Notes: generated by a model not told the origin, from the letters alone. DNA of 52,470 nucleotides from Patescibacteria group bacterium (GCA_019428855.1 JAHYJV010000005.1:1-52470); one strand, 5' to 3'. Counted from the stretch's first letter, positions 1 to 52,470 are shown. Numbers and translations are program-made.

Positions 1-183
1 AGTCTTCTTTTTGTGAACGACCAGAATGATTCAATGCCCTTGATGTGGGTTTCCTTCTTCTTTGAAAAATCATTGTAAGAATGTTTCACTTTATAATGCT
101 TATCATATCCAACATCTACCAGTCCATAACAGCCTCTTTATCCGTCCGTATAGATAACACTGTTTGCCTCTATTTTACCTAAA
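1..183 (-). pseudogene. IS1595/ISXO2-type transposase, C-terminal remnant
   Basis: Read on the minus strand, this stretch encodes the end of an IS1595-family DDE transposase: NSVIYTDG, then a stop codon, then RGCYGLVDVGYDKHYK and, closer to the window edge, HIKGIESFWSFTKRR. The TDG..GY..L and HIxGIESFWSxxKRR blocks are characteristic of the ISXO2-like catalytic domain. A TAA stands where a tryptophan codon is expected after TDG, and no upstream part of the transposase is recognisable at higher coordinates, so this is a dead fragment. The downstream end lies outside the window. It is the only insertion-sequence coding trace seen in the window. Confidence 0.75.
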
Positions 184-419
184 ATTAACCTGCATTAAGA
201 TCAAGTGGAAAACACTCAACTGTTTTTTTTATATTGTAGTTTGATATTTTGGCTTTGTTTACTATCATACTCCTATTTTAACATAGTTTCTGATGGTCTA
301 GAGCCAAATTATATATTGGGAGTTTACTTTCAAGAGTATAAATTGTTGGCAAGAAAGAATTACAAACTGAAATCTGTTCTTCAAAAATTTTTTGTAAATA
401 TTCAAATTAACCTGCATTA
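182..419. repeat. 16-bp direct repeat beside the transposase remnant
   Basis: The sequence AAATTAACCTGCATTA occurs at 182-197 and again at 404-419. The first copy adjoins the upstream limit of the recognisable transposase frame. The interval between the copies has no convincing gene, so the repeats may mark an internal deletion or an old insertion boundary. This is inferred from position only. Confidence 0.35.
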
Positions 420-575
420 TACTAAATTATTTTCTGAAGTTTACTTCCTTCGGCCATCGCTCAAGGCAGTTTCTGCCTATCCCTTATCCCAAAAGAGGAA
501 ATAAATGAAAAAATAAGCATGCTCAAAATAAGATTCTTTCAAACATAACATTTTTAGAAAATCACTAAATCCCAT

Positions 576-1157
576 TCACCGAATAATTGAAAAAATCATT
601 CCATAATGATGAGAACCAGTGTCAATTCTTCCAGTAATTTTCAGACCATTTCTGATTGCTAATTTCTTAATATCATCCTCACTCAAACAGTGCTCAAATT
701 TTGGTCCCAACGGAATTTTATCTGGTATCCAATCAATAATAACCACTCGACCATTATTTTTTAATATTCTTTTTGATTCAGAAATAACAGAATCATAATC
801 ATTACATTGAAATAAGATATTTGCCAAAATAACCATATCAACACTTTCGTCATTGATTTTTGATCCACCAAAGATTTCAATATTACCTCGAATAATCTCA
901 ATATTCGTGAGATTGTATAATTTTGCTTTGCTAAAAACCGAATTCAGTGCACTGTCTAGAACATCAATCGCATAAACTTTTCCACTATTATTTACAATTT
1001 TTGCAACTTGTAAAGTAAAATAACCTGCACCACAGCCAAAATCAGCTACAACCATACCTCGTTGAATATTTAATTCTTTGATAATTTTATCAGGATTTAA
1101 AAAACCACCGCTACCGACTTTCCTCATCTCTTCTGAGTTGTTTTGGTTGTAAATCAT
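576..1157 (-). CDS. class I SAM-dependent methyltransferase
   Basis: A 193-residue protein with a Rossmann-like methyltransferase fold. Motif I is VVADFGCGAGYFTLQVA at about residues 35-51, followed by the acidic residue in VYAIDVLD that would contact the ribose of S-adenosylmethionine. The later segments VDMVILANILFQC and LKNNGRVVIIDW match motifs IV and V of the UbiE/Methyltransf_11 type. The substrate cannot be told from sequence. The start is the ATG at 1157; the usual short N-terminal extension precedes motif I and the length is normal for stand-alone family members. It lies alone between a transposase remnant and a broken flavodoxin-like gene, so context gives no function. Confidence 0.8.
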   Translation of the reverse strand: MIYNQNNSEEMRKVGSGGFLNPDKIIKELNIQRGMVVADFGCGAGYFTLQVAKIVNNSGKVYAIDVLDSALNSVFSKAKLYNLTNIEIIRGNIEIFGGSKINDESVDMVILANILFQCNDYDSVISESKRILKNNGRVVIIDWIPDKIPLGPKFEHCLSEDDIKKLAIRNGLKITGRIDTGSHHYGMIFSIIR

Positions 1158-1268
1158 ATTTTTGTTTTTAGTTATTTTTAGTTATTTTCCTATCTCAATA
1201 AGTTTATTCTTTTTTTTGTTTTCCATTATCGTGAAGTCCATATATTTTTCTGATTACTTTTAATCCTA

Positions 1269-1725
1269 CTAAATCACAATAATTTCCATTGCTTGCAGGC
1301 ATTTTTTAGCACTTCTTTTTTCATCTTCAAACCATTTGCATTTGTTGTTTCTATCTAGTTTTACATTTTGCCCAAAATTTTCTGAAGTAAGTAGTACTAC
1401 TGTTTTCTTCGTTAGTTTTCCAGGAAAATAAAACGACAATGTTCTGTCAAAAAAATTCTTCATCAATCCACTGACATTTGCAAAATATGTTAAACTTCTA
1501 AAACGATTAAGTCTGCTTTCTCAAGCTTCTGGGATAGCATTTGCATATCATCTAAAAAAATGCATTTATTTTTTTGTAGCAGTCTCTGCAATCATTGCAA
1601 GGATCTATTTTCAATTTTGCAGGTTTTATTATTTCAAATGACTACTTCATTGTTTCCAGTAATGTTTTCAACATATAGTATGTATTTTTCCTTCTGGTAC
1701 TTCCAGATATGACGATAATCTTCAT
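1269..1725 (-). pseudogene. flavodoxin-like NADPH-dependent FMN reductase, frameshifted
   Basis: The minus strand starts MKIIVISGSTRRKNTYYMLK, which is the phosphate-binding start of a flavodoxin-fold FMN reductase. The frame then breaks. Further pieces appear in other frames: a Cys cluster DPCNDCRDCYKK, a segment equivalent to KADLIVL, and an intact stretch MMKNFFDRTLSFYFPGKLTKK ending at 1269. Together they follow the order of an NADPH-dependent FMN reductase or iron-sulfur flavoprotein of the usual size. At least two frameshifts and several stops interrupt it, so it is almost certainly non-functional. The 65-residue ORF at 1269-1466 is only its C-terminal part. Confidence 0.7.
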
Positions 1726-1801
1726 TTTTTATTAATTTAAATGTATTTATTTATAGAAACAAACTTCATAAGTATTAACAAAAATATGAAGAATATTTTT
1801 A

Positions 1802-4276
1802 TCAAACAATCGCAACAGAAGAAATTTTATCTCCATCTTTCATCTTCATAATTCGAGTTCCTTGAGTTGCACGACCAGATTTTGCAATCTTCGAGAAAGG
1901 AATTCGGATAACCTGACCTCTTTTAGATATTATTAAAACATCGCCCTTAAGTTGACTTTCAATTATAACTTTTGAATTAGTTAGCAATCCAGTTTTTATA
2001 CCAACAATTGCGGTTTTAATTCCGCTACCTCCTCGATGCTGAACTTTATAGTTTTTCAAATCGCTCAATTTTCCAAAACCATTTTCGGATATGGTAAAGA
2101 TGTATTTGGTTTCACTCTTTAAGTCACTAACAACATCCATACTGATTACATTGCTTAATTTTTTTAGTTTAATGGCATTTACACCAGAGGCTGATCTTCC
2201 CATTGATCTAATATCTTTTTCTTTAAATCGAATTGATTGACCAGAAGATACCGCTATCATCACATCATTTGAGCCATTACTAGCTCTGACCCATCTCAGC
2301 TCATCACCACTTTTTAATTTAATCGCGATTAGTCCTGATCTTCTGACATTTGAAAATTCTTCAATATCTGTTTTCTTTATTATACCATTTTTTGTCGCCA
2401 TGACCAGAAACTTCACATCATCCTTTTTATTAAGTGAAATTACCGCAGTGACAGCTTCTTCTTGTGCAAGTTGTAAGAAATTTACCAGTGCTTGACCCTT
2501 GGCAGTCCTCGTTGTTTGTGGAATCTCATAGGCTTTGGTTTGAAACACTCTGCCCAGATTTGTAAAAAACAACAAATTATTATGAGTATTTGTCATAAAG
2601 AAATGAGCGACAACATCTTCTTCCTTCATCAAGGCTCCCATCACTCCTTTGCCTCCACGATTTTGCACATGATATGTTTGTGAATCCATTCTCTTTATAT
2701 ATCCTTCTCGTGTCAGAGATATAATCACATCTTCACTGGGAATCAAATCTTCTTGAGAAAATTCTCCAATAGCATTTTTATATATTTTTGTTCTTCGCTC
2801 GCCACCAAATTTTTTCTCTGCCTCACCCAATTCATCTTTTATAATTCCTCTTATTCTTGCCCTACTGCTCAAAATTGCTTCCAAACTTTTAATCAGTTTT
2901 CTCTTTTCCTCAAGCTCGTCCTTAATCTTTTTAACTTCGAGGCCAGCAAGAGTTTGAAGTCTCATTTCCAAAATAGCAGCTGCCTGACGGTCACTGAGTT
3001 TGAATTTTTTCATCAAATCAATATGAGCAATTTCTTTTGTAGGAGCTTTCTTAATTGTTTTGATAACCGCATCAATATTATCAAGTGCAATATTTAATCC
3101 TTCTAAAATATGTGCTCTTTCTTTTGCTTTATCTAATTCAAACTGTGTTCTTCTTTTAATCACTAATTCCCGATGCACTATATAATATTCTAAGATCATT
3201 TTCAAATTCAAAACTCTCGGTTGAATGCCATCAACCAAAGCTAACATATTGTAATGGAATGATTTTTGTAAGTCTGTTAACTTATAAAGAAGGTTTAATA
3301 CTTTTTTAGGATAAGCATCATTTTTCAAATCAATCACGACGCGGACACCGTTTCTGTCTGACTCGTCTCTAATATCTCTAATTCCATCTATTTTTTTAGT
3401 TTTAACAAGATCGGCCATCTTCTCAATCAAATTTGATTTATTAACCTGATAAATCATTTCTGAAACAATAATTTGAAATTTTCCTTTGTTATTTTCAACA
3501 ATATCTACTTTCGCTCTTAAATCAATTCTTCCACGCCCCGTGGAGTAAGCATTGAGAATATCCTTTTGTCCATAAATAATTCCTCCAGTTGGAAAATCTG
3601 GACCTTTCACAAATTTGAGCAAATCGTCAATTGTAGCTTCAGGGTTATCAATCAGATAAATCGTGGCCTGCACAATTTCCGTTAAATTATGAGGAGGAAT
3701 ATTAGTAGCCATTCCAACGGCAATTCCCATGGCACCATTTAATAATAGTTGCGGAATTCTGCCTGGAAGAACTGAAGGTTCTTGTCGACTCTTGTCATAA
3801 TTATCAACAAAATCAACTGTGTTTTTTTCGATATCAGCTAATAACTCTTCGGCAATATATTGCAACTTACATTCTGTATATCTCATAGCTGCGGCACTAT
3901 CCCCATCCATGGAGCCGAAATTTCCTTGACCATTTATCAAAGGATATCTCATTGAAAAATCCTGAGCCATTCGGACTAATGATTCATAAACAGCACTATC
4001 TCCATGTGGGTGATATTTACCCAAAACTTCACCTACTACTGTGGCCGATTTTTTAAATTTAGCCTGCGGTCGCAAACCTACATCATGCATGGCATATAAA
4101 ATTCGGCGATGCACCGGCTTTAAACCGTCTCTCACATCAGGTAGTGCACGAGAAACGATAACACTCATCGCATAATCTAGATAACACTCTTTCATCTCAT
4201 CAACAATTGGCTTGTTATCAATTTTTCCAAAATTTCCTCTTTTTTCAATATTTTCTCCTTTATCTTTATTTTTCAT
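1802..4276 (-). CDS. gyrA: DNA gyrase subunit A
   Basis: An 824-residue type IIA topoisomerase A subunit, which cuts and rejoins DNA to introduce negative supercoils together with GyrB. The N-terminal block [20 protein letters not shown] is diagnostic. The catalytic tyrosine is Y133 in AAAMRYTE. The quinolone-determining region reads [11 protein letters not shown], with serine at the E. coli Ser83 position and glutamate at the Asp87 position. The C-terminal pinwheel domain contains a GyrA-box-like QNRGGKG, which supports gyrase over topoisomerase IV. Length is normal. gyrB is not in the window. The start is the first ATG; no strong Shine-Dalgarno is visible upstream. Confidence 0.97.
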
Positions 4277-4567
4277 ACAGAATACTAGTTACTTTAAATT
4301 AAGTTTTGAAATATTTATATCGCACCTGAAAAGCAGAATTTAATCTATAATTCTTTATTCCTTACCATCAACTTACACCCTCAAGAACATGCTCTGAGAG
4401 ACAGTCAAATGAAAGGAACTTGCAAAATATGAAAAAATTATTTTATCAATGAAAATCAGTAGAGCTCATATCAGAACGACAAAAAGTGTGTTTCAAAAGG
4501 TTTCTACAATAATTTCCAGTTATCAAGCGATAATTTATAAAAAAAATCTATCCAACGCAAGAAAATC

Positions 4568-5302
4568 CTATAAAATTATCGAAGAGATCACATCTCCATT
4601 TTCAGCATTAATAAAATAATAATAATTCTTCATAAATGAAAGAGAGCGTAGGTTTATTTTCCATGCTAAATAAAAATATTTTTTTTCTTTATGCAATTCA
4701 TTATAAACCACGAGCTCAGAATTTATTATCTCCAAATTATCATCGTCTAAATCAATTCTGATCTTATTAAACAGTCCTTCCTCGTTTATTTTTGGTTCAG
4801 TTTCAATATCAATGTCCATCACATAATTTATATCAGAATCAATAACCATCATATTTTCATCTGAAATTTTCAAGTATATATTACTTTCATGAAAAGGAAT
4901 ATTATTATATAGCTGAAGATAATTTACAAACCAAATATTATCAATTTTTTCTACAGAGCTAATTGCAATATTTTCTAAACTATCCTCAGTTAACAAATCA
5001 TTATCTTTTATATAGTTATTGGCAATCACAATGACTTGTTCCTTGGTTATCTGAGACCGAATCAATTCAGAATCTTTTTTAAATTCCTCAAAAATGTCAC
5101 CAACTTTGGAAAATTGATCCTGAAATTCGGACATTCTCTGAAAATCAGAGGTAACATCTTTTTTTAAGCCTCGAAAGCTCAAAAACCAAATCCCAAGCAC
5201 AATAATCATACAAAAAACAGCCATCATCCAAACAGTTCTATTTTTTTTATCCTCCGGCTGATTTTGGAGTTTCTGGAGAGAATTTTTTATTTTTTCTTTC
5301 AT
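4568..5302 (-). CDS. membrane-anchored protein with PepSY/FTP-like C-terminus
   Basis: A 244-residue protein with a basic cytoplasmic N-terminus (residues 1-24), one membrane segment at about 25-45 (VWMMAVFCMIIVLGIWFLSF) and a long extracytoplasmic part. Near the end, YFYLAWKINL followed by YYYFINAENGDVISS resembles the PepSY and fungalysin-propeptide fold, where a strand ending in a GxVxS-type turn follows a W-x-V/I strand. Such domains often inhibit or chaperone peptidases, but no peptidase lies next to it. It is 22 bases upstream, in coordinate terms, of the MBL-fold gene on the same strand and is probably cotranscribed with it. Function is not established. Confidence 0.5.
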   Translation of the reverse strand: MKEKIKNSLQKLQNQPEDKKNRTVWMMAVFCMIIVLGIWFLSFRGLKKDVTSDFQRMSEFQDQFSKVGDIFEEFKKDSELIRSQITKEQVIVIANNYIKDNDLLTEDSLENIAISSVEKIDNIWFVNYLQLYNNIPFHESNIYLKISDENMMVIDSDINYVMDIDIETEPKINEEGLFNKIRIDLDDDNLEIINSELVVYNELHKEKKYFYLAWKINLRSLSFMKNYYYFINAENGDVISSIIL

Positions 5303-5324
5303 TCAAATTTAATTCTATTATTTT

Positions 5325-5981
5325 CTATTTTCCAACAGGTTTAAAAACAATTACCTTCGCATCTTCTTGCGGAAGATCTTTTTTCCGAATACTAAACTTC
5401 TCCATAATATCTTTGCTTGAAATCCCGTGTTCCTTGCAAAATTTTTCATTATCATCCAGCTTCTTTAAATCACCAGTAACACCCGGTAGCTTATAGTGCA
5501 TCGGGATAATTATTCTCGGATCAATTTGACTAATGATATTGCTAGCACTGTTCCAGTCAATCGTGAAAACTCCACCAATCGGAATAAACAAAATATCAAT
5601 TTTACCAATTTTTTCTAATTGATTGTTAGATAAGAATTCTTGACCTAAATCTCCAAGATGACAGATGTTAATATCTTCCATTTCAATCACATATATTATA
5701 TTAAAGCCTCTGTCAACTCCTTTTTGATTATCATGACAAGCTTCAATCCCTCGAATAAAAACTTTTTTAATTTCAAACTCTCCTTCACTGTCAATGACAA
5801 AAGGCTCTCCTTTGATTATTTTATAATTATTATGATCATAATGATCATGGCTAATGGTTATTATGTCTGCTGAACCAAAAGGAGGTCGTAACCCAATTTT
5901 CTTATCAAAAGGATCTAAAATCAATGAAACATCTTTTGACTGCAATTTGAAACAACTCTGTCCATACCATGTAATATTCAT
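5325..5981 (-). CDS. MBL-fold metal-dependent hydrolase (UPF0173/UlaG-like)
   Basis: A metallo-beta-lactamase-fold protein. The metal-binding motif is ISHDHYDHNN (HxHxDH type) near residue 55 of the frame, with further ligands in CHLGDLG and IIPMHYK. The opening MNITWYGQSCFKL matches the start of the UPF0173/UlaG-like group (substrate unknown, often called L-ascorbate-6-phosphate lactonase-like), so I take the ATG at 5981 rather than the one at 6035, which adds 18 atypical residues. About 218 residues, normal for the family. It diverges from the S1-protein gene across a promoter region. Confidence 0.8.
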   Translation of the reverse strand: MNITWYGQSCFKLQSKDVSLILDPFDKKIGLRPPFGSADIITISHDHYDHNNYKIIKGEPFVIDSEGEFEIKKVFIRGIEACHDNQKGVDRGFNIIYVIEMEDINICHLGDLGQEFLSNNQLEKIGKIDILFIPIGGVFTIDWNSASNIISQIDPRIIIPMHYKLPGVTGDLKKLDDNEKFCKEHGISSKDIMEKFSIRKKDLPQEDAKVIVFKPVGK

Positions 5982-6084
5982 ATTTAATATCTTAGCATTT
6001 AAACATTGAAACTTTTTCGCATAAAAAAAATTCACCCGTCAGCTAGAAGTTATCACATTTATATTTTAGCATATGTTAGACCCT

Positions 6085-6113
6085 TTGACAACATTAATAT
6101 ATTAGATTATAAT
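6085..6113 (+). promoter_or_regulatory. consensus sigma-70-type promoter for the S1-protein gene
   Basis: TTGACA at 6085-6090 and TATAAT at 6108-6113 are separated by exactly 17 bases: a perfect match to the sigma-70 consensus. Transcription would start near 6120 and leave a leader of about 90 bases before the S1-protein ATG at 6211. A second TTGACA at 6131 has only a weak -10 partner. Confidence 0.8.
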
Positions 6114-6210
6114 GTTTATACATTTAGTCTTTGACAAAAACTCAGTTATTTCGTAAATGACTGTTTTTATTTGCTAGGGCTAAAAATCCAAAAAGAAAGG
6201 AGAAATCACA

Positions 6211-7389
6211 ATGACTACTTCAACAAAAAATATTGATATGGAATCTTTATTAAACGATAAAGAAGCTCCTAAATTGCCTAATACGGGAGATGTTATTGAC
6301 GGAAACATCATCGAAGTGGGAAGTAGCGTTATATATGTAGACCTGGGACCTATTGGCACTGGGGCTATTTATGGTTACGGTAAATTTGCTGGATTGTCAA
6401 TTTTTAAGGAAATGAAGCCTGGTAGTCCAATTGCAGCAACAGTAGTTGATATCGAAAATGAAGATGGTTATGTCGAAATGACCATGAAACAAACAAGTTT
6501 TGACATGGTTTGGAAAGAACTTGAGAAGAAAATGAACGATAAGGAAATTCTGACAACCAAAATCCTAGAAGCAAACAAGGGTGGACTTATGGTAAAAATC
6601 AATGGTATTATTGGATTTCTTCCTGCGTCTCAACTTTCAAGCGATAACTACCCCAGGGTAGGCGATGGCGATAAAAATAAAATTTTATCGTTATTAATGC
6701 AACTTGTTAGTAAAGATATGCAGGTAAGAATAATCAGCCTTGATAAAGATGAAGGGAAGCTCGTAGTTAGTGAAAAAGCAACCAGAAAAGAAGAAGAGAA
6801 AGAAAAAGTTTCACTACTCGAAGTTGGCAACATTATTGAAGGTGAGATTAGCGGAATAGTTGATTTTGGGGCATTTGTTAAATTCGACAACGATCTCGAA
6901 GGTTTAGTTCATATTTCTGAGTTAGCATGGAAATTGATTGATGACCCCAGAAAATTGTTTAATGTTGGTCAAAAAGTCAAATGTAAAATCATCGGCATTG
7001 ACGATTCTAGAATTTCATTAAGTATTAAAGCACTGGAAAAAGATCCTTGGCAAGAAGTTGACAAGAAATATAAAATAGGACAAAAAGTAAAAGGTGAAGT
7101 TACGAAAGTTAACCCCTTTGGTGCCTTTGTTCAATTAGATGAAGACATCCATGGACTAGCTCATATTTCAAAACTAGCTGAAGAAAGCGAAATTGAAGTA
7201 CTTGAAGCTGGAAAAACATATGATTTTGAAATTATTTCTATTGAAGCCTCAGATCATCGTCTTGGACTTCGCCCATTTAGCGAAAAAATCAAGAAAGAAG
7301 TAAAAACAAAGAAGACTATGAAAGTAAAAGATGAAAAGGATGTGGAAAAGAAGCAAGACGCGACCGAAAAAGATGTGGAAAATGAATAA
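6211..7389 (+). CDS. rpsA: S1 RNA-binding domain protein (ribosomal protein S1-like)
   Basis: A 392-residue protein made of four S1 (OB-fold) repeats. Repeats 3 and 4 are the clearest: EGEISGIVDFGAFVKF with LEGLVHISEL, and KGEVTKVNPFGAFVQLDED with IHGLAHISKLAEES. Repeats 1 and 2 are more divergent. A Lys/Glu-rich tail follows residue 360. This arrangement fits the short ribosomal S1-like proteins of many bacteria, which bind mRNA on the 30S subunit. A good Shine-Dalgarno (AAAGGAG) lies 9 bases before the ATG and a perfect promoter lies upstream. A strong terminator follows, so it is probably monocistronic. The name rpsA is by domain content. Confidence 0.85.
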   Translation: MTTSTKNIDMESLLNDKEAPKLPNTGDVIDGNIIEVGSSVIYVDLGPIGTGAIYGYGKFAGLSIFKEMKPGSPIAATVVDIENEDGYVEMTMKQTSFDMVWKELEKKMNDKEILTTKILEANKGGLMVKINGIIGFLPASQLSSDNYPRVGDGDKNKILSLLMQLVSKDMQVRIISLDKDEGKLVVSEKATRKEEEKEKVSLLEVGNIIEGEISGIVDFGAFVKFDNDLEGLVHISELAWKLIDDPRKLFNVGQKVKCKIIGIDDSRISLSIKALEKDPWQEVDKKYKIGQKVKGEVTKVNPFGAFVQLDEDIHGLAHISKLAEESEIEVLEAGKTYDFEIISIEASDHRLGLRPFSEKIKKEVKTKKTMKVKDEKDVEKKQDATEKDVENE

Positions 7390-7399
7390 TATGCACAAA

Positions 7400-7419
7400 T
7401 GTGGATAACTTGTGGATAA
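7400..7419 (-). promoter_or_regulatory. two tandem DnaA-box sequences
   Basis: TGTGGATAA occurs at 7400-7408 and 7411-7419, each the exact complement of the DnaA consensus TTATCCACA, spaced 11 bases apart (about one helical turn). They lie just after the S1-protein stop, at the edge of a 1-kb A+T-rich gene-free region. Binding by DnaA is inferred from the match only. Confidence 0.5.
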
Positions 7420-7427
7420 TCAAAATA

Positions 7428-7469
7428 AAAATAGCCTATGAATATTGAATATTCATAGGCTATTTTTTA
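7428..7469 (+). terminator. rho-independent terminator after the S1-protein gene
   Basis: A 16-base arm ATAGCCTATGAATATT at 7431-7446 is exactly complementary to 7448-7463 and is followed by a run of T. The perfect long stem plus T-run directly downstream of the S1 gene makes this a confident intrinsic terminator. Because the flanking bases are A on one side and T on the other, it may act in both directions. Confidence 0.85.
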
Positions 7470-7516
7470 TTAATTTCGGTTATTTATTGCCTTATTATAG
7501 CTGTTATATCAAAGGC

Positions 7517-7545
7517 TTGACCGAGTTCTTTTTTCATGCTATACT
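7517..7545 (+). promoter_or_regulatory. strong promoter with no following ORF
   Basis: TTGACC at 7517-7522 and TATACT at 7540-7545 are 17 bases apart. It points into about 900 bases that contain no plausible gene on the plus strand, so the product is probably a non-coding RNA starting near 7552. Confidence 0.7.
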
Positions 7546-7551
7546 ACAGGT

Positions 7552-7671
7552 ACAAGTGAAGGAAGTTCTTTAAAAACACAGCTTCAAAACCAAACGCCAA
7601 GAGAAGACTGATTATAATAACACGATTAGTTTGTACTTAGCCTTCTCTTTGCTGTTTTAAGCGATTTCCCG
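7552..7671 (+). ncRNA. candidate structured non-coding RNA, long bulged hairpin
   Basis: Directly after the promoter the sequence folds on paper into one long imperfect hairpin. The outer stem is CTTTAAAAACACAGC against GCTGTTTTAAG, with ACAGC 7578-7582 pairing GCTGT 7651-7655. A large one-sided bulge follows (about 7583-7598). The middle stem is AAGAGAAG 7599-7606 with CTTCTCTT 7642-7649, and the tip pairs ACTGAT with ATTAGT. A long rod with an asymmetric central bulge recalls 6S RNA architecture, but no conserved 6S, tmRNA, SRP or RNase P sequence block is present, so the identity is open. Confidence 0.4.
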
Positions 7672-7806
7672 CTATAATTTTATAAAAAATAAAAATAAAA
7701 AAAATAAAAAAACAAATAAGGGAATGAACGCTAAAATGGTTTCGAGGAAAAATGATTCTTTAAAAATATAAAGAATTAAAACGATCTTTGTTTTTACTGG
7801 TTATGC

Positions 7807-7966
7807 GTTGCTCGTGTCTATTTGTAGCATTAATATGTAGTGTACAAATATCCACGAGTAACATTAGTTATTTTTTTCACCCTTAAATAATTTCATAACC
7901 CTAATAAAGATTGTTAAAAGGCCATGAGCCATATAATCTATTATTTGGGCACTATTGGCCTTTTAA
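7807..7966 (+). other. two further stem-loops in the gene-free region
   Basis: The first hairpin pairs GTTGCTCGTG 7807-7816 with CACGAGTAAC 7853-7862 and, inside, ATTTGTA 7820-7826 with TACAAAT 7843-7849. The second pairs TTAAAAGGCCA 7914-7924 with TGGCCTTTTAA 7956-7966. Both stems are long and nearly perfect. They could belong to the same transcript as the preceding hairpin or be separate short inverted-repeat elements. No ORF overlaps them convincingly. Confidence 0.5.
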
Positions 7967-8019
7967 AATGTCCAAATTCTGTTTTATCATATATTTTTTT
8001 AGACACCAACGCTTCAACT

Positions 8020-8047
8020 AATCTCCACCTTCCGAAATGGAGATTTT
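8020..8047 (+). terminator. probable intrinsic terminator
   Basis: AATCTCCA at 8020-8027 pairs with TGGAGATT at 8038-8045 across a 10-base loop and runs into several T. It would end a transcript of about 495 bases from the promoter at 7517. The stem is shorter than that of the S1-gene terminator. Confidence 0.5.
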
Positions 8048-8256
8048 TACATATATAAAGAATAGTAACATATTAAGGGACGGTCTTTGGGCATTTTATA
8101 TCGCAAAAGCCAAAAAAAAGCTTCAGCAATACTATTAAGTTATAACCTCAAAGAACTGCTCTTATAGTTTGGAATATTAAAAATAACTCTTCTACCTCAA
8201 AAATTAATTATAAAAACGCATACCACAATAAAATGGAAGAAAGAAACCGCTCTTAA

Positions 8257-8333
8257 CTAGGAATTGATGATTGATAAAATTTTTTTGAAATTAAGAAAGA
8301 TTTTTCGGCTCCTTTTGTCGCTCGGGATGACAG
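8257..8333 (+). repeat. dispersed REP-like element, copy A
   Basis: This segment matches 20548-20625 along most of its length. Shared landmarks are GGAATTGAT, GATAAAATTTT, then TCGGCTCCTT and CGGGATGAC. Variants of the right half also occur near 16503-16546 and 19396-19426. The surrounding 8048-8431 holds no gene that I can support. Confidence 0.55.
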
Positions 8334-8431
8334 TTGGTTTTATGGGCAAGGGATCTACACTAGAGATATAAGTTTACGGTTTTGGAGTTTAAAGTGAAAC
8401 AAAGTGTAGACCTATGAAAATGACGCAATGT

Positions 8432-8641
8432 TCAACTGCGGTAAAATTCCGCTCTTGCTACATTTAAAACTCCTAAAAATATACGAGGATGCTCTGCATC
8501 TTGCAGAAAATCTTCATAATGCAAATACGCGAACTTAACCAAATGCCCTACAAGGCATGGAGCATACTCGTTCAGATGAATAAATCTTCGTAAACCATTT
8601 CCATACTCTAATAAGTTAATCAAAATGTCCAAATAGGACAT
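8432..8641 (-). CDS. hypothetical short protein
   Basis: An open frame of 69 residues from the ATG at 8641 (MSYLDILINLLEYGNG...), preceded by AAAGGTGAAATAGA, a fair Shine-Dalgarno. The frame can be extended to an ATG at 8707. No family is recognised. The composition is ordinary (two Cys and His pairs, several aromatic residues) and no membrane segment is evident. It is divergent from the DksA/TraR-like gene. It may be spurious, since its region has REP-like sequence on one side. Confidence 0.3.
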   Translation of the reverse strand: MSYLDILINLLEYGNGLRRFIHLNEYAPCLVGHLVKFAYLHYEDFLQDAEHPRIFLGVLNVARAEFYRS

Positions 8642-8718
8642 TTCTATTTCACCTTTATAAATTTCGCCTTTATATTGCCACAAATTAGAAATTATGATAT
8701 TATACAAGTATAATTGAG

Positions 8719-9129
8719 ATGGATTTTTTATGTGAAATAAATTCTAAACTAAAAAAAATGAAAGAGAAGAATAATGAGAAATTAAGAAATATTAAACTTA
8801 AATTAATTGAGAAAAAAAAGTCTATCATTGCTCAATTACAGAAATTTTCCAAAAAGGATAAAAATATCAAAGACGAATATCAAACAAATTTTCCTCATCT
8901 TGGAGATCATCAGGATGAAAATGCCGTGGAAGTTTCCGACTACACAAGCCAGCTTTCTGTTGAGCACGATTTAGAAAGCGAACTTAGGAATATTGAAGGT
9001 GCTTTGAAAAAAACTTCCGCAAATACTTACGGAGTATGTTCTGCTTGTGGCGAAAAAATAAATCCGAAGAGATTAGAAGTTATGCCTGAAGCAACATTAT
9101 GCGTTAAATGTTCTGAGATGAAAAAGTAA
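8719..9129 (+). CDS. TraR/DksA-family C4 zinc-finger protein
   Basis: A protein of up to 136 residues ending in a C4 zinc finger: CSACGEKINPKRLEVMPEA, then CVKCSEMKK. This is the DksA/TraR signature; the fold binds in the RNA polymerase secondary channel, or in short homologues has an unclear stress role. An acidic D-N-A-V-E-V block precedes the finger, as in the YocK/general-stress-16O subgroup. The N-terminus is a Lys-rich coiled-coil-like helix. A TATAAT at 8709-8714 lies just before the first ATG, so either the mRNA is nearly leaderless or translation starts at the ATG at 8758, which loses 13 residues. The LspA-like gene follows after 9 bases. Confidence 0.8.
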   Translation: MDFLCEINSKLKKMKEKNNEKLRNIKLKLIEKKKSIIAQLQKFSKKDKNIKDEYQTNFPHLGDHQDENAVEVSDYTSQLSVEHDLESELRNIEGALKKTSANTYGVCSACGEKINPKRLEVMPEATLCVKCSEMKK

Positions 9130-9138
9130 ACTCTATAA

Positions 9139-9555
9139 ATGAAATTGATATCAAACAGCAAACAGTACAGATTATTTTTGTTTATCTTCACTTTTGCTGT
9201 TTTGTTTATGGACCAAACATTTAAATATATTTTCACGAACGACTTTTCCGTTGGCAATTCATACAGAAATCATAATTATTTTTGGGGACTACCTCAAATT
9301 TATTTTTTATTTACTCTCGTTTTTTTGATAATTTTTTTCTTAATTAAACAAAATTATCTGCGTTTGTTTTTTAAAAAATCTAATCTCGGCTTTCTACTAC
9401 TGCTTGCCGGAATAATTAGTAACAGTATTGATGTCATCTTCAAAGGATATATCACGGACTATATTTCTTTTTACAATTTATTTTCCTTTAATGTGGCAGA
9501 TATGGCAATCATCTCGGGGGCTTTTTTGCTGAGCTGGAAAATTTTGCAAAAGTAA
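9139..9555 (+). CDS. signal peptidase II (LspA)-like membrane aspartic peptidase
   Basis: A 138-residue protein with four predicted membrane segments. The two catalytic-Asp blocks of LspA are visible: AGIISNSIDVIFKG (third segment exit) and FNVADMAIISGA (fourth segment entry). The intervening ITDYISFYNLFS matches the family spacing, and an early block FMDQTFKYIF resembles the N-terminal D-Q-x-x-K motif. LspA cleaves prolipoprotein signal peptides in the inner membrane. The sequence is divergent and slightly short for LspA, so function is likely but not certain. It follows the DksA-like gene by 9 bases and precedes a solute-binding protein. Confidence 0.7.
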   Translation: MKLISNSKQYRLFLFIFTFAVLFMDQTFKYIFTNDFSVGNSYRNHNYFWGLPQIYFLFTLVFLIIFFLIKQNYLRLFFKKSNLGFLLLLAGIISNSIDVIFKGYITDYISFYNLFSFNVADMAIISGAFLLSWKILQK

Positions 9556-9587
9556 GATAGAATAGAAATATAAACTAACTTCTCATT

Positions 9588-10994
9588 ATGTCTATTAAAT
9601 CAATTATAATAATCTTATTTATTTTTATTATAATCCTTTTTGCAGGATATATTCTCGTGAAAGCATATCCTGCTTTTACGACACCCTATTCACATATTCA
9701 AAATGACAAACCCCTTAAAGTCACATTGGAATATTGGGGTCTTTGGGATAATTCTGATGATTGGCACGAAATTATGAACAAGTTTGAAAATAAAACTTTC
9801 CAACTTAATGGTAAAAATATTATTGTTTCCGTAAATTATACCAAAAAAGATTATACCTCCTACCAAGAAGAATTAGAAGAAGCTAAAAAAAGAAAAATTG
9901 GTCCAAACATCTTTGTGATAAATAACTATTGGTTAACAAATTATATTGAGGAAATTGAACCATTAAGCAATAACCATGCCATTACACAAGAATATTCCCT
10001 TTTAAGCTATAACAACATCTCAACTGTCTTTCCACCAATGGCGATTGCTGATGTTGTATATCAAGAACTAGTTTATTCAATTCCCTTATATTCAGATTCG
10101 TTAGCATTATATTACAACAAAGATTTATTTGAAAAAGCGATGATAGAACATCCACCAAAAAGCTGGAAAGAACTCAAAAAATATGTTAAAAAACTTACAG
10201 CCCTTGATAAAGATGACAAGATTTCACACTTTGGGATATCATTAGGAACAGGGACAAATATCAGTCGTTCATCTGATATTATTTCTTTGCTCATAATGCA
10301 AGGTGGGGGACAAGTGATTAGTGCGAGTGGTGAGGTAGATATCAATAAGAATCTTGAAATAAAAACCTTAAATGGAACCGAAAATAGATTTCCTGGGAGA
10401 AATGCAATCGAATTCTACACGGAATTCTCAAATCCCCAAAAAGAAATCTATTCCTGGAACAATGAACAGTCCAATGCAGTTGAAAATTTTGCCAACGGAA
10501 ACTTGGCCATGATGATTGGCTATAATTATCATGCAAATAATTTGCTGGCAATTAATCCTGAGTTGAATTACGGAATATCTCCAATGCCACAATTGGAAAA
10601 TTCAACTGAAGTTAACTTTTCAAATACTTGGCTACCAGTAGTTTCCAAAGCTAATTATTGTCAAGTAGAACCGATTGAATTTGCAAGTGAGATTGATTGT
10701 GCGAAACTTTCTTGGAGCTTCCTCAGTTTTGCTAGCCAAAAAGATAATGCAAAAATATATTTAGAATCAACAGGGAAAGCTGCTGCTCGCAAAGATTTAA
10801 TCACAGAACAAATTAGCCTTAATAATAATCTCAGTGCTTTCGCATCTCAAGTAGAAAGTTCTGTTTCTTATAATAAATTCAGTGATAAAATTGATAATAT
10901 TTTAGTTGAGATGCTGGACGAAATAAATTTAGATCGAGAAAATATTGAGAAAATAATTGATGAAGCGGTGAAAAAAATTGAGGCATTGAAATAG
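9588..10994 (+). CDS. family 1 extracellular solute-binding protein
   Basis: A 468-residue protein with an N-terminal hydrophobic segment (about residues 5-25) that acts as signal anchor. The mature part has the features of a carbohydrate ABC-transporter binding protein: an early VTLEYWGLWDNSDDW strand, the hinge segment SIPLYSDSLALYYNKDLF, then PKSWKELKKY, and later AVENFANGNLAMMIGY. No lipobox cysteine is present at the end of the hydrophobic segment, so it is probably anchored by the segment itself. No ABC permease or ATPase gene is adjacent, which makes it an orphan in this window. Start at ATG 9588. Confidence 0.8.
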   Translation: MSIKSIIIILFIFIIILFAGYILVKAYPAFTTPYSHIQNDKPLKVTLEYWGLWDNSDDWHEIMNKFENKTFQLNGKNIIVSVNYTKKDYTSYQEELEEAKKRKIGPNIFVINNYWLTNYIEEIEPLSNNHAITQEYSLLSYNNISTVFPPMAIADVVYQELVYSIPLYSDSLALYYNKDLFEKAMIEHPPKSWKELKKYVKKLTALDKDDKISHFGISLGTGTNISRSSDIISLLIMQGGGQVISASGEVDINKNLEIKTLNGTENRFPGRNAIEFYTEFSNPQKEIYSWNNEQSNAVENFANGNLAMMIGYNYHANNLLAINPELNYGISPMPQLENSTEVNFSNTWLPVVSKANYCQVEPIEFASEIDCAKLSWSFLSFASQKDNAKIYLESTGKAAARKDLITEQISLNNNLSAFASQVESSVSYNKFSDKIDNILVEMLDEINLDRENIEKIIDEAVKKIEALK

Positions 10995-11061
10995 CTCTAA
11001 TAAATTATATTATCACCCAATATAAGGACAAAAAACTTATTGAATTTAACATAAATACTTT

Positions 11062-11481
11062 ATGACGCAACTTATCACATTTACAGATGGGGGATCACGA
11101 GGAAACCCTGGACCAGCTGCCTGCGGAGCAGTTATCAAAAATGAAATTGGAGAAATACTTCTTCAGTGTTCAAAATATATTGGCGAAGCAACCAATAATC
11201 AAGCAGAATATGGTGCCTTGATTTTAGTATTGGAAAAATTGCAAAAAATCTACAAAGACGAAAATAAAAAAATAGATCTAAAATGTTATCTTGATAGTGA
11301 GCTAGTGGTCAAACAATTAAAAAAAGAATATCGAATGAAAAATGAGGGACTTAAACCACTCTATTTTCAGGTTTGCGATTTAATCCTTAACTTTAATTCT
11401 GTAAAATTTTTCCACATACCACGTGAAGAGAATAAACTAGCAGATAAATTAGTGAATATTGAGTTGGACAAGAGGAGATAG
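11062..11481 (+). CDS. rnhA: ribonuclease HI family protein
   Basis: A 139-residue RNase H-fold nuclease, which degrades RNA in RNA-DNA hybrids. The opening ITFTDGGSRGNPGPAACGAV holds the first catalytic Asp (D9). The glutamate lies in NNQAEYGALI, the third acid in CYLDSELVVKQL, and the fourth in ENKLADKLVN. All four DEDD residues are therefore present. The size is that of the short RNase HI group lacking the basic protrusion. It is apparently a single gene: the preceding gene ends 67 bases upstream and repeats follow. Confidence 0.88.
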   Translation: MTQLITFTDGGSRGNPGPAACGAVIKNEIGEILLQCSKYIGEATNNQAEYGALILVLEKLQKIYKDENKKIDLKCYLDSELVVKQLKKEYRMKNEGLKPLYFQVCDLILNFNSVKFFHIPREENKLADKLVNIELDKRR

Positions 11482-11561
11482 ATAATTTATATATCAATTT
11501 TGAGGGAAGGATAGAATTTCGTGCTTATGCTTTAAATCATATATGAAATCTTTTTTGACTT

Positions 11562-11767
11562 TGTCATTCTGAACTTGATTCAGGGTCTATTAAACCATAC
11601 ACCCTGTCTTCTCTGATTTATTACTATCGTTCTTCTACAGTGCAAACATCATCATTCTTTCCTATTCATTAAATCAAGCATATTTTCGATTTATGAAAAT
11701 ACCCAGCGATTTATGGAATTGATTAATTGTTATATATAAAAGATTCTGAATCAAGTTCAGAATGACA
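11562..11767. repeat. inverted-repeat (MITE/REP-like) element, about 206 bp
   Basis: TGTCATTCTGAACTTGATTC plus AG at 11562-11583 is the exact reverse complement of 11746-11767: 22 bp without mismatch. The interior has no ORF. The GTCATTCTGAA...TTCAG end is of the common dispersed REP type, and related sequence is found inside the glycosyltransferase gene at 34761-34788. Together with the small broken ORF described separately, this fills the gene gap 11482-12086. Confidence 0.7.
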
Positions 11768-11797
11768 TCCGTTTTCAAAAAATAAAAAGAGATAATT

Positions 11798-12001
11798 CTA
11801 GTTGGAATGCCTCTCTGCTTTTTCACCTTTGGCTTTTGACATAAAAACAATAAATATAATTATGCAAATAGCAAGCGCGACGATGTTAGCCAGCATTGTA
11901 TTTACTAAATTAATCCAAATATTTAATATTTCAAACCCTGTAACAGCAAGGATTAAAGAGACGCTTATTCGCAAAACTAATACTTAAACTACAATATTCA
12001 T
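11798..12001 (-). pseudogene. small two-helix membrane protein, apparently interrupted
   Basis: The minus strand has a Shine-Dalgarno-like GAGAAGGG then ATG at 12001 (MNIVV), a TAA as sixth codon, and then an open frame to 11798. That frame reads RISVSLILAVTGFEILNIW and LANIVALAICIIIFIVF, two good membrane segments, and ends in a basic tail KAKGEKAERHSN. A TTG at 11974 could instead be a start and give 58 residues. I see it as a small membrane protein with a nonsense mutation or a non-ATG start; the opposite-strand ORF here is less convincing. No family recognised. Confidence 0.35.
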
Positions 12002-12086
12002 AGCATTCCCTTCTCTCACATATACATTTACATGCTAAATTAAACCTACCAAATAAATCTTTTTTGTTAGTCCTAATTATCTTATA

Positions 12087-13184
12087 ATGAAAATTGCCTT
12101 GGTTCATGATTATCTCGTTCAATATGGAGGGGCTGAAAGAGTCCTTGAAGCTTTTACGGAAATTTTTCCAAAAGCTCCAATTTTTACGATGGTTTATGAC
12201 AAGAAATTAATGGGTGGTGCTTTTGAAGATAAAAAAATTAGAACTTCTTTTTTGCAAAAGATTCCTTTTATCGGATCTCATCATCGACTTTTTCCACTTT
12301 TGATGCCCATGGCTATCGAGCAGTTTGACTTGTCTGAATTTGATGTTGTGCTTTCGGATTCGAACAGTTATGCCAAGGGAATTATCACTAATCCTGATAC
12401 ACTACACATCACCTATTGCCACACGCCAATGAGATATGCTTGGGATGATTGCCATAAATATTTGCGCGAGTTTAAATATTCCAAACTCACCAAAAAAATT
12501 GTCCCTTTTGCGATGAATTATATTCGGCTTTGGGATAAAATTTCTGCAGATAGACCAGATCATTATATTGCCAATTCCAATTTTGTCGCCATGCGAATCA
12601 AAAAGTATTATCACAAAGACTCCGTTGTAATTAATCCTCCAGTGAATATAGGCAAATTTCATATTTCAGATGATGTTGGAGATTATTATTTAATGACAGG
12701 ACGAGCACTCCCTTATAAAAGATTTGATATAGCTATCAAAGCATTTAATAAATTGGGTTTGCCTTTGAAAATTATTGGCAAGGGTCCTGAAATTGATAAG
12801 CTGAAAAAAATTGCCAAAAGCAATGTCGAATTTCTAGGATATCTAGATGACAATATAACAAGCGAATATTTTTCAAAGTGCAAAGCTTTTATCTTTCCTC
12901 CTGAAGAAGATTTTGGAATCACACCATTAGAGGCAATGGCATCAGGAAAGCCAGTAATTGCGTTTGGAGGTGGGGGAGCACTGGAAACTGTAGTTGAAAA
13001 TCAAACTGGATTATTTTTTTCTGAACAAACGGCTGAATCGATTATAGAAGTAGTAAAAAATTTTGATAGTAAAAAATTTAATTCAAAAGAGATTCGAGAT
13101 CATGCCATGAAATTTGATAAAGAAATATTTAAAATTAAAATTAAAGACTTTATTGATAAGCAATATAAAGATTTTATCATATAA
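12087..13184 (+). CDS. GT4-family glycosyltransferase
   Basis: A 365-residue GT-B fold enzyme. The N-terminal domain starts MKIALVHDYLVQYGGAERVL, with the Gly-rich acceptor-side loop of GT4 enzymes. The C-terminal domain has TGRALPYKRFDIAIKAF, the donor-binding Lys/Arg loop, and the E-x7-E motif EEDFGITPLEAMASGKPVIA. The protein would move a nucleotide-activated sugar onto a lipid-linked or glycan acceptor at the cytoplasmic face of the membrane. Donor and acceptor are unknown. It opens the plus-strand group of surface-glycan genes and is followed, after a 258-base gap, by a Wzz-like gene. Confidence 0.88.
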   Translation: MKIALVHDYLVQYGGAERVLEAFTEIFPKAPIFTMVYDKKLMGGAFEDKKIRTSFLQKIPFIGSHHRLFPLLMPMAIEQFDLSEFDVVLSDSNSYAKGIITNPDTLHITYCHTPMRYAWDDCHKYLREFKYSKLTKKIVPFAMNYIRLWDKISADRPDHYIANSNFVAMRIKKYYHKDSVVINPPVNIGKFHISDDVGDYYLMTGRALPYKRFDIAIKAFNKLGLPLKIIGKGPEIDKLKKIAKSNVEFLGYLDDNITSEYFSKCKAFIFPPEEDFGITPLEAMASGKPVIAFGGGGALETVVENQTGLFFSEQTAESIIEVVKNFDSKKFNSKEIRDHAMKFDKEIFKIKIKDFIDKQYKDFII

Positions 13185-13442
13185 AGTATTAAAACAATAC
13201 TGAGCAATAATATATTTGTCAATTCAGACGACGAGATGATTTGAAAAATCCAGCTTAATTTCATATTTATTTTTCTTACAACTATACGAAATGCAAGCGT
13301 CATCTCCGTTCTGTTCGCTCGGAAAAATACTATTCACTCATACTAAAATATGAATTTATTTCTATCGTTCCTTTATTTACAAGGACATCTACTTTTTATC
13401 AGATAATACATCAAAATATTTAAATAATTAAAACTTAAATTT

Positions 13443-14051
13443 ATGGAACTAAAAGCTTACATCAAAATTATTAAAAAAGATTACAAATTAATATTTGCCG
13501 TCGCTTTTGTAGTGGCATTTTCAACTTTTATATTTTTATCTTTACAGCCAACCAGATATGAAACATCTCTTTCGCTACTTTTAAGTAAAGACAAGTCTCA
13601 GCAAACTGACGATTTTAAATATGATGGCTATTATGCCCTGAAGGCAAGTGAAACTCTAGCGGATTCAATTACTCAATGGGCAAAAAGCCCTGAACTAGTT
13701 AATGCAGTTTATCAAAAAGCAGAAGTTGACGGTGGATTTCAAAATTTAAAAAGTTATTCAAAAAAGTTTTCTGCCAAAAAAATGTCTCCTCAATTTGTCG
13801 AGGTGAAATTTGAAACGAAAAACATTAAAGAAGCAGAGAAGATTTCTGTGGCGATTATTGCAGAAATGAATAATAAAGTGCAAAAAATCGAAGAAGATAG
13901 TAATGGAGAGATTGCTTTTTTGATAAGTAACAAGAATCCGATAATAATTCAAAAGCAAAAAAACATTTTTTCAAATTCATTAATTGGATTTATTTCTGGT
14001 ATAATTCTCGGGATATTTTTTGTGTTTTTCAAAAGATATTTTTCAAGCTAG
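13443..14051 (+). CDS. Wzz-like polysaccharide chain-length/co-polymerase protein
   Basis: A 202-residue protein with an N-terminal membrane segment at about 16-34 (LIFAVAFVVAFSTFIFLSL) and a second at about 180-198 (LIGFISGIILGIFFVFF), with an extracytoplasmic region between. The start MELKAYIKIIKKDYKLI and the two-helix layout are typical of the Wzz domain of polysaccharide co-polymerases that set chain length. The periplasmic part is short and there is no tyrosine-kinase domain. The gene ends 52 bases before the next glycosyltransferase start; an upstream extension of that frame would overlap it. Confidence 0.65.
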   Translation: MELKAYIKIIKKDYKLIFAVAFVVAFSTFIFLSLQPTRYETSLSLLLSKDKSQQTDDFKYDGYYALKASETLADSITQWAKSPELVNAVYQKAEVDGGFQNLKSYSKKFSAKKMSPQFVEVKFETKNIKEAEKISVAIIAEMNNKVQKIEEDSNGEIAFLISNKNPIIIQKQKNIFSNSLIGFISGIILGIFFVFFKRYFSS

Positions 14052-14103
14052 AAGAATTTTTGCTTTTAGCCTAGTTTTAGACAATATATATATTATTAAA
14101 TCT

Positions 14104-15261
14104 ATGATAATTGGAATTGATATTCGGATGTTAGCACGCGGAACGAGATCGGGTATTGAAGAATACGCCATCAATCTACTTTCAAATATGTTAAAGCTGG
14201 ATAATAGTATTCAGTTTAAACTTTTTTATAATGGATATAAAAAGGTTGATTTGAATTATGATTTTCTCAAGATTCCAAATGTGCAGTTAAAAAAATTTAA
14301 AATTCCAAATCGTTTGCTCGATTTTTCTTTTCAGTATTTTGATTATCCTAAAGTTGATAAATTACTTGGTGGAGTTGATGTTTTTTTCTCGCCACATATT
14401 TTCTCTATGGCTGTTTCGAAAAAATGTAAAACTATCACAACTTTTCATGACTTGAGCTTTGAGAATCATCGAGAGTTTTATTCAATATCAAAAAATTATT
14501 GGCATTTTTCTATGAATCCAAAGAAGAAAGCTCGAAAATCTAATCAGATTATTGCAGTTTCAAACTCAACAAAAGAGGATTTGAAAAAAATTTATAAAAT
14601 AGATTCTGAAAGAATTAAAGTTATTTATTCAGGAATAAATTCAGCATCAAGTGACAATTTTTCAGTAATGGGTGTTTCTAAAATAAGAGAGAAATATAAA
14701 TTATCTGAGCATTATATTTTATATCTAGGCACTATAGAACCGAGAAAAAATATAATTGGAATAATTCGGGCATTTGAAAAATTAAAAACAAGTTACAATG
14801 CAGAATCAGTAAATAAAAAAAATTACAAACTCGTTATTGCTGGTTCAAAAGGATGGCTCTACAAAGATGTTTTTGACATTGCTAATAATTCGACAGTGAG
14901 TAGTGATATTATTTTTACAGGATTTATAGATGATAAAGATAAACCAATGTTATACGAACTGGCTGAGATTTTTGTTTATCCCTCGTTTTATGAAGGATTT
15001 GGATTTCCGCCACTAGAAGCAATGCAAAATGGGACACCTGTGATTACCTCAAATTTTTCCTCACTTCCTGAAGCAGTGGGAAATGCTGCAATCATAGTTA
15101 ATCCCTACAACATTAACGAGCTTGCTCTGGCAATGGAAAATTTATTAAGTGATAAGAAGCTAAGAAATGACTTAATTCAAAAAGGACTTCAGCAGACCAA
15201 AAAATTCTCCTGGCAAAAGTGTGCAAAGGAGACCTTGGCGGTTTTGAAATCTACAAAATAG
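14104..15261 (+). CDS. GT4-family glycosyltransferase
   Basis: A GT-B enzyme of 385 residues from the ATG at 14104 ([20 protein letters not shown]), which is the canonical start of this GT4 subgroup (mannosyltransferase-like); the frame extends upstream to 14020 but those 28 residues are atypical. Motifs seen are [30 protein letters not shown] and the E-x7-E block [20 protein letters not shown]. Probable role: sequential sugar addition in surface polysaccharide synthesis. The next gene, of the same subgroup, starts 19 bases after the stop, so the two form a transcription unit. Confidence 0.88.
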
Positions 15262-15280
15262 ATTGCTAAATTATAAAATT

Positions 15281-16414
15281 ATGGAAACTAAACCCAAAAA
15301 AATTGGAATTGATGCACGGATGTATGGCTATGCTCAAACTGGAATCGGAAATTATATCCGTCATCTTTTGGAATATATTTTCAAAGTTGATCATGAAAAT
15401 GAATATGTTATTTTTTTAATGCCAGAAGAATTTGATGATTTTGTCTTACCAAATAAGAGAATCAGGAAAGTAAAAGTGTCGGCGAAGTGGTATGGCTGGA
15501 AAGAACAATTATTATTTCCATTTCAGTTATATAAAGAAAGATTGGATCTAATGCATTTTACTCATTTCAACTCGCCAATATTTTATTTTAAAAAGACGAT
15601 TGTGACGATTCATGATGTGACACCTTTTTTCTTTCCGGGGCATAAGATGAAATCTTTCATAAGAAGAATTGGTTTTCGAGCAGTATTCTTTTCATCGGTA
15701 ATAAAGGCAGCTCGAGTTATCGCCGTTTCCCAAAATACAAAAAATGATATTAGGAAGTATTTCAAAATCAATAAAACAAAAATCAAGGTAGTTTACGAGG
15801 GAGTAGACGAGCAGTTTTGTGTTATTAACGAAATCGAAAAGATTAAAAACTTCAAAAAAAAATATAGCATAACTAAACCATTTATTTTTTATACTGGAGT
15901 TTGGCGCAATCACAAAAATCTAGTGGGGCTAATTCAAGCTTTTGGAATTTTGAAAAATAAATATAAATTAAATTATCAGCTAGTTCTCGGTGGTAAAGAA
16001 GACCCCTATTATCCTGAAGTGCGAAAAACTTGGAAAGAATTGGGGCTGGAGACTGAAATAATCCGACCTGGATTTATTTCTCAAGAAGATCTTCCTTTGT
16101 TTTATAATAGTGCAAAAGTATTTGTAATTCCATCTTTTTACGAAGGATTTGGACTTATTGGGCTTGAAGCAATGGCCTGTGGGACTCCAGTGATTTCCTC
16201 AAATACAACAAGCTTACCGGAAGTTTTAGGAGAAGCGGCGGAATATTTTAACCCCAAAAATCAAAAAGAAATGGCAGAAAAAATTAGACTGGTTTTATCT
16301 GATGAAAAGTTATATAATGAAATCAGAGCAAAAGGTTTCCAGAAGCTTGAAAAATATAGTTGGGGGAAGATGGGAAATGAAACGATGAAAATATATAATA
16401 AGATGTTAAAATAA
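15281..16414 (+). CDS. GT4-family glycosyltransferase
   Basis: A 377-residue GT-B enzyme starting at the ATG at 15281 ([16 protein letters not shown]); a TTG six codons earlier keeps the frame open but lacks support. Motifs include [49 protein letters not shown] and the E-x7-E block [20 protein letters not shown]. It is a paralogue of the preceding gene and likely acts in the same pathway, probably with mannose- or rhamnose-type donors, though the donor cannot be read from sequence. REP-like repeats follow it, then the DUF4012 gene. Confidence 0.88.
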
Positions 16415-16437
16415 AAAAATATTTTCTGCTGTAAAAA

Positions 16438-16562
16438 GGACCTGCACTAATTAGTGTAGTGGACAACAAAAGAAATAGTAGAATTATATTGATAAAATCA
16501 AGATTGACACCGCTTCTCCGCTCCGCTACCACTGCGGTCGGAATGACATTTATAAGTTGCTC
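16438..16562 (-). repeat. partial copy of the GGCTC-ended repeat family plus REP fragment
   Basis: On the minus strand, TTTATCAATATAATTCTAC followed by TTGTCCACTACACTAATTAG closely matches the right end of the element at 20431-20916. The adjoining 16503-16546 carries the CTCCGCTCCGCTACCACT and GGAATGACA sequence found at 19396-19426. Only one terminal region is recognisable, so the copy is truncated or diverged. Confidence 0.5.
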
Positions 16563-16663
16563 TTTTGGTTAATGCAAAGCTACATGGCTAAAATCTTGCT
16601 AGCTTTTACTATACTTTTATTTTAACCACTACACATTTCAATAAAGATCCTAAAAATAATAGA

Positions 16664-18970
16664 ATGATGGACATAATATCAAATAAAAAATCAAAACTTC
16701 TCTATCAAAGAGGAGATATTACAAACCAAGGCGTTATCGACTTGCGCTATTTTTCTGAGGAAAAAAAACAATTTAAGCCTCCCATAAAACCAAAAAAGAA
16801 AATTTTTACGGAAATAATTCCAAATAATTCAACTTTCAAGCCATTACCTCAAAATAATGAGATTGAAAATAGCAATAAAAATTTCAATAGTGCTGTTCAA
16901 ATTTCTCCTGAGACAAAAGAAGAGACGGTCTGCGAAATATCAAATATTTTTTCAACTAAAACAAAATATTCAAATTTTAAACTTTTTTTGCTTTTTCAAA
17001 AATCATATCTATCCTTTGTTCTTGCTTCGCTTCTCGTTTCTCTCTCAGTTTTTTCATTATCAGCCATCCAAAATGGAATCGAGAAGAAAGGCGAAATTCT
17101 TGGAATTAGCACACAGGCATATGACGACTTAAAGCTCGCCAGTCAATCAGCGACAAATCAAAATTTTGATAACAGCGTTGGAGATTTTAATTCGGCCAAT
17201 CTAAAATTCTCACATATAAAAGAACAGATTGAAAGCTTTGGTTTTGGAGTGACGGGAATTATTAGCAATCTGCCAATAAATACACCTGTCTCAACAGCCA
17301 CAAATCTGGCTGAAGCTGGAGAAAATATCTCTTCAGCTGGAGAAAACATTACCAACCTTCTCAATAATATTTCAAAAATTGAACCCAAAGATTTTTCGGC
17401 TAATCTTATCTACTCTTATAAAGATGAAATTGATATTATAGTAAATAATTTAATAAATGCTGAAAGTAATATAAATCAAATCAATCTTGATTATGTCCCG
17501 GACGAATATAAATCGAAAATAACCTTGAGTAAGAATGGAATTTCTGTAATTGCCAATAATCTCCAGAATCTTTCCGAAGACTATGCACTCCTCAGCCAAA
17601 TGATTGGCAAAGATCGACCCCAAAAATATTTACTTTTATTTCAAAATAATAGTGAAATCAGAGCAACGGGAGGATTTATCGGAAGTTATGGAATTTTAGA
17701 TTTAAAGGATGGCAAAATGACAAATTTATTCATTGATGGCATATTCAATCCAGATGGACAACTGCAAGAAAAGGTCGTCCCACCGATGCCAATTCAAAAA
17801 ATTAGTGCTGCCTGGAGCATGCACGATGCAAATTGGTTTGCTGATTTTCCCACCAGTGCCCAGAAGATTGCTCTGTTTTATGAAAAAACTGGCGGACCAA
17901 CTGTGGATGGTATAATTTCCCTCACACCAAATGTTATTAAAAAAATTTTAGCAATCACTGGACCAATCGAAATTGAATCATATAACACAACAGTTACAAA
18001 AGATAATTTTCTTGAAAAAACTCAATTGCAGGTTGAAGAGCTTTTTGATAAAGAGGAAAACAAACCAAAAAAGTTTCTCTCTGATGTAGCTCCTATCATT
18101 TTGAATAATCTTTTGGACACAAACTCCATGAGCACTTCAGAAAAAATAAAAAGATATCTAGATTTAATCAACATCATTGAGGAGAGCATGGCCGAAAAGC
18201 ATATCGTTTTCTATCACAGAAATCAAGCCATTGAAAATATGATTATCAAAAGAGGGTGGGGAGGTCAAATCTTGAATTCAAGTGGTGATTATCTGAGTGT
18301 TGTGAACAGTAACATTAATGGCTACAAGACAGACGCAGTAATTGATGAAGAGATATATCACAGTGCGAATATTTTATCTGACGGATCAATTATCAACACA
18401 GTAAAAATTATTAGAAAACATAATGGGGGTAATAGCGATTATAACTGGTATAATAGAGTTAATTCAAACTACCAAAGAGTCTATGTCCCTTTGGGAAGCA
18501 CCTTATTGCGAGCCGACGGTCATACCGTGCAAACCTATGAACCGCCTATGAATTATGCTAATTTTCAAATAGATTCTGATGTAAAAAATATTGAAGACTC
18601 CATCAAAATTGATCCAGAATCAAAGACTCAAATATTTGAAGAATCTGGAAAAACAGTCTTTGGCAATTGGGTCTATGTAAGTCCTGGGGAAACTGTTGAA
18701 GTTGTCTATGAATATGAACTTCCTTATAAAATTGACTTTGATTCCTTTACAAAACCAGCCGATAAATATAGCATACTTATTCAAAAACAACTTGGCAGCA
18801 ATGGCAGTTACTATTTTGGTTCTATCTCAATGCCTAGCAAATGGAACATTGTCTGGGAATCGGAAAATCTTTCCACTGAAAATCAAGCCAAAAGCTACAT
18901 AGAAGCTGAACTTAGAACAGACAAGTCTTACGGGATTGTATTCACTAGAGAAATCGAGAACAATTACTAA
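16664..18970 (+). CDS. DUF4012-domain membrane protein
   Basis: A 768-residue protein. Residues 1-110 are basic and Pro/Asn-rich; a single membrane segment lies at about 118-136 (FVLASLLVSLSVFSLSAI). A helical extracytoplasmic region follows, then the DUF4012 domain, recognised from YLLLFQNNSEIRATGGFIGSYG and the following SAAWSMHDANWFADFPTS and GPTVDGIISLTPNVIKKIL. DUF4012 proteins are frequent in Patescibacteria and Actinobacteria, often near exopolysaccharide genes, and resemble LytR-CpsA-Psr neighbours in context, but their activity is not established. Here too it follows glycosyltransferases, which supports a cell-surface role. Confidence 0.82.
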   Translation: MMDIISNKKSKLLYQRGDITNQGVIDLRYFSEEKKQFKPPIKPKKKIFTEIIPNNSTFKPLPQNNEIENSNKNFNSAVQISPETKEETVCEISNIFSTKTKYSNFKLFLLFQKSYLSFVLASLLVSLSVFSLSAIQNGIEKKGEILGISTQAYDDLKLASQSATNQNFDNSVGDFNSANLKFSHIKEQIESFGFGVTGIISNLPINTPVSTATNLAEAGENISSAGENITNLLNNISKIEPKDFSANLIYSYKDEIDIIVNNLINAESNINQINLDYVPDEYKSKITLSKNGISVIANNLQNLSEDYALLSQMIGKDRPQKYLLLFQNNSEIRATGGFIGSYGILDLKDGKMTNLFIDGIFNPDGQLQEKVVPPMPIQKISAAWSMHDANWFADFPTSAQKIALFYEKTGGPTVDGIISLTPNVIKKILAITGPIEIESYNTTVTKDNFLEKTQLQVEELFDKEENKPKKFLSDVAPIILNNLLDTNSMSTSEKIKRYLDLINIIEESMAEKHIVFYHRNQAIENMIIKRGWGGQILNSSGDYLSVVNSNINGYKTDAVIDEEIYHSANILSDGSIINTVKIIRKHNGGNSDYNWYNRVNSNYQRVYVPLGSTLLRADGHTVQTYEPPMNYANFQIDSDVKNIEDSIKIDPESKTQIFEESGKTVFGNWVYVSPGETVEVVYEYELPYKIDFDSFTKPADKYSILIQKQLGSNGSYYFGSISMPSKWNIVWESENLSTENQAKSYIEAELRTDKSYGIVFTREIENNY

Positions 18971-18989
18971 AGGACAGATATTAATTGCC

Positions 18990-19538
18990 AGCTCTTTGTC
19001 AAAATGTGTGATGGTCAAGTATAGAGCAGTTTTGTCTGAAAGAAAATCGTAATTTACAGCTGTCATTCTGAGTGGTGGTAAAAAATCACAATACTATGTG
19101 CACAAAACCTAAATAGAAAGCAATTCAAAGCTAAGCTCGAAACTCTTCGCTAATCTCAAGGTAACAGATTTATGTTTGTCGAGGCACAAGTCTCCACAGC
19201 CCAAAAGAGACGATGAAACAAAGAGGAGACAACAGGAAGTGGTTGTGAGTCAAATAACCTCTCCTTAAGCAAGGAGGGGTTGGAGGTGGTTGCAAATTTC
19301 ACTAATATTTGTTCTTCTAACCGTAGTGGTAGCGGAGCGGAGGAATCATTCTTGACTAGCTCAGATATTAAAAATCATTATACCCAATTAAGAGGGATTC
19401 CTCCGCTCCGCTACCACTCGGGATGACTCTTAAAACATTTTTTGCTAATATTTTTCAAAGAAGTGCTGTGAATTGGTAATTTATCAATATCATTTTAGTA
19501 CTTCCGCGGTTATCCATTACCCTAATTAGTAGAGAGCC
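18990..19538. repeat. GGCTC-ended MITE-like element, copy 1 (about 550 bp)
   Basis: The left end AGCTCTTTGTCAAAATGTG at 18990 matches the left end of copy 2 at 20431. The right end, CGGTTATCCATTACCCTAAT up to AGAGAGCC at 19538, matches the right end of copy 2. The ends are imperfect inverted repeats (GGCTCT...GTG(G/A)TG against CCA(C/T)(C/T)AC...AGAGCC). The interior holds no gene; it contains a 23-bp perfect palindrome at 19325-19418 and REP-like CGGGATGAC sequence. This accounts for the gap between the DUF4012 gene and the IscU gene. Confidence 0.6.
19325..19418. repeat. 23-bp perfect inverted repeat within MITE copy 1
   Basis: 19325-19347 (beginning AGTGGTAGCGGAGCGGAGG) is the exact reverse complement of 19396-19418, with a 48-base loop. 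The arms are visibly more G+C-rich than the surroundings. Part of the arm recurs near 16510. Confidence 0.8.
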
Positions 19539-19608
19539 TCATTGCATTGACATATCTCTTAATTGTTTTAAAATGAAGACTAGTTAATATAATTTTAAAT
19601 CTATCTTT

Positions 19609-19977
19609 ATGTATACTAAAAAAGTAATTGAACATTTCACAAAACCACACAATTATGGTAAAATTGAAGAAGCAGATGCCATCGGTGAAGCTGGAAACCC
19701 AGTTTGCGGTGATTTAATGAAAATTTATCTCAAAGTGCAGAATAATGTTATCAAAGAAATAAAATTTGAGACTCTTGGTTGTGCCGCGGCCATTGCCACT
19801 TCTTCCATAACCACGGACTTGGCCAAGGGTAAAACTCTCACGGAGGCCCTGAACATCAGCAACCAGGATGTTGCAGATTCTCTGCAAGGTTTGCCACCAA
19901 TTAAAATGCATTGCTCTAATTTAGCAGCCAGTGCCTTGCATGACGCCATCAAAAAATATCAAAAAAATAATTTATAA
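19609..19977 (+). CDS. IscU/NifU-type iron-sulfur cluster scaffold
   Basis: A 122-residue IscU/NifU N-terminal-domain protein. It assembles iron-sulfur clusters from sulfur delivered by a cysteine desulfurase and passes them to apoproteins. All three cluster-binding cysteines are present: C33 in NPVCGD, C58 in LGCAAAIATSS and C102 in MHCSNLAA, as is the Asp after the first Cys. The last motif reads KMHCSNLA rather than the usual KVHCS, a minor variation. No cysteine desulfurase (iscS/sufS) is nearby. It starts the short gap-free lead-in to the pilin-like cluster, 17 bases before the first pilin gene. Confidence 0.9.
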   Translation: MYTKKVIEHFTKPHNYGKIEEADAIGEAGNPVCGDLMKIYLKVQNNVIKEIKFETLGCAAAIATSSITTDLAKGKTLTEALNISNQDVADSLQGLPPIKMHCSNLAASALHDAIKKYQKNNL

Positions 19978-19994
19978 TTTTTTTCTATATTTCC

Positions 19995-20420
19995 ATGAAA
20001 TACCTATCTCTTCAAAAAAGTGTTCTCCTTTTATTAATAATCTCTTTTTTCCCATTTGGACAAATTTTGCAAACAAATAGTATTAATATTGCAAATGCGA
20101 CATGTGTTCTTGATACTATTTGCGATAAAGCTGCCGGAGAAACGATGTTTAATTGCACCGATGATTGCCTCGATCCTGGTATTCCGCGTGTTGACTTTGA
20201 TGATATTCTAGACAGGCTAATTGAGTTTGTTTTAGGTATTGGTCTTATGTTTGCAGTCATTTTTCTCATCTGGTCAGGCACAATTTATGCTTCCTCTTCT
20301 GGTGATACCCAAAAGGCTGAGAATGCAAAAAAAACAATGAAATATGCCACTCTCGGCATAATTGTGATTGCCGTCTCGTATGCCTTAATTGTTATCCTTG
20401 ATACAATTTTTACTCCGTAA
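19995..20420 (+). CDS. T4SS-pilin-like two-helix protein, paralogue 1
   Basis: A 141-residue protein with a signal-peptide-like N-terminus (residues 1-34), then a short Cys-rich stretch with five cysteines (TCVLDTICDKAAGETMFNCT and DDCLDPG). Two membrane segments follow, IEFVLGIGLMFAVIFLIWSGTIY and a second after the basic linker QKAENAKKTMKYATLG. The layout and the G-x-x-Y-x-x-SSGDxQKAExAKK loop define the TrbC/VirB2-like T4SS_pilin family common in Patescibacteria. The Cys-rich insert before the first segment is shared only with paralogue 4. It follows the IscU gene after 17 bases. Confidence 0.8.
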   Translation: MKYLSLQKSVLLLLIISFFPFGQILQTNSINIANATCVLDTICDKAAGETMFNCTDDCLDPGIPRVDFDDILDRLIEFVLGIGLMFAVIFLIWSGTIYASSSGDTQKAENAKKTMKYATLGIIVIAVSYALIVILDTIFTP

Positions 20421-20430
20421 ATATAATATG

Positions 20431-20916
20431 GCTCTTTGTCAAAATGTGTGGTGATTGTCTTTCTGACCGCAGTGCAGTAGAAAAATCGCCCTGGACTGGC
20501 ACACATGTTCGAATATACGAGGCATCCTCATTAAATCAGTTTTAATTGGGGAATTGATATTAGATAAAATTTTATGAGATGGAGAGATATTTCTCGGCTC
20601 CTTATCGCCATTCGGGATGACTTCTTAAAGCATTTGTTTTAAATATCATTTTTCAGGGGTGTAGTGTGAATTGTTTATTATTTTGAATTACGAAATAGCT
20701 AAATTTGTCATGGTGAGCTTAAGTTTATGCTGAGCTGGTCGAAGTAAATCCATATTGATTGATTATATTTCGTGAGACTTCAATACTTCGACAAGCTCAG
20801 GGTGACATGGTGGGAGGCTTAGGGTGACAAGTATGTTGAATTTCGTAATCAAAACAATTTATCAATATAATTCTACCACTTCTTTAGTTATCCACCACAG
20901 TTATTAGTGTAGAGCC
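20431..20916. repeat. GGCTC-ended MITE-like element, copy 2 (486 bp)
   Basis: The left end GGCTCTTTGTCAAAATGTGT followed by GGTGATT and the right end ATCCACCACAGTTATTAGTG up to AGAGCC form imperfect terminal inverted repeats (GGCTCT with N12 and GTGGTG against CACCAC with N12 and AGAGCC). The interior has no gene. It carries the REP-like segment shared with 8257-8333, and a second, smaller inverted-repeat element at 20681-20854. It separates pilin-like genes 1 and 2. Confidence 0.65.
20681..20854. repeat. TTTGAATTACGAAAT-ended element nested in MITE copy 2
   Basis: TTTTGAATTACGAAAT at 20681-20696 and ATTTCGTAATCAAAA at 20840-20854 are inverted repeats differing by one base. They match the ends of the perfect element at 48631-48783. 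Inside are GTCATGGTGAGC and CTTCGACAAGCTCAGGGTGA, a very widespread REP-type sequence. The element appears inserted into the larger repeat. Confidence 0.6.
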
Positions 20917-20975
20917 TATTATATTTGACTAAAAATGAGAAAAATGCAATAATATAAAAAATAATCAATATCGCT

Positions 20976-21311
20976 ATGTTAAAAATTAGTTTTGCACTTT
21001 ACGGCTTCCTGCTACTATTTATAACTAATGTCAGTTCTGCTTCTGCACAATGGGTCCTACCTAATAATCATGGTTTATTAGACGATTTAGATGTCGGTAT
21101 ACTTCGCATAACAAATTGGTTGCTAGGTTTTACAACTTCCATCGCCGTACTGGCTCTTATTTGGGGTGGATTAAACTATATCTCTTCTTCTGGTGATGCT
21201 CAAAAAGCGGAACTGGCCAAAAAAATTATCTATTATGCAGCCATCGGACTAACTATGTCGGGAGTAGCTTATGCCTTTGTCAATTTAATTGCCACTAAAT
21301 TATTAATTTAA
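20976..21311 (+). CDS. T4SS-pilin-like two-helix protein, paralogue 2
   Basis: A 111-residue protein with an N-terminal signal segment (FALYGFLLLFITNVSSASAQ, probable cleavage after SASA), then ILRITNWLLGFTTSIAVLAL, the small-residue loop GLNYISSSGDAQKAELAKKI, and a second membrane segment. It is a close relative of the other four pilin-like proteins. It lacks the Cys-rich insert. The next paralogue begins 5 bases after the stop. The likely role is a surface filament or channel subunit, by family; no VirB4, VirB6 or coupling-protein genes are visible in this window. Confidence 0.8.
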   Translation: MLKISFALYGFLLLFITNVSSASAQWVLPNNHGLLDDLDVGILRITNWLLGFTTSIAVLALIWGGLNYISSSGDAQKAELAKKIIYYAAIGLTMSGVAYAFVNLIATKLLI

Positions 21312-21316
21312 TTAAT

Positions 21317-21676
21317 ATGCTAAAAAAAACTAAACTGTTCCTCTATACAAATATATTTTCAGTTTTGACAACTCTGTCACTATTTATTTCAGAAAAAGTG
21401 AAAGCGGAGGGATGGAATATGCCTCCTCCTCCCGTTGGAGCTCCAGCAAGTTTCGATAATACTTTAATAAAAATTACCAATTGGATTTTGGGATTTACCT
21501 CAGCCATTGCAGTCCTAGCTTTAATCGGGGGTGGAATTGTATATATGACTTCCGCGGGAGATGAAGGCAAAGCAGAAACTGGCAAAAAGACGGTAAGTTA
21601 TGGAGTGATTGGCCTAGTTATTGCGGGCCTTGCCTACGCTATTGTCAATGTTATCGTGACAAAAATTATCGGATAA
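21317..21676 (+). CDS. T4SS-pilin-like two-helix protein, paralogue 3
   Basis: A 119-residue protein with signal peptide (residues 1-30), a short Pro-rich MPPPPVGAPASF stretch, then LIKITNWILGFTSAIAVLAL, loop GGGIVYMTSAGDEGKAETGK, and a second membrane segment. It shares the KITNWILGF signature with paralogues 2, 4 and 5. It starts 5 bases after paralogue 2 and ends 16 bases before paralogue 4, which implies cotranscription. Confidence 0.8.
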   Translation: MLKKTKLFLYTNIFSVLTTLSLFISEKVKAEGWNMPPPPVGAPASFDNTLIKITNWILGFTSAIAVLALIGGGIVYMTSAGDEGKAETGKKTVSYGVIGLVIAGLAYAIVNVIVTKIIG

Positions 21677-21692
21677 ATTTTAAAAAAACATT

Positions 21693-22247
21693 ATGAAATC
21701 AAAGCAACTAATCAATGCTATAGCACTCGCATTTTTCATTCTCAGTTTTTCTTTTCTCAGCTTTGTGCCAGTTATGGCAGAGTGCGGCACAACTATTGGA
21801 ACGCTTGAGAGAATTGAAATATGCGATGTAGGAAAATCAGGAGGAGAAATAACAAAAGCTAACCAAGCAAGAGGTGGGGTAAAGACATGTGCAGACATTG
21901 GCGATACTGATGCAACAACCTCAACGATGAAATTAAAATGTAAAGCTGATTGCACGATTGATTCCAGTATGTGTACTGGTGGATTTAATATAGGAGTTGC
22001 ACCAGATAGTGCTCCTGAAGATTTTGATGATGCTATATTAAATTTAACCAATTGGATTCTCGGTTTTGCAGCTTCAATTGCAGTTCTCGCTTTAATTTGG
22101 GGTGGTGTGCAATACATGACCTCCGCTGGAGATACATCAAAAGCAGAAAATGGTAAAAAAACAGTGAGTGCTGGTTTAATTGGCCTCGTTCTTGCCGGAA
22201 TAGCCTTTGCTATTGTCAAGGTTGTAGTAGAAGTAATTTTGACATAA
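21693..22247 (+). CDS. T4SS-pilin-like two-helix protein, paralogue 4 (Cys-rich insert)
   Basis: At 184 residues this is the longest of the five. After the signal segment comes an extracytoplasmic insert with five cysteines (ECGTTIG, IEICDVG, KTCADIG, LKCKADC, SMCTGG), an even longer version of the insert in paralogue 1. The insert may be disulfide-bonded. The common part follows: AILNLTNWILGFAASIAVLA, loop GVQYMTSAGDTSKAENGKKT and the second membrane segment. It may be a minor or tip subunit compared with the short paralogues; that is inference from the extra domain only. Confidence 0.78.
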   Translation: MKSKQLINAIALAFFILSFSFLSFVPVMAECGTTIGTLERIEICDVGKSGGEITKANQARGGVKTCADIGDTDATTSTMKLKCKADCTIDSSMCTGGFNIGVAPDSAPEDFDDAILNLTNWILGFAASIAVLALIWGGVQYMTSAGDTSKAENGKKTVSAGLIGLVLAGIAFAIVKVVVEVILT

Positions 22248-22296
22248 AATATATCATCTTACGCTTAATTATACTTAATCTTAATAAAGAAAGGAG

Positions 22297-22668
22297 GTGA
22301 AAAAAATGACAAAACTATTTAAAACAATTACAGCATCTATTGCAACTTATGCCTTAGTATTTTCGGCCAATGTAACTTTAGCAGCAGAGAAAATTTCAGG
22401 ATGGGGAACCAAAGAGTCTCCTTCATTTGTACCAACAGATATCCGAGGAGCAATTATGAACCTGACAAACTGGATCTTAGGATTTATCTCAATTATTGCC
22501 ACACTGGTAATCATCTATGGTGGTGTATTATATCTTACTGCAGCTGGAAATGACGATAATGTTGCCACCGCAAAGAAAACTATTTCCTATGGCATTATCG
22601 GAGTTGTTATCGCTGGTTTAGCTTATGCGATGGTCATCGTCGTTTCTACAGTTATCTTGAGTTCATAA
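22297..22668 (+). CDS. T4SS-pilin-like two-helix protein, paralogue 5
   Basis: A 123-residue protein with a signal segment, MNLTNWILGFISIIATLVII, the loop GGVLYLTAAGNDDNVATAKK and a terminal membrane segment. A strong Shine-Dalgarno AAAGGAGGTG lies 8 to 12 bases before the ATG pair at 22297 and 22306, the best ribosome-binding site in the cluster, which suggests it is the most highly translated subunit. An intrinsic terminator follows at 22687, closing the operon. Confidence 0.8.
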   Translation: MKKMTKLFKTITASIATYALVFSANVTLAAEKISGWGTKESPSFVPTDIRGAIMNLTNWILGFISIIATLVIIYGGVLYLTAAGNDDNVATAKKTISYGIIGVVIAGLAYAMVIVVSTVILSS

Positions 22669-22686
22669 TACAACTTTGTATTTTTA

Positions 22687-22714
22687 AAAAAGAGACATTT
22701 ATGTCTCTTTTTTT
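22687..22714 (+). terminator. intrinsic terminator after the pilin-like genes
   Basis: AAAAGAGACAT and ATGTCTCTTTT pair with a two-base loop extension and run into T. It separates the plus-strand pilin genes from the convergent glycan locus. Confidence 0.85.
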
Positions 22715-22725
22715 ATTGTTTTGAT

Positions 22726-23679
22726 TTAATAAAAAAAATAGTCCTGTCTAGTACAATGTAAAAAAAAGATAATTAATATAAAAATAATCAACAAAGGTTT
22801 TATATAGATTGGGGTTAAATATATAAGAGATCTCAAATCTCCTCGAATAATATAATACAAAGAATCTCTTATTACTGAATACATTTTTAGGGGAAATTTC
22901 AAATATAACTTCTTACCATATTTTTTATCTAGCAATTTATGCTGCTCTTCTAATGTCTTCCTGTCGAAAGTCGATGTTTTTGAACTTTCATGTATTCTGA
23001 ATCCTCCTAAAAAACGATTGATATGCACGAATTTCTTTTTCCTTATTCCAGCTCTCAAAAAAAAATCATAATCCATAATAAAACTTATATTTTTATCAAT
23101 CATTCCAATTTCAGAAAAAAGTTTTCTCTTCCAAAAAGCACTTTGATTTGACAGCGACATTCTACAATACCAATAACTCGTCAAATAAAAAGGGGTAAAT
23201 TTAAACTTACGCCACACTTTATCAGTCTTGTTAATTTTAAGTCTATTTCCAAAAATAATATCAGCATTAGAATGTGCCTTAAATTCATTTGCAACAGCAA
23301 GGAATGCTTTTGGCAGATATATATCGTCTGAATTTTGCCACCCAACAATATTTCCTGTTGCTTTTAAAAATCCCTTATTCAATGCATCTCCTTGACCCTC
23401 GTCTTTTTCGCTCACCCAATAACTTATATATTTTTCATATTTTTTAATTATTTCTACGCTATTATCCGTTGACCCCCCGTCTATAATAATATATTCCAAG
23501 TTGGGATAATTCTGATTTAAAACACTTAAAATAGTCCTTTCTAAAAATTCCCCCTGATTGAAGGAAGGAGTTACAATTGAGATCTTTGGATATGATAAAT
23601 CTTTTTTTAAAATTACTTTCTCATTAAAAAAAGGTTTAGAAGTAAAACTTTTAATTTTTTTGGAGGTTATTTTGTTCAT
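22726..23679 (-). CDS. GT2-family glycosyltransferase
   Basis: A 317-residue GT-A enzyme. Motifs are ISIVTPSFNQGEFLERTILS, the nucleotide-binding IIIDGGSTDNS, NKGFLKATGNIVGWQNSDD with the DxD-equivalent metal site, and the acceptor-side D in MDYDFFLRAG. The C-terminal 25 residues are hydrophobic (LLIIFILIIFFLHC) and probably anchor the enzyme in the membrane. It is the last gene of the minus-strand polysaccharide locus and converges on the pilin operon. Confidence 0.85.
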   Translation of the reverse strand: MNKITSKKIKSFTSKPFFNEKVILKKDLSYPKISIVTPSFNQGEFLERTILSVLNQNYPNLEYIIIDGGSTDNSVEIIKKYEKYISYWVSEKDEGQGDALNKGFLKATGNIVGWQNSDDIYLPKAFLAVANEFKAHSNADIIFGNRLKINKTDKVWRKFKFTPFYLTSYWYCRMSLSNQSAFWKRKLFSEIGMIDKNISFIMDYDFFLRAGIRKKKFVHINRFLGGFRIHESSKTSTFDRKTLEEQHKLLDKKYGKKLYLKFPLKMYSVIRDSLYYIIRGDLRSLIYLTPIYIKPLLIIFILIIFFLHCTRQDYFFY

Positions 23680-23733
23680 TTAATTGTCTTTAGTATCTTC
23701 TCTATTAATATCAAATAATTTATAATATTTATT

Positions 23734-24671
23734 TCACAAATATTTTTTACTAAACCATACTATTGTTTTTTTTAATTCCTTCATCAAGATTGACTTTCGG
23801 CTCCCAATTCAATTTTTCTTTAGCAAGACTTATGTCTGGTTTTCTTTGGATTGGATCATCTTGCGGAAGTTTTTGTAAATAATGCTACTTTTGCTTTCGG
23901 GAATTGTTTCAAGAATCTTTTTAGATAGCTCACTAATTGTAAATTCATTTTGATTTCCAATGTTAACCGGACCTATAAAATTTATTTTATTATTCATCAT
24001 TTTAATCATTCCTTCTATTAAATCATCGATATATTGAAAAGATCTTGTTTGACTCCCGTCTCCATAAATTGTGATATCTTTATTTTTAAGTGCTTAAATA
24101 ATAAAATTAGAAACAACCCGTCCATCATTTGAGCTCATATTCGGTCCATATGTATTAAAGATTCTTATTATTCTTATATCCATTTTATTTTCTCTGTAAT
24201 AATCCATAAACAAAGTTTCGCAACATCGCTTTCCTTCATCATAACACGACCTTAAGCCAATTGGATTAACATTTCCCCAATAGCTTTCTTTTTGCGGATG
24301 CTCCAGGGGGTTACCATAAACCTCAGAAGTTGAAGCTTGTAGAATACTTGCATTATTTTGCTTAGCAAGATTGAGCATATTTATAGCACCCATTATATTT
24401 GTTTGAATTGTTTTTATAGGATTAATTTGATATTGAATCGGAGAAGCTGGACATGCAAGATTGTATATTTTATCAATTTCTAATTTTATAGGTTTTATTA
24501 CATCATGTTTATAAATCTATAATTTTTATCATTTATTAAATCTGCAATATTATCTTTACTTCCAGTAATTAAATTATCTATACAAATTACCTTGTTACCT
24601 TCATTTAAAAGTCTTTTAGAAAGATGAGAGCCAATAAATCCCGCGCCACCCATGATTAATATTCTTTTCAT
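23734..24671 (-). pseudogene. UDP-glucuronate decarboxylase (UDP-xylose synthase), broken
   Basis: The minus strand starts [20 protein letters not shown] at 24671 and follows the UXS family in order: [40 protein letters not shown], the catalytic [36 protein letters not shown], and a tail ending near 23734. The reading frame breaks after the first 56 codons, has a stop in place of a Gln codon after SNFII, shifts again before the PQDDP region and once more near the end in an A-run. With three frameshifts and one nonsense codon it is not functional as written. Only 24094-24393 remains a continuous ORF. Total length fits a normal UXS of about 312 residues. Confidence 0.85.
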
Positions 24672-24699
24672 TTTTTAATTTTTAATATTTTTGATATTA

Positions 24700-25806
24700 T
24701 TACACAATCATTTCATATATTTTTTGAGTTTCTTTGGCTGTTTTTTCCCAACTAAAATTAGCCAATCTTTTCTCTGCTTTTATTCTCAAACTATTTAGCA
24801 ATTCAGGGCTACTTATCGCTGTTTTAACAGAGTGTATCACTGAATCTACGCTATAAGGATCAAAATAAATTGCTGCATCACCAGCTACCTCAGACAAAGA
24901 GCTTGTGTTGCTACAAAGAACTGGACAATCAGAAGCGAATGCCTCGAGAATTGGCAAACCAAATCCTTCATAAAGAGATGGGAAAATAAAGAATAAAGCC
25001 TTTTTATAGATATATGATAATAATGAATCTGGTATATTATATTGCTTTAATTGATTACTAATGTTTAATAATAAAAATAAATTTGCTTCACTTTTTGTAA
25101 ATTTATCTCCTCCAATACAAACAATATGAATTTCGCGCTCTTTTTGTAAAATTGATGCTACGGATTTTATAAATAATTCAAAGTTTTTATATTCCTGTCT
25201 ATTGCCAACAAAAAGAATAAAAGTTTTGGGAAGTTTCATTATATTGTAATCAATATTATTAATTTTACTCTGAGAATAACCAAGATATATAACATTTATT
25301 TTTTCCGCCGGAATATTAAAAATTTCTATAAGATCGTTTTTAGTATTATTTGATATTGCAATAATTTTTGAAGCTCTGTTGGCTAGGTATCTCTTTCTTT
25401 TTGTTGTAATTTTATCTTTTGGAAAATGTTCTGGAAATTTTTCATGTATCATATCATAAACGGTCAAAACAAACGGCTTATTACCTATAAATTTCAAAAA
25501 ATAAGGATTATAGTAAGTTGGATGGAAAACATCAAACTTACTATATCTTAAATACTGCTCAGAAAATAAATTATTAAAAATATTAATTATTTTTTTCTTT
25601 CCTCTAAAGTTACATTTTGGAAATAATGTTAAATAATACTTAAATTCAGCATCTAATAAGTAATAATTATTCGTAAATAATATTAATAAATCAACATCAG
25701 CTAAATTGTCATTCTTTAAATTTCTTATTAACTCAACATAATATCTAGAGATTCCTCCATAAACTTGTGCTGAAAATATTTGATGATCATATAAAATTTT
25801 CATCAT
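24700..25806 (-). CDS. GT4-family glycosyltransferase
   Basis: A 368-residue GT-B enzyme. Motifs are YGGISRYYVELIRNLK near the N-terminus, TVYDMIHEKFPEHF, IAISNNTKNDLIEIF, LFVGNRQEYKNFELF and the E-x7-E block PSLYEGFGLPILEAFASDCP. Its start codon overlaps the stop of the upstream sugar-nucleotide dehydratase gene (TAATGATG), which indicates translational coupling. Donor unknown; a GDP-activated deoxyhexose made by the neighbour is a reasonable guess only. Confidence 0.88.
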   Translation of the reverse strand: MMKILYDHQIFSAQVYGGISRYYVELIRNLKNDNLADVDLLILFTNNYYLLDAEFKYYLTLFPKCNFRGKKKIINIFNNLFSEQYLRYSKFDVFHPTYYNPYFLKFIGNKPFVLTVYDMIHEKFPEHFPKDKITTKRKRYLANRASKIIAISNNTKNDLIEIFNIPAEKINVIYLGYSQSKINNIDYNIMKLPKTFILFVGNRQEYKNFELFIKSVASILQKEREIHIVCIGGDKFTKSEANLFLLLNISNQLKQYNIPDSLLSYIYKKALFFIFPSLYEGFGLPILEAFASDCPVLCSNTSSLSEVAGDAAIYFDPYSVDSVIHSVKTAISSPELLNSLRIKAEKRLANFSWEKTAKETQKIYEMIV

Positions 25807-26786
25807 TATCTTATAAAATTAGTATTATTAGAAAATTCATCAATTAAGATATCCAAAACTTTATAAAAACTCATTTCATATGTCCAGTTTAATTCAATCC
25901 GAGCTTTTTCTGGATTACCATAAATATCTTTGATTTCTGTCGCCCTAAATAAAGATTTTTTAATGATAATCTTTTCTTTACTGATTCTTAATCTATCAAA
26001 AACATAATAAATTATTTCTCTCAAGCTAATTGATTTTCCAGAACATATTATATAATCATCTGGTTTATCATTTTGCATCATTAAATAAATAGCTTCAACA
26101 TATTTTGGAGCATAGCCAAAATCTCTTTTAATATCTATATTTCCCACTTCTAATGCTTTTTGCTTGCCTTTTTTAATATTAATAGCTGACTTTATAATTT
26201 TTTTGATAATAAAATCATCTCTTCTAAAAATTGATTCATGATTAAATAAAATCCCAGAAACCGCAAACAAACCATATGCCTCTCTATAATTTATAGTTAT
26301 TAAATGTGCTGTTGCTTTTGAAATGCCATACGGACTTACAGGATGCAAAATGGAATTCTCTGTAAATGGTAAACTATTTACAGTTCCAAACATTTCACTA
26401 CTAGATGCTTGGTAAAACTTAATCATCTTTTTATTTTTTTTTATTATTTCAAGAATATTCGCTACGGAAAGTATATTAAAACTTAATGTTTCAAGCGGTT
26501 TATTAAAAGAGATTCCAACTGAACTTTGCGCCGCTAAATTATATATTTCATCTGGTTCATATTTTTTAATAATTTTTGTAATACTTGACAAATCTAATAA
26601 ATCACAAACAGCAAATTTAATTTTAGGAACAACGCCTAAATATTCTAAGTTTCTAGCACTTTTTTTAAAATTTGAATTATTCCTATGTCTTAATAAACCT
26701 ATAACTTTATAGTTTTTTTTTAATAATAATTTTGCCAAATAAGCTCCATCTTGGCTCGTTATCCCAGTAATTATTGCTGTCTTCAT
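25806..26786 (-). CDS. GDP-mannose 4,6-dehydratase-family SDR enzyme
   Basis: A 326-residue extended short-chain dehydrogenase. The Rossmann start MKTAIITGITSQDGAYLAKL, the active-site SSSEMFG and YGISK (YxxxK) and GILFNHES are GMD hallmarks. It differs from the canonical gmd at 31468 in the following block (FRRDDFIIKKI instead of [12 protein letters not shown]) and is shorter, so it may act on another GDP-hexose or be a 4-reductase of the same family (GDP-6-deoxy-sugar formation). It overlaps the downstream GT4 gene by one base and follows the methyltransferase gene. Confidence 0.75.
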   Translation of the reverse strand: MKTAIITGITSQDGAYLAKLLLKKNYKVIGLLRHRNNSNFKKSARNLEYLGVVPKIKFAVCDLLDLSSITKIIKKYEPDEIYNLAAQSSVGISFNKPLETLSFNILSVANILEIIKKNKKMIKFYQASSSEMFGTVNSLPFTENSILHPVSPYGISKATAHLITINYREAYGLFAVSGILFNHESIFRRDDFIIKKIIKSAINIKKGKQKALEVGNIDIKRDFGYAPKYVEAIYLMMQNDKPDDYIICSGKSISLREIIYYVFDRLRISKEKIIIKKSLFRATEIKDIYGNPEKARIELNWTYEMSFYKVLDILIDEFSNNTNFIR

Positions 26787-26794
26787 AAATTATG

Positions 26795-27568
26795 TTAATT
26801 TACTTTTTTTAATAATTCATTATCATCCCAGGTTTTGCTTTTATATGCTTTTTTAAGAAAATTTAAAAGCCCTTTTTTTGACAATTTTACTAAAATGTTA
26901 AAAACATTAATATCTATCTTTTTTTTAGTCAACAAATGAACAGATACTTTGTCAGTATATAAATTTAAATGATATTTATCTGCAATAAATTGCAGTGTTT
27001 TTACACTAAAAAAAGAAATATGCTGTCCATGGTCTAATCCATAATACCACCAATCGCTTGGTTTTGGTATAGACAGGGGCAATATGTTTGTAGTAAACAG
27101 GATGGAGTCAGAATATTGAAGGATGCACTTTATATCTTCGATCGGATTTACAAAATGTTCAAATACTTCAAAAGATGTTATCAGCTCATATCTCTCGTTT
27201 TCATTATGCTCAAACCCTTTAGCCAGTAAATTTTCAGAGTATTTGTCTTGCCAATAATAATTTATTCCGATGTCTCTCATAAGTCTGGTAAATATCCCAT
27301 AGCCACCCCCATAATCTAAAAATTTTTTATTTTTATTAAAGAAGAAATAAATTAATACTGAAACAATATTAGATAAGATTATATTTCTTACTAATATGCC
27401 TGTGTCAGTATTGTTTATACATTCACGATATGACTCTTTTATCCAATACGGATTCTCTGTCTGCAAAAAACTGCAATTTTCACAATAAAAATAATCAATT
27501 TCATATTTATTTAAAATTTTTGAAGTAAAGATCCTAGTATTATTCTTGTTGCATATTTTACATTTCAT
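26795..27568 (-). CDS. class I methyltransferase with N-terminal zinc site
   Basis: A 257-residue protein starting with a four-Cys putative zinc site (CKICNKNNT, then YFYCENCSF). It is followed by a SAM-binding motif FLDYGGGYGIFTRLM, an ITSFEVFEHFVNP block and HISFFSVKTLQFIADKYHL. This matches Methyltransf_23-type enzymes found in glycan loci, which often methylate sugars. The substrate is not known. It lies 8 bases upstream of the GMD-like gene and so belongs to the same transcription unit. Confidence 0.8.
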   Translation of the reverse strand: MKCKICNKNNTRIFTSKILNKYEIDYFYCENCSFLQTENPYWIKESYRECINNTDTGILVRNIILSNIVSVLIYFFFNKNKKFLDYGGGYGIFTRLMRDIGINYYWQDKYSENLLAKGFEHNENERYELITSFEVFEHFVNPIEDIKCILQYSDSILFTTNILPLSIPKPSDWWYYGLDHGQHISFFSVKTLQFIADKYHLNLYTDKVSVHLLTKKKIDINVFNILVKLSKKGLLNFLKKAYKSKTWDDNELLKKVN

Positions 27569-27636
27569 AACTTACACCTTTAATAAATTTTATATTTATT
27601 TTTAAATCATCAGATACACTTCTTTCTAATATAAAA

Positions 27637-28818
27637 TTACACCTTAGTATCATTTAAGATAGCCTTAATCGAGTTTTTCAATTCTTGTTTGTATTTTTCC
27701 AGTGAATGGCGTTCTCTTGTGTCAAAAAAACATTCTAAACTTTTTTGTTTTAAGACATTCTCATCTTCTGCTAATATACTTCTTATTGTTTTGTTAATTT
27801 CTATTATATTTAGACCATTTATTAAGTAACCAAAATTATTTATATCAACACTGGTCTCTTTCGTAACAACTGGAATCAGTCCCTCCGCCATAACATTAAT
27901 TACAGACCCACCACCACCTTCTGCGCACGAAGGCAATATACAAAAAAGGCATTCTTTCATTAACTTTTCAAAGATCTTTGATTTTAAATCAACAAAACCA
28001 TAATATTTAACATTTGGCAAGTTATACAACTGCTCATAATATAGTTTCTCAAAATTTTTTTCCTTATTGAAATCTGCACAAATATGCAAATGCCAATTAG
28101 CATTTTTTTCAAACACTTCCAATAACAAATCCAATCCTTTGTGTATTAACCCAGGGCCACTAAACCATAAAAAATTAAACTTCGTTTCGTTATATTTTTT
28201 ATCGTTAATTATCTGTGCAATTGTTTTTTGAGGTATGATATCAATATATGATATAGGAATATTAAATATAGGCCCCTTATAATACTCTTTATAACTCTCC
28301 ACCGTATATTGATTTCCAAGAACAACCATTGCATCAGGTAGGGTCGTCTGTATTGACCATGCTTTTTCTACGATTCGTCCAGATTCTGGCAACCAAACAC
28401 CCATCTTCTCGTAAACTTCCTTTATCCTTTTTATTGAATTATTATTCTGCATGCAAATATGCATTCCCGTTCCATAATAAATTGTAATAATTCTGTTTGT
28501 TCGATTATAAAAACTATTACATAATGGGTCTCCAAAACCAAATACTAAGCTGTATTTACTATAATCAATTTTTCCTTCGTAGTTATAACTATAAACATCA
28601 ATATTATATTCCAACTCCTTAAAAACTTCTGCAATCATTAATGACTCGGCATAATTAGTATGTCTCAAAGAAAGATTGTTCATTGTAAATGGTTTGGTAA
28701 TATATGATATTAATACGGTTTTTTTATAATTAGTTTTATAATAATTTTTAATCGGCCTTTCTATTAATTTCTTGATTATTGTTGGCAAATATGAAGACAA
28801 TGTTTTTTTTACAGCCAT
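27637..28818 (-). CDS. GT4-like glycosyltransferase
   Basis: A 393-residue probable GT-B enzyme. The N-terminal half is divergent. The C-terminal half has FNFLWFSGPGLIHKGLDLLL, the donor loop with Lys, and LPSCAEGGGGSVINVMAEGL in place of the usual E-x7-E, with Glu retained at the first position. A family assignment by the C-terminal domain is fair; the donor and acceptor are unknown. It overlaps by 10 bases the end of a truncated glycosyltransferase ORF upstream. Confidence 0.7.
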   Translation of the reverse strand: MAVKKTLSSYLPTIIKKLIERPIKNYYKTNYKKTVLISYITKPFTMNNLSLRHTNYAESLMIAEVFKELEYNIDVYSYNYEGKIDYSKYSLVFGFGDPLCNSFYNRTNRIITIYYGTGMHICMQNNNSIKRIKEVYEKMGVWLPESGRIVEKAWSIQTTLPDAMVVLGNQYTVESYKEYYKGPIFNIPISYIDIIPQKTIAQIINDKKYNETKFNFLWFSGPGLIHKGLDLLLEVFEKNANWHLHICADFNKEKNFEKLYYEQLYNLPNVKYYGFVDLKSKIFEKLMKECLFCILPSCAEGGGGSVINVMAEGLIPVVTKETSVDINNFGYLINGLNIIEINKTIRSILAEDENVLKQKSLECFFDTRERHSLEKYKQELKNSIKAILNDTKV

Positions 28819-29147
28819 AGTTTTATTTTTATTAATATACTATCGATTTTAAATAATCTTCTAAAATAATTAAAATTAAATCTATTAAATCTGTAGAAAA
28901 TATTGAAATATTGTATTTTGTCAAGTTGAAATGAATGGCATATATAGGCAGGTCCTTTTAAATGCCTTGTGTATTCTATTTCTTTTTTTAACATTTTTAT
29001 AAAAGGAGAACTATATGAGCCTCTTGTTCCTTGAACTCCAATGTTTGAAATCATATTATAAACTGGAGTAATACAATATTTACTTTCAACAATACAATGA
29101 TAAAACCATTGATAGTCCCATGTATCTATTTTATTTTCATAAACCAA
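28809..29147 (-). pseudogene. C-terminal remnant of a nucleotide-diphospho-sugar glycosyltransferase
   Basis: The 112-residue open frame begins in mid-domain: NKIDTWDYQWFYHCIVESKY followed by NMISNIGVQGTRGS is the typical C-terminal region of GT-A-fold proteins of this sort, in which N-x-I-x-T-W-D-Y-Q-W precedes a Pro-x-x-N-L-I-S-N-I-G block. The N-terminal 200 or so residues with the nucleotide-binding site are missing, and the flippase stop lies only 45 bases upstream. I therefore read it as a truncated gene. The first ATG is probably not a natural start. Confidence 0.6.
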
Positions 29148-29191
29148 TTTATAACTTTTTAAAAATAAATTTTTTTATCATATTTATCATT

Positions 29192-30511
29192 TTACTTATA
29201 GTTTTTTAATATTCTAACGATTACACCAAGCGGGTTGATTGATTTTAGCATAAATATAGCTTGTTTTCGACTTCTTGGAATTAAACCTATAAAAAACACA
29301 GCTACAAAATACGATATTAAGGTTGCTATAGCGGCGCCGTTTATTCCGTATTTCGGTATTAAAATAAAATTCAAAATCAAATTAATTGTGGCACCAACAA
29401 AAGTTCCTAAAAAAGAAATTTTTGTAAAATTTTCAGCTATCAGCCATTGGCTGCTTACTACTCCCAAAAATACAAAAACTCCAGCCCAGATATAAATACT
29501 CAATACACTTGCGGCCGGCAAATAAGAGTCTCCATATAATGTTTTAATTATAAATGGCGAAAGAAATGTAACGGGTAGAGCAATAGCAACCGCTATCCAT
29601 ACCATTAAGTCATAGAGCTGCTGAAGGCGAAGATGATATAACTCTTCACTCTTCTTTTTTGCGTTAATAATCGCAGGAAAAAGAGAGCTGATAGCAGCTA
29701 TTGGTATAAAATACCACACCTCGCTTAATCTTACTGCGACAGCATAAAAACCAACTTCTTCGTTTCCAAGCATCACCTTGATTATTATCTGATCTATTTT
29801 CATATACAGCGTTATAGCTATACCTGATAATATTAAAGGCCATGAATCTTTCAAAAGAGATTTTGCAATCTTTAATCTAAATCTCCAAGCAAATACTCTT
29901 CCAACATTTTTTTTATATTGCCAGAGCAGACCGATTGTCAGAGTAATAACATCAATCAAGCTCGCTGCTGCAAACCAAAGCAAAGAAGCTTGAGACCAAA
30001 TCAAAAACAACTTAAAAAATGATGAAATCACTAATTGCATCATCTGTGCCTTGATAACATAACGAGATTTTACCGTTGCCTGAAAATTAAAATCAACAAC
30101 ATTAAATGCTTGAAAGATGTAGCTTGATGCAATAATTATAATCAAAATGTTGGTAAAATTGTCATTACCCAAAAAACACATTCCAGCAATAACCCCACCA
30201 AACATTAAAATAACGCCAACAAGTTTTAGGAAAAATACCGTTCCCAATAACTCATTCATTTTTTGCGGTGTTTTTACCAATTCGCGAACAATAATACCGT
30301 CTAAACCCAACGAAGCAATAGGTGAAAATAGCCCGACAAACGCTATCGCATAATTTAAAAGTCCATATTGACTTGGACCGAGGTAGCGGACGATATAAAC
30401 TCCAACCAACAGTCCTACTATAATCTGTATAATTCTTCCAACAAACAGCCAGCCGGTATTGGCAAAATATTTTTTAAATCCAGGATTATTCGTTAAATCA
30501 GATAGCAACAT
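29192..30511 (-). CDS. polysaccharide flippase (Wzx/RfbX type)
   Basis: A 439-residue polytopic membrane protein with about 12 to 14 hydrophobic segments. The start NPGFKKYFANTGWLFVGRII, then YIVRYLGPSQYGLLNYAIAF is the hallmark of oligosaccharide flippases of the MATE/MOP superfamily. The end NFILIPKYGINGAAIATLIS also matches. It would move lipid-linked glycan repeat units across the membrane for later polymerisation or attachment. It lies 13 bases from the fcl gene and is likely cotranscribed. Confidence 0.92.
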   Translation of the reverse strand: MLLSDLTNNPGFKKYFANTGWLFVGRIIQIIVGLLVGVYIVRYLGPSQYGLLNYAIAFVGLFSPIASLGLDGIIVRELVKTPQKMNELLGTVFFLKLVGVILMFGGVIAGMCFLGNDNFTNILIIIIASSYIFQAFNVVDFNFQATVKSRYVIKAQMMQLVISSFFKLFLIWSQASLLWFAAASLIDVITLTIGLLWQYKKNVGRVFAWRFRLKIAKSLLKDSWPLILSGIAITLYMKIDQIIIKVMLGNEEVGFYAVAVRLSEVWYFIPIAAISSLFPAIINAKKKSEELYHLRLQQLYDLMVWIAVAIALPVTFLSPFIIKTLYGDSYLPAASVLSIYIWAGVFVFLGVVSSQWLIAENFTKISFLGTFVGATINLILNFILIPKYGINGAAIATLISYFVAVFFIGLIPRSRKQAIFMLKSINPLGVIVRILKNYK

Positions 30512-30524
30512 ATTTTAGAAATGG

Positions 30525-31466
30525 TTATTTATAAATATTATCATAACTATCTAAAAACCATTTATAAGTTTTTTTTAAGCCACTATTAAGCGAAATTTTA
30601 GAAAACCACCCTGCTTGATTAAGTTTATCAATATTTAACAATTTTTGCAATGTTCCGTCTGGTTTTGTTAGGTCATTAATTATTTCACCCTCAAAACCAG
30701 TGATTTTTCCAATTAACAAAGAAAGTTCATTGATTGAAATATCTTCGCCAGAACCAATATTGATAATGTCTTTTTCATAATAATTATTCATCAAAAAAAC
30801 ACATGCATCAGCTAGATCATCAACATGCAAAAAATCTCTTCTTGGTTTTCCTGTACCCCAAATTACTACTTCTTTTTTATTATTAATTTTGGCTTCATGG
30901 AATTTTCTAATTAATGCAGGTACGACATGTGAACTTTCTAAATCAAAATTATCGTTTGGACCATACAAATTAGTTGGCATTACAGATATAAAATTAGTTA
31001 AATACTGCTTATTATAACTTTGACACATCTCTATGCCAGCTATTTTAGCGACTGCGTAGGCTTTATTTGTTTCCTCTAAATATCCGTTTAATAAATATTC
31101 TTCTTTTATCGGCTGAGGGCAATCTTTGGGATAGATACAAGAACTTCCCAAAAATAAAAGTTTTTTTACTTTATAAAGATAAGCATCGTGAATAATATTA
31201 TTTTGAATCAAAAGATTCTGATGTATAAAATCAGCAGGATAAGTATTATTTGCCAAAATTCCGCCCACTTTTGCAGCCGCAAGAAAAACATATTCTGGCT
31301 TTTCCCGCTTGAAGAAACTTCTGACCTCCGCACTATCCAACAAATCGAGTTCTCTTCTGGTCATGAATATGAGATTAGAATACCCCTCTTTTTCCAATCT
31401 TCGTTTTATAGCTGATCCAACTAACCCACGATGTCCAGCTATGTATATTTTAGATTTTTTATTCAT
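30525..31466 (-). CDS. fcl: GDP-L-fucose synthase
   Basis: A 313-residue SDR epimerase/reductase that converts GDP-4-keto-6-deoxy-mannose to GDP-L-fucose. It reads MNKKSKIYIAGHRGLVGSAI, LAAAKVGGILANNTYPADFI, the active-site GSSCIYPKDCPQPIKE, NKAYAVAKIAG (YxxxK), and PTNLYGPNDNFD, all diagnostic. I choose the ATG at 31466 because it precedes the normal N-terminus; an upstream ATG at 31496 adds 10 residues inside gmd. The gmd stop codon lies one base before this start, so the two enzymes of the pathway are translationally coupled. Confidence 0.95.
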   Translation of the reverse strand: MNKKSKIYIAGHRGLVGSAIKRRLEKEGYSNLIFMTRRELDLLDSAEVRSFFKREKPEYVFLAAAKVGGILANNTYPADFIHQNLLIQNNIIHDAYLYKVKKLLFLGSSCIYPKDCPQPIKEEYLLNGYLEETNKAYAVAKIAGIEMCQSYNKQYLTNFISVMPTNLYGPNDNFDLESSHVVPALIRKFHEAKINNKKEVVIWGTGKPRRDFLHVDDLADACVFLMNNYYEKDIINIGSGEDISINELSLLIGKITGFEGEIINDLTKPDGTLQKLLNIDKLNQAGWFSKISLNSGLKKTYKWFLDSYDNIYK

Positions 31467-31467
31467 T

Positions 31468-32502
31468 TTAATCGCTTTTGTTTTCTTTATAATCATTTTT
31501 AATCATTAATTTCACTAGTTCTTGAAATTTTACCTGAGGTTCCCAATTTAATTCCTTCTTTGCTTTTGAAGGATCCCCAACAAGCAAATCCACTTCAGCT
31601 GGTCGGAAATATTCAGAATCTATTTCTATAATCGTATTTCCGGTATTTTTATCGATTCCTTTTTCATTAATACCACATCCAGACCAAATTAAATTTATAT
31701 CAAGTTGCTTGCACGACTCTTCGACAAATTCACGAACAGAATGAGTCTCTCCAGTTGCCAGAATATAATCAGCTGGTTTTTCTTGTTGAAGCATAAGCCA
31801 CATTCCTTCAACATAATCCTTGGCATAGCCCCAATCTCTTTTTGCATCCAAATTTCCCAAATATAATGTCTTTTCCAAACCATTTTTTATTCGAGATAGT
31901 CCTCGAGTAATTTTACGAGTTACAAATGTTTCTCCTCTTCTTGGAGATTCATGATTAAACAATATGCCGTTACAAGCAAATAAATTATAACTCTCTCTAT
32001 AATTTTTTGTTATCCAATATGCGTATACTTTTGCACATCCGTATGGAGAACGAGGATAAAAAACTGTGTTTTCATTTTGTGGCACCTCCTGTACTTTTCC
32101 AAACATTTCTGAAGATGATGCCTGATAGAATTTTGTTTTAATCTTAGTCTCTTTAATGGCATCAAGCAATCTTAAAGTTCCAAGAGCAGTAATATCCGCC
32201 GTATATTCAGGAATATCAAAACTGACGCGCACATGCGACTGTGCTCCGAGGTTATATATCTCATCTGGCTTTATTTTTTCTAATAATCGAGAAAGGTTAC
32301 TCGCATCTGATAAATCTCCATAATGTAAAAATAAAGTTCTATTATTAATATGTGGATCTTGATATAAATGGTCGATTCTTCCTGTGTTAAAAGTTGAAGC
32401 ACGCCTAATAATACCATGTACTTCATAACCCTTCTCTAATAATAATTCCGCTAAATATGAACCATCTTGTCCAGTTATTCCTGTGATTAGTGCTTTTTTC
32501 AT
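31468..32502 (-). CDS. gmd: GDP-mannose 4,6-dehydratase
   Basis: A 344-residue SDR enzyme that makes GDP-4-keto-6-deoxy-D-mannose, the first step to GDP-L-fucose. Motifs are [57 protein letters not shown], the catalytic [22 protein letters not shown] and [19 protein letters not shown]. The frame extends 49 codons upstream to 32649, but that part is the residue of an unrelated broken oxidoreductase, so the ATG at 32502 is the real start. It is coupled to fcl downstream. Confidence 0.95.
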
Positions 32503-32505
32503 ATC

Positions 32506-32955
32506 TTTTTTTGTAAAGAATAAATATAATTTATTTCTTCCAAGACACCTTTCCTTATTTCTTTTTTTTAAAGCTGTTATTGCTGGATGAAATAAAAGTA
32601 GATGCCCCACCATTAAAATCAATTTTTTCTTTTTTGCGATCTTTACCAACTCTTCACCATCTTTAATACTAAGAGATAAAGGTTTTTCGACAAAAAAATT
32701 TTTTAAGTGCCAAAAAAGACTGCTTTGCTAGCTTATAATGAGTTGACGCAGGGGAAGAAATCACAACTCCTTTTATATTTTTATCACTCAAAATATCATT
32801 AAAATTATTAGTGGTTTTTAATTTAGAGTAATCTTTCTTTCTTGCACTTAGAATGTTATCATCTAAATCACATATGATATCAAGAACTCCTAACTCATAA
32901 AAAACTCTCACTAAATTTTTACCCCAATAAACAGCACCAATTAATCCTATTTTTA
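32506..32955 (-). pseudogene. Gfo/Idh/MocA-family oxidoreductase, truncated and frameshifted
   Basis: The minus strand encodes KIGLIGAVYWGKNLVRVFYE, ICDLDDN, then [20 protein letters not shown], which is the NAD-binding half of a Gfo/Idh/MocA sugar dehydrogenase. A +1 shift in a T-run at about 32697 moves the following EKP segment ([20 protein letters not shown] and [20 protein letters not shown]) into the frame that runs into gmd. The C-terminal domain is absent because gmd begins immediately after, so even without the frameshift the gene is truncated. WlbA-type enzymes of this family often act in nucleotide-sugar pathways. No clear start codon remains at the 5' end. Confidence 0.75.
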
Positions 32956-32964
32956 TAACGCAAT

Positions 32965-34131
32965 TTATTTAACTAATTGTAAATATATTTTGTAAGTTCT
33001 ATCCACCATTTTCTGCACTGAAAAATTCTTTACGGTTTCCAAACCATTTTCTACAAATCTATTTCTAACTTTATCATCATCAATGAGAATCGAAATTTTA
33101 TCAGCTAAATCCTTAAAATCACCAGGATTAACCAAAAATCCATTTTCTTCATTAATAATCAATTCTTTTGGCCCTCCAACATTTCCACTAATTACGGGTA
33201 ATCGTGACGACATTGCCTCAAGAAATGTAATTCCAAATCCCTCTCTTATCGACGGCATAACATATAACAATGAACTTTTCATTTTTCTAATAACATATTT
33301 ATTTGATTTTTTGCCTTTAAATTCTACTCTGCCACTAATTCCAATTTTCAAAGCATATTCTTCTAAATATTTCTGATTTTGATCATTTCCAATCGCTATT
33401 ATTTTTAAATCAGAGTACCTTTCTTTTACTAGATTAAGGGAATTGAATAATGTAATTATTCCCTTTCTCTGCAGATTATTTCCGATTATTAATATGTGAT
33501 TATCTTTTTTGGTATTAGTTTCATCTTTCTCCAACTTTTCACAATTTAATTTTATTCCATTATATATTGTAAATACTTTTTTTTCATCTATTTTATAAAC
33601 ATCTATTAATCTTTTATTTATATGATCAGAAACTGCTATTATGGAATCTAACTTTCTTAAACAAGAATTTTCAATTACCTTAACTGTATTATAATAAACA
33701 TATCTTTTTACCCAATCATTATACGTCTTTTTGTAAAAAAAGATATTTTTACTAGAGCTCATAAATATATCATCGTGCGTTGTCCCAATAATCGGACTAT
33801 TGATTTTACCAAACAAAAGTTTCGTCCAAAAAAATTCTCTCGCATCTGTAAAATGTATTATGTCAAAATGATTATTTCTCAGAAGCTTTTTTAATGCTTG
33901 AGAAAATTGAAATGACAAGGTAAACCAATTACCATGAGATGGATCCCATTTTTTTCTTTGAACCTCTATTAACCTTACCTTTAAGCTTGAGAATTCTCTG
34001 AAATTTTCCTGTGGGCAAATAACGATAACTTCATTTCCTTGTTCTGCAACTGCATTTATTAAATTTGTAGAATATGTTCCAACTCCGCTGATGTAATTGC
34101 CGTATTGTTGTGTTATATAACAAATTTTCAT
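32965..34131 (-). CDS. GT4-family glycosyltransferase
   Basis: A 388-residue GT-B enzyme from the ATG at 34131 (MKICYITQQYGNYISGVGTY), the normal start of the family; the frame extends 14 codons more but overlaps the upstream gene. Motifs are DIIHFTDAREFFW, IIGTTHDDIFM, IIAVSDHINKRLI, ILIIGNNLQRKGIITLFNSL and PSIREGFGITFLEAMSSRLP with the E-x7-E pair. Role in surface-glycan assembly is inferred from the locus. Donor unknown. Confidence 0.88.
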   Translation of the reverse strand: MKICYITQQYGNYISGVGTYSTNLINAVAEQGNEVIVICPQENFREFSSLKVRLIEVQRKKWDPSHGNWFTLSFQFSQALKKLLRNNHFDIIHFTDAREFFWTKLLFGKINSPIIGTTHDDIFMSSSKNIFFYKKTYNDWVKRYVYYNTVKVIENSCLRKLDSIIAVSDHINKRLIDVYKIDEKKVFTIYNGIKLNCEKLEKDETNTKKDNHILIIGNNLQRKGIITLFNSLNLVKERYSDLKIIAIGNDQNQKYLEEYALKIGISGRVEFKGKKSNKYVIRKMKSSLLYVMPSIREGFGITFLEAMSSRLPVISGNVGGPKELIINEENGFLVNPGDFKDLADKISILIDDDKVRNRFVENGLETVKNFSVQKMVDRTYKIYLQLVK

Positions 34132-34147
34132 CTTTTTATTATTGGCC

Positions 34148-35377
34148 TTAATTATTCCATCTAAAATTAGCAATTATTTTCGCCATACTCTTTCCACTGC
34201 TATTCGCATCTAATCCATCTTGAAACAAAAAATAACCATTTTCAGCAATTTTCTCTCTTAATTTTTCATTACTTTTCAGTTTCAAGATTGCATTTTTAAG
34301 TGCTTCTGCATTTCTATTTTCACACAACATAATATTTTCACCATCTTCAAATAATTCTCTTATTGCCGGTGAATCTCCTGTAATCACCGCCTTTTTACAA
34401 GCAACTGCTTGAAATACCTTATTGGGAATAACTCTTAATGATTTATCTGTTCCGCCAAATATTCCTAAAACTGTATCGGCTTTATTAATTTCATTTACCA
34501 AGTCATTATACTCTATCCATTTGATAAAATCAATATTTTTAATTTCTAATTTATCGCTCAATCTTCTTATTTTGTGATACAACTGACCGCTACCGACCAT
34601 TTTAAATTTAATATCTTTTTCATTTTCAAGTAGTTTGGACGCTTTTATAATATATTCTAGGCCGTGAAGAGGAATATATTTTCCGATAAATAAAACTTGA
34701 AAATTATTATCTGCAAGAGAAGGCTTGGAAAACTTAGAACTTGTTAAGCTTATCTCACTAGAAGATCCTGAAATAAATTCAAGATGACTGTCTTGTTTAA
34801 AAGCTTTAATTGTTAGCGGATAAAAAACTTCTTCATCAGCTCCAACCCAAACTCTTTTAAATTTATCTCTATCTAGTTTAAATAAATCGCGAATATAATT
34901 GATGTGCTCCTTGGTATCAAAAACAACCACATCGGCCAATTGAAAAGATACTTTATCAAGTCGATATAAAAGTTTTGCAAACAAATTATTCCTTCCAGAA
35001 AGACCTCGGTCAATAATTGCTGTATCGTATAAAGACACAAGAGGCGCTAAGATTACTTTTGGCTTTTTTTTTCTCAAAAATAAAATTAATTTTAGAAAGA
35101 TTATATCCAATTGCCCAATATACCCCACAATGACAACATCATTTTTTTTGCAATTTTTCTGAAATCGAAAAAAAAGCATCAAATATGCCCAGACCATACC
35201 AAATCCCAATTTTAATAAAGAGAAGATTTTCAAAAATTTACCACTTTTGTTCCGATACTTTTCCCACAAAGGTTCATGACACTCAGTAATATCTATATTA
35301 TTTTTCCTTAGTCCCTTTATTATAATCCGATTTGAGGAATAATTTTTCTCATAAGTTCCGAAAAAACAAACTTTCAT
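34148..35377 (-). CDS. GT4-family glycosyltransferase with a 28-residue insert
   Basis: A 409-residue GT-B enzyme starting MKVCFFGTYEKNYSSNRIII. A hydrophobic helix at about 52-68 (LLKLGFGMVWAYLMLFF) may dip into the membrane. The donor domain has FQVLFIGKYIPLHGLEYIIK and a C-terminal E...E region VIPNKVFQAVACKKAVITGD. Between the usual KAFKQ-like linker and the NFQVLF strand lies an extra segment DSHLEFISGSSSEISLTSSK and a few more residues, encoded by a REP-type repeat (see separate entry). The insert sits in an interdomain linker and preserves the frame, so the enzyme could still be active. Confidence 0.85.
   Translation of the reverse strand: MKVCFFGTYEKNYSSNRIIIKGLRKNNIDITECHEPLWEKYRNKSGKFLKIFSLLKLGFGMVWAYLMLFFRFQKNCKKNDVVIVGYIGQLDIIFLKLILFLRKKKPKVILAPLVSLYDTAIIDRGLSGRNNLFAKLLYRLDKVSFQLADVVVFDTKEHINYIRDLFKLDRDKFKRVWVGADEEVFYPLTIKAFKQDSHLEFISGSSSEISLTSSKFSKPSLADNNFQVLFIGKYIPLHGLEYIIKASKLLENEKDIKFKMVGSGQLYHKIRRLSDKLEIKNIDFIKWIEYNDLVNEINKADTVLGIFGGTDKSLRVIPNKVFQAVACKKAVITGDSPAIRELFEDGENIMLCENRNAEALKNAILKLKSNEKLREKIAENGYFLFQDGLDANSSGKSMAKIIANFRWNN
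34709..34792 (-). repeat. REP-like element inserted in frame in a glycosyltransferase gene
   Basis: An 84-base (28-codon) segment interrupts an otherwise normal interdomain linker. Its promoter-distal part 34761-34788 reads, on the plus strand, GATCCTGAAATAAATTCAAG then ATGAC, matching GATTCTGAATCAAGTTCAGA then ATGACA at 11742-11767, the end of the intergenic inverted-repeat element. The length is a multiple of three and it has no stop in the coding frame. Confidence 0.65.
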
Positions 35378-35379
35378 AT

Positions 35380-36333
35380 CTAATTTTTAATAATCTTTCT
35401 AATTTTCAAATATTCTTCCTCTTTTTTATAATTGTTGGCAAACATTTCTCCGATAAGCCCTAATGATATAAGCTGAACGCCAACCATAATAAGCAGAATA
35501 CCAGCAATAAAAAGAGGTAATCTACTCTGAATTGAACCAGTAAATAGCCTTAAAAAGGTAATATATAAACTTATGATAAATCCCAGTCCGAGAGCTGCTG
35601 AGCCTATGCCACCGAAAAAATGAGCGGGTCTTTTGAAATATTTTGTGAGCATCATCACCGTCAACAGGTCTAGAAAACCATTCACAAATCTGATCGAACT
35701 ATATTTTGACTTGCCAAACTTTCTCTTTCGGTGATGAACTGGGATTTCACCAATTTTATATCCTTGATTTCTAACCATCACGGGAATGTACCGGTGCAGT
35801 TGACCATACAAATCAAGACCTTTGGCAACTTCGGACCTATATGCCTTAAAACCACAATTAAAATCATGAAGCTTTACTCTGGAAAATCGAGAAGTTATAA
35901 AATTAAAAAATTTTGAACTGCTGTTTTTTACAAACGAGTCTTGGCGATTTTTTTTCCAACCCGAAACCAAATCATATCCGTCTTCAATTTTGGCAAGAAA
36001 ATGAGGGATTTCCTTGGGATCGTCTTGTAAATCTGCGTCCATTGTAAAGATAATTTCTCCTTGTGCTTGGGTAAACCCTGCCCTAAAAGCTGCTGCTTTA
36101 CCAAAGTTTGTGCGAAAATTAATCCCAACAAGATGTTCTCTATCATTATTAAAAAGTTTCGCAATCGATTCTTGTGTCATGTCACTACTTCCATCGTTGA
36201 CAATTATAATTTCATAACTATCTGTAATTTTTTTTAAAACAGCTTTAATCTCATCGCACAAAAAAGGAAGATTTTCAGCTTCATTGTAAGCCGGAATAAC
36301 TATTGATATTTCCTTTAGAAATTCTTTTTCCAC
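35380..36333 (-). CDS. GT2 polyprenyl-phosphate glycosyltransferase (DPM1/ArnC-like)
   Basis: A 317-residue protein with a GT-A domain (ISIVIPAYNEAENLPFL, EIIIVNDGSSDMTQES, FTMDADLQDDPKEIPHF) followed by two membrane helices near the C-terminus (GIGSAALGLGFIISLYITFL and IAGILLIMVGVQLISLG). This design is that of enzymes that move a sugar from a nucleotide donor to undecaprenyl phosphate, which then serves as donor for GT-C enzymes such as the two membrane glycosyltransferases at 38384 and 39860. That pairing is a reasonable inference. The next gene starts 3 bases after the stop. Confidence 0.9.
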   Translation of the reverse strand: MEKEFLKEISIVIPAYNEAENLPFLCDEIKAVLKKITDSYEIIIVNDGSSDMTQESIAKLFNNDREHLVGINFRTNFGKAAAFRAGFTQAQGEIIFTMDADLQDDPKEIPHFLAKIEDGYDLVSGWKKNRQDSFVKNSSSKFFNFITSRFSRVKLHDFNCGFKAYRSEVAKGLDLYGQLHRYIPVMVRNQGYKIGEIPVHHRKRKFGKSKYSSIRFVNGFLDLLTVMMLTKYFKRPAHFFGGIGSAALGLGFIISLYITFLRLFTGSIQSRLPLFIAGILLIMVGVQLISLGLIGEMFANNYKKEEEYLKIRKIIKN

Positions 36334-36349
36334 TTTAATATACTATTAC

Positions 36350-36517
36350 TTGTTTAATTTAAAAACCTTAATAGACTGAATAGAACTATCTTCAAATATT
36401 AATTCCATATCATCAGAAAAATCATTCAAGTGCCTTAATTCTTCGTAATTATCTCTAATCCCAACATATCTTTGGTCAATTACAATATAGTTTATATTCC
36501 TTAATTTAGCAAATAAT
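36350..36517 (-). pseudogene. C-terminal ORF remnant next to a MITE
   Basis: On the minus strand an open stretch reads FAKLRNINYIVIDQRYVGIR and ends IFEDSSIQSIKVFKLNK before a stop at 36350. The D-x-x-I-x-V-x-K tail resembles the C-terminal end of membrane glycosyltransferases of the locus. It has no start and its upstream boundary coincides with the end of MITE copy 3 at 36521, so it looks like a gene cut by that element, with the rest lost. Assignment is weak because only about 55 residues remain. Confidence 0.4.
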
Positions 36518-36520
36518 TAA

Positions 36521-36900
36521 GGCCCTCCGCTAAAAACTGTGGTTGATAACTAAAGAAGTGATAAATTTATATCAAAATATTAACAATTCAGACCACTCCT
36601 TTGAAAAATGATATTTAATAAACTGTTTTAAGATGTCATCTCAAGTGACGAAGGAAGTCAAAAAATTCATTTTCATTGCACAAAATCTTATCCAATATCA
36701 ATCTACAGTTAAAAGCGACTAAATCTCTGGAAGTGTCAAATGTAGCGGGAGCGAAATTTAGCAGCAGTTTCATATGACACCTACTTTCCGTAGAACTCCA
36801 AAGCTGTATATTAATATTTTCTTTCGAACAAAACTACACAGCCAAAGTCGTATTAGCTTTTGATTCACTTCTTGACCACCACATGTTTTGACAAAAAGCC
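36521..36900 (-). repeat. GGCTC-ended MITE-like element, copy 3 (380 bp)
   Basis: Read on the minus strand, the element starts GGCTTTTTGTCAAAACATGT then GGTGGTCAAG at 36900 and ends ACTTCTTTAGTTATCAACCA then CAGTTTTTAGCGGAGGGCC at 36521. Both ends match copies 1 and 2. The interior is non-coding. It abuts the remnant ORF at 36350-36517. With the 98 bases to ugd, it fills the gap 36518-36998. Confidence 0.6.
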
Positions 36901-36998
36901 ATTTTATTACATTCTCAACGCATATATATAGCATCAAGAATCAATGCTTTTCTGCAATTGAATATAAATTTTCTAACAGCTATCAAGCTATAATTATA

Positions 36999-38294
36999 TT
37001 ACCTCCCAAAACTCAAATAATTAAAACCGTTCTCAAGCATTATTTCAATATTAAAAATATTACGACCATCAATTATATTAGCCTCTAATAAATTTAGCTT
37101 AATCTTCTTTAAATCAGCTTGTTTGAATTCATCCCATTCAGTGGCGATAATTAAAAGATGACAATTTTCCAGAGCTTTGTACTTGTCCTTATGAAAAATA
37201 ATCTTATTCACAAATTCGCCTTCTTTTTCAAGTTTATCGTAATCAACTTTTGGATCATAAGTACTAATAGTTACCCCTTTTTCGTGAAATAATTTTATAA
37301 TATCAATTGCAGCCGATTCTCTCGTGTCATCTGTGTCTGGTTTATAAGAAAGCCCCCAAATACATATTCTTTTTTCTTTTAAATCACCCAACATATTTTC
37401 AGTTTTCGTAAGCACTAATTTTCGCTGATCATTATTAACTCTAATTACAGATTTTAGTAGCTTAAAATCATATTCATTACGAGCTGCAATATGATTTAGA
37501 GCTTTGACATCTTTTGGAAAACAACTTCCCCCATAACCGATACCAGCATTGAGAAATTTATTTCCAATTCGAGAATCAAGTCCCATGGCATAAGTCACCT
37601 CACTGATGTCCGCTCCTACTTTTTCACATATATTAGCAATTTCATTTACAAAAGAAATTTTAGTTGCCAAAAATGCATTACTCGCATATTTTATCATCTC
37701 GGCGGTTTCAATTTTGGTGTTAACAATTGGACAAGAAAATGATTCAAACAACTTATTCATTTTTTTTACAGAGTGCCGTGAATTTGAGCCGATAACAATT
37801 CTTTCTGGATTCATAAAATCATACAAAGCCCTACCCTCACTAAGAAATTCGGGATTAGAAACAATATCAAAATCACCTGCATACTTTTTCTTTATTATTT
37901 CTGCAACTAGTCTGCCAGTTCCAACAGGAACAGTGCTCTTGTTCACGATTATTGTATAATTTTTCAGATTTTTTCCAAGATCCTCTGCAACAGCCCTGAC
38001 ATAACTTAAATCTGCTTCTCCATTTTCTTTTTGCGGAGTTCCAACAGCAATAAATATTATTTCTCGGTCACTAACTGCACTTGCAGCCTCAACAGTAAAA
38101 CTGATTTTTTTCTTGTGCATGCCCTTCGTAATCAAATCCTGTAAACCCGGTTCGAAAAAAGGAACTATGCCCTTTTTTAATTGATCAATTTTTCCCTTAT
38201 CAATATCACAACAAATTACATCATTACCAAGTTCAGCCAAACATGCGGCCGTGACAAGCCCGACATAGCCAGAGCCAAATATTAAGATTTTCAT
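36999..38294 (-). CDS. ugd: UDP-glucose 6-dehydrogenase
   Basis: A 431-residue NAD-dependent enzyme that oxidises UDP-glucose twice to UDP-glucuronate. The Rossmann start MKILIFGSGYVGLVTAACLA, the block VNKSTVPVGTG, NPEFLSEGRALYDFMNPER and the catalytic cysteine in GYGGSCFPKDVKAL are all present. Its product is the substrate of the broken UDP-xylose synthase at 23734-24671, so the cell may now use UDP-glucuronate itself. A start ATG at 38294 is in the usual position for this family. Confidence 0.96.
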   Translation of the reverse strand: MKILIFGSGYVGLVTAACLAELGNDVICCDIDKGKIDQLKKGIVPFFEPGLQDLITKGMHKKKISFTVEAASAVSDREIIFIAVGTPQKENGEADLSYVRAVAEDLGKNLKNYTIIVNKSTVPVGTGRLVAEIIKKKYAGDFDIVSNPEFLSEGRALYDFMNPERIVIGSNSRHSVKKMNKLFESFSCPIVNTKIETAEMIKYASNAFLATKISFVNEIANICEKVGADISEVTYAMGLDSRIGNKFLNAGIGYGGSCFPKDVKALNHIAARNEYDFKLLKSVIRVNNDQRKLVLTKTENMLGDLKEKRICIWGLSYKPDTDDTRESAAIDIIKLFHEKGVTISTYDPKVDYDKLEKEGEFVNKIIFHKDKYKALENCHLLIIATEWDEFKQADLKKIKLNLLEANIIDGRNIFNIEIMLENGFNYLSFGR

Positions 38295-38383
38295 ATTTTC
38301 TATAACTTATTTTTTAAACACACGAGTTTAATGTTTTTTATTACCTTGAATTACGAACTATAAAAAAAATCAGAGATTCTTCT

Positions 38384-39736
38384 TTATCCAAAATATGGCA
38401 GGCTTTCAATTTTTTCAATCTCAGAATAATATATTAAGAGTATTTGAGAGAGCAGAACGGATAGAATTGCCCAGTAATAGATTAAGCGTTTGTCTTTGAT
38501 ATTATTTTTCTTGATAAACAAATTCACAATTTCATAAATTCCTAAACCAGCAACTATTTGAAATATAATCAAGACTGGTACAAGATATCGGAAAGAATAA
38601 GTTTTACTAAATAAAATGATAAATATAAAAAATGATAAAAAATAAAGATAAAGAACAACAGTTTCTTTCTCTTTATATATTTTATCCTTTATCTTCCTTA
38701 AAATCAAGCAGAAATAAACAATAAAGATGAGAATAACAAAAACATTAAATGACAGTAGAAAATCATCAGTCAAATATGAAAAGAGGACCTTGGTGCCAAT
38801 AAATGAATTGTGATTTTCAACAATAGCTCTTTGCGAGCTTTCTCTGGAAAGTAAAGACCAAACAGATCTCGGATTTGTTATAATAGTTGGTAAAAAAATA
38901 ATACTGGTCAGTATAAATACCAAAATCCAAGCTAAATATATGCATAAAATATGTCTTAATTCATTTATAAACCTCTTCACTCCTGATATTTGATTTACTC
39001 TATGAAACAATAAATTAAATGTATTACTGTAATAAATAATCGCAAAAAAAACGAAAGGGAGGAGGAATAAAGAAGACATTTTTGATAAAACGGCCCACGA
39101 TCCCAAAACTGCCGACATCACCAAGAATAATTTACCACCCTTTTTCCCTAAATAGATTATCAAGCACAAAATGCTTATAGTCGAAAACATACCGACAAAT
39201 TTGTCAGTGGGTGTTGTAAAATATACATAATACGGTGTAGTCACAATCAACAGTAACGAAAAGGTGATTTGCCACTTGTTAAACAAAAGCCTTCGAAGTA
39301 AGTAATAAAGTGCCAAAATAAATGATGTCATTATGGCCACGATAGGAATATTGAATAGGAAGCTTAAACCTCTGTAATTATGATAAATTTGCTGATTTTC
39401 CGTGGAACTATTAATTATATTATAACCCACGCCCGACACATTGAGCTCAGAAATTAAATTCACAATTATATTAAAATCATAATTAATAATTCTCATAAAT
39501 GGTCCAACTGCCCACATCACCATGACGCCAGGTTGAGAAGATTGGATGAGATTAGAAAATTGCAAACTTAAAATATCGTCCATAAAAAATCTTGAACGGT
39601 ACATCCAAAGAAGTTCATCAAGATTTAGAAAATTCATGGCATGTTTTGTCTTGAAATACACGACAAAAAAAATCCCAACAAAAAGAATTATTGACACTAG
39701 GATAAAATCATGCGAATTTAACTTCAAGAACTTCAT
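38384..39736 (-). CDS. GT-C-type membrane glycosyltransferase, paralogue 1
   Basis: A 450-residue polytopic protein with roughly ten membrane segments. After the first segment the loop holds NLDELLWMYRSRFF and SNLIQSSQPGVMVMWAVGP: an acidic pair shortly after the first helix, as in GT-C (ArnT/PMT-like) enzymes that use polyprenyl-phosphate sugars as donors on the outside of the membrane. The exact family is not recognised. The downstream neighbour is a clear paralogue with the same motif order, so one duplicated from the other. Confidence 0.7.
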   Translation of the reverse strand: MKFLKLNSHDFILVSIILFVGIFFVVYFKTKHAMNFLNLDELLWMYRSRFFMDDILSLQFSNLIQSSQPGVMVMWAVGPFMRIINYDFNIIVNLISELNVSGVGYNIINSSTENQQIYHNYRGLSFLFNIPIVAIMTSFILALYYLLRRLLFNKWQITFSLLLIVTTPYYVYFTTPTDKFVGMFSTISILCLIIYLGKKGGKLFLVMSAVLGSWAVLSKMSSLFLLPFVFFAIIYYSNTFNLLFHRVNQISGVKRFINELRHILCIYLAWILVFILTSIIFLPTIITNPRSVWSLLSRESSQRAIVENHNSFIGTKVLFSYLTDDFLLSFNVFVILIFIVYFCLILRKIKDKIYKEKETVVLYLYFLSFFIFIILFSKTYSFRYLVPVLIIFQIVAGLGIYEIVNLFIKKNNIKDKRLIYYWAILSVLLSQILLIYYSEIEKIESLPYFG

Positions 39737-39859
39737 GCGAATATTTTTTACTTGTTTAGTGTCGGAACCTCGGCAAGATAAAACTTCCTAACAATGTCTT
39801 TTTTTCGTAATATTGAAATGCCTCTGCTAAAATTTAAAAAAACTGTAACCCCGTTTTAC

Positions 39860-41188
39860 TCAAACATATTTAATTAAATAACCGCTTGTAATAATAAACC
39901 CAATTTGAAAAATCATAGCAATCAAATATATACTTATATAAAAGATGGACTTAAATTTCTCAATAATTCCGTTACTGCGAAATAATAACTCCACCGCTCC
40001 GTATAAACCGACTGCTGAAATGACGGTCACTATAGTAAAAATAGGAGACATAAATCTTACATCATGATTTTTGCTCATCAAAGTAACCATAACCACGAAA
40101 GCTATGCTATAAGCAATAATTGAGTTAATATGCTTAGTTGGTAATTCATTAAAAATAAATCTATATTTTTTATTTAATTTTAAATATATAAAAGAGATAA
40201 AAGCTAATACTGAAATTTGTGTCATATATCCCATAACAACAGAGGTTAGTTGTTTTACATAATCAAAAAATATTCTGTTGGTATAAGCACTAATGTTAGT
40301 ATTTTGTTCGAAAACATCTTCCGCCTTAAAGAATAAAGCTAAAACTTCCTCAGGGTTAGTTATAATCGATGGTAAAAAAATAATGCAGGTTATTGTAAAA
40401 ACCAAGAACCACCATAATAAATTTTTTAATATCTCCCTAATCTTCTTTTTATTCAGAGGCCATTTATAATATATAAATAACGCTAAAAAAAATGGAAGCA
40501 GGAATAGGCCAGATAATTTTGCTAACACCGCCCAAGATGCAAAAACTGCCGAAAAAATTAAATATTTCATATCTCTTTTTTCCGAAAGATGCACTAACAT
40601 TGTCAAAAAACTTAAAGTCATAAACACATTTAGCATCTTATCACTCGGAGTTATCCAGTAGTACAAGAAAACGGCAGTCACGAGAAATAACAAAGAAAAC
40701 ATTGCAATAACTTGGTTAAATTTTAATTTTCGTAGCAGATAGTAAAATGATATAAAAAAAACAACCATTAAAGTAAATAATGGCACATTAAAAGCAAAGC
40801 TTATTGTTTCATAGACTCGGTATATTTCAGGATTATTCGCATTCGTAACGCTATTAAAATCTAAACCATTTGCATCAGCTTCGACAATTCTTCTTGAGAT
40901 ATCGGTAAAATCAAAATCAATGAATTTCATCAAAAAGCCATTAAACCAAAAGACAGTTATTCCCGGTTGTGCTGATTGAATCAACCCAGAAAAATCAAAT
41001 ACTAATATCTTATCCCAAAAAACTCTTGATCTTTGAAGCCATAACATTTCATCCAAACTGGCAAATGTCCAAAAATTATTTAATTTGAACACAGCTACCA
41101 CAAAAAAACCAGAAAATATTACGAGAAGCACACCTACAAATTCCTCTAATTTTTTTAAGTTTGAATTAAAATTAGATATTAAATTCAT
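39860..41188 (-). CDS. GT-C-type membrane glycosyltransferase, paralogue 2
   Basis: A 442-residue polytopic protein, paralogous to the gene at 38384. It has SLDEMLWLQRSRVFWDKIL and FSGLIQSAQPGITVFWFNGF after the first membrane segment, matching the paralogue's positions, then ISFAFNVPLFTLMVVFFISF and about eight more hydrophobic segments. The acidic pair and layout suggest a GT-C fold enzyme using a lipid-linked sugar. It is the first minus-strand gene of the polysaccharide locus, 45 bases downstream of the tRNA-Leu. Confidence 0.7.
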   Translation of the reverse strand: MNLISNFNSNLKKLEEFVGVLLVIFSGFFVVAVFKLNNFWTFASLDEMLWLQRSRVFWDKILVFDFSGLIQSAQPGITVFWFNGFLMKFIDFDFTDISRRIVEADANGLDFNSVTNANNPEIYRVYETISFAFNVPLFTLMVVFFISFYYLLRKLKFNQVIAMFSLLFLVTAVFLYYWITPSDKMLNVFMTLSFLTMLVHLSEKRDMKYLIFSAVFASWAVLAKLSGLFLLPFFLALFIYYKWPLNKKKIREILKNLLWWFLVFTITCIIFLPSIITNPEEVLALFFKAEDVFEQNTNISAYTNRIFFDYVKQLTSVVMGYMTQISVLAFISFIYLKLNKKYRFIFNELPTKHINSIIAYSIAFVVMVTLMSKNHDVRFMSPIFTIVTVISAVGLYGAVELLFRSNGIIEKFKSIFYISIYLIAMIFQIGFIITSGYLIKYV

Positions 41189-41232
41189 AATAATATTTCT
41201 TTATCGTAATATAGATGTTTCATATTAACTTG

Positions 41233-41312
41233 TACAGGCGGTGGGAGTCGAACCCACAATCCGAGGAACATGGTCCTAAACCATGCGCGTATGCCAATTC
41301 CGCCACGCCTGC
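41233..41312 (-). tRNA. tRNA-Leu (anticodon UAG)
   Basis: On the minus strand the gene starts GCAGGCG TGGCGGAATTGG and ends CGCCTGT A. The anticodon stem-loop reads CATGGTTTAGGACCATG with TAG as anticodon; the T arm contains GGGTTCGACTCCC. A long variable arm fits a type II tRNA. The 3' CCA is not encoded (A is followed by CAAG). Confidence 0.92.
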
Positions 41313-41371
41313 TCAAAAATTCAACAATATCTTAATAATATACTAATACAAAAAAAAATCAAGTGCCCCTC

Positions 41372-42298
41372 TTATCTCCTTTTCGAATGAAACTTTGTGT
41401 GAATATCCTTGAGATGTTTATTTGTAATGTGAGTATATATCTGGGTGGTGGTGATGCTGGAGTGTCCCAACAGAGATTGAACCGATCTGATATCTGCTCC
41501 ATTGACCAACAAATCCGTGGCAAAGCTATGTCTCAAAGTGTGCGGAGTCACCCTTTTTACAATCCCCGCTCGAATTGCGTATTTTCTGACAATCCTCTGA
41601 ATGCTTCTTGGTGTCAGTCTCATTTGCTTCTCCTTTTTACCATCAACATTTTTTGGTTTTTTTATATTAATAAACAAAGCAGGATCCACATCCTTTCTCT
41701 TGCTTAAATACTTTTTGATGGCATTCTTGGCCGATTCAGAAATAAATACTAAACGAATTTTTTCTCCTTTCCCTCTCACTGAAAATTCTCCACTTTTCAA
41801 ATTAACATTTTCACAGTCCAAATTTGAAATTTCACTGACTCTCAACCCCGTTGAAAACAAAAGTTCCAAAATTGCCCGATCTCTTAAATCAGAAATTTTA
41901 TTCCCTGACACTGCCTCAATGAGTCTCATTACCTCCTCTGTTTCCAAAAATTCCACTTCTCTTTCATGACTTTTACCAAGTTCAATTTTTTCACCAGAAA
42001 GAGTTTCAATGTCTCTTTTTGCTAGATACTTCAAAAAACCACGCAAAGCAATAACATAATAATCTTGCGTAACCTTTTTTAAGCCTTTTTCTTTATCATC
42101 TTTATACCTGTTCAAATATAATCGATACTTTCTTACAATTTCAGCTGTGATTTGTGCTGGATGAGCTAATTTTGACCAATTGAGAAAGGAACAAAGATAA
42201 TGATCGTAATTACGAATTGTGAGCTGTGATCGATTCCTCTCAATTTCCAAATACTCCAGAAATTCGTTCTTCAGTGTTCGCAGTTTATTAGTTGACAT
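41372..42298 (-). CDS. xerC: tyrosine recombinase, XerC/XerD type
   Basis: A 308-residue site-specific recombinase. The N-terminal SAM-like domain starts FLEYLEIERNRSQLTIRNYD. The catalytic domain has the first Arg in STGLRVSEISNL, HTLRHSFATDLL (H-x-x-R), LLGHSSITTTQIYTHI with the second His and the nucleophilic Tyr. All catalytic residues are present. The size and the lack of neighbouring phage genes suggest the chromosome-dimer-resolution recombinase instead of a prophage integrase; it lies 59 bases from tRNA-Leu, so an integrative role cannot be fully excluded. Confidence 0.9.
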   Translation of the reverse strand: MSTNKLRTLKNEFLEYLEIERNRSQLTIRNYDHYLCSFLNWSKLAHPAQITAEIVRKYRLYLNRYKDDKEKGLKKVTQDYYVIALRGFLKYLAKRDIETLSGEKIELGKSHEREVEFLETEEVMRLIEAVSGNKISDLRDRAILELLFSTGLRVSEISNLDCENVNLKSGEFSVRGKGEKIRLVFISESAKNAIKKYLSKRKDVDPALFINIKKPKNVDGKKEKQMRLTPRSIQRIVRKYAIRAGIVKRVTPHTLRHSFATDLLVNGADIRSVQSLLGHSSITTTQIYTHITNKHLKDIHTKFHSKRR

Positions 42299-42469
42299 AA
42301 GTATAAATTATTGTTATTATAAAGTGCGTGTAAATAAATCAGGAGCAAAGCAAATTAGAAAAATTTTTTGCCCTTCAGAGCCTTAAATGAGGTTTTTTAT
42401 TTTACAAACAGCCCAGCTAATTTTTCCAGGCGATTGCTTCTATCTACATTTTACGACATAATTAATTAC

Positions 42470-42594
42470 TTGTCTAATAAGTAACTTTGTGCTATTATAT
42501 AGACAGTCCGATATTTTGTTTTCACCGAACAACAGAATTTCCAGACAATAAACAATCTTGTTGTCTTGTTCATGTTTGATGTAGGCGTATCTAC
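42470..42594 (+). promoter_or_regulatory. promoter and possible autoregulatory leader of rpsO
   Basis: TTGTCT 42470-42475 and TATTAT 42493-42498 are 17 bases apart. The leader of roughly 115 bases contains short stems: AGACAA 42543-42548 with TTGTCT 42561-42566, and GTAG 42581-42584 with CTAC 42591-42594. S15 represses its own translation through such leaders in several bacteria; that function here is inference. Confidence 0.45.
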
Positions 42595-42621
42595 AAACAA
42601 TTTAACTAAATAAATAAAACA

Positions 42622-42936
42622 ATGATCAAAAAAGAAAAGAAAAGAAAGCTAATCAGCACATTTGGAGTTCACAAAGAAGACACTGGTTCTTCTGATGTTC
42701 AAATTGCCATATTAACAGAAAGAATTAAAGAGCTTACCTCTCATCTAAAAGATAATCACAAAGATAATCACTCCCGCCGAGGACTTTTACAAATGGTAGC
42801 AAAAAGAAAAAAACTCCTCAAAGATATTCAAGGTCGTGACCAAGACAGATATGAAAAAATCGTAAAATCACTCAAACTCAAAGCAGCTAAATCACTTATC
42901 AAAGCTGATGATTCAAAAAAAGAAGACAAAAAATAG
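42622..42936 (+). CDS. rpsO: 30S ribosomal protein S15
   Basis: A 104-residue ribosomal protein that binds the central domain of 16S rRNA early in small-subunit assembly. The core KEDTGSSDVQIAILTERIKE, TSHLKDNHKDNHSRRGLLQM and KRKKLLKDIQGRDQDRYEKI is canonical. It is about 15 residues longer than usual because of a Lys/Asp-rich C-terminal tail (KAAKSLIKADDSKKEDKK). The rpsO-then-pnp order seen here, with two short genes in between, is ancestral in many bacteria. Confidence 0.95.
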   Translation: MIKKEKKRKLISTFGVHKEDTGSSDVQIAILTERIKELTSHLKDNHKDNHSRRGLLQMVAKRKKLLKDIQGRDQDRYEKIVKSLKLKAAKSLIKADDSKKEDKK

Positions 42937-42967
42937 TATTCCTATTATCAAAGAAGAATTTGATTAC

Positions 42968-43471
42968 ATGAGTTTGAAGCACAAAGACCAAAGAATAGGT
43001 GTTTTTGTTGATGCTCAAAATATGTATCATAGTGCCAGAAATATATTTCAAGCTCGTGTTAATTTCAAAAATGTCCTTGAAGCTGCCGTTGCGGGGAGAA
43101 TTTTAATTCGAGCAATTACTTATGTCATCAAAACTGAAAGTGGAGAAGAAAAATCTTTTTTTGAAGCCATGGAAAAACTGGGTTTTGAAATAAAAGAAAA
43201 AGATTTGCAAATTTTCCCTGGAGGACAGAAAAAGGCTGATTGGGATGTAGGATTAGCTGTTGATACCATCAAGCTTGCCGACAAACTTGATGTTGTCGTG
43301 ATTGTTTCTGGAGACGGAGATTATGAACCTCTCGTAGAATATTTAAAGATTAATAAAGGTTGTCGAGTTGAAACGGTTGCCTTCGGAGAAAGCACCTCTG
43401 CCAAACTCAGAGATGTGGCAGATGAATTCATGGATTTAAGCAAAGATAAGAAGAGATTTTTAATAAAATAG
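42968..43471 (+). CDS. NYN-domain (LabA/DUF88) putative RNase
   Basis: A 167-residue PIN-like NYN-domain protein. The acidic residues lie in RIGVFVDAQNMYHSARN, KADWDVGLAVDTIKLAD and VVVIVSGDGDYEPLVEYLK, the order of the LabA/DUF88 family, which are probable metal-dependent ribonucleases. I choose the ATG at 42968; the frame extends to 42908 inside rpsO but without typical sequence. Its position between rpsO and pnp is compatible with a role in RNA turnover. Confidence 0.82.
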   Translation: MSLKHKDQRIGVFVDAQNMYHSARNIFQARVNFKNVLEAAVAGRILIRAITYVIKTESGEEKSFFEAMEKLGFEIKEKDLQIFPGGQKKADWDVGLAVDTIKLADKLDVVVIVSGDGDYEPLVEYLKINKGCRVETVAFGESTSAKLRDVADEFMDLSKDKKRFLIK

Positions 43472-43520
43472 TTTTGATATTGTAATTTTATAACTATCAA
43501 ATCTATGAATCAAAAAACCT

Positions 43521-43697
43521 ATGTTTGATAAAACAAAAGAAAAAATTAAGAAGAAGATAAAAATAATGAAAAAGGCAGCTTTTTTGGCTTTTATTTCATA
43601 TATTTATGACAAGGTGGCAAACAGAAAAGATAAAAAGAAATTTATCGAAGATGTGGAGTATAAAGTGGAAAAAAAAGATTTTGATAAATTGAAATAA
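43521..43697 (+). CDS. small basic protein, 58 residues
   Basis: An ORF of 58 codons starting MFDKTKEKIKKKIKIMKKAA and ending EKKDFDKLK. About one third of the residues are Lys. A short hydrophobic stretch AAFLAFISYIY at 19-29 follows the basic N-terminus and could be an amphipathic or peripheral membrane helix. No family recognised. It follows the NYN gene by 49 bases and keeps a clean frame, so I consider it likely to be real but not proven. Confidence 0.45.
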   Translation: MFDKTKEKIKKKIKIMKKAAFLAFISYIYDKVANRKDKKKFIEDVEYKVEKKDFDKLK

Positions 43698-43872
43698 ACA
43701 ATTTTTATTTTCTAATTTACCCGGCAGTGATGTGAGATACAAGTATGCGAAATGAAAAAATCGCTTGAAATATCATGTGCTGATAATAAGAATATAAAAA
43801 TAAAAATAGGAAAGAGGTTCCTTTATTTCTCTCATCGCTTAGAATAACAAATGGAAAATATACAAAGCGGAA

Positions 43873-43917
43873 TTCAGATTTCAATTTTTAAAGTTTTTTT
43901 ACAAATTGAAATCTGAA
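43873..43917 (+). other. 15-bp perfect stem-loop upstream of pnp
   Basis: TTCAGATTTCAATTT at 43873-43887 is the exact complement of 43903-43917, with a 15-base A/T-rich loop. No proper T-run follows, so it is not a classical terminator; it could be part of the pnp leader or an independent repeat. The rest of 43698-43970 holds REP-like sequence only. Confidence 0.5.
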
Positions 43918-43970
43918 CTTCAGAAAAAATATTTTGCAGTTTAGAATAAATAATAATTAAAAAATTAATC

Positions 43971-44052
43971 AATTTGCTGGGCTTTAAACAGTTAGATTAA
44001 AATATTGTTTTTAAAAAAACAATATTGTCTAGAGTTTGCAACTCAGCAAATT
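43971..44052 (+). promoter_or_regulatory. structured 5' leader of pnp
   Basis: AATTTGCTG at 43971-43979 pairs with CAGCAAATT at 44044-44052 immediately before the Shine-Dalgarno AAAGGAAAA. Enclosed is a 12-bp perfect hairpin AATATTGTTTTT with AAAAACAATATT (about 44001-44026). E. coli pnp is autoregulated by RNase III cleavage and PNPase degradation of such a leader duplex; the nested stem here suggests a similar control. Confidence 0.5.
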
Positions 44053-44067
44053 AAAGGAAAATCAAAA

Positions 44068-46149
44068 ATGGAAGTGCAAACATTTAAAAAAGAAATTGCG
44101 GGACGAGAATTAATCATTGAAACTGGCAAGCTTGCGGGACAAACAAATGGGGCAGTGACAGTGCAATATGGCGACACCGTGCTTTTGGCCACAGCAGTGA
44201 TGAGCGACAGACAAAGAGAGGGGATTAATTATTTTCCCTTGATGGTGGATTATGAAGAGAGGCTTTATGCGGCTGGAAAAATAAAGGGAAGTCGATTTAT
44301 GAAAAGAGAAGGAAGACCGACTGACGAAGCAGTTCTTTCAGGAAGAATGGTTGATCGAATTTTACGACCACTTTTTAATGGACGAATCCGAAATGACATT
44401 CAAGTAGTTATCACAATTTTATCAGTAGATCAAGAAAATGACGCTGATTTTTGTGCTATTGTGGGGGCTTCTATGGCACTCGCAATTTCTGATATCCCCT
44501 GGAACGGTCCAGTTGGAGTAGTTCGCGTAGCAAAAGTGGATGGCACGATTGTTGCTAACCCTACCTACGACCAAAGAGTTCAAAGCCCATATGAAATAAT
44601 TATTGCTGGAAAAGCCGACAAAATTAATATGGTTGAAGCTGGAGCAAAAGAAGCTCCCGAAGTAGATATTATAGAAGCTTTTAAATTTGCCGAACAATAT
44701 ATCAAAGATTTAACCGATTTTCAAATTGAGATTGTTTCTCAAATTGGAAAAACAAAAAAAGAAGTAAAACTCGTTCAAGCCGACAAGGAAACAGAAGAAG
44801 CCATCCGACAATTTCTTTCTCCGAAAGTTTATGACCTCAATTTCAACACTTCCAAAGAAGAACAAGAGACGAAAAGAGAGGAATTTAACAAAGAGTTGAA
44901 AGAATTTGTGGTTGAAAAATTTGGAGCAGAAGTGATGTCAGTTGCACGAATTATTGAAGAAGAGGAAACGGATACTCTGATGCACAAGAGTATTCTTCAA
45001 GACGACAAAAGACCTGACGGCCGAAAGATGGATGAAGTAAGAGCAATCAGTTCAGAGGTCGGACTTTTGCCACGAACTCATGGTTCGGGACTTTTCAACA
45101 GGGGAGCAACACAAGCTTTAACGGTGGCAACACTGGGAGCTCCAGGAGATGAACAAACTCTTGATGGTATGGAAGAAAATGGCACGAAGAGATTTATGCA
45201 TCATTATTCATTTCCTGCTTATTCTGTCGGAGAAGTTGCTCCAAACCGAGGTCCAGGCAGAAGAGAAATTGGTCACGGTGCTCTGGCTGAAAAAGCACTA
45301 GCTTGTATGATTCCCAATAAAGAAAGTTTCCCTTATACCATCAGACTTGTGTCTGAAATTCTTTCTTCTAACGGATCTTCATCAATGGCAAGCGTCTGCG
45401 GCAGTACGCTGTCTTTAATGGATGCTGGAGTTCCAATTGCGAGGCCGGTAGCTGGAATTGCCATGGGCTTAATTACAGGCCAAAATGGTGAATATAAATT
45501 ATTAACAGACATTCAGGGTCCAGAAGACCATTACGGAGATATGGATTTTAAAATTGCAGGAACTGAAATTGGAATTAATGCTTTACAAATGGATGTCAAG
45601 TTAGAAGGCATCACAATCACTATTATTGAAGAAGCACTATTGGCCGCTCGAAAGGCAAGAATGCATATTATTGGCATTATGAATAATTCAATAGCCAAAC
45701 CGCGAGAAAACTTATCTCAATATGCACCAAGAATTACCACTCTGCAAATTAACCCAGAAAAAATTAGAGATGTCATCGGACCCGGCGGAAAAATTATAAA
45801 TGAAATTATAGCGGCAACTGATGTAGCAATTGACATCGAAGATGACGGTCTTGTATTAATAACTGGAAAAAATGCTGGTGGAGCCAAGAAAGCTGAAGAA
45901 TGGATAAAAAACCTCACCAGAGAAATTGTAGCTGGAGAAATTTTCGAAGGAACAGTTGTTAAGATTATGGACTTTGGAGCATTTGTGGAACTTCTTCCTG
46001 GTAAAGATGGACTGGTTCATATTTCAGAACTTGCCGAAGGACGCGTTGAAAAGGTTGGAGATGTTGTCAAAGTTGGAGATATTATCAAGGTTAAAGTCAA
46101 GGAAATTGACAACCAAGGAAGAATAAACTTAACTCACAAAAGAATTTAA
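44068..46149 (+). CDS. pnp: polyribonucleotide nucleotidyltransferase (PNPase)
   Basis: A 693-residue 3'-5' phosphorolytic exoribonuclease. It has two RNase PH domains: the first begins AGRELIIETGKLAGQTNGAV with GRPTDEAVLSGRMVDRILRP; the second has KRPDGRKMDEVRAISSEVGL and the catalytic-site SNGSSSMASVCGSTLSLMDA. A KH domain (INPEKIRDVIGPGGKIINEI) and a C-terminal S1 domain (GTVVKIMDFGAFVELLPGKD) follow. Full length. The true start is the ATG at 44068 behind AAAGGAAAA; the frame extends 21 codons upstream through the leader hairpin, which is not coding. Confidence 0.97.
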   Translation: MEVQTFKKEIAGRELIIETGKLAGQTNGAVTVQYGDTVLLATAVMSDRQREGINYFPLMVDYEERLYAAGKIKGSRFMKREGRPTDEAVLSGRMVDRILRPLFNGRIRNDIQVVITILSVDQENDADFCAIVGASMALAISDIPWNGPVGVVRVAKVDGTIVANPTYDQRVQSPYEIIIAGKADKINMVEAGAKEAPEVDIIEAFKFAEQYIKDLTDFQIEIVSQIGKTKKEVKLVQADKETEEAIRQFLSPKVYDLNFNTSKEEQETKREEFNKELKEFVVEKFGAEVMSVARIIEEEETDTLMHKSILQDDKRPDGRKMDEVRAISSEVGLLPRTHGSGLFNRGATQALTVATLGAPGDEQTLDGMEENGTKRFMHHYSFPAYSVGEVAPNRGPGRREIGHGALAEKALACMIPNKESFPYTIRLVSEILSSNGSSSMASVCGSTLSLMDAGVPIARPVAGIAMGLITGQNGEYKLLTDIQGPEDHYGDMDFKIAGTEIGINALQMDVKLEGITITIIEEALLAARKARMHIIGIMNNSIAKPRENLSQYAPRITTLQINPEKIRDVIGPGGKIINEIIAATDVAIDIEDDGLVLITGKNAGGAKKAEEWIKNLTREIVAGEIFEGTVVKIMDFGAFVELLPGKDGLVHISELAEGRVEKVGDVVKVGDIIKVKVKEIDNQGRINLTHKRI

Positions 46150-46168
46150 ATTTTTTAACTGATTTTTT

Positions 46169-48394
46169 ATGAGTAACAAAACTGTAAGAACAATGGCAGA
46201 GGATATTGAAAGTTTGAAAAAAGAAGCTTTGTCTTCTCAGGAGGCAAAATCAGATACTGCTACCCCAGTTCCAACGCCTCTTGCTCCCAGTGAACCAACA
46301 AAGAAAGATGAGATTCAAAAAATAAATACGGCTCCTATTTCCGATAATAGTCCATCAAAAACAACTACCCCAGTTCCAACTGTGAAATTTTCTGGTGCCG
46401 TAAATGATGCTCAAAGTAATGAACTAAAAACTTTAATCAACAGAATATCACGACAAACAGAAAAAGATATAGATAATGCGTCTGATATAAGCATTAAAAA
46501 AAGCGAAACAGAGACAAATACATCACCAAGTCTGCAAAATGACTCAGCACAACAAAGTAAAAAGGATAATAATACTATCAAGCCAGACCTTAATTCTACA
46601 CCGAGAAATTATTCGCCAACAAATAATGCTGCCAAGAAAGAAGATAAAAAAGAACAAATAGAAAAAGAGACGCTTGATGATATAATCAATGAAGAAAAAT
46701 CAACAGACGCTGATGCTAAGAACAAAGATATTGAGGATTTAAAAAAACTATTAGAGAGAATATCCAATACTTCATCTGATAATACTACAAAGGAAGCACA
46801 CAATGAGAGTTCTTCTTTAAATAGTGAAAAGATAAAATCACAAGAACTTGATCAGAAAATCCAAAACGATTTAAAATCTGATTTTACGGCGAATGAAACA
46901 AAATCAATTACTACAGATAAAACTAAACCGATTGCAAATAACATAAAAGAAAGTTTGCCATCGGAAATTAAAAATGAAATAGAACCAATTACGACTTCTA
47001 CACCAGAAAAGAAGACAACTACTCCAAACGACAAAAAAGCACTGTTTCAAACTAATCTAACGACAGGAGTGGAACAAACAGCTACAAATCTAAAGTCTGC
47101 TGTTATGCCAACGACGCTATCATCAAGTACAGAGAAATTTAACAAGACTGAAACAGTAATGTCTAAAGTCAAAGATGACGATAAACTCCTCGAAGAAAAA
47201 AAAGAAAAAACATCTTTTTGGAAAAAATTTTCAAAGGCTAAAAAAGAAACAATCTCAGCTGAAAAGATTAATCAATTGACACCTGCAGCTCAACTTCAAA
47301 ACGAGAAAAAAAATGATATTAATGAAAAACCAACGAATGCTGCTATTGTCGGATCTGGAGTCATAGAAAGTGCTCAAACAAAGCAAGAAGAAAGCGAAAA
47401 AAAGAAACAATTGATTAGCAATTATTATAAAGCAGATTATATTTCTCCAGTTGACAGGCTTGCTCAAGGAAAACAAGAACTTTATAGTTCACTTTCAAAA
47501 AAAGTAAACCTGAAAAGTGAAAAAGGGGAGCTAGATGCGCTAAAGCAGACCGAAGAAGGAAAAAAGAAGGAAAGAGTAATTACAAAAGACCAAGAATATA
47601 GAGAGTTAAAAAAGAGCATTAAACAGAAATATCATATAAGACTTTCTCTTCTTCCTTGGAAAAGAATTATTGTTCTTTCAATTTTTTTCCTTATTATAGT
47701 TGGCGTTGGCTATTGGAAGCTATTTTCAGCTATCACCCCATCTCCACCTCCACCTCCACAAATTGTTATCACAGGTGAGGAAATAAATGAATTTTCAAAC
47801 ATGGAAGATGAACTTGTTTTCAAGAAAAACGATTTCAATGTAACTCAACTCGAATTAGATGCCAAAACTATTTTTGCTCAAAACAAAAATATTGAGATTA
47901 TTAAATTAAAATTTATTGACAATGATACCGACCAGCAAGTCTTAACTTTTGAGAAAGCTCTTGAAATGATTCGAGTCAAAAATGACGAGGTAACCTTACC
48001 ATCTGATTTTCTTAATTTAACCACCAATTCATATAATATCTTCATTTTTAAAACAACCAAAGTACCAGTTTCTATTAGATATGGGATTGCTGTCAAAGCA
48101 AAAAGCGAGAATTCAGATAAGTTTCAGTTGATGATGAAATCATGGGAAGAAAATAGAATCCCAAATCAAAAAATGATAAGAATTCTGAAACCATTGTTTG
48201 TCAATGATGCTGGATTTGAGGAAGCTGATACATTTTTTTCTTCCGTTAATTATTCAAAAGAAAACATTGAATTGCGCTATGTTGGGATCGAGGGAAGTGA
48301 AAAAGCTATAGACTATTTCATTCACAAAGATATTTTAGTTATCACAACATCAAAAGACAGTGCCCTTCTGATGGCCGACCTCTTGATTAATTAA
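46169..48394 (+). CDS. long low-complexity single-pass membrane protein
   Basis: A 741-residue protein. It starts MSNKTVRTMAEDIESLKKEA, then has about 400 residues dominated by Ser, Thr, Lys, Asn, Asp, Glu and Pro with no predicted fold. A single membrane segment at about 497-517 (IIVLSIFFLIIVGVGYW) follows, then a Pro-rich linker (TPSPPPPPQI) and about 200 extracytoplasmic residues of mixed alpha/beta character. No family recognised. It begins 19 bases after pnp and is followed 18 bases later by a small membrane protein gene, so the three may be cotranscribed. Confidence 0.75.
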   Translation: MSNKTVRTMAEDIESLKKEALSSQEAKSDTATPVPTPLAPSEPTKKDEIQKINTAPISDNSPSKTTTPVPTVKFSGAVNDAQSNELKTLINRISRQTEKDIDNASDISIKKSETETNTSPSLQNDSAQQSKKDNNTIKPDLNSTPRNYSPTNNAAKKEDKKEQIEKETLDDIINEEKSTDADAKNKDIEDLKKLLERISNTSSDNTTKEAHNESSSLNSEKIKSQELDQKIQNDLKSDFTANETKSITTDKTKPIANNIKESLPSEIKNEIEPITTSTPEKKTTTPNDKKALFQTNLTTGVEQTATNLKSAVMPTTLSSSTEKFNKTETVMSKVKDDDKLLEEKKEKTSFWKKFSKAKKETISAEKINQLTPAAQLQNEKKNDINEKPTNAAIVGSGVIESAQTKQEESEKKKQLISNYYKADYISPVDRLAQGKQELYSSLSKKVNLKSEKGELDALKQTEEGKKKERVITKDQEYRELKKSIKQKYHIRLSLLPWKRIIVLSIFFLIIVGVGYWKLFSAITPSPPPPPQIVITGEEINEFSNMEDELVFKKNDFNVTQLELDAKTIFAQNKNIEIIKLKFIDNDTDQQVLTFEKALEMIRVKNDEVTLPSDFLNLTTNSYNIFIFKTTKVPVSIRYGIAVKAKSENSDKFQLMMKSWEENRIPNQKMIRILKPLFVNDAGFEEADTFFSSVNYSKENIELRYVGIEGSEKAIDYFIHKDILVITTSKDSALLMADLLIN

Positions 48395-48412
48395 AATTCT
48401 TAACCAATAAAT

Positions 48413-48577
48413 ATGAATAATAAAAAAATATTTCCCCTTATCTGCTTTATTCTCTTGGTAGTTGCGATAATAATGACGACCTACTTTAAAAATCTTGAAA
48501 AAAAGGTTGCCCAAGAAAATGCAAAAATTGAGCGGGAAAATAACAATCAAGGCCTAATCACTGATGACGAAAATTAA
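48413..48577 (+). CDS. small single-pass membrane protein, 54 residues
   Basis: An ORF of 54 codons: basic N-terminus MNNKKIFP, one membrane segment LICFILLVVAIIMTTYF, then a charged coiled-coil-like tail (LEKKVAQENAKIEREN) and an acidic end. No family recognised. The start lies 18 bases after the stop of the long membrane protein, and an intrinsic terminator follows, so it is probably the last gene of that unit. It is shorter than usual ORF cut-offs, so it may go unannotated. Confidence 0.6.
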   Translation: MNNKKIFPLICFILLVVAIIMTTYFKNLEKKVAQENAKIERENNNQGLITDDEN

Positions 48578-48592
48578 TCGACAATATCCTAA

Positions 48593-48626
48593 AAAAACAT
48601 TCATACTTAATATGAGTGTTTTTTTA
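48593..48626 (+). terminator. intrinsic terminator
   Basis: AAAAACATTCATA at 48593-48605 pairs with TATGAGTGTTTTT at 48611-48623 (one G-U pair) and continues into T. It ends the pnp-containing unit. Confidence 0.75.
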
Positions 48627-48630
48627 TTTG

Positions 48631-48783
48631 CTTTGAATTACGAAATGCCTCCTTTTGTCATTTCGAAATGAGCGATAGCGATTGAGAAATCCCTTCAACA
48701 ATATAAATTGCGATAATAATATTGAAGGGATTTCTCGCTTAAGGCTCAAAATGACACAAAAATTTGCATTTCGTAATTCAAAG
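48631..48783. repeat. 153-bp MITE with perfect 18-bp terminal inverted repeats
   Basis: CTTTGAATTACGAAATGC at 48631-48648 is the exact reverse complement of 48766-48783. Inside these, TTTTGTCATTTCG and CAAAATGACAC continue the symmetry, and GAAATCCCTTCAA with TTGAAGGGATTTC form an inner palindrome. There is no ORF. A copy with nearly the same ends lies at 20681-20854, and a lone end (CCTTGAATTACGAACT) at 38344. Confidence 0.85.
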
Positions 48784-49149
48784 TAGTTGACTAAATTTCA
48801 AAAACCGCTAATATCATATTATGAGTTCTAAAAAATAATATTATATAAAAAGAGTTAGCACAGGTTATTAGAATCTGAAGGAATTGAGATAAATCCTACA
48901 TTCAGCAGAAGACTAATAAAATTTATAGATGTTGCCTTTTCAAATAATGGTTTTCAGGCAAAGATATCTGGAAACTGATTAACAAAGAGCTTTTAGTTTT
49001 TTTCTTTCTTTGTATTTATTAATAGACTAAAAAATGTAGGAGGCTCCGATAAAATGATTAAGATACAATTTTGGAATTTGTTAATAAGTTTATCCTGAAT
49101 TTATATAATGTGCTTTAAAGAGGTTTCTATAGTGTTTATCAAATATATT
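48784..49149. other. gene-free stretch before tRNA-Ser
   Basis: No supported gene. A start-less open stretch at 48862-48976 reads RLLESEGIEINPTFSRRLIK and may be a relic of a lost gene; it is too short to assign. Confidence 0.3.
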
Positions 49150-49236
49150 GGAAGGGTGACTGAGTGGTTGAAAGTGCTGCTCTCGAAAAGCAGTGGGCCA
49201 GCAATGGTTCCGCGAGTTCGAATCTCGCCCCTTCCG
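49150..49236 (+). tRNA. tRNA-Ser (anticodon CGA)
   Basis: It starts GGAAGGG TGACTGAGTGG and ends CCCTTCC G. The anticodon arm is GCTGCTCTCGAAAAGCAGT with CGA; the variable arm is long, and the T arm reads GCGAGTTCGAATCTCGC. The G discriminator is normal for tRNA-Ser. CCA is not encoded. Confidence 0.93.
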
Positions 49237-49363
49237 CCTCGAAAAAAAAACTGACACTCTGAAGGTGAACTCCAGCGATATATTGATTTTTCATCTAATA
49301 AAATTGGCTGTATCTCACTTTTTTCCAAGAACATTGTTGTCTTATTCAGAACTTAAGAACATC

Positions 49364-49372
49364 TTATCCACA
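49364..49372 (+). promoter_or_regulatory. DnaA-box match upstream of the RiPP promoter
   Basis: A perfect TTATCCACA lies 8 bases before the TTGACA at 49381. It may be incidental; it is noted because the equivalent place before the second repeat copy at 52348 has no such box. Confidence 0.3.
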
Positions 49373-49380
49373 GAAAACGG

Positions 49381-49408
49381 TTGACAAGTCTTAAAGTTAT
49401 GCGAGACT
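49381..49408 (+). promoter_or_regulatory. candidate promoter of the RiPP operon
   Basis: TTGACA at 49381-49386 is followed 16 bases later by GAGACT, a poor -10. The corresponding place in the second repeat has TTGACA at 52325 and TAGACT 16 bases on. The -35 is conserved at the same offset (2944 bases) in both copies although the bases between differ, which argues that it is functional. Confidence 0.4.
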
Positions 49409-49490
49409 CTATTATTAAAGTAGTATATGATATAGAAAGAGGAGGGGATAGACAAATGTCTATTTGTTATAGTTCTTTAACAAAAACAAA
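49404..49490 (+). repeat. 87-bp direct repeat, left copy
   Basis: Positions 49404-49490 are identical, base for base, to 52348-52434. The repeat begins AGACTCTATTATTAAAG and includes the ribosome-binding site GAGGAGGGG and the first 11 codons plus two bases of a short ORF. It starts 167 bases after the tRNA-Ser. Confidence 0.95.
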
Positions 49491-49527
49491 TCAACTTTTT
49501 CAAGGGAAGGTTTTTAGAGGGTTATGA
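49456..49527 (+). CDS. leader-peptide ORF, 23 codons
   Basis: ATG at 49456 follows AGGAGGGGATAGACAA, a strong ribosome-binding site. The peptide is MSICYSSLTKTNQLFQ followed by GKVFRGL and a stop at 49527. It resembles no known family. The repeated copy at 52400 has the same first 11 residues and then ends. Its place between the promoter and the hairpins preceding the precursor gene suggests a regulatory leader peptide; it could alternatively be a second small product of the cluster. Confidence 0.45.
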   Translation: MSICYSSLTKTNQLFQGKVFRGL

Positions 49528-49627
49528 GATAAGTTGAAAGTCCATAAAGTAAGTGAATTAATCACTTTATAACTTTCTACTCCGACATATAATCTTTTAG
49601 AAATCTCCCTTGAAGAAGTTAAGGGAG
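49501..49627 (+). promoter_or_regulatory. possible attenuator with competing hairpins
   Basis: Hairpin 1 pairs GAAAG 49536-49540 and ATAAAGT 49544-49550 with ACTTTAT 49564-49570 and CTTTC 49573-49577. Hairpin 2 pairs CTCCCTT 49605-49611 with AAGGGAG 49621-49627. The same CTCCCTT region can instead pair with CAAGGGA 49501-49507, inside the leader ORF (TCCCTTG 49606-49612), so the two states exclude each other. This is the usual logic of leader-peptide attenuation. Confidence 0.4.
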
Positions 49628-49655
49628 TAATATAAAATTCAGGAGGTGATTTGCC

Positions 49656-49826
49656 ATTAAAAAATATAAAAAGCCCGTGGTTGTAAGTCCCGGTTATTCC
49701 CCTGAGCCAGTAGAGGCGGGATGTTGCCTGACTAGTTGCGGTGGATCGCCTGGCGGAATGCAAGCAGGACGACATCTTAATCGCGAAGCTAAATCAACGC
49801 TCGCAATTTTAGAGATGTTAGAATAG
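49656..49826 (+). CDS. candidate radical-SAM RiPP precursor peptide (56 residues)
   Basis: An open frame of 56 codons directly before the radical SAM gene. A perfect Shine-Dalgarno AGGAGGTGAT (49641-49650) ends 5 bases before ATT at 49656, the first codon after an in-frame TGA; no ATG, GTG or TTG suits the spacing, so the start appears to be ATT. The product begins (M)KKYKKPVVV, a basic Y-x-K-P-x-V leader common in radical-SAM RiPP precursors. Residues 21-34 are AGCCLTSCGGSPGG, a compact Cys/Gly core with C23, C24 and C28, and a helical tail of about 20 residues ending AILEMLE follows. The region is strikingly G+C-rich for this window (53 of 90 bases at 49671-49760). Confidence 0.6.
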   Translation: MKKYKKPVVVSPGYSPEPVEAGCCLTSCGGSPGGMQAGRHLNREAKSTLAILEMLE

Positions 49827-49872
49827 ATCATAATAATTTATTCTGCTTGAAAAAATATACCCGATGAACAAT

Positions 49873-49898
49873 GGAGCATAATCTAATAATTATGCTCC
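49873..49898 (+). other. intercistronic hairpin between precursor and maturase
   Basis: GGAGCATAAT 49873-49882 pairs perfectly with ATTATGCTCC 49889-49898 across a 6-base loop. No long T-run follows (GAACTTTTC), so it is at most a weak terminator. Such hairpins in RiPP operons limit expression of the enzyme relative to the precursor. Confidence 0.6.
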
Positions 49899-49949
49899 GA
49901 ACTTTTCTGTGCTACAGAACTGAGAATTATAAGGAGGAATTAAAAAACA

Positions 49950-51179
49950 ATGAGAGTTAAGATTAGAAAAGAAAGAAATTGCTATTTGGCATATTTTATT
50001 GATTCACGCCGAGTAGTGGAGATTAATGAAGTTGGTTCAATTATTCTAAATCTGCTGTTTAACCAAGAAAAAGATACGAAAAAAATCGCTGAAATTATAG
50101 CGGATAATTATCAAATTTCGTTATCTCAGGCAAAGAACGATATCGCTGAATTTTTAACAGAGATTAAAGCAGAAGTTCATCCTAATGGTTTCAATGTAAT
50201 TGAACAAAAGCAACTGGAAGTTCCATTGGGAATAGAGCTGGAAATTACCACTTCTTGTAATTTGTGTTGTAAGCACTGTTTTCAGAAACATCACGATGGT
50301 GCGCATATGCCAACAAAAAAAGTCATCGGCATTATTGGCAAGCTTGCTGATTGTCAAGTGTGCGAAGTGAGTATTATTGGCGGAGAACCGTTTAAGCATG
50401 AAGGACTAATGGAAATTTTGGAGTATTGCCAAAGTCGGGAAATGGCTGTCAATTTAGTTACCAACGCTACACTTATAGACAAAGCTACGATTGAAAAGTT
50501 GGCTAACATTAGTCGTCTTGTCATAATTGTCAGTCTTGATGGCACAAAAGAAATTCATGATTACATTAGAGGCAAAGGTGTTTTTAGCAAAGTTGACTTT
50601 ATTTTAAAACAACTCTGCGCTAAAAACATTGCCATTGAAATAACTTGCACGCTCAATTCGGCTAATCTTCCAATTTATCGAGAAGTTATTGAGTATTGCG
50701 AAAGTCTAGGTGTTCCTTGTAATTTCAATTTGTTTAAGCCATTTAAAACAGAGCACGAGAAATTGATTCCCAATCCTAATATATTTTTTGAAACAATTGC
50801 TGACCTGCTTAGATTGCGACGCGACAAAGAATATAAAATTGGACTATCAAATGCCGCTATTGTTACTGAATTACTTGGATTGCCTTCTCGCAATGAATGT
50901 CGTGCCACAAGATCGGGAATGGTCATTGATGTAAATGGCAGAATGATTACATGTCCCTCGTTGCTTGCAGCTGGTTATTATCAAAAAGATGAACTGCCGT
51001 TTTTTGATGATAATTTCATGGAAACATGGCAAAATCATGAAATCTTTGCTCGCTTTAGAAAGAATGGTCTTCAGGAATGCCAAGCGCGATCTTTTATTTT
51101 CAACAAAGATGTACATGGCTATGATCCGTATGGAATCACTGCTTTTCGCGAGTATTGGCACAATAAAAAAACAGAATAA
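49950..51179 (+). CDS. radical SAM RiPP maturase with PqqD-like N-terminus
   Basis: A 409-residue protein. Residues 1-80 form a PqqD-like recognition domain (RRVVEINEVGSIILNLLF, then ISLSQAKNDIAEFLTEIKAE), the element that binds RiPP leader peptides. Residues 92-300 are a radical SAM domain: CNLCCKHCFQKHH contains the CxxxCxxC cluster motif, followed by SIIGGEPFKHEGL and LDGTKEIHDYIRG. The C-terminal part resembles SPASM/Twitch but keeps fewer cysteines: NECRATRSGMVIDVNGRMIT and C, then LQECQARSFIF and GYDPYG. The last motif has Gly where related enzymes often have Cys, so it may bind one auxiliary cluster rather than two. A good Shine-Dalgarno AAGGAGGAA precedes the ATG. Confidence 0.85.
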   Translation: MRVKIRKERNCYLAYFIDSRRVVEINEVGSIILNLLFNQEKDTKKIAEIIADNYQISLSQAKNDIAEFLTEIKAEVHPNGFNVIEQKQLEVPLGIELEITTSCNLCCKHCFQKHHDGAHMPTKKVIGIIGKLADCQVCEVSIIGGEPFKHEGLMEILEYCQSREMAVNLVTNATLIDKATIEKLANISRLVIIVSLDGTKEIHDYIRGKGVFSKVDFILKQLCAKNIAIEITCTLNSANLPIYREVIEYCESLGVPCNFNLFKPFKTEHEKLIPNPNIFFETIADLLRLRRDKEYKIGLSNAAIVTELLGLPSRNECRATRSGMVIDVNGRMITCPSLLAAGYYQKDELPFFDDNFMETWQNHEIFARFRKNGLQECQARSFIFNKDVHGYDPYGITAFREYWHNKKTE

Positions 51180-51202
51180 TCAAATTAAAATGAAAAATAT
51201 GG

Positions 51203-51229
51203 CTACCGAACAACCGGTAGTCTTTTTTT
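51203..51229 (+). terminator. intrinsic terminator after the maturase gene
   Basis: CTACCG 51203-51208 and CGGTAG 51215-51220 form a stem with loop AACAAC, followed by TCTTTTTTTG. It separates the maturase from the convergent methyltransferase gene ending at 51244. Confidence 0.85.
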
Positions 51230-51243
51230 GAATGTAGAAGTCA

Positions 51244-52164
51244 TTATAGTTCTTGAGTTCGATGCATTTTATCTAACTTTTTTTGTTGAGAAGCTAATCT
51301 AAAATAAGAACCGCAAATTAAGTTTTGTTTATCTGTAGATATTTTTTGAACAAAATATCTATACAGATGCAACCATTGCTTAAAATTTAAATCGCCAGGT
51401 CTGGCGGATGAAGCAAATTTTAATATTTGAGATTGACGCTTGAACTGTTCATGAGTAAGAATTTTTTTTATCCTTTCTTTTAAATTTCTGCCATGTTGAA
51501 TAAAAATATAAGCAATAAAATCGTTGTATTTTTTTACTTCTTCAATAATGATTAAAGGTTTGTCACGCTTTTTAATCCTAAGCAGGACTATATTTACTTT
51601 GGGCGCTGGAAAAAAATCAGTGCGTTTGAAGTGATATAATATTGTTAATTCAAAATATGGCTTTATCATCAACGAACTAAACCGCTCTTTGCCACAGGGA
51701 CTGCCAGCGTATTTTTTAGCCGCTTCTTCTTGAATAATCAAATATGAATCTTCCGGCGGATTGGGCGCTAGCGTTAATTTAGCCATTATATCAGCCGTTA
51801 GGTTAAAGGGGATATTTGAAAAAACTTTATAACTTTCTCTAAACGGCAGTTTTGTTTTTAAAAAATCCGCAAACACTATTTCTGTATTCTTTTTGCCAGC
51901 AAACATTTGATTAAGTTTTTCAAACAAATTTCGGTCATACTCTATGGCAATCACTCTGGCGCAATGTTTAGCCAACTGGCAAGTAATTACACCTCTTCCT
52001 GGACCTATTTCATAAACTACATCGCTATTGCTAATACTGCTGTTATTTACCAGTTTGGCAATTAATTCAGATCTCCGCAAGAAATTTTGTGAATGACTTA
52101 ATTGTCTTCCGCCTGTTATTAAAGTTTTTAAATATTCATTCCTATTGTTATTTTTATATCTCAT
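51244..52164 (-). CDS. rRNA adenine N6-methyltransferase (Erm/KsgA family)
   Basis: A 306-residue SAM-dependent rRNA adenine methyltransferase. The N-terminus RQLSHSQNFLRRSELIAKLV, motif I VVYEIGPGRGVITCQLA, the acidic AIEYDRNLFEKL, and the catalytic motif IV FSNIPFNLTADIM are all present, as is the FFPAPKVNIVLLRI block. S-Q-N-F-L at the start and N-I-P-F favour the Erm group (dimethylation of 23S A2058, giving macrolide-lincosamide-streptogramin B resistance) over KsgA (16S A1518/A1519), whose usual forms are GQNFL and NLPY. That choice is tentative. It lies inside the 87-bp direct repeats with the RiPP genes, convergent to the maturase. Confidence 0.75.
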   Translation of the reverse strand: MRYKNNNRNEYLKTLITGGRQLSHSQNFLRRSELIAKLVNNSSISNSDVVYEIGPGRGVITCQLAKHCARVIAIEYDRNLFEKLNQMFAGKKNTEIVFADFLKTKLPFRESYKVFSNIPFNLTADIMAKLTLAPNPPEDSYLIIQEEAAKKYAGSPCGKERFSSLMIKPYFELTILYHFKRTDFFPAPKVNIVLLRIKKRDKPLIIIEEVKKYNDFIAYIFIQHGRNLKERIKKILTHEQFKRQSQILKFASSARPGDLNFKQWLHLYRYFVQKISTDKQNLICGSYFRLASQQKKLDKMHRTQEL

Positions 52165-52347
52165 AATGTTTTTATAGATAATAATAATTTATCTCGCGAT
52201 TAGTTTATTCGACTTTATCGGCTTTTAGAATTTTTGTTCAAATAAATTATAGCATATTTACTTTAAAAAGTTTATCCTGAGTTATACTACAAATTTCGGT
52301 GTCATTTTAGATGATTTGGGACCCTTGACAAACTTTTTCTTCGTGCT

Positions 52348-52434
52348 AGACTCTATTATTAAAGTAGTATATGATATAGAAAGAGGAGGGGATAGACAAA
52401 TGTCTATTTGTTATAGTTCTTTAACAAAAACAAA
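52348..52434 (+). repeat. 87-bp direct repeat, right copy
   Basis: Identical to 49404-49490; offset 2944 bases. A TTGACA at 52325 keeps the same distance to the repeat as in the left copy. It lies 184 bases upstream of, and divergent to, the methyltransferase gene start. The window ends 36 bases later, so what it leads into is not visible. Confidence 0.95.
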
Positions 52435-52438
52435 ATAA
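52400..52438 (+). CDS. second copy of the leader-peptide ORF start, 12 codons
   Basis: ATG at 52400 after the same GAGGAGGGG ribosome-binding site gives MSICYSSLTKTK and then TAA. The first 11 residues equal those of the ORF at 49456; the copies part exactly where the 87-bp repeat ends. It may be a leader for a transcript running out of the window or a recombination footprint. Confidence 0.3.
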   Translation: MSICYSSLTKTK

Positions 52439-52470
52439 TCCTTGGTTGATTTTCATTTTTTTTTATTTGA

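Follow-up and report, generated by a model that had tools for sequence, protein, structure and literature searches.

A probable radical-SAM RiPP cassette of Patescibacteria whose product may act on the large ribosomal subunit, with Erm and ABC-F genes as candidate immunity

Contig C38 of a 0.98-Mb Patescibacteria draft genome rated 100% complete (its 52,470 nucleotides are the window analysed here) holds a gene for a small cysteine-containing peptide, a gene for a radical SAM maturase and a convergent Erm-type methyltransferase gene between two direct repeats (Table 1). The likely explanation is a horizontally acquired radical-SAM RiPP cassette whose product acts on the 50S subunit, probably at the exit tunnel or peptidyl transferase centre, and which carries its own immunity. 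An earlier note had described the peptide and maturase as an operon, which is confirmed, and had interpreted them as substrate and enzyme, which is supported by the relatives described below. It had also considered an antimicrobial product possible, and this idea now has specific support from Erm and ABC-F neighbours that the note had left unused.

Table 1. Features of the cassette and its surroundings in the window, and the related loci
Feature	Position or source	Strand	Remarks
tRNA-Ser(CGA)	49150..49238	+	ARAGORN (L001 701-789)
Direct repeat copy 1, ~91 bp	49400..49490	+	promoter and 5' UTR of target gene, with short leader ORF
Leader ORF MSICYSSLTKTNQLFQGKVFRGL	49456..49527	+	first 11 codons inside repeat, remainder a fusion into the palindrome
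Long imperfect palindrome	49493..49619	+	between leader ORF and peptide gene; MFE -49.9, z = -6.7
Shine-Dalgarno AGGAGG	49641..49646	+	sequence; ATT of peptide gene 9 nt after
Precursor peptide, 56 aa, IKKYKKPVVVSPGYSPEPVEAGCCLTSCGGSPGGMQAGRHLNREAKSTLAILEMLE*	49656..49826	+	ATT start
Leader motif Y-K-K-P-V-V-V-S-P-G (YxxPxVxxxG)	49665..49694	+	common to L008, L009, L108
Core GCCLTSCGGSP	49719..49751	+	GCC[LF]xSCGGSP in 6/7 peptides
Intercistronic stem-loop, terminator-like	49872..49899	+	separates peptide and maturase genes
Maturase, 409 aa	49950..51179	+	PqqD-like RRE, radical SAM, twitch-type C-terminus
Terminator hairpin	51201..51222	+	separates two convergent genes, for maturase and Erm
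Erm-type 23S rRNA adenine methyltransferase, 306 aa	51244..52164	-	NF000499 229.1 bits (cut-off 212)
Direct repeat copy 2	52344..52434	+	leads into contig C1 and native 228-aa membrane protein gene
L008, Candidatus Kerfeldbacteria	MHKD01000002.1		77%; GTDB contigs
L009, Patescibacteria RA.bin9	JAKLIP010000004.1		75%; GTDB contigs
Further loci	G281 (L006/L011), G077 (L007/L012), G705 (L108), G946 (L109)		genome searches
Decayed copies	G813 (L110), G772 (L111)		L110 maturase without N-terminus; L111 C-terminal remnant

The reading frame of the peptide is closed by an in-frame TGA (49647-49649) just before the ATT, the only start that retains the conserved N-terminus; at the aligned position L008 has ATG and L009 has GTG. 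The rare AUU start may make translation sensitive to the state of the initiation factors, or may be a mutation. Over 38 core codons, the comparison of the window with L008 and L009 gives 25 synonymous against one or two non-synonymous changes, so the gene is real, protein-coding and strongly constrained; together with the conserved core, this upholds the 56-residue peptide of the earlier note. E20, G22, C24, G29 and G30 are invariant across all seven peptides, and the same core motif precedes distant maturases (42-55% identical). The follower region after the core, which the earlier note took to be helical, is not conserved beyond the closest relatives. The leader motif YxxPxVxxxG is the probable RRE-binding stretch. 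A YxxPxL motif is conserved in the leaders of lasso precursors (PMC10368454), and the motif seen here would fit binding by the PqqD-like domain that forms part of the maturase. No RiPP-precursor family of Pfam or NCBIfam matches the peptides, nor do they have any RiPP-relevant NCBIfam match that would mark them as MftA-like (mycofactocin) precursors. A peptide match on a viral contig (L107) was set aside as chance, since it covers 40 residues at 46% and has no matching maturase alongside. A search of the open literature for the core sequence, with most subscription literature outside its range, returned no relevant paper. Stem-loops of differing sequence stand between the peptide and maturase genes at the equivalent place in L008, L009 and L108, and the one in the window probably holds maturase expression below that of the peptide.

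The maturase scores above the Pfam cut-offs for both Radical_SAM (48.5 bits, cut-off 29.5) and PqqD (33.1 bits, cut-off 23.4), which bears out the earlier description of a 409-residue radical SAM protein with a PqqD-like N-terminus; its SPASM score of 13.6 bits lies under the Pfam cut-off of 21.5. For the window and L008 maturases the PqqD domain passes the Pfam gathering score; in those of L011 and L012 Pfam finds none. The radical SAM CxxxCxxC cysteines (C103, C107, C110), the twitch-type cysteines (C317, C335, C377) and C160 are invariant in a five-sequence maturase alignment (A1). The nearest solved structure is SkfB (6efn, E 2e-24), an enzyme made of RRE, radical SAM and Twitch domains with one auxiliary cluster (PMC6231123); an AlphaFold run on the maturase from three sequences reached a pLDDT of 51 and gave no usable model. 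The system resembles SkfB and SkfA, the pair behind the sactipeptide sporulation killing factor, in the three-domain plan of the maturase and in its cysteine-containing core. However, no similarity between the cores is seen, no ABC exporter is seen here, and the immunity genes here protect the ribosome. The curated sactisynthase families are all missed (SkfB 75.5 bits, cut-off 300; AlbA 54.1, cut-off 850; StsB 73.4, cut-off 625), as is the PapB-type ranthipeptide maturase (56.3, cut-off 340), and the best NCBIfam score, 102.6 bits to the mycofactocin maturase (MftC) model, is far under the equivalog cut-off of 265. Because it misses these cut-offs, the system is filed as a new RiPP family and not as sactipeptide, mycofactocin or ranthipeptide; the earlier note could not place it in a named class. 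Viral relatives of the maturase are 21-31% identical, and there are no plasmid matches to the maturase family or the peptide.

The cassette can be seen to be an insertion because a genome of the same family but another genus (G008) retains the empty site. A 741-aa gene, a 54-aa gene and the tRNA-Ser follow one another there in the order of the window, and the tRNA-Ser(CGA), which adjoins the insertion site, is kept (blastn 96.7%). After the tRNA gene G008 has the repeat only once, and then a different gene, the start of whose product resembles the 228-aa protein of contig C1 (a weak match, E 0.009). Similarity to G008 runs left of repeat copy 1, up to TTGACA at 49381; 195 bp of non-coding sequence around the repeat align at 74% identity, and copy 1 is 76% identical to the single G008 copy. 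Within the genome of the window, copy 1 is 99% identical to copy 2 and to C1:1-91, the repeat also opening contig C1, with which C38 overlaps by exactly 127 bp. Between the two copies lie the peptide, maturase and Erm genes and no other gene of the inserted unit. No integrase is found within this unit, and its GC content (34%) is close to that of the window (32%). The ~91-bp repeats on its two sides derive from the promoter and 5' UTR of a resident gene, as the empty site shows.

The single G008 copy precedes a different gene, so the promoter and leader ORF are to be read as the target of the insertion and not as a RiPP-specific leader. The earlier note had counted the promoter-like sequence and leader ORF (49400-49527) as part of the RiPP operon, and that part of it falls, as does the idea of the leader ORF as a RiPP-specific attenuator, since the same sequence fronts an unrelated gene in G008. 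The corresponding ORF of repeat copy 2 codes for MSICYSSLTKTK. The hairpins that the note had listed, the palindrome before the peptide gene, the intercistronic stem-loop and the terminator, all hold. The palindrome is a possible attenuator or small mobile palindrome: a wider stretch around it has z = -4.9, and none of L008, L009 and L108 has a fold of comparable z ahead of its peptide gene. Similar palindromes of ~120 bp occur on both sides of the region (window 48650-48780; L010, on C1, 1200-1370) and look like small mobile palindromes of the MITE type.

Eight related loci were found in other Patescibacteria, six of them with an intact maturase. A small ORF lies directly 5' of the maturase in all seven intact loci, the window included. 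Among the six others, five carry GCC[LF]xSCGGSP, that is, a core of the CCxxxC type, and the sixth (G077) is degenerate, its core reading GFCFRGHGGKS with two of the three core cysteines lost. This pairing argues for the peptide as substrate of the maturase, as the earlier note had it; maturase homologues lacking a small cysteine-containing ORF, which would speak against it, did not turn up among the intact loci, with G077 as the degenerate case. In L110 and L111 the maturases are truncated and the peptide is absent, and an ABC-F gene is still adjacent. The maturase family is rare and patchy in distribution: the locus occurs in 3/286, 1/380 and 2/187 genomes, in samples that partly overlap and each count their centring genome, and 381 relatives of G634 (itself counted) gave four strong matches and the G772 remnant. 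Weaker matches in G850 and G817 were assigned to other radical SAM systems.

The loci have no conserved exporter or dedicated leader protease in common. An M16 peptidase accompanies L008, an M28 peptidase with an EamA-type transporter accompanies L009, and nothing similar is present in the window, L011, L012, L108 or L109; the M16 peptidase was rejected as a common leader protease because it adjoins the cluster in L008 alone. Upstream of the L009 cluster and on its strand (L071 10647-14980), the M28 and EamA-type genes are accompanied by a methyltransferase and a second radical SAM gene, ACGX-like but below cut-off, and these genes may belong to a larger L009 cluster. The G077 peptide-maturase pair (L012 9135-10574) sits between two phenylalanyl-tRNA synthetase subunit genes, all on one strand. 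In G850, a PqqD-sized protein is encoded between tandem radical SAM genes (L112 4901-7193), and a C-terminal ABC-F fragment lies nearby (10329-10709), perhaps another peptide system with a remnant of ribosome protection. A second radical SAM/SPASM gene of the genome of the window is accompanied by methyltransferase and NUDIX genes (L013, G000:C45, 243-3636), possibly another peptide cluster; against the mycofactocin maturase model its product reaches 164.7 bits, under the cut-off of 265. Elsewhere in the window (19995-22668), five small two-helix membrane proteins, paralogues of one another, are encoded in a row; they have a motif like NWILGF...ALIWGG...TSAGD..KAE.GKKT and resemble VirB2/TrbC-type pilins.

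The case for a ribosomal target comes from the neighbours of the maturase. The Erm of the window has the NIPF motif, and the housekeeping RsmA is encoded elsewhere, on C17 (175.2 bits). Erm passes the NF000499 equivalog cut-off both in the window and in L009, where it forms one overlapping pair with an ABC-F gene; the two Erm proteins are 59% identical. Genes above this cut-off occur in 3/286 relatives, one of the three (G060) being RsmA-like by its NIPYY motif, while the 14 control genomes have none. ABC-F genes adjoin the maturase in seven of the eight relatives, with 381-476 bits against an NF000355 equivalog cut-off of 380. They are convergent with it in L008 and L009, downstream on the same strand in L011 and L109, and upstream on the same strand in L108 (5' of the peptide) and L110; in L111 the ABC-F gene lies next to the maturase remnant. 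The linkage thus involves at least three gene orders and several ABC-F lineages. When the linked ABC-Fs, a group fixed by linkage before tree building, were forced into one clade, the log-likelihood fell by 91 and monophyly was rejected (p-AU 1e-65). ABC-Fs from genomes without an adjacent RiPP locus interleave among them, and no RiPP adjoins the ABC-F genes of G083 and G056, whose proteins are close in the tree. A single origin being rejected and unlinked proteins being interleaved, the loci gained their ABC-F genes in more than one event.

ABC-F is common (53/141 genomes at E <= 1e-60), and a single adjacency would count for little; what carries weight is that the gene repeatedly lies right beside the maturase, and not its presence in a genome. 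The loci are also partly non-independent, the L008 and L009 ABC-Fs being 76% identical. The G077 locus has neither Erm nor ABC-F beside it, and its genome has no Erm above cut-off and is absent from the ABC-F-positive genomes of the E <= 1e-60 search; this only locus with neither gene adjacent is the one with the degenerate core. The ABC-F genes left without a peptide in L110 and L111 are as expected of leftover immunity. Both the Erm/ABC-F linkage and the decay of the core are correlations over few loci. The window itself has Erm alone with no ABC-F next door, which is counted against the preferred explanation, as is the missing exporter or protease.

Taken together, motif and domain suggest that the PqqD-like domain of the maturase would bind the 56-aa precursor through the leader motif. 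The radical SAM/twitch enzyme would then modify the GCC[LF]xSCGGSP core, and its SkfB-like architecture points to thioether or other cysteine cross-links as the most likely chemistry. Judging from linkage, the product would inhibit translation on the 50S subunit at a site that A2058 methylation by Erm, protection by ABC-F or both would shield, and the producer would be protected by Erm in the window, by ABC-F in most relatives and by both in one.

Erm and ABC-F serve together as self-resistance in producers of tylosin, carbomycin and spiramycin (tlrA/tlrD with tlrC, carB with carA, srmA/D with srmB; PMC6804068), TlrC being an ABC-F protein (PMC10201436). The present loci resemble these producers (TlrC/CarA/SrmB) in placing Erm and ABC-F beside biosynthetic genes. 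Unlike theirs, which is a polyketide, the product guarded here would be a ribosomal peptide, and the ABC-Fs here belong to CPR lineages that score far under the producer-subfamily cut-off. RiPPs that inhibit the ribosome are known in klebsazolicin and phazolicin (PMC7136475, PMC6783444), which share that target with the proposed product but belong to the azol(in)e peptides; neither radical SAM enzymes nor sactipeptides come up in the review PMC7136475. The open literature, subscription journals being mostly uncovered, yielded no RiPP of the radical-SAM kind that has Erm or ABC-F as immunity. The earlier note had held RiPPs to be unexpected in a genome so reduced. Graspetide clusters have, however, been reported from reduced genomes of the Candidate Phyla Radiation (PMC8939145), and the mere presence of a RiPP there has precedents. 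Graspetides are made by ATP-grasp ligases and not by radical SAM enzymes, and no link to ribosome protection was seen in that paper.

Could Erm and ABC-F simply counter antibiotics of hosts or neighbours, with the RiPP, a signal or a bacteriocin for another target, as an unrelated co-resident of the same islands? Many resistance-like genes, erm-like ones included, have been reported in CPR genomes (PMC8651080), ABC-F is common in the genomes searched here, and the CPR genome G053 has an Erm with no RiPP alongside. This view is unlikely all the same, because ABC-F abuts the maturase in seven of eight relatives through changing gene orders and repeated recruitment, the insert in the window consists of peptide, maturase and Erm only, and the locus without an immunity gene has a damaged core. 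A selfish role would account for the absence of a conserved exporter or protease, for a compact inserted cassette with direct repeats on both sides and for the retention of ABC-F in decayed copies: the modified peptide would remain inside the cell and poison its own ribosomes, so that Erm or ABC-F as antidote would retain the cassette. Such an addiction-like arrangement, kept as a rival, seems quite improbable, given that the antidotes are stable enzymes and not labile partners, that a general export route remains conceivable, and that neither maturase family nor peptide has a plasmid match.

In contrast to many antibiotic cores, this one hardly varies between close relatives, which counts against the inhibitor reading and would suit a redox cofactor or regulator of the mycofactocin or PQQ kind, to which the best NCBIfam score of the maturase also points. 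That score (102.6 bits) is nevertheless far under the mycofactocin cut-off, the peptide matches nothing in NCBIfam or Pfam, no companion gene seen resembles a cofactor pathway, the family is rare and patchy, and its linkage is to ribosome protection instead; a cofactor is very unlikely. An unnamed Patescibacteria RiPP family, directed at the large subunit, provided with Erm and/or repeatedly recruited ABC-F immunity and carried in small insertable cassettes, is on these grounds the reading that we favour, with some reserve.

If a large-subunit inhibitor is indeed made, a RiPP family would receive a molecular target, the region of the 50S exit tunnel and peptidyl transferase centre, from the first look at its genomes, since the immunity genes name the target. 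Radical-SAM peptides would be added to the azol(in)e RiPPs already known to act in this way, and a radical-SAM RiPP would have target protection in the style of macrolide producers. An ABC-F or Erm gene next to an RRE-radical SAM enzyme offers a search handle for more such peptides. Patescibacteria are thought to live on other bacteria. The finding, if true, would suggest that they can produce ribosome inhibitors and would give a handle on how such cells might affect their bacterial hosts or rivals.
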